Assembly: GCA_007136585.1 (NCBI GenBank)
Contig: SLGR01000214.1
Span: 1 to 6,090, forward strand
DNA from: Candidatus Sumerlaeota bacterium
GTDB taxonomy: Bacteria > CG03 > SLGR01
Length of the DNA: 6,090 nt
Direction of reading: 5' to 3'
Shown: positions 1-6,090 of the stretch, piece after piece
Layout of the letters: every line of letters starts with the position of its first letter
How positions within the stretch are numbered: the stretch's first letter is position 1
The notes under the pieces: model-generated
Seen by the model: the letters and a program-made list of their open reading frames with translations, nothing else
Told to the model about the DNA's origin: nothing
Databases searched by the model: none
Program-made: the position numbers and the translations under genes

Positions 1-2
1 CC

Positions 3-263
3 CAGCCATTTCACATCCTCTATTATCGCCTTTACGTATTCCTCCTCTTCCTTCTCGGGGTTTGTATCGTCAAACCTCAAGGTGAAGGTTCCTCCGAAAT
101 CAGAGGCTATACCGTAGTTTAGAAACACGGATTTGGCATGTCCTATGTGAAGATACCCGTTCGGTTCGGGAGGAAACCGGGTAGCTACGCGCCCCCCGAA
201 ACGCCCGCTTTTTATATCAGCGTTTATTATTTCTCTTATAAAATCGGAACTTTTTTCATTCAT
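3..263 (-). CDS. glnS: Glutaminyl-tRNA synthetase, N-terminal fragment (gene runs off the left edge)
   Basis: This is the cytoplasmic class I aminoacyl-tRNA synthetase that charges tRNA-Gln with glutamine. Only the first 87 codons are in the window. The translation begins [18 protein letters not shown]. At about residues 29-40 it carries [18 protein letters not shown], which holds the class I HIGH ATP-binding signature in the form typical of Gln[13 protein letters not shown] and EYV..I..DVKWLG follow, both in the order found in the family. The [15 protein letters not shown] and RFDDTNP wording separates it from bacterial GluRS. The ATG at 263 is the first in-frame start before the conserved FIR.II segment, but no Shine-Dalgarno sequence lies before it (upstream reads ttaccttagtt). 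It is divergent from the gene at 426. Its presence implies direct glutaminylation, although a GatCAB route elsewhere in the genome cannot be excluded. Confidence 0.95.
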
Positions 264-425
264 AACTAAGGTAATATAACATTTTTTCTCTCATATTTCT
301 AACCCTGTTTTAACGGCGGTTTTACTTATTTTCAATACTTTATCTACTTTTTCAAGACTGGAAATTCTCATAATATTTGCTACCATACCCACAGTGATGC
401 GGGTTATACAGACAGGAGTAATCTT
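264..425. other. AT-rich divergent intergenic region between glnS and the beta-barrel gene
   Basis: These 162 bp separate the divergent starts of glnS and the gene at 426 and are much richer in A+T than the flanking genes. They must carry the start signals for both directions. On the plus strand AGGAG (414-418) sits 7 nt before the ATG at 426. I see no convincing hairpin, operator-like palindrome or small ORF. No clear minus-strand promoter for glnS can be picked out. Confidence 0.6.
349..376 (+). promoter_or_regulatory. Weak candidate promoter for the 426-2801 cluster
   Basis: TTTTCA (349-354) and TAATAT (371-376) are separated by 16 bp, and each matches four of six sigma-70 consensus bases. 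The shifted hexamer CATAAT (369-374) is a better -10 but has no good -35 at proper spacing. The sequence is AT-rich enough for such matches to arise by chance, so this is tentative. Confidence 0.3.
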
Positions 426-1196
426 ATGAAAACTTTATCTTTACTGCTTCTTATTCAGCTTCTCTGCTCCGGAATCTCACGGGGCGAATGGGATATCTCG
501 GGCGTATTTACAGGAAACTACTCTGAGACCTCTCTTTCGGGAAACTGGACGGGAAGCGAATCCGAAGCCAGAACCTGGATTCTGCAGGGGAATATGAGCG
601 CGGTTCTGGATGCCGAACCTTCGGAACTCCGGAACTCTCTTAAAGCAGAGTACGGAAGAACATCGTCAGGGGGAGCCGACGAGGCCATATCGGCCGATCT
701 TATTTACCTGGAAAGCATATACCTTTACGGGATAAGCCGCTACGGCAGCCCTTACGTATCCTTCTCGGCGGACACGTCCTTTACGGATTTTTTTGATCCC
801 GGCGTACTGACCGAATCGGCAGGTCTCGGTTTTAAAATCCTCAGCCGAAAGAATCATACCCTTAAGACAAGGCTCGGAGCAGCCTTCCGGCAGATAGTAA
901 AAGAAAGGTCTTCATTTGAAAACGAGACGGGTATGCAGTCTGTTACAGGGTACTCGGCAAAACTCGCCGGAAACCTTAAGTTTTCATCGGAAATGAATAT
1001 CTTCACCGCTTTTGAGGGAGGCGCAGATATAAGATGGGATAACTCCCTTTACATACAGCTTCACCGCTACCTTACAGCAAGCGCGGGGTATCTTGCGGTC
1101 TATAATTATCACGGGGCGGATGAGAAGCCCGTTTTCCCCGGAGATATCCAGACCAGGCTTACCTTCGGTATCGGGGTATCTTTTAACCTTTTTTAA
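426..1196 (+). CDS. Secreted outer-membrane beta-barrel-like protein of unknown function
   Basis: The 256-residue protein starts with a signal peptide (MKTLSLLLLIQLLCSGISRG, residues 1-20, cleavage probably near G20). Cys14 is not in a proper lipobox, so I read it as a type I signal. The rest has many alternating polar and aromatic/hydrophobic stretches, several ending in glycine, such as SPYVSFSADTSF, HTLKTRLGAAFRQIV and YLTASAGYLAVY. It ends in GIGVSFNLF, with the terminal phenylalanine typical of barrels inserted by BamA. The overall look recalls the small DUF481/DUF3078-type barrels, but I cannot assign a family. AGGAG 7 nt upstream supports the ATG. The lactate dehydrogenase gene follows after 37 bp with no terminator between, so they are probably co-transcribed; no functional link is evident. 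Confidence is good for a surface barrel and low for any specific role. Confidence 0.7.
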   Translation: MKTLSLLLLIQLLCSGISRGEWDISGVFTGNYSETSLSGNWTGSESEARTWILQGNMSAVLDAEPSELRNSLKAEYGRTSSGGADEAISADLIYLESIYLYGISRYGSPYVSFSADTSFTDFFDPGVLTESAGLGFKILSRKNHTLKTRLGAAFRQIVKERSSFENETGMQSVTGYSAKLAGNLKFSSEMNIFTAFEGGADIRWDNSLYIQLHRYLTASAGYLAVYNYHGADEKPVFPGDIQTRLTFGIGVSFNLF

Positions 1197-1233
1197 GGGG
1201 CTTAGAAACAGGGAAACCGCCGGGGAGGGTCCA

Positions 1234-2286
1234 GTGGAAATTAAAATAGCTTTTTATGATTTCAAGCCTTACGACGCCGAGTTCTTTGACAGGGTAAACA
1301 AAAAATTCGGTTACTCAATAAGTTACTTCAGGGAACGCCTCTCCCCTGATACCGCCGTGCTCAGCAGCGGACACCGGGCGGTCTGCGCATTTGTAAACGA
1401 CAATATAGATTCGCGCGTCATTGACCGCCTGAGCTCCGTGGGAGTAGAGCTTATAGCTCTTAGAAGCGCCGGGTACAATAACGTTGACCTTAAAGCCGCC
1501 TTCAGGAAAATACACGTTTTAAGGGTCCCTGAGTACTCGCCTCATGCCGTTGCCGAACATGCGGTTGCTCTCATGCTCTCGCTGAACCGAAAGACCCATA
1601 AATCCTACTACAGGACAAGGGACCACAATTTCAGCATTACCGGGTTAATGGGGTTCGATATGAACTCCAGAACCGCGGGAATAATCGGAACAGGAAAGAT
1701 CGGAAAGATCGCAGCCCGCATACTCGGCGGTTTCGGGATGAAGGTCCTTCTTTACGACCCTTTCCCTGATAAAGAATTTGCCTCAAACACCGGGTTCAGG
1801 TACCGCAGCCTTGAGTCTCTCTACTCTGAAAGTGATATAATCTCGCTCCACTGCCCTCTTAACCCCGACACCTACCGGATAATAGATTCCGGGGCCATAG
1901 ATAAGATGAAACCCGGGGTGATGATAATAAACACAGGACGAGGGAAACTCATAGATACAGCAGCGCTTATTGAAGGGCTTAACTCCGGGAAAGTGGGATC
2001 CGCGGGGCTTGACGTCTACGAAGAGGAAAGCGAGTATTTCTTTGAGGATTTTTCAGAAGAGATAATAAGCGACGAAACTCTGCTTAAGCTTCTAAACTAC
2101 CCCAACGTACTTGTGACTTCCCACCAGGGATTTTTCACACGCGAAGCAATGGGAAACATAGCAAATACGACCCTGAATAATATAAAAGGATACTTTGAAG
2201 AGTCTAATCTGGAAAACGAGATATGCTACCGCTGTGAATCAGAACCCTGCCGCCGCGGACACGAGGGCGGATGTTTCGCCAAGTGA
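1234..2286 (+). CDS. ldhA: NAD-dependent D-lactate dehydrogenase (fermentative type) with a Cys-rich C-terminal tail
   Basis: This 350-residue cytoplasmic enzyme should reduce pyruvate to D-lactate with NADH. RSAGYNNVD lies at residues 77-85 and the Rossmann motif IGTGKIG at 151-157. Asp175 (LLYDPF) fits NAD rather than NADP use. NTGRG supplies the substrate Arg236, DVYEEE the Glu265, and SHQGFF the acid/base His297. These match R235/E264/H296 of the Lactobacillus enzyme almost one for one. SHQGFFTREA and the nearby NTTLNN are typical of LdhA-like members rather than other 2-hydroxyacid dehydrogenases. I chose GTG 1234 because GGAGG (1224-1228) precedes it, because family similarity begins there (VEIKIAFYDFKPYD), and because the earlier in-frame ATG at 1093 would overlap the barrel gene by about 100 bp. 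The last 20 residues form a tail with C331, C334, C339 and C347, not part of the core fold. The stop overlaps the next gene by 16 bp. Confidence 0.9.
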   Translation: MEIKIAFYDFKPYDAEFFDRVNKKFGYSISYFRERLSPDTAVLSSGHRAVCAFVNDNIDSRVIDRLSSVGVELIALRSAGYNNVDLKAAFRKIHVLRVPEYSPHAVAEHAVALMLSLNRKTHKSYYRTRDHNFSITGLMGFDMNSRTAGIIGTGKIGKIAARILGGFGMKVLLYDPFPDKEFASNTGFRYRSLESLYSESDIISLHCPLNPDTYRIIDSGAIDKMKPGVMIINTGRGKLIDTAALIEGLNSGKVGSAGLDVYEEESEYFFEDFSEEIISDETLLKLLNYPNVLVTSHQGFFTREAMGNIANTTLNNIKGYFEESNLENEICYRCESEPCRRGHEGGCFAK

Positions 2287-2801
2287 TACTCTTTTCTCTC
2301 TTTTACGCTTTTCTCAAAATAGGCCTCTTTACCGTAGGAAGCGGTTACTCGATGCTTGTCCTTGCCCAGCATTACACCGTTAAACGTCACGGTTGGCTTA
2401 CCCTTGAAGAGTTTACCGATCTTGTCGCCGTATCCGAAGTGACCCCCGGTCCGATAATATTCAACCTTGCCACATTCTCAGGAACCAGGGTAGCAGGGCT
2501 TCCAGGAGCCGCCGCGGCTACCCTGGGCCTTCTTGTAATTCCCTTTACGCTCCTATACCTTATAGCAGCGGGGTACTCCGGGATAAAAGACCATCCCCTG
2601 GCCCAGAACCTTCTTAAGGTAATGCGTCCTCTGGCCCTCGGACTTATAGCGGCGGCTGTGATAAACCTCTTTAAAACAGCGGTTCCCGATCCCGTTTCGG
2701 CGGCGGCAGCTGTTGCGGCGGTACTTCTTGTAACCCTTTTTAAAATAAACCCGATTCACATAATCCTTGCCGGGATATTCGTCGCGGTTTTTATAAAATA
2801 A
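2271..2801 (+). CDS. chrA: ChrA-family (CHR domain) membrane transporter, short single-domain form
   Basis: The 176-residue integral membrane protein has a single CHR domain. FLKIGLFTVGSGYSML (residues 14-29) corresponds to the family FxKIGLFTFGGGYAM signature. HGWLTLEEFTDLVAVSEVTPGPI (40-62) carries the conserved WLT..EF.DL and TPGPI motifs. Further hydrophobic helices lie near 80-103, 117-134, 142-158 and 161-175. Characterised family members export chromate or are implicated in sulfate/chromate exchange, but many homologues have unknown substrates. Short-chain members usually occur as two adjacent half-genes; no partner is present here, so it may homodimerise or pair with a gene elsewhere. 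Its ATG lies inside the end of the lactate dehydrogenase gene (16-bp overlap), with gagggcgg just before it, suggesting translational coupling. Chromate itself as the natural substrate is doubtful. Family assignment is firm and substrate is not. Confidence 0.87.
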   Translation: MFRQVILFSLFYAFLKIGLFTVGSGYSMLVLAQHYTVKRHGWLTLEEFTDLVAVSEVTPGPIIFNLATFSGTRVAGLPGAAAATLGLLVIPFTLLYLIAAGYSGIKDHPLAQNLLKVMRPLALGLIAAAVINLFKTAVPDPVSAAAAVAAVLLVTLFKINPIHIILAGIFVAVFIK

Positions 2802-2837
2802 ACTCCAAATAAAGCCTCTGCAAAATCCCGTGGAAAT

Positions 2838-2866
2838 TTGACAAACATCCAAATCACTGTTAGGGT
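2838..2866 (+). promoter_or_regulatory. Sigma-70-like promoter for the ompH-like gene and lipoprotein
   Basis: A perfect -35 TTGACA (2838-2843) is followed after exactly 17 bp by TAGGGT (2861-2866, three of six -10 bases). TG at 2858-2859 is correctly placed for an extended -10. It lies 36 bp past the chrA stop and about 41 bp before the next ATG. No terminator is visible after chrA, so read-through from upstream is also possible. Confidence 0.6.
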
Positions 2867-2891
2867 AAAAATAGAGTTAGGAAAATATATC

Positions 2892-2898
2892 AAGGAGG
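2892..2898 (+). promoter_or_regulatory. Strong ribosome binding site of the ompH-like gene
   Basis: AAGGAGG is 9 nt before the ATG at 2908 and is among the best Shine-Dalgarno matches in the window. It fixes the start and provides a local reference for spacing when judging the unusual start of the next gene. Confidence 0.85.
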
Positions 2899-2907
2899 AT
2901 TAAAGCT

Positions 2908-3327
2908 ATGAAAAACCTGTTTTTACTAAAAGCGGCGCTTATTACTGTGCTTATCGCGGGCGCCGCGGGAGTTTCCTCAATCGAAGCCGGAAGCCACGAG
3001 GTGACGATAGTATCGGTTGATACCGACAGGATACTGGAAGTCCATCCGGCTTTCCAGGAAGCCCAGGCCGAGTACCAGGCAAAGATGCAGGAAATGCAGC
3101 AGGAATTGGAAGGTATGCAGGAAGAAGAACAGATGATGGCCCAGCAGATGATGCAGCAGGAGCTCCAGGAACTCGGAACACGGCTTCAGTCTGAAGCCGA
3201 CGAGGCCATTATGGAAGATATCCGGGAAATCGCCCAGGAAAAAGGGTACGATTATGTCATAGATTCAAGCGCACTTCTTTCAGGCGGGCGGGATATCACC
3301 GAAGAGGTACTGGAGGCTTTAAGATAG
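2908..3327 (+). CDS. skp: OmpH/Skp-family periplasmic chaperone-like protein, unusually acidic
   Basis: The 139-residue protein has a signal peptide (residues 1 to about 27, with SIEA/GS near the likely cleavage). It then shows the OmpH/Skp layout. A beta-strand start VTIVSVDTDRILEVHPAFQEAQ (32-53) comes first, then a helical arm at about 50-95 rich in Gln, Glu and Met. The closing segment REIAQEKGYDYVIDSSALLSGGRDITEEVLEAL resembles the family IA.EKGYDLVID..DIT..VL.. signature. Skp is a trimeric periplasmic chaperone that holds unfolded outer-membrane proteins. The mature part is about 112 residues, shorter than the roughly 141 of E. coli Skp. By my count it has 27 acidic and 7 basic residues, whereas characterised Skp is basic. 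It has its own promoter and strong ribosome site and is followed after 35 bp by an acidic lipoprotein gene. Family membership is well supported; chaperone activity is inferred. Confidence 0.82.
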   Translation: MKNLFLLKAALITVLIAGAAGVSSIEAGSHEVTIVSVDTDRILEVHPAFQEAQAEYQAKMQEMQQELEGMQEEEQMMAQQMMQQELQELGTRLQSEADEAIMEDIREIAQEKGYDYVIDSSALLSGGRDITEEVLEALR

Positions 3328-3335
3328 ACAGGGAT

Positions 3336-3350
3336 CGCCCGGGAAGGGCG
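3336..3350 (+). other. Small GC stem-loop directly before the lipoprotein ribosome site
   Basis: CGCCC (3336-3340) pairs perfectly with GGGCG (3346-3350) around a GGGAA loop. No T-run follows, so it is not a terminator. It ends one base before the AAGGAGG at 3352 and so could affect ribosome access or mRNA processing between the two genes. A 5-bp stem is short, and chance occurrence is possible. Confidence 0.4.
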
Positions 3351-3351
3351 G

Positions 3352-3358
3352 AAGGAGG
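3352..3358 (+). promoter_or_regulatory. Ribosome binding site that implies a start near 3363
   Basis: AAGGAGG here is identical to the site before the ompH-like gene. The only reading frame it can serve is that of the lipoprotein, where the codons in range are GTT (3360), ATC (3363) and AGA (3366). None is a standard start. ATC at 3363, 4 nt downstream, gives the most natural protein start. Confidence 0.7.
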
Positions 3359-3362
3359 AGTT

Positions 3363-3809
3363 ATCAGAACTCTCAAAGGAACAGGGATTGCCCTACTGGG
3401 AGCGGCGCTTTTCTTTGCCGCGGGATGCCGGGATGATTTTGAGGATCCGGGTGTTCCCGAAGCGGACCCCTACGCTGCCGAAGAAACTTTCCAGGAGCCG
3501 GCTTACGAGGAACCTCAACATGAAGCTGATACCATTTCACAGGATCAGTATATTGACGCGGTTGCCTGGATGCAGATCCTTCAGAGCAAGTACCAGGATG
3601 ATTTCAGCGCAGCTATAGAGGCCGGCGACAACGAGCGTGCCGAAGAATTACAAAGCGAATTTCAGGAAGAGTCCGATAAGATGCTTGACGATATGGGCAT
3701 AACTTCTGAAGACTTAAGCGAATTTGAACTTCATAACCCGGGTTTTCTGGAAGATCCGGAGGTTCAGCAGAGAATAATGCAGAGAGTCCAGGAGCTTTCC
3801 GAGGAATAA
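3363..3809 (+). CDS. Acidic lipoprotein with a DUF4168-like helical domain; non-standard ATC start or mutated ATG
   Basis: The open frame runs from before 3363 to the TAA at 3807-3809. Read from ATC 3363 it gives 148 residues. A charged start RTLK is followed by a hydrophobic core and lipobox FAAGC, making Cys22 the lipidated residue. Residues 23-60 are an acidic, proline-containing linker. Residues 61-148 are predicted helical. The pattern YIDAVAWMQILQSKY, an E/A/Q-rich helix, MGITSEDL, then LEDPEVQQRIMQRVQEL recalls DUF4168, where a helix, a G[IL]-x-x-E-[DE] turn and a DPE helix follow each other; this is recalled, not searched. The first standard in-frame ATG is 3570 (Met70), which would discard the lipobox and signal. 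It follows the ompH-like gene by 35 bp and precedes the cluster terminator. The likely location is the outer-membrane inner leaflet or the periplasm. Function is unknown. Confidence 0.72.
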   Translation: MRTLKGTGIALLGAALFFAAGCRDDFEDPGVPEADPYAAEETFQEPAYEEPQHEADTISQDQYIDAVAWMQILQSKYQDDFSAAIEAGDNERAEELQSEFQEESDKMLDDMGITSEDLSEFELHNPGFLEDPEVQQRIMQRVQELSEE

Positions 3810-3827
3810 ACCGTTTCTCCGGAGGAG

Positions 3828-3865
3828 AGCCGGCAGGCGCAAAAACGCGCGCCTGCCGGCTTTTT
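3828..3865 (+). terminator. Intrinsic terminator of the ompH-like/lipoprotein cluster
   Basis: A perfect 13-bp GC-rich stem (AGCCGGCAGGCGC at 3828-3840, complement at 3849-3861) encloses an 8-nt loop and is followed by TTTTTCATTTTT. It starts 18 bp after the lipoprotein stop. The convergent minus-strand gene ends at 3871, but no T-run follows the hairpin in that direction, so it works mainly on plus-strand transcripts. It could still cap the 3' end of the opposing mRNA. Confidence 0.92.
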
Positions 3866-3870
3866 CATTT

Positions 3871-4530
3871 TTACTCAGTAGCGTATTTCACCGAACACCC
3901 GTAGGGGCTTGTCACGGGAGTCTCTACCTCCTCCCCATCCATAGCCGAGTCAAGAGCCTTTCTCACATAATTGACCGCTCCTTCCACGTCGGCCTTATCA
4001 CTTGTAGGCGTATCATCTATTGCTCCCATATATATGAGTATCCCTTCAGGGTTTATAATAAACATTTCGGGGGTAGTCCTGGCGCGGTACCTCCTGCCGA
4101 TTTTTCCATCGGAATCAAGAAGTATATGGGTAGGTGAAGACCCGCGCGCGGCGGCCTCCTCTTTCCACCCGGAAGGTTCGAAATACCCCTGTTCCCCGGG
4201 AGCGGAAGAACATATTCCCAGCCATACGACCCCTCTTTCCATATACTCTTCCTGAAGAGACTGCATATTCCCTGTATCGTAATGCTTCACCACAAACGGG
4301 CACTCATAGTTTATCCACTCAAGAACCACGTAACTTCCGCGGTAATCCGAGAGTCTTACCTCTTCACCGTCAAGATCCGGAAGAATAAAATCCGGGGCAG
4401 GCTGACCCGGTGTGGGGTGCTCAATTGAAATAACCTCGGGAGACTCAGCCTCATCTTCCCGGGTACACCCCGAAACAACCGGTATAAGAAGCGCGGCCGC
4501 CGCGCAAAAAATCCATTTTCCTGTTCTCAT
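3871..4530 (-). CDS. Redoxin/thioredoxin-fold lipoprotein (peroxiredoxin-like, single active-site Cys)
   Basis: The 219-residue protein has a lipoprotein signal peptide (MRTGKWIFCAAAALLIPVVSGC, lipobox VVSGC, lipidated Cys22). An AhpC/TSA-Redoxin fold follows: PGQPAPDFILPDLDG at 41-55, LSDYRGSYVVLEWINYECPFVVKHY at 60-84, GVVWLGICSSAP near 100-111, and TTPEMFIINPEG at 152-163 with the probable cis-Pro154. The active-site position reads ECPFV with one Cys (Cys77) instead of CxxC. A second Cys in PYGCSVKY (Cys212) at the C terminus may act as partner. This arrangement is typical of the peroxiredoxin-like NxxCPFVxKHY group. The likely site of action is the periplasmic face of a membrane. GGGAGG (4537-4542) lies 6 nt before the ATG. 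The upstream DsbD/CcdA-like gene, 33 bp away, would be a natural electron donor. The substrate is unknown. Confidence 0.85.
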   Translation of the reverse strand: MRTGKWIFCAAAALLIPVVSGCTREDEAESPEVISIEHPTPGQPAPDFILPDLDGEEVRLSDYRGSYVVLEWINYECPFVVKHYDTGNMQSLQEEYMERGVVWLGICSSAPGEQGYFEPSGWKEEAAARGSSPTHILLDSDGKIGRRYRARTTPEMFIINPEGILIYMGAIDDTPTSDKADVEGAVNYVRKALDSAMDGEEVETPVTSPYGCSVKYATE

Positions 4531-4563
4531 AAATTTCCTCCCTGCCGCAGAACGCGGCGGATA

Positions 4564-5040
4564 CTACTTTATTATAACCTCAGCCTCCACCTCTAAAGCG
4601 CGCGGGATACTCAGGCCGGTTCCGGGAAACACAAGCACACCTTTAAATTTCTCTTCCCCGGGAATTAGGCCATCCATAAGCATACTTTTCCCGTACCCCC
4701 CTCCGGTAAACGCAGCAGCACACCCGGAACGCTGTACATTGTTGATATGCCTATAACATACAGAAGAGCCCTGAAAAAATCTGCTATACGCCTCACTTTA
4801 ACTCCGCGCCCGAAGATACAGACTGTAACGGCTAATACAGGATGCACACAGGGGGTCAGGTTCATGGCAACCCCGAGTATGAATACCTCCCGCAAAAAAC
4901 AGGGGCATATTCCCCTGTTCCGAAATAGCGCTGATTCCGGCTGGAGCCCCCAGGGCGGTACTTGAAAAGACCCGGATAAGAATAAAAACCGGAACAAAGA
5001 AAAGAAAAACCCGGGTTAAGTTATTTCTTTTAAGAATCAC
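4564..5040 (-). pseudogene. DsbD/CcdA-like thiol-disulfide reductant transporter, broken by two compensating frame changes
   Basis: The gene starts well: AAGGA 5 nt before GTG 5040, then a membrane-anchor segment (LTRVFLFFVPVFILIRVF) and GNMPLF. At a run of six T (4899-4894 read on the minus strand) the frame must move +1. It then reads REVFILGVAMNLTPCVHPVLAV and FFRALLYVIGISTMYSVPG, a good match to the first membrane helices of DsbD/CcdA including the NLTPCVxP cysteine motif. Near 4730-4720 the original frame returns with CAAAFTGGGYG, completing the family YSVLGV.AA.TGG.FG motif. An unrecognised tail ending EVEAEVIIK follows, with a stop at 4566-4564. Uninterrupted reading gives stops at 4798 (original frame) or 4665 (middle frame). 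Later helices with the second conserved Cys and the thioredoxin domain are missing. It is 33 bp upstream of the redoxin lipoprotein, which it would normally reduce. Real decay and assembly error are both possible. Confidence 0.68.
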
Positions 5041-5064
5041 AGAAATCCTTCTCCTTAAACAAAT

Positions 5065-5092
5065 ATTATCAGGGAGGGTAAGCGCCTGTCAA
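5065..5092 (-). promoter_or_regulatory. Strong sigma-70-like promoter for the DsbD-like/redoxin operon
   Basis: On the minus strand a perfect TTGACA (5092-5087) is followed after 16 bp by GATAAT (5070-5065, five of six bases). The overlapping TAATAT at 18 bp is an alternative. It lies 9 bp past the receptor terminator and 25 bp before the GTG at 5040, so the operon has its own start signal. Its integrity suggests the operon is still transcribed. Confidence 0.7.
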
Positions 5093-5100
5093 CTTAATTA

Positions 5101-5135
5101 AAAAAGCGGGGAGACGATGAGACGCCTCCCCGCTT
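5101..5135 (-). terminator. Intrinsic terminator of the TonB-dependent receptor gene
   Basis: AAGCGGGGAG and CTCCCCGCTT (5104-5113 and 5126-5135) form a perfect 10-bp stem with a 12-nt loop, in which a further CG/CG pairing is possible. Read on the minus strand the stem runs into TTTTT and then taatta. It lies 19 bp after the receptor stop codon. Confidence 0.88.
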
Positions 5136-5154
5136 CTATTCCGGAAAAAAGACC

Positions 5155-6090
5155 CTAAAAACTGTAGCTCAGCGTGCCAACAACCTTTCTCTCCAAGGGC
5201 GCGTGTTCAATCGGGTACTGAGAGAACTTCTCGTCGAAAAGATTGAAGGCAAATACCGAAACCTCCAGAGAATCATCCAGAACTGGTGGGATATACCCAA
5301 GTCTAAGGTTTACCAGGGTATATGCGTCCGACTTTCCTCCGCCGCCAAGGGTCTCCTTCCACTGATCGGGCCACTCGGTCTCATCACTGTAATGAAGGAA
5401 GAGGTTGGCGCTCAGACCGTGATTCAAGTTAAAATCAAGTCCGGCGTTAAAACGGTTCCGCGGGGTGGCCTCAAGCCTCTCGGATATACCAAACTCAGTC
5501 TCATAGACGTTTACCCAGGTGTAGTTTACAAAACCTCCGAGCCAGTCGGTCAGCATATACCTTACCTCAACCTCGGCCCCCACCGACTCGGCGTCCCCGG
5601 TATTGACAAAATCCATATATACAGTTTCGGGAACAGGCATCCCGGTTGCCGGGTCAATCAGGGGCGCTCCGCCTACCATCACCGGGTCCATACCGACCGG
5701 CATTATAGCCACAAAACCCTCCACGTTCATCAGGAATACATTGGTCAGGAACTCCAGCCGGTCTGAAATGATACCGCGGTACCCCAGCTCGTAGGATTCG
5801 GCAAGCTCGGGGTCCAAATCATCCCTACCCGAAACAAGAACAGTCGGCTGATAAAGCTCTGGGGGAACGGTTCCGAAAACATCCCCTTCCTGAAGAAACT
5901 CATAGAAATACTCTATGGTATTGGGGTTCCTGTAGGATGTGCCGTAAGTAAAACGGAGGTTATGCCTGTCATTCAGCAAATAAACAGCCGAGCCCCTTGT
6001 CGTAAGACGTCCTTCGGCTATATCATGGTAATCGTACCTGAGAGAGGCGTTTAAAAGAAGGCTGTCCGTAACACGGAAATCATCCTGAAG
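5155..6090 (-). CDS. TonB-dependent outer-membrane receptor, C-terminal part (gene enters from the right edge)
   Basis: The open frame is continuous from the window edge to the TAG at 5157-5155, giving 311 residues of the C-terminal barrel. The sequence has the alternating strand-and-loop character of a TonB receptor. It begins LQDDFRVTDSLLLNASLRYDYHD and continues with HNLRFTYGTSYRNPN, LAESYELGYRGIISDRLEFLTNVFLMN, VGAEVEVRYMLTDWLGGFVNYTW and TPRNRFNAGLDF. It ends FAFNLFDEKFSQYP...ERKVVGTLSYSF, whose terminal Phe fits an outer-membrane barrel signal. The plug domain and TonB box lie outside the window, and nothing here identifies the ligand. An internal TTG at 5979 can be mistaken for the start, but similarity clearly runs upstream of it. 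It is followed by its own terminator, so it is transcriptionally separate from the DsbD-like operon. Confidence 0.93.
   Translation of the reverse strand, partial: LQDDFRVTDSLLLNASLRYDYHDIAEGRLTTRGSAVYLLNDRHNLRFTYGTSYRNPNTIEYFYEFLQEGDVFGTVPPELYQPTVLVSGRDDLDPELAESYELGYRGIISDRLEFLTNVFLMNVEGFVAIMPVGMDPVMVGGAPLIDPATGMPVPETVYMDFVNTGDAESVGAEVEVRYMLTDWLGGFVNYTWVNVYETEFGISERLEATPRNRFNAGLDFNLNHGLSANLFLHYSDETEWPDQWKETLGGGGKSDAYTLVNLRLGYIPPVLDDSLEVSVFAFNLFDEKFSQYPIEHAPLERKVVGTLSYSF

Follow-up and report, generated by a model that had tools for sequence, protein, structure and literature searches.

Gene content of the window

The window analyzed in this study is a stretch of 6,090 nucleotides from contig SLGR01000214.1, which belongs to a 1.88-Mb MAG (G000) of 257 contigs that is 88% complete. 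On the minus strand, positions 4564-5040 hold what we interpret as a dsbD pseudogene remnant, which begins with a GTG at 5040 and runs to the former stop codon, a TAG at 4564-4566. DsbD is a thiol:disulfide interchange protein of the membrane that supplies electrons to secreted proteins. Downstream of the remnant, on the same strand, lies an intact dsbD partner gene encoding a redoxin of the AhpC/TSA family with a lipoprotein-like signal (3871-4530), which carries its own GGGAGG before its ATG.

The remnant also retains putative expression signals. A Shine-Dalgarno-like AAGGAG precedes the GTG at 5040, a promoter-like site (TTGACA-16-GATAAT, 11/12 matches) is present at 5065-5092 on the minus strand, and a strong terminator-like hairpin followed by T6 (5102-5137, minus strand) separates the remnant from a TonB receptor gene. 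The latter (5155-6090, minus strand) is truncated by the contig end and encodes the C-terminal part of a TonB-dependent receptor; its best subfamily is the heme/hemoglobin type, at a score below the cut-off. On the other side, a 17-bp terminator-like hairpin (3824-3865, plus strand) lies between the redoxin gene and a converging gene (3363-3809) that is short, acidic and lipoprotein-like and follows a gene for an OmpH/Skp-like small periplasmic protein (2908-3327, plus strand). Additionally, a lone gene for a short protein with a chromate-transporter (CHR) domain (2271-2801, plus strand) overlaps a 2-hydroxyacid dehydrogenase gene at the latter's end; short CHR proteins are usually paired, and this CHR domain is the only one found in the incomplete MAG. 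A gene start resembling glutaminyl-tRNA synthetase by eye (3-263, minus strand) is cut by the contig end.

An intact paralogue and uninterrupted relatives

A DNA search of the same genome returned a second, weaker match on another contig (C40), where an intact dsbD at 11086-13143 (minus strand) encodes a 685-aa protein with DsbD_TM, thioredoxin and DsbD_N domains, directly followed by a redoxin gene at 10392-11039 (minus strand). PF02683 was found in only two places in this genome, C40 and the window. In two genomes of the same family (G001 and G002), dsbD is complete in one uninterrupted frame and has the same C-terminal motif; in two genomes of the same order (G006 and G004), it is likewise uninterrupted and cut only by contig ends. 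Thus, in the orthologue comparison proposed in the preliminary description of this locus, no frame break was found in any intact relative examined. In this group, the intact DsbD proteins (L003:11086-13143, as well as L063, L064 and L024) share the order transmembrane, thioredoxin, DsbD_N, with the DsbD_N domain located C-terminally rather than N-terminally. A DNA search of 40 relatives yielded no syntenic counterpart to the region beyond G000, and no report of the locus was apparent in literature hit lists and the opening lines of abstracts.

DsbD motifs divided between two frames

The frame of GTG 5040 encounters a stop at 4798-4800 and reopens from 4797 to 4567; it contains a hydrophobic N-terminal anchor before this stop and CAAAFTGGGYG after it. 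The motifs REVFILGVAMNLTPCVHP and ALLYVIGIS instead lie in the +1 frame, which is open over 4668-5015 and spells VFILGVAMNLTPCVHPVLAVTV...RALLYVIGISTMYSVPGV. Within the +1 frame, positions 4719-4886 (minus strand) encode the first transmembrane region with its NLTPC cysteine and are 54% identical to residues 40-95 of the C40 DsbD. A profile built from close relatives matched this frame with an E value of 2.1e-23, and the PF02683 DsbD_TM profile did so with an E value of 9.8e-8 (32 bits vs. a gathering score of 27.1), covering only profile positions 5-66 of 219. The division of DsbD-like motifs between two frames, first described from the letters alone, is therefore borne out by the profile search that the same description had suggested.

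Alignment to the C40 copy locates two small indels on the minus strand. The first lies in GCGGGAGG (4886-4892) and is best read as 2 nt lost or 1 gained. At this position the relatives have AGLFLLGLALNLTPC, IGIFILGLALNLTPC or LIIIFLIGLALNLTPC, whereas in the window FFAG and VFILGVAMNLTPC fall in different frames; this comparison places the first shift within GCGGGAGG, at about 4892-4886, although the exact base is not fixable. The preliminary description had put the first switch at a T6 run (4894-4899), but the alignment prefers this position after FFAG, 2-8 nt downstream of the run, and slippage at T6 is therefore not favoured. The second indel (4719-4722) is 1 base absent between GV and AAAFTGG. 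As had been proposed, the shifts sum to zero, and mending them would give a product of about 158 residues; the mended frame has no stop.

Internal deletion and an authentic C-terminus

A tblastn comparison of the C40 DsbD with the window aligned residues 40-95 in the +1 frame, residues 94-108 in the original frame, and residues 660-682 again in that original frame. The YGKSM encoded at 4681-4695 (minus strand) is alignable to both C40 residues 104-108 and residues 644-648; therefore, about 540 codons (1.6 kb) are missing at this junction, where no long repeat was apparent by eye. No part of C40 residues 115-640 was found anywhere in the window. The second redox cysteine (APCIGPP, starting at C40 residue 167) lies in the deleted part, as does the CVPC motif of thioredoxin (within DWCVPC, starting at C40 residue 328), such that of the two membrane redox cysteines in helices 1 and 4 of the domain only that of NLTPC is kept. 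The other helices are likewise missing, as are both the thioredoxin and the DsbD_N domains. The 110-aa open frame should not be annotated as a short CcdA-like protein.

The last 38 or so codons of the remnant (4567-4680, minus strand; FKGVLVFPGTGLSIPRALEVEAE) align with the C-terminal tail of DsbD. Because the lone 23-residue pairwise match was weak, it was retested with a profile made from the C-termini of four intact relatives (the C40 copy, G006, G001 and G002). Against 167 six-frame peptides, the sole significant match was the frame 4567-4797 on the minus strand (E value of 1.5e-7, with the next at 3.9), which rejects an unrelated origin of the 3' tail. Of 5000 shuffled tails, a single one attained the observed score against the full C40 protein; with G006 or either C-terminus as the target, 5000 shuffles gave none. 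These codons are thus the true DsbD C-terminus, and the gene was gutted internally rather than cut at its end; the severe truncation described earlier holds for the missing later helices, but the gene retains its own 3' end and has lost its middle.

Origin of the split gene

Both ends of the remnant are homologous to an intact relative whose gene occupies one uninterrupted frame, and disabling lesions lie between them. With an intact copy elsewhere in the genome, the middle 1.6 kb gone and two small indels, the region is best explained by ordinary gene decay rather than a new mechanism, and we regard it with high confidence as a decaying dsbD paralogue. Decay was among the options raised in the preliminary description. 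Directly demonstrated here are the homology at each end, the loss of the middle, the division over two frames, the intact paralogue and the intact partner gene. Two observations count against a pseudogene: the three lesions together preserve the overall frame (net -3 nt, about -540 codons), for which the chance is about 1/9, and the second codon positions of the transmembrane segment are conserved.

Because the genome is a fragmented MAG, consensus errors might in principle account for the two small indels, in which case the true gene would be a short, internally deleted dsbD, in frame and still translated into about 158 residues, as the zero net shift and the stop-free mended frame would allow. 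This is unlikely, since nearby genes in the window align with their own Pfam families nearly full length and without frame breaks; furthermore, sequencing indels cannot explain the 1.6-kb loss, and the mended product, lacking the second redox cysteine and every soluble domain, would remain a dead DsbD. The short contig and fragmented assembly also invite the reading that the 1.6-kb gap is itself a chimera, with a second dsbD that is in fact complete having been misassembled. However, both flanks are only 54-57% identical to the C40 copy at the amino acid level, which shows that reads of the two copies were not mixed; the junction lacks any long repeat apparent by eye, and the frameshifts would be left unexplained, making a chimera very improbable.

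Programmed recoding, in which ribosomes would slip at T6 and then back to yield one 158-residue product, draws on the zero net shift and on the proximity of the run to the frame switch. A programmed frameshift would have a slip site and a split conserved among relatives, whereas in the intact relatives dsbD is read from a single open frame. Recoding at T6 was rejected, as the alignment to these relatives sets the switch past the run; a second slip would also be required without a slippery site, about 540 missing codons are beyond repair by frameshifting, and the resulting product would be incapable of DsbD chemistry. Recoding therefore has a next to negligible probability. It is extremely unlikely, if less so, that the gutted dsbD has been kept to control redoxin translation, acting as a leader or a short reading frame; if true, such control would explain the kept promoter-like site, the Shine-Dalgarno-like sequence and the overall frame despite three lesions.

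History of the dsbD-redoxin cassette

The window redoxin is 66% identical to that of the C40 cassette; the window thus carries a second dsbD-redoxin cassette, of which the redoxin gene alone is complete. Among the genomes of the phylum searched, the window-type redoxin had no second copy, and its nearest counterparts were those of G006 and C40. In the redoxin tree, the window protein is sister to these two (support of 100/97 for the three and 100/98 for C40 with G006); the second cassette thus predates the split of the C40 and G006 lineages or was acquired from a close relative.

The redoxin pair differs by 0.16/0.14/0.52 at the three codon positions, and this concentration at third positions is a pattern as for a gene under selection. 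The corresponding differences for the dsbD transmembrane segment are 0.46/0.16/0.50 (56 codons, small numbers). The conserved second positions suggest that decay was recent or that the segment was kept under some constraint; they would be consistent with a long function and a recent loss, and are indicative only.

Under the decay reading, the genome once had two dsbD-redoxin cassettes, of which that on C40 stayed intact, whereas the window dsbD lost about 540 middle codons and acquired two small indels while its redoxin remained intact under selection. The remnant would yield no working DsbD, and the C40 DsbD may now feed electrons to both redoxins. Since the promoter-like site still stands upstream at 5092-5065, the remnant has probably become a 5' leader for the redoxin gene, which is intact; most simply, transcription would still start at this site, and the redoxin mRNA would carry the remnant as a long leader. 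Beyond annotation the significance is slight: the split frame is accounted for, a redundant dsbD-redoxin cassette is revealed in the genome, and the locus is a small example of a duplicated gene pair in which one partner has outlived the other.

Comparison with known systems

The intact cassettes of C40 and G006 (contig PWMP01000010.1) resemble the window in gene order, orientation, homologous redoxin and short intergenic distance, but their dsbD is uninterrupted where that of the window is a remnant. Of DsbD itself (PF02683 DsbD_TM, thioredoxin and PF11412 DsbD_N), the remnant still shows the first transmembrane region, including the NLTPC cysteine, as well as the AAAFTGG stretch and the C-terminal tail; it differs in its two frame breaks and in lacking the roughly 540 codons for the second redox cysteine, the later helices, thioredoxin and DsbD_N. 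Overall, the remnant resembles bacterial pseudogenes formed by internal deletion and indels, in which a paralogue takes on frameshifting indels while an intact copy persists, and it differs from them only in its preserved net frame.
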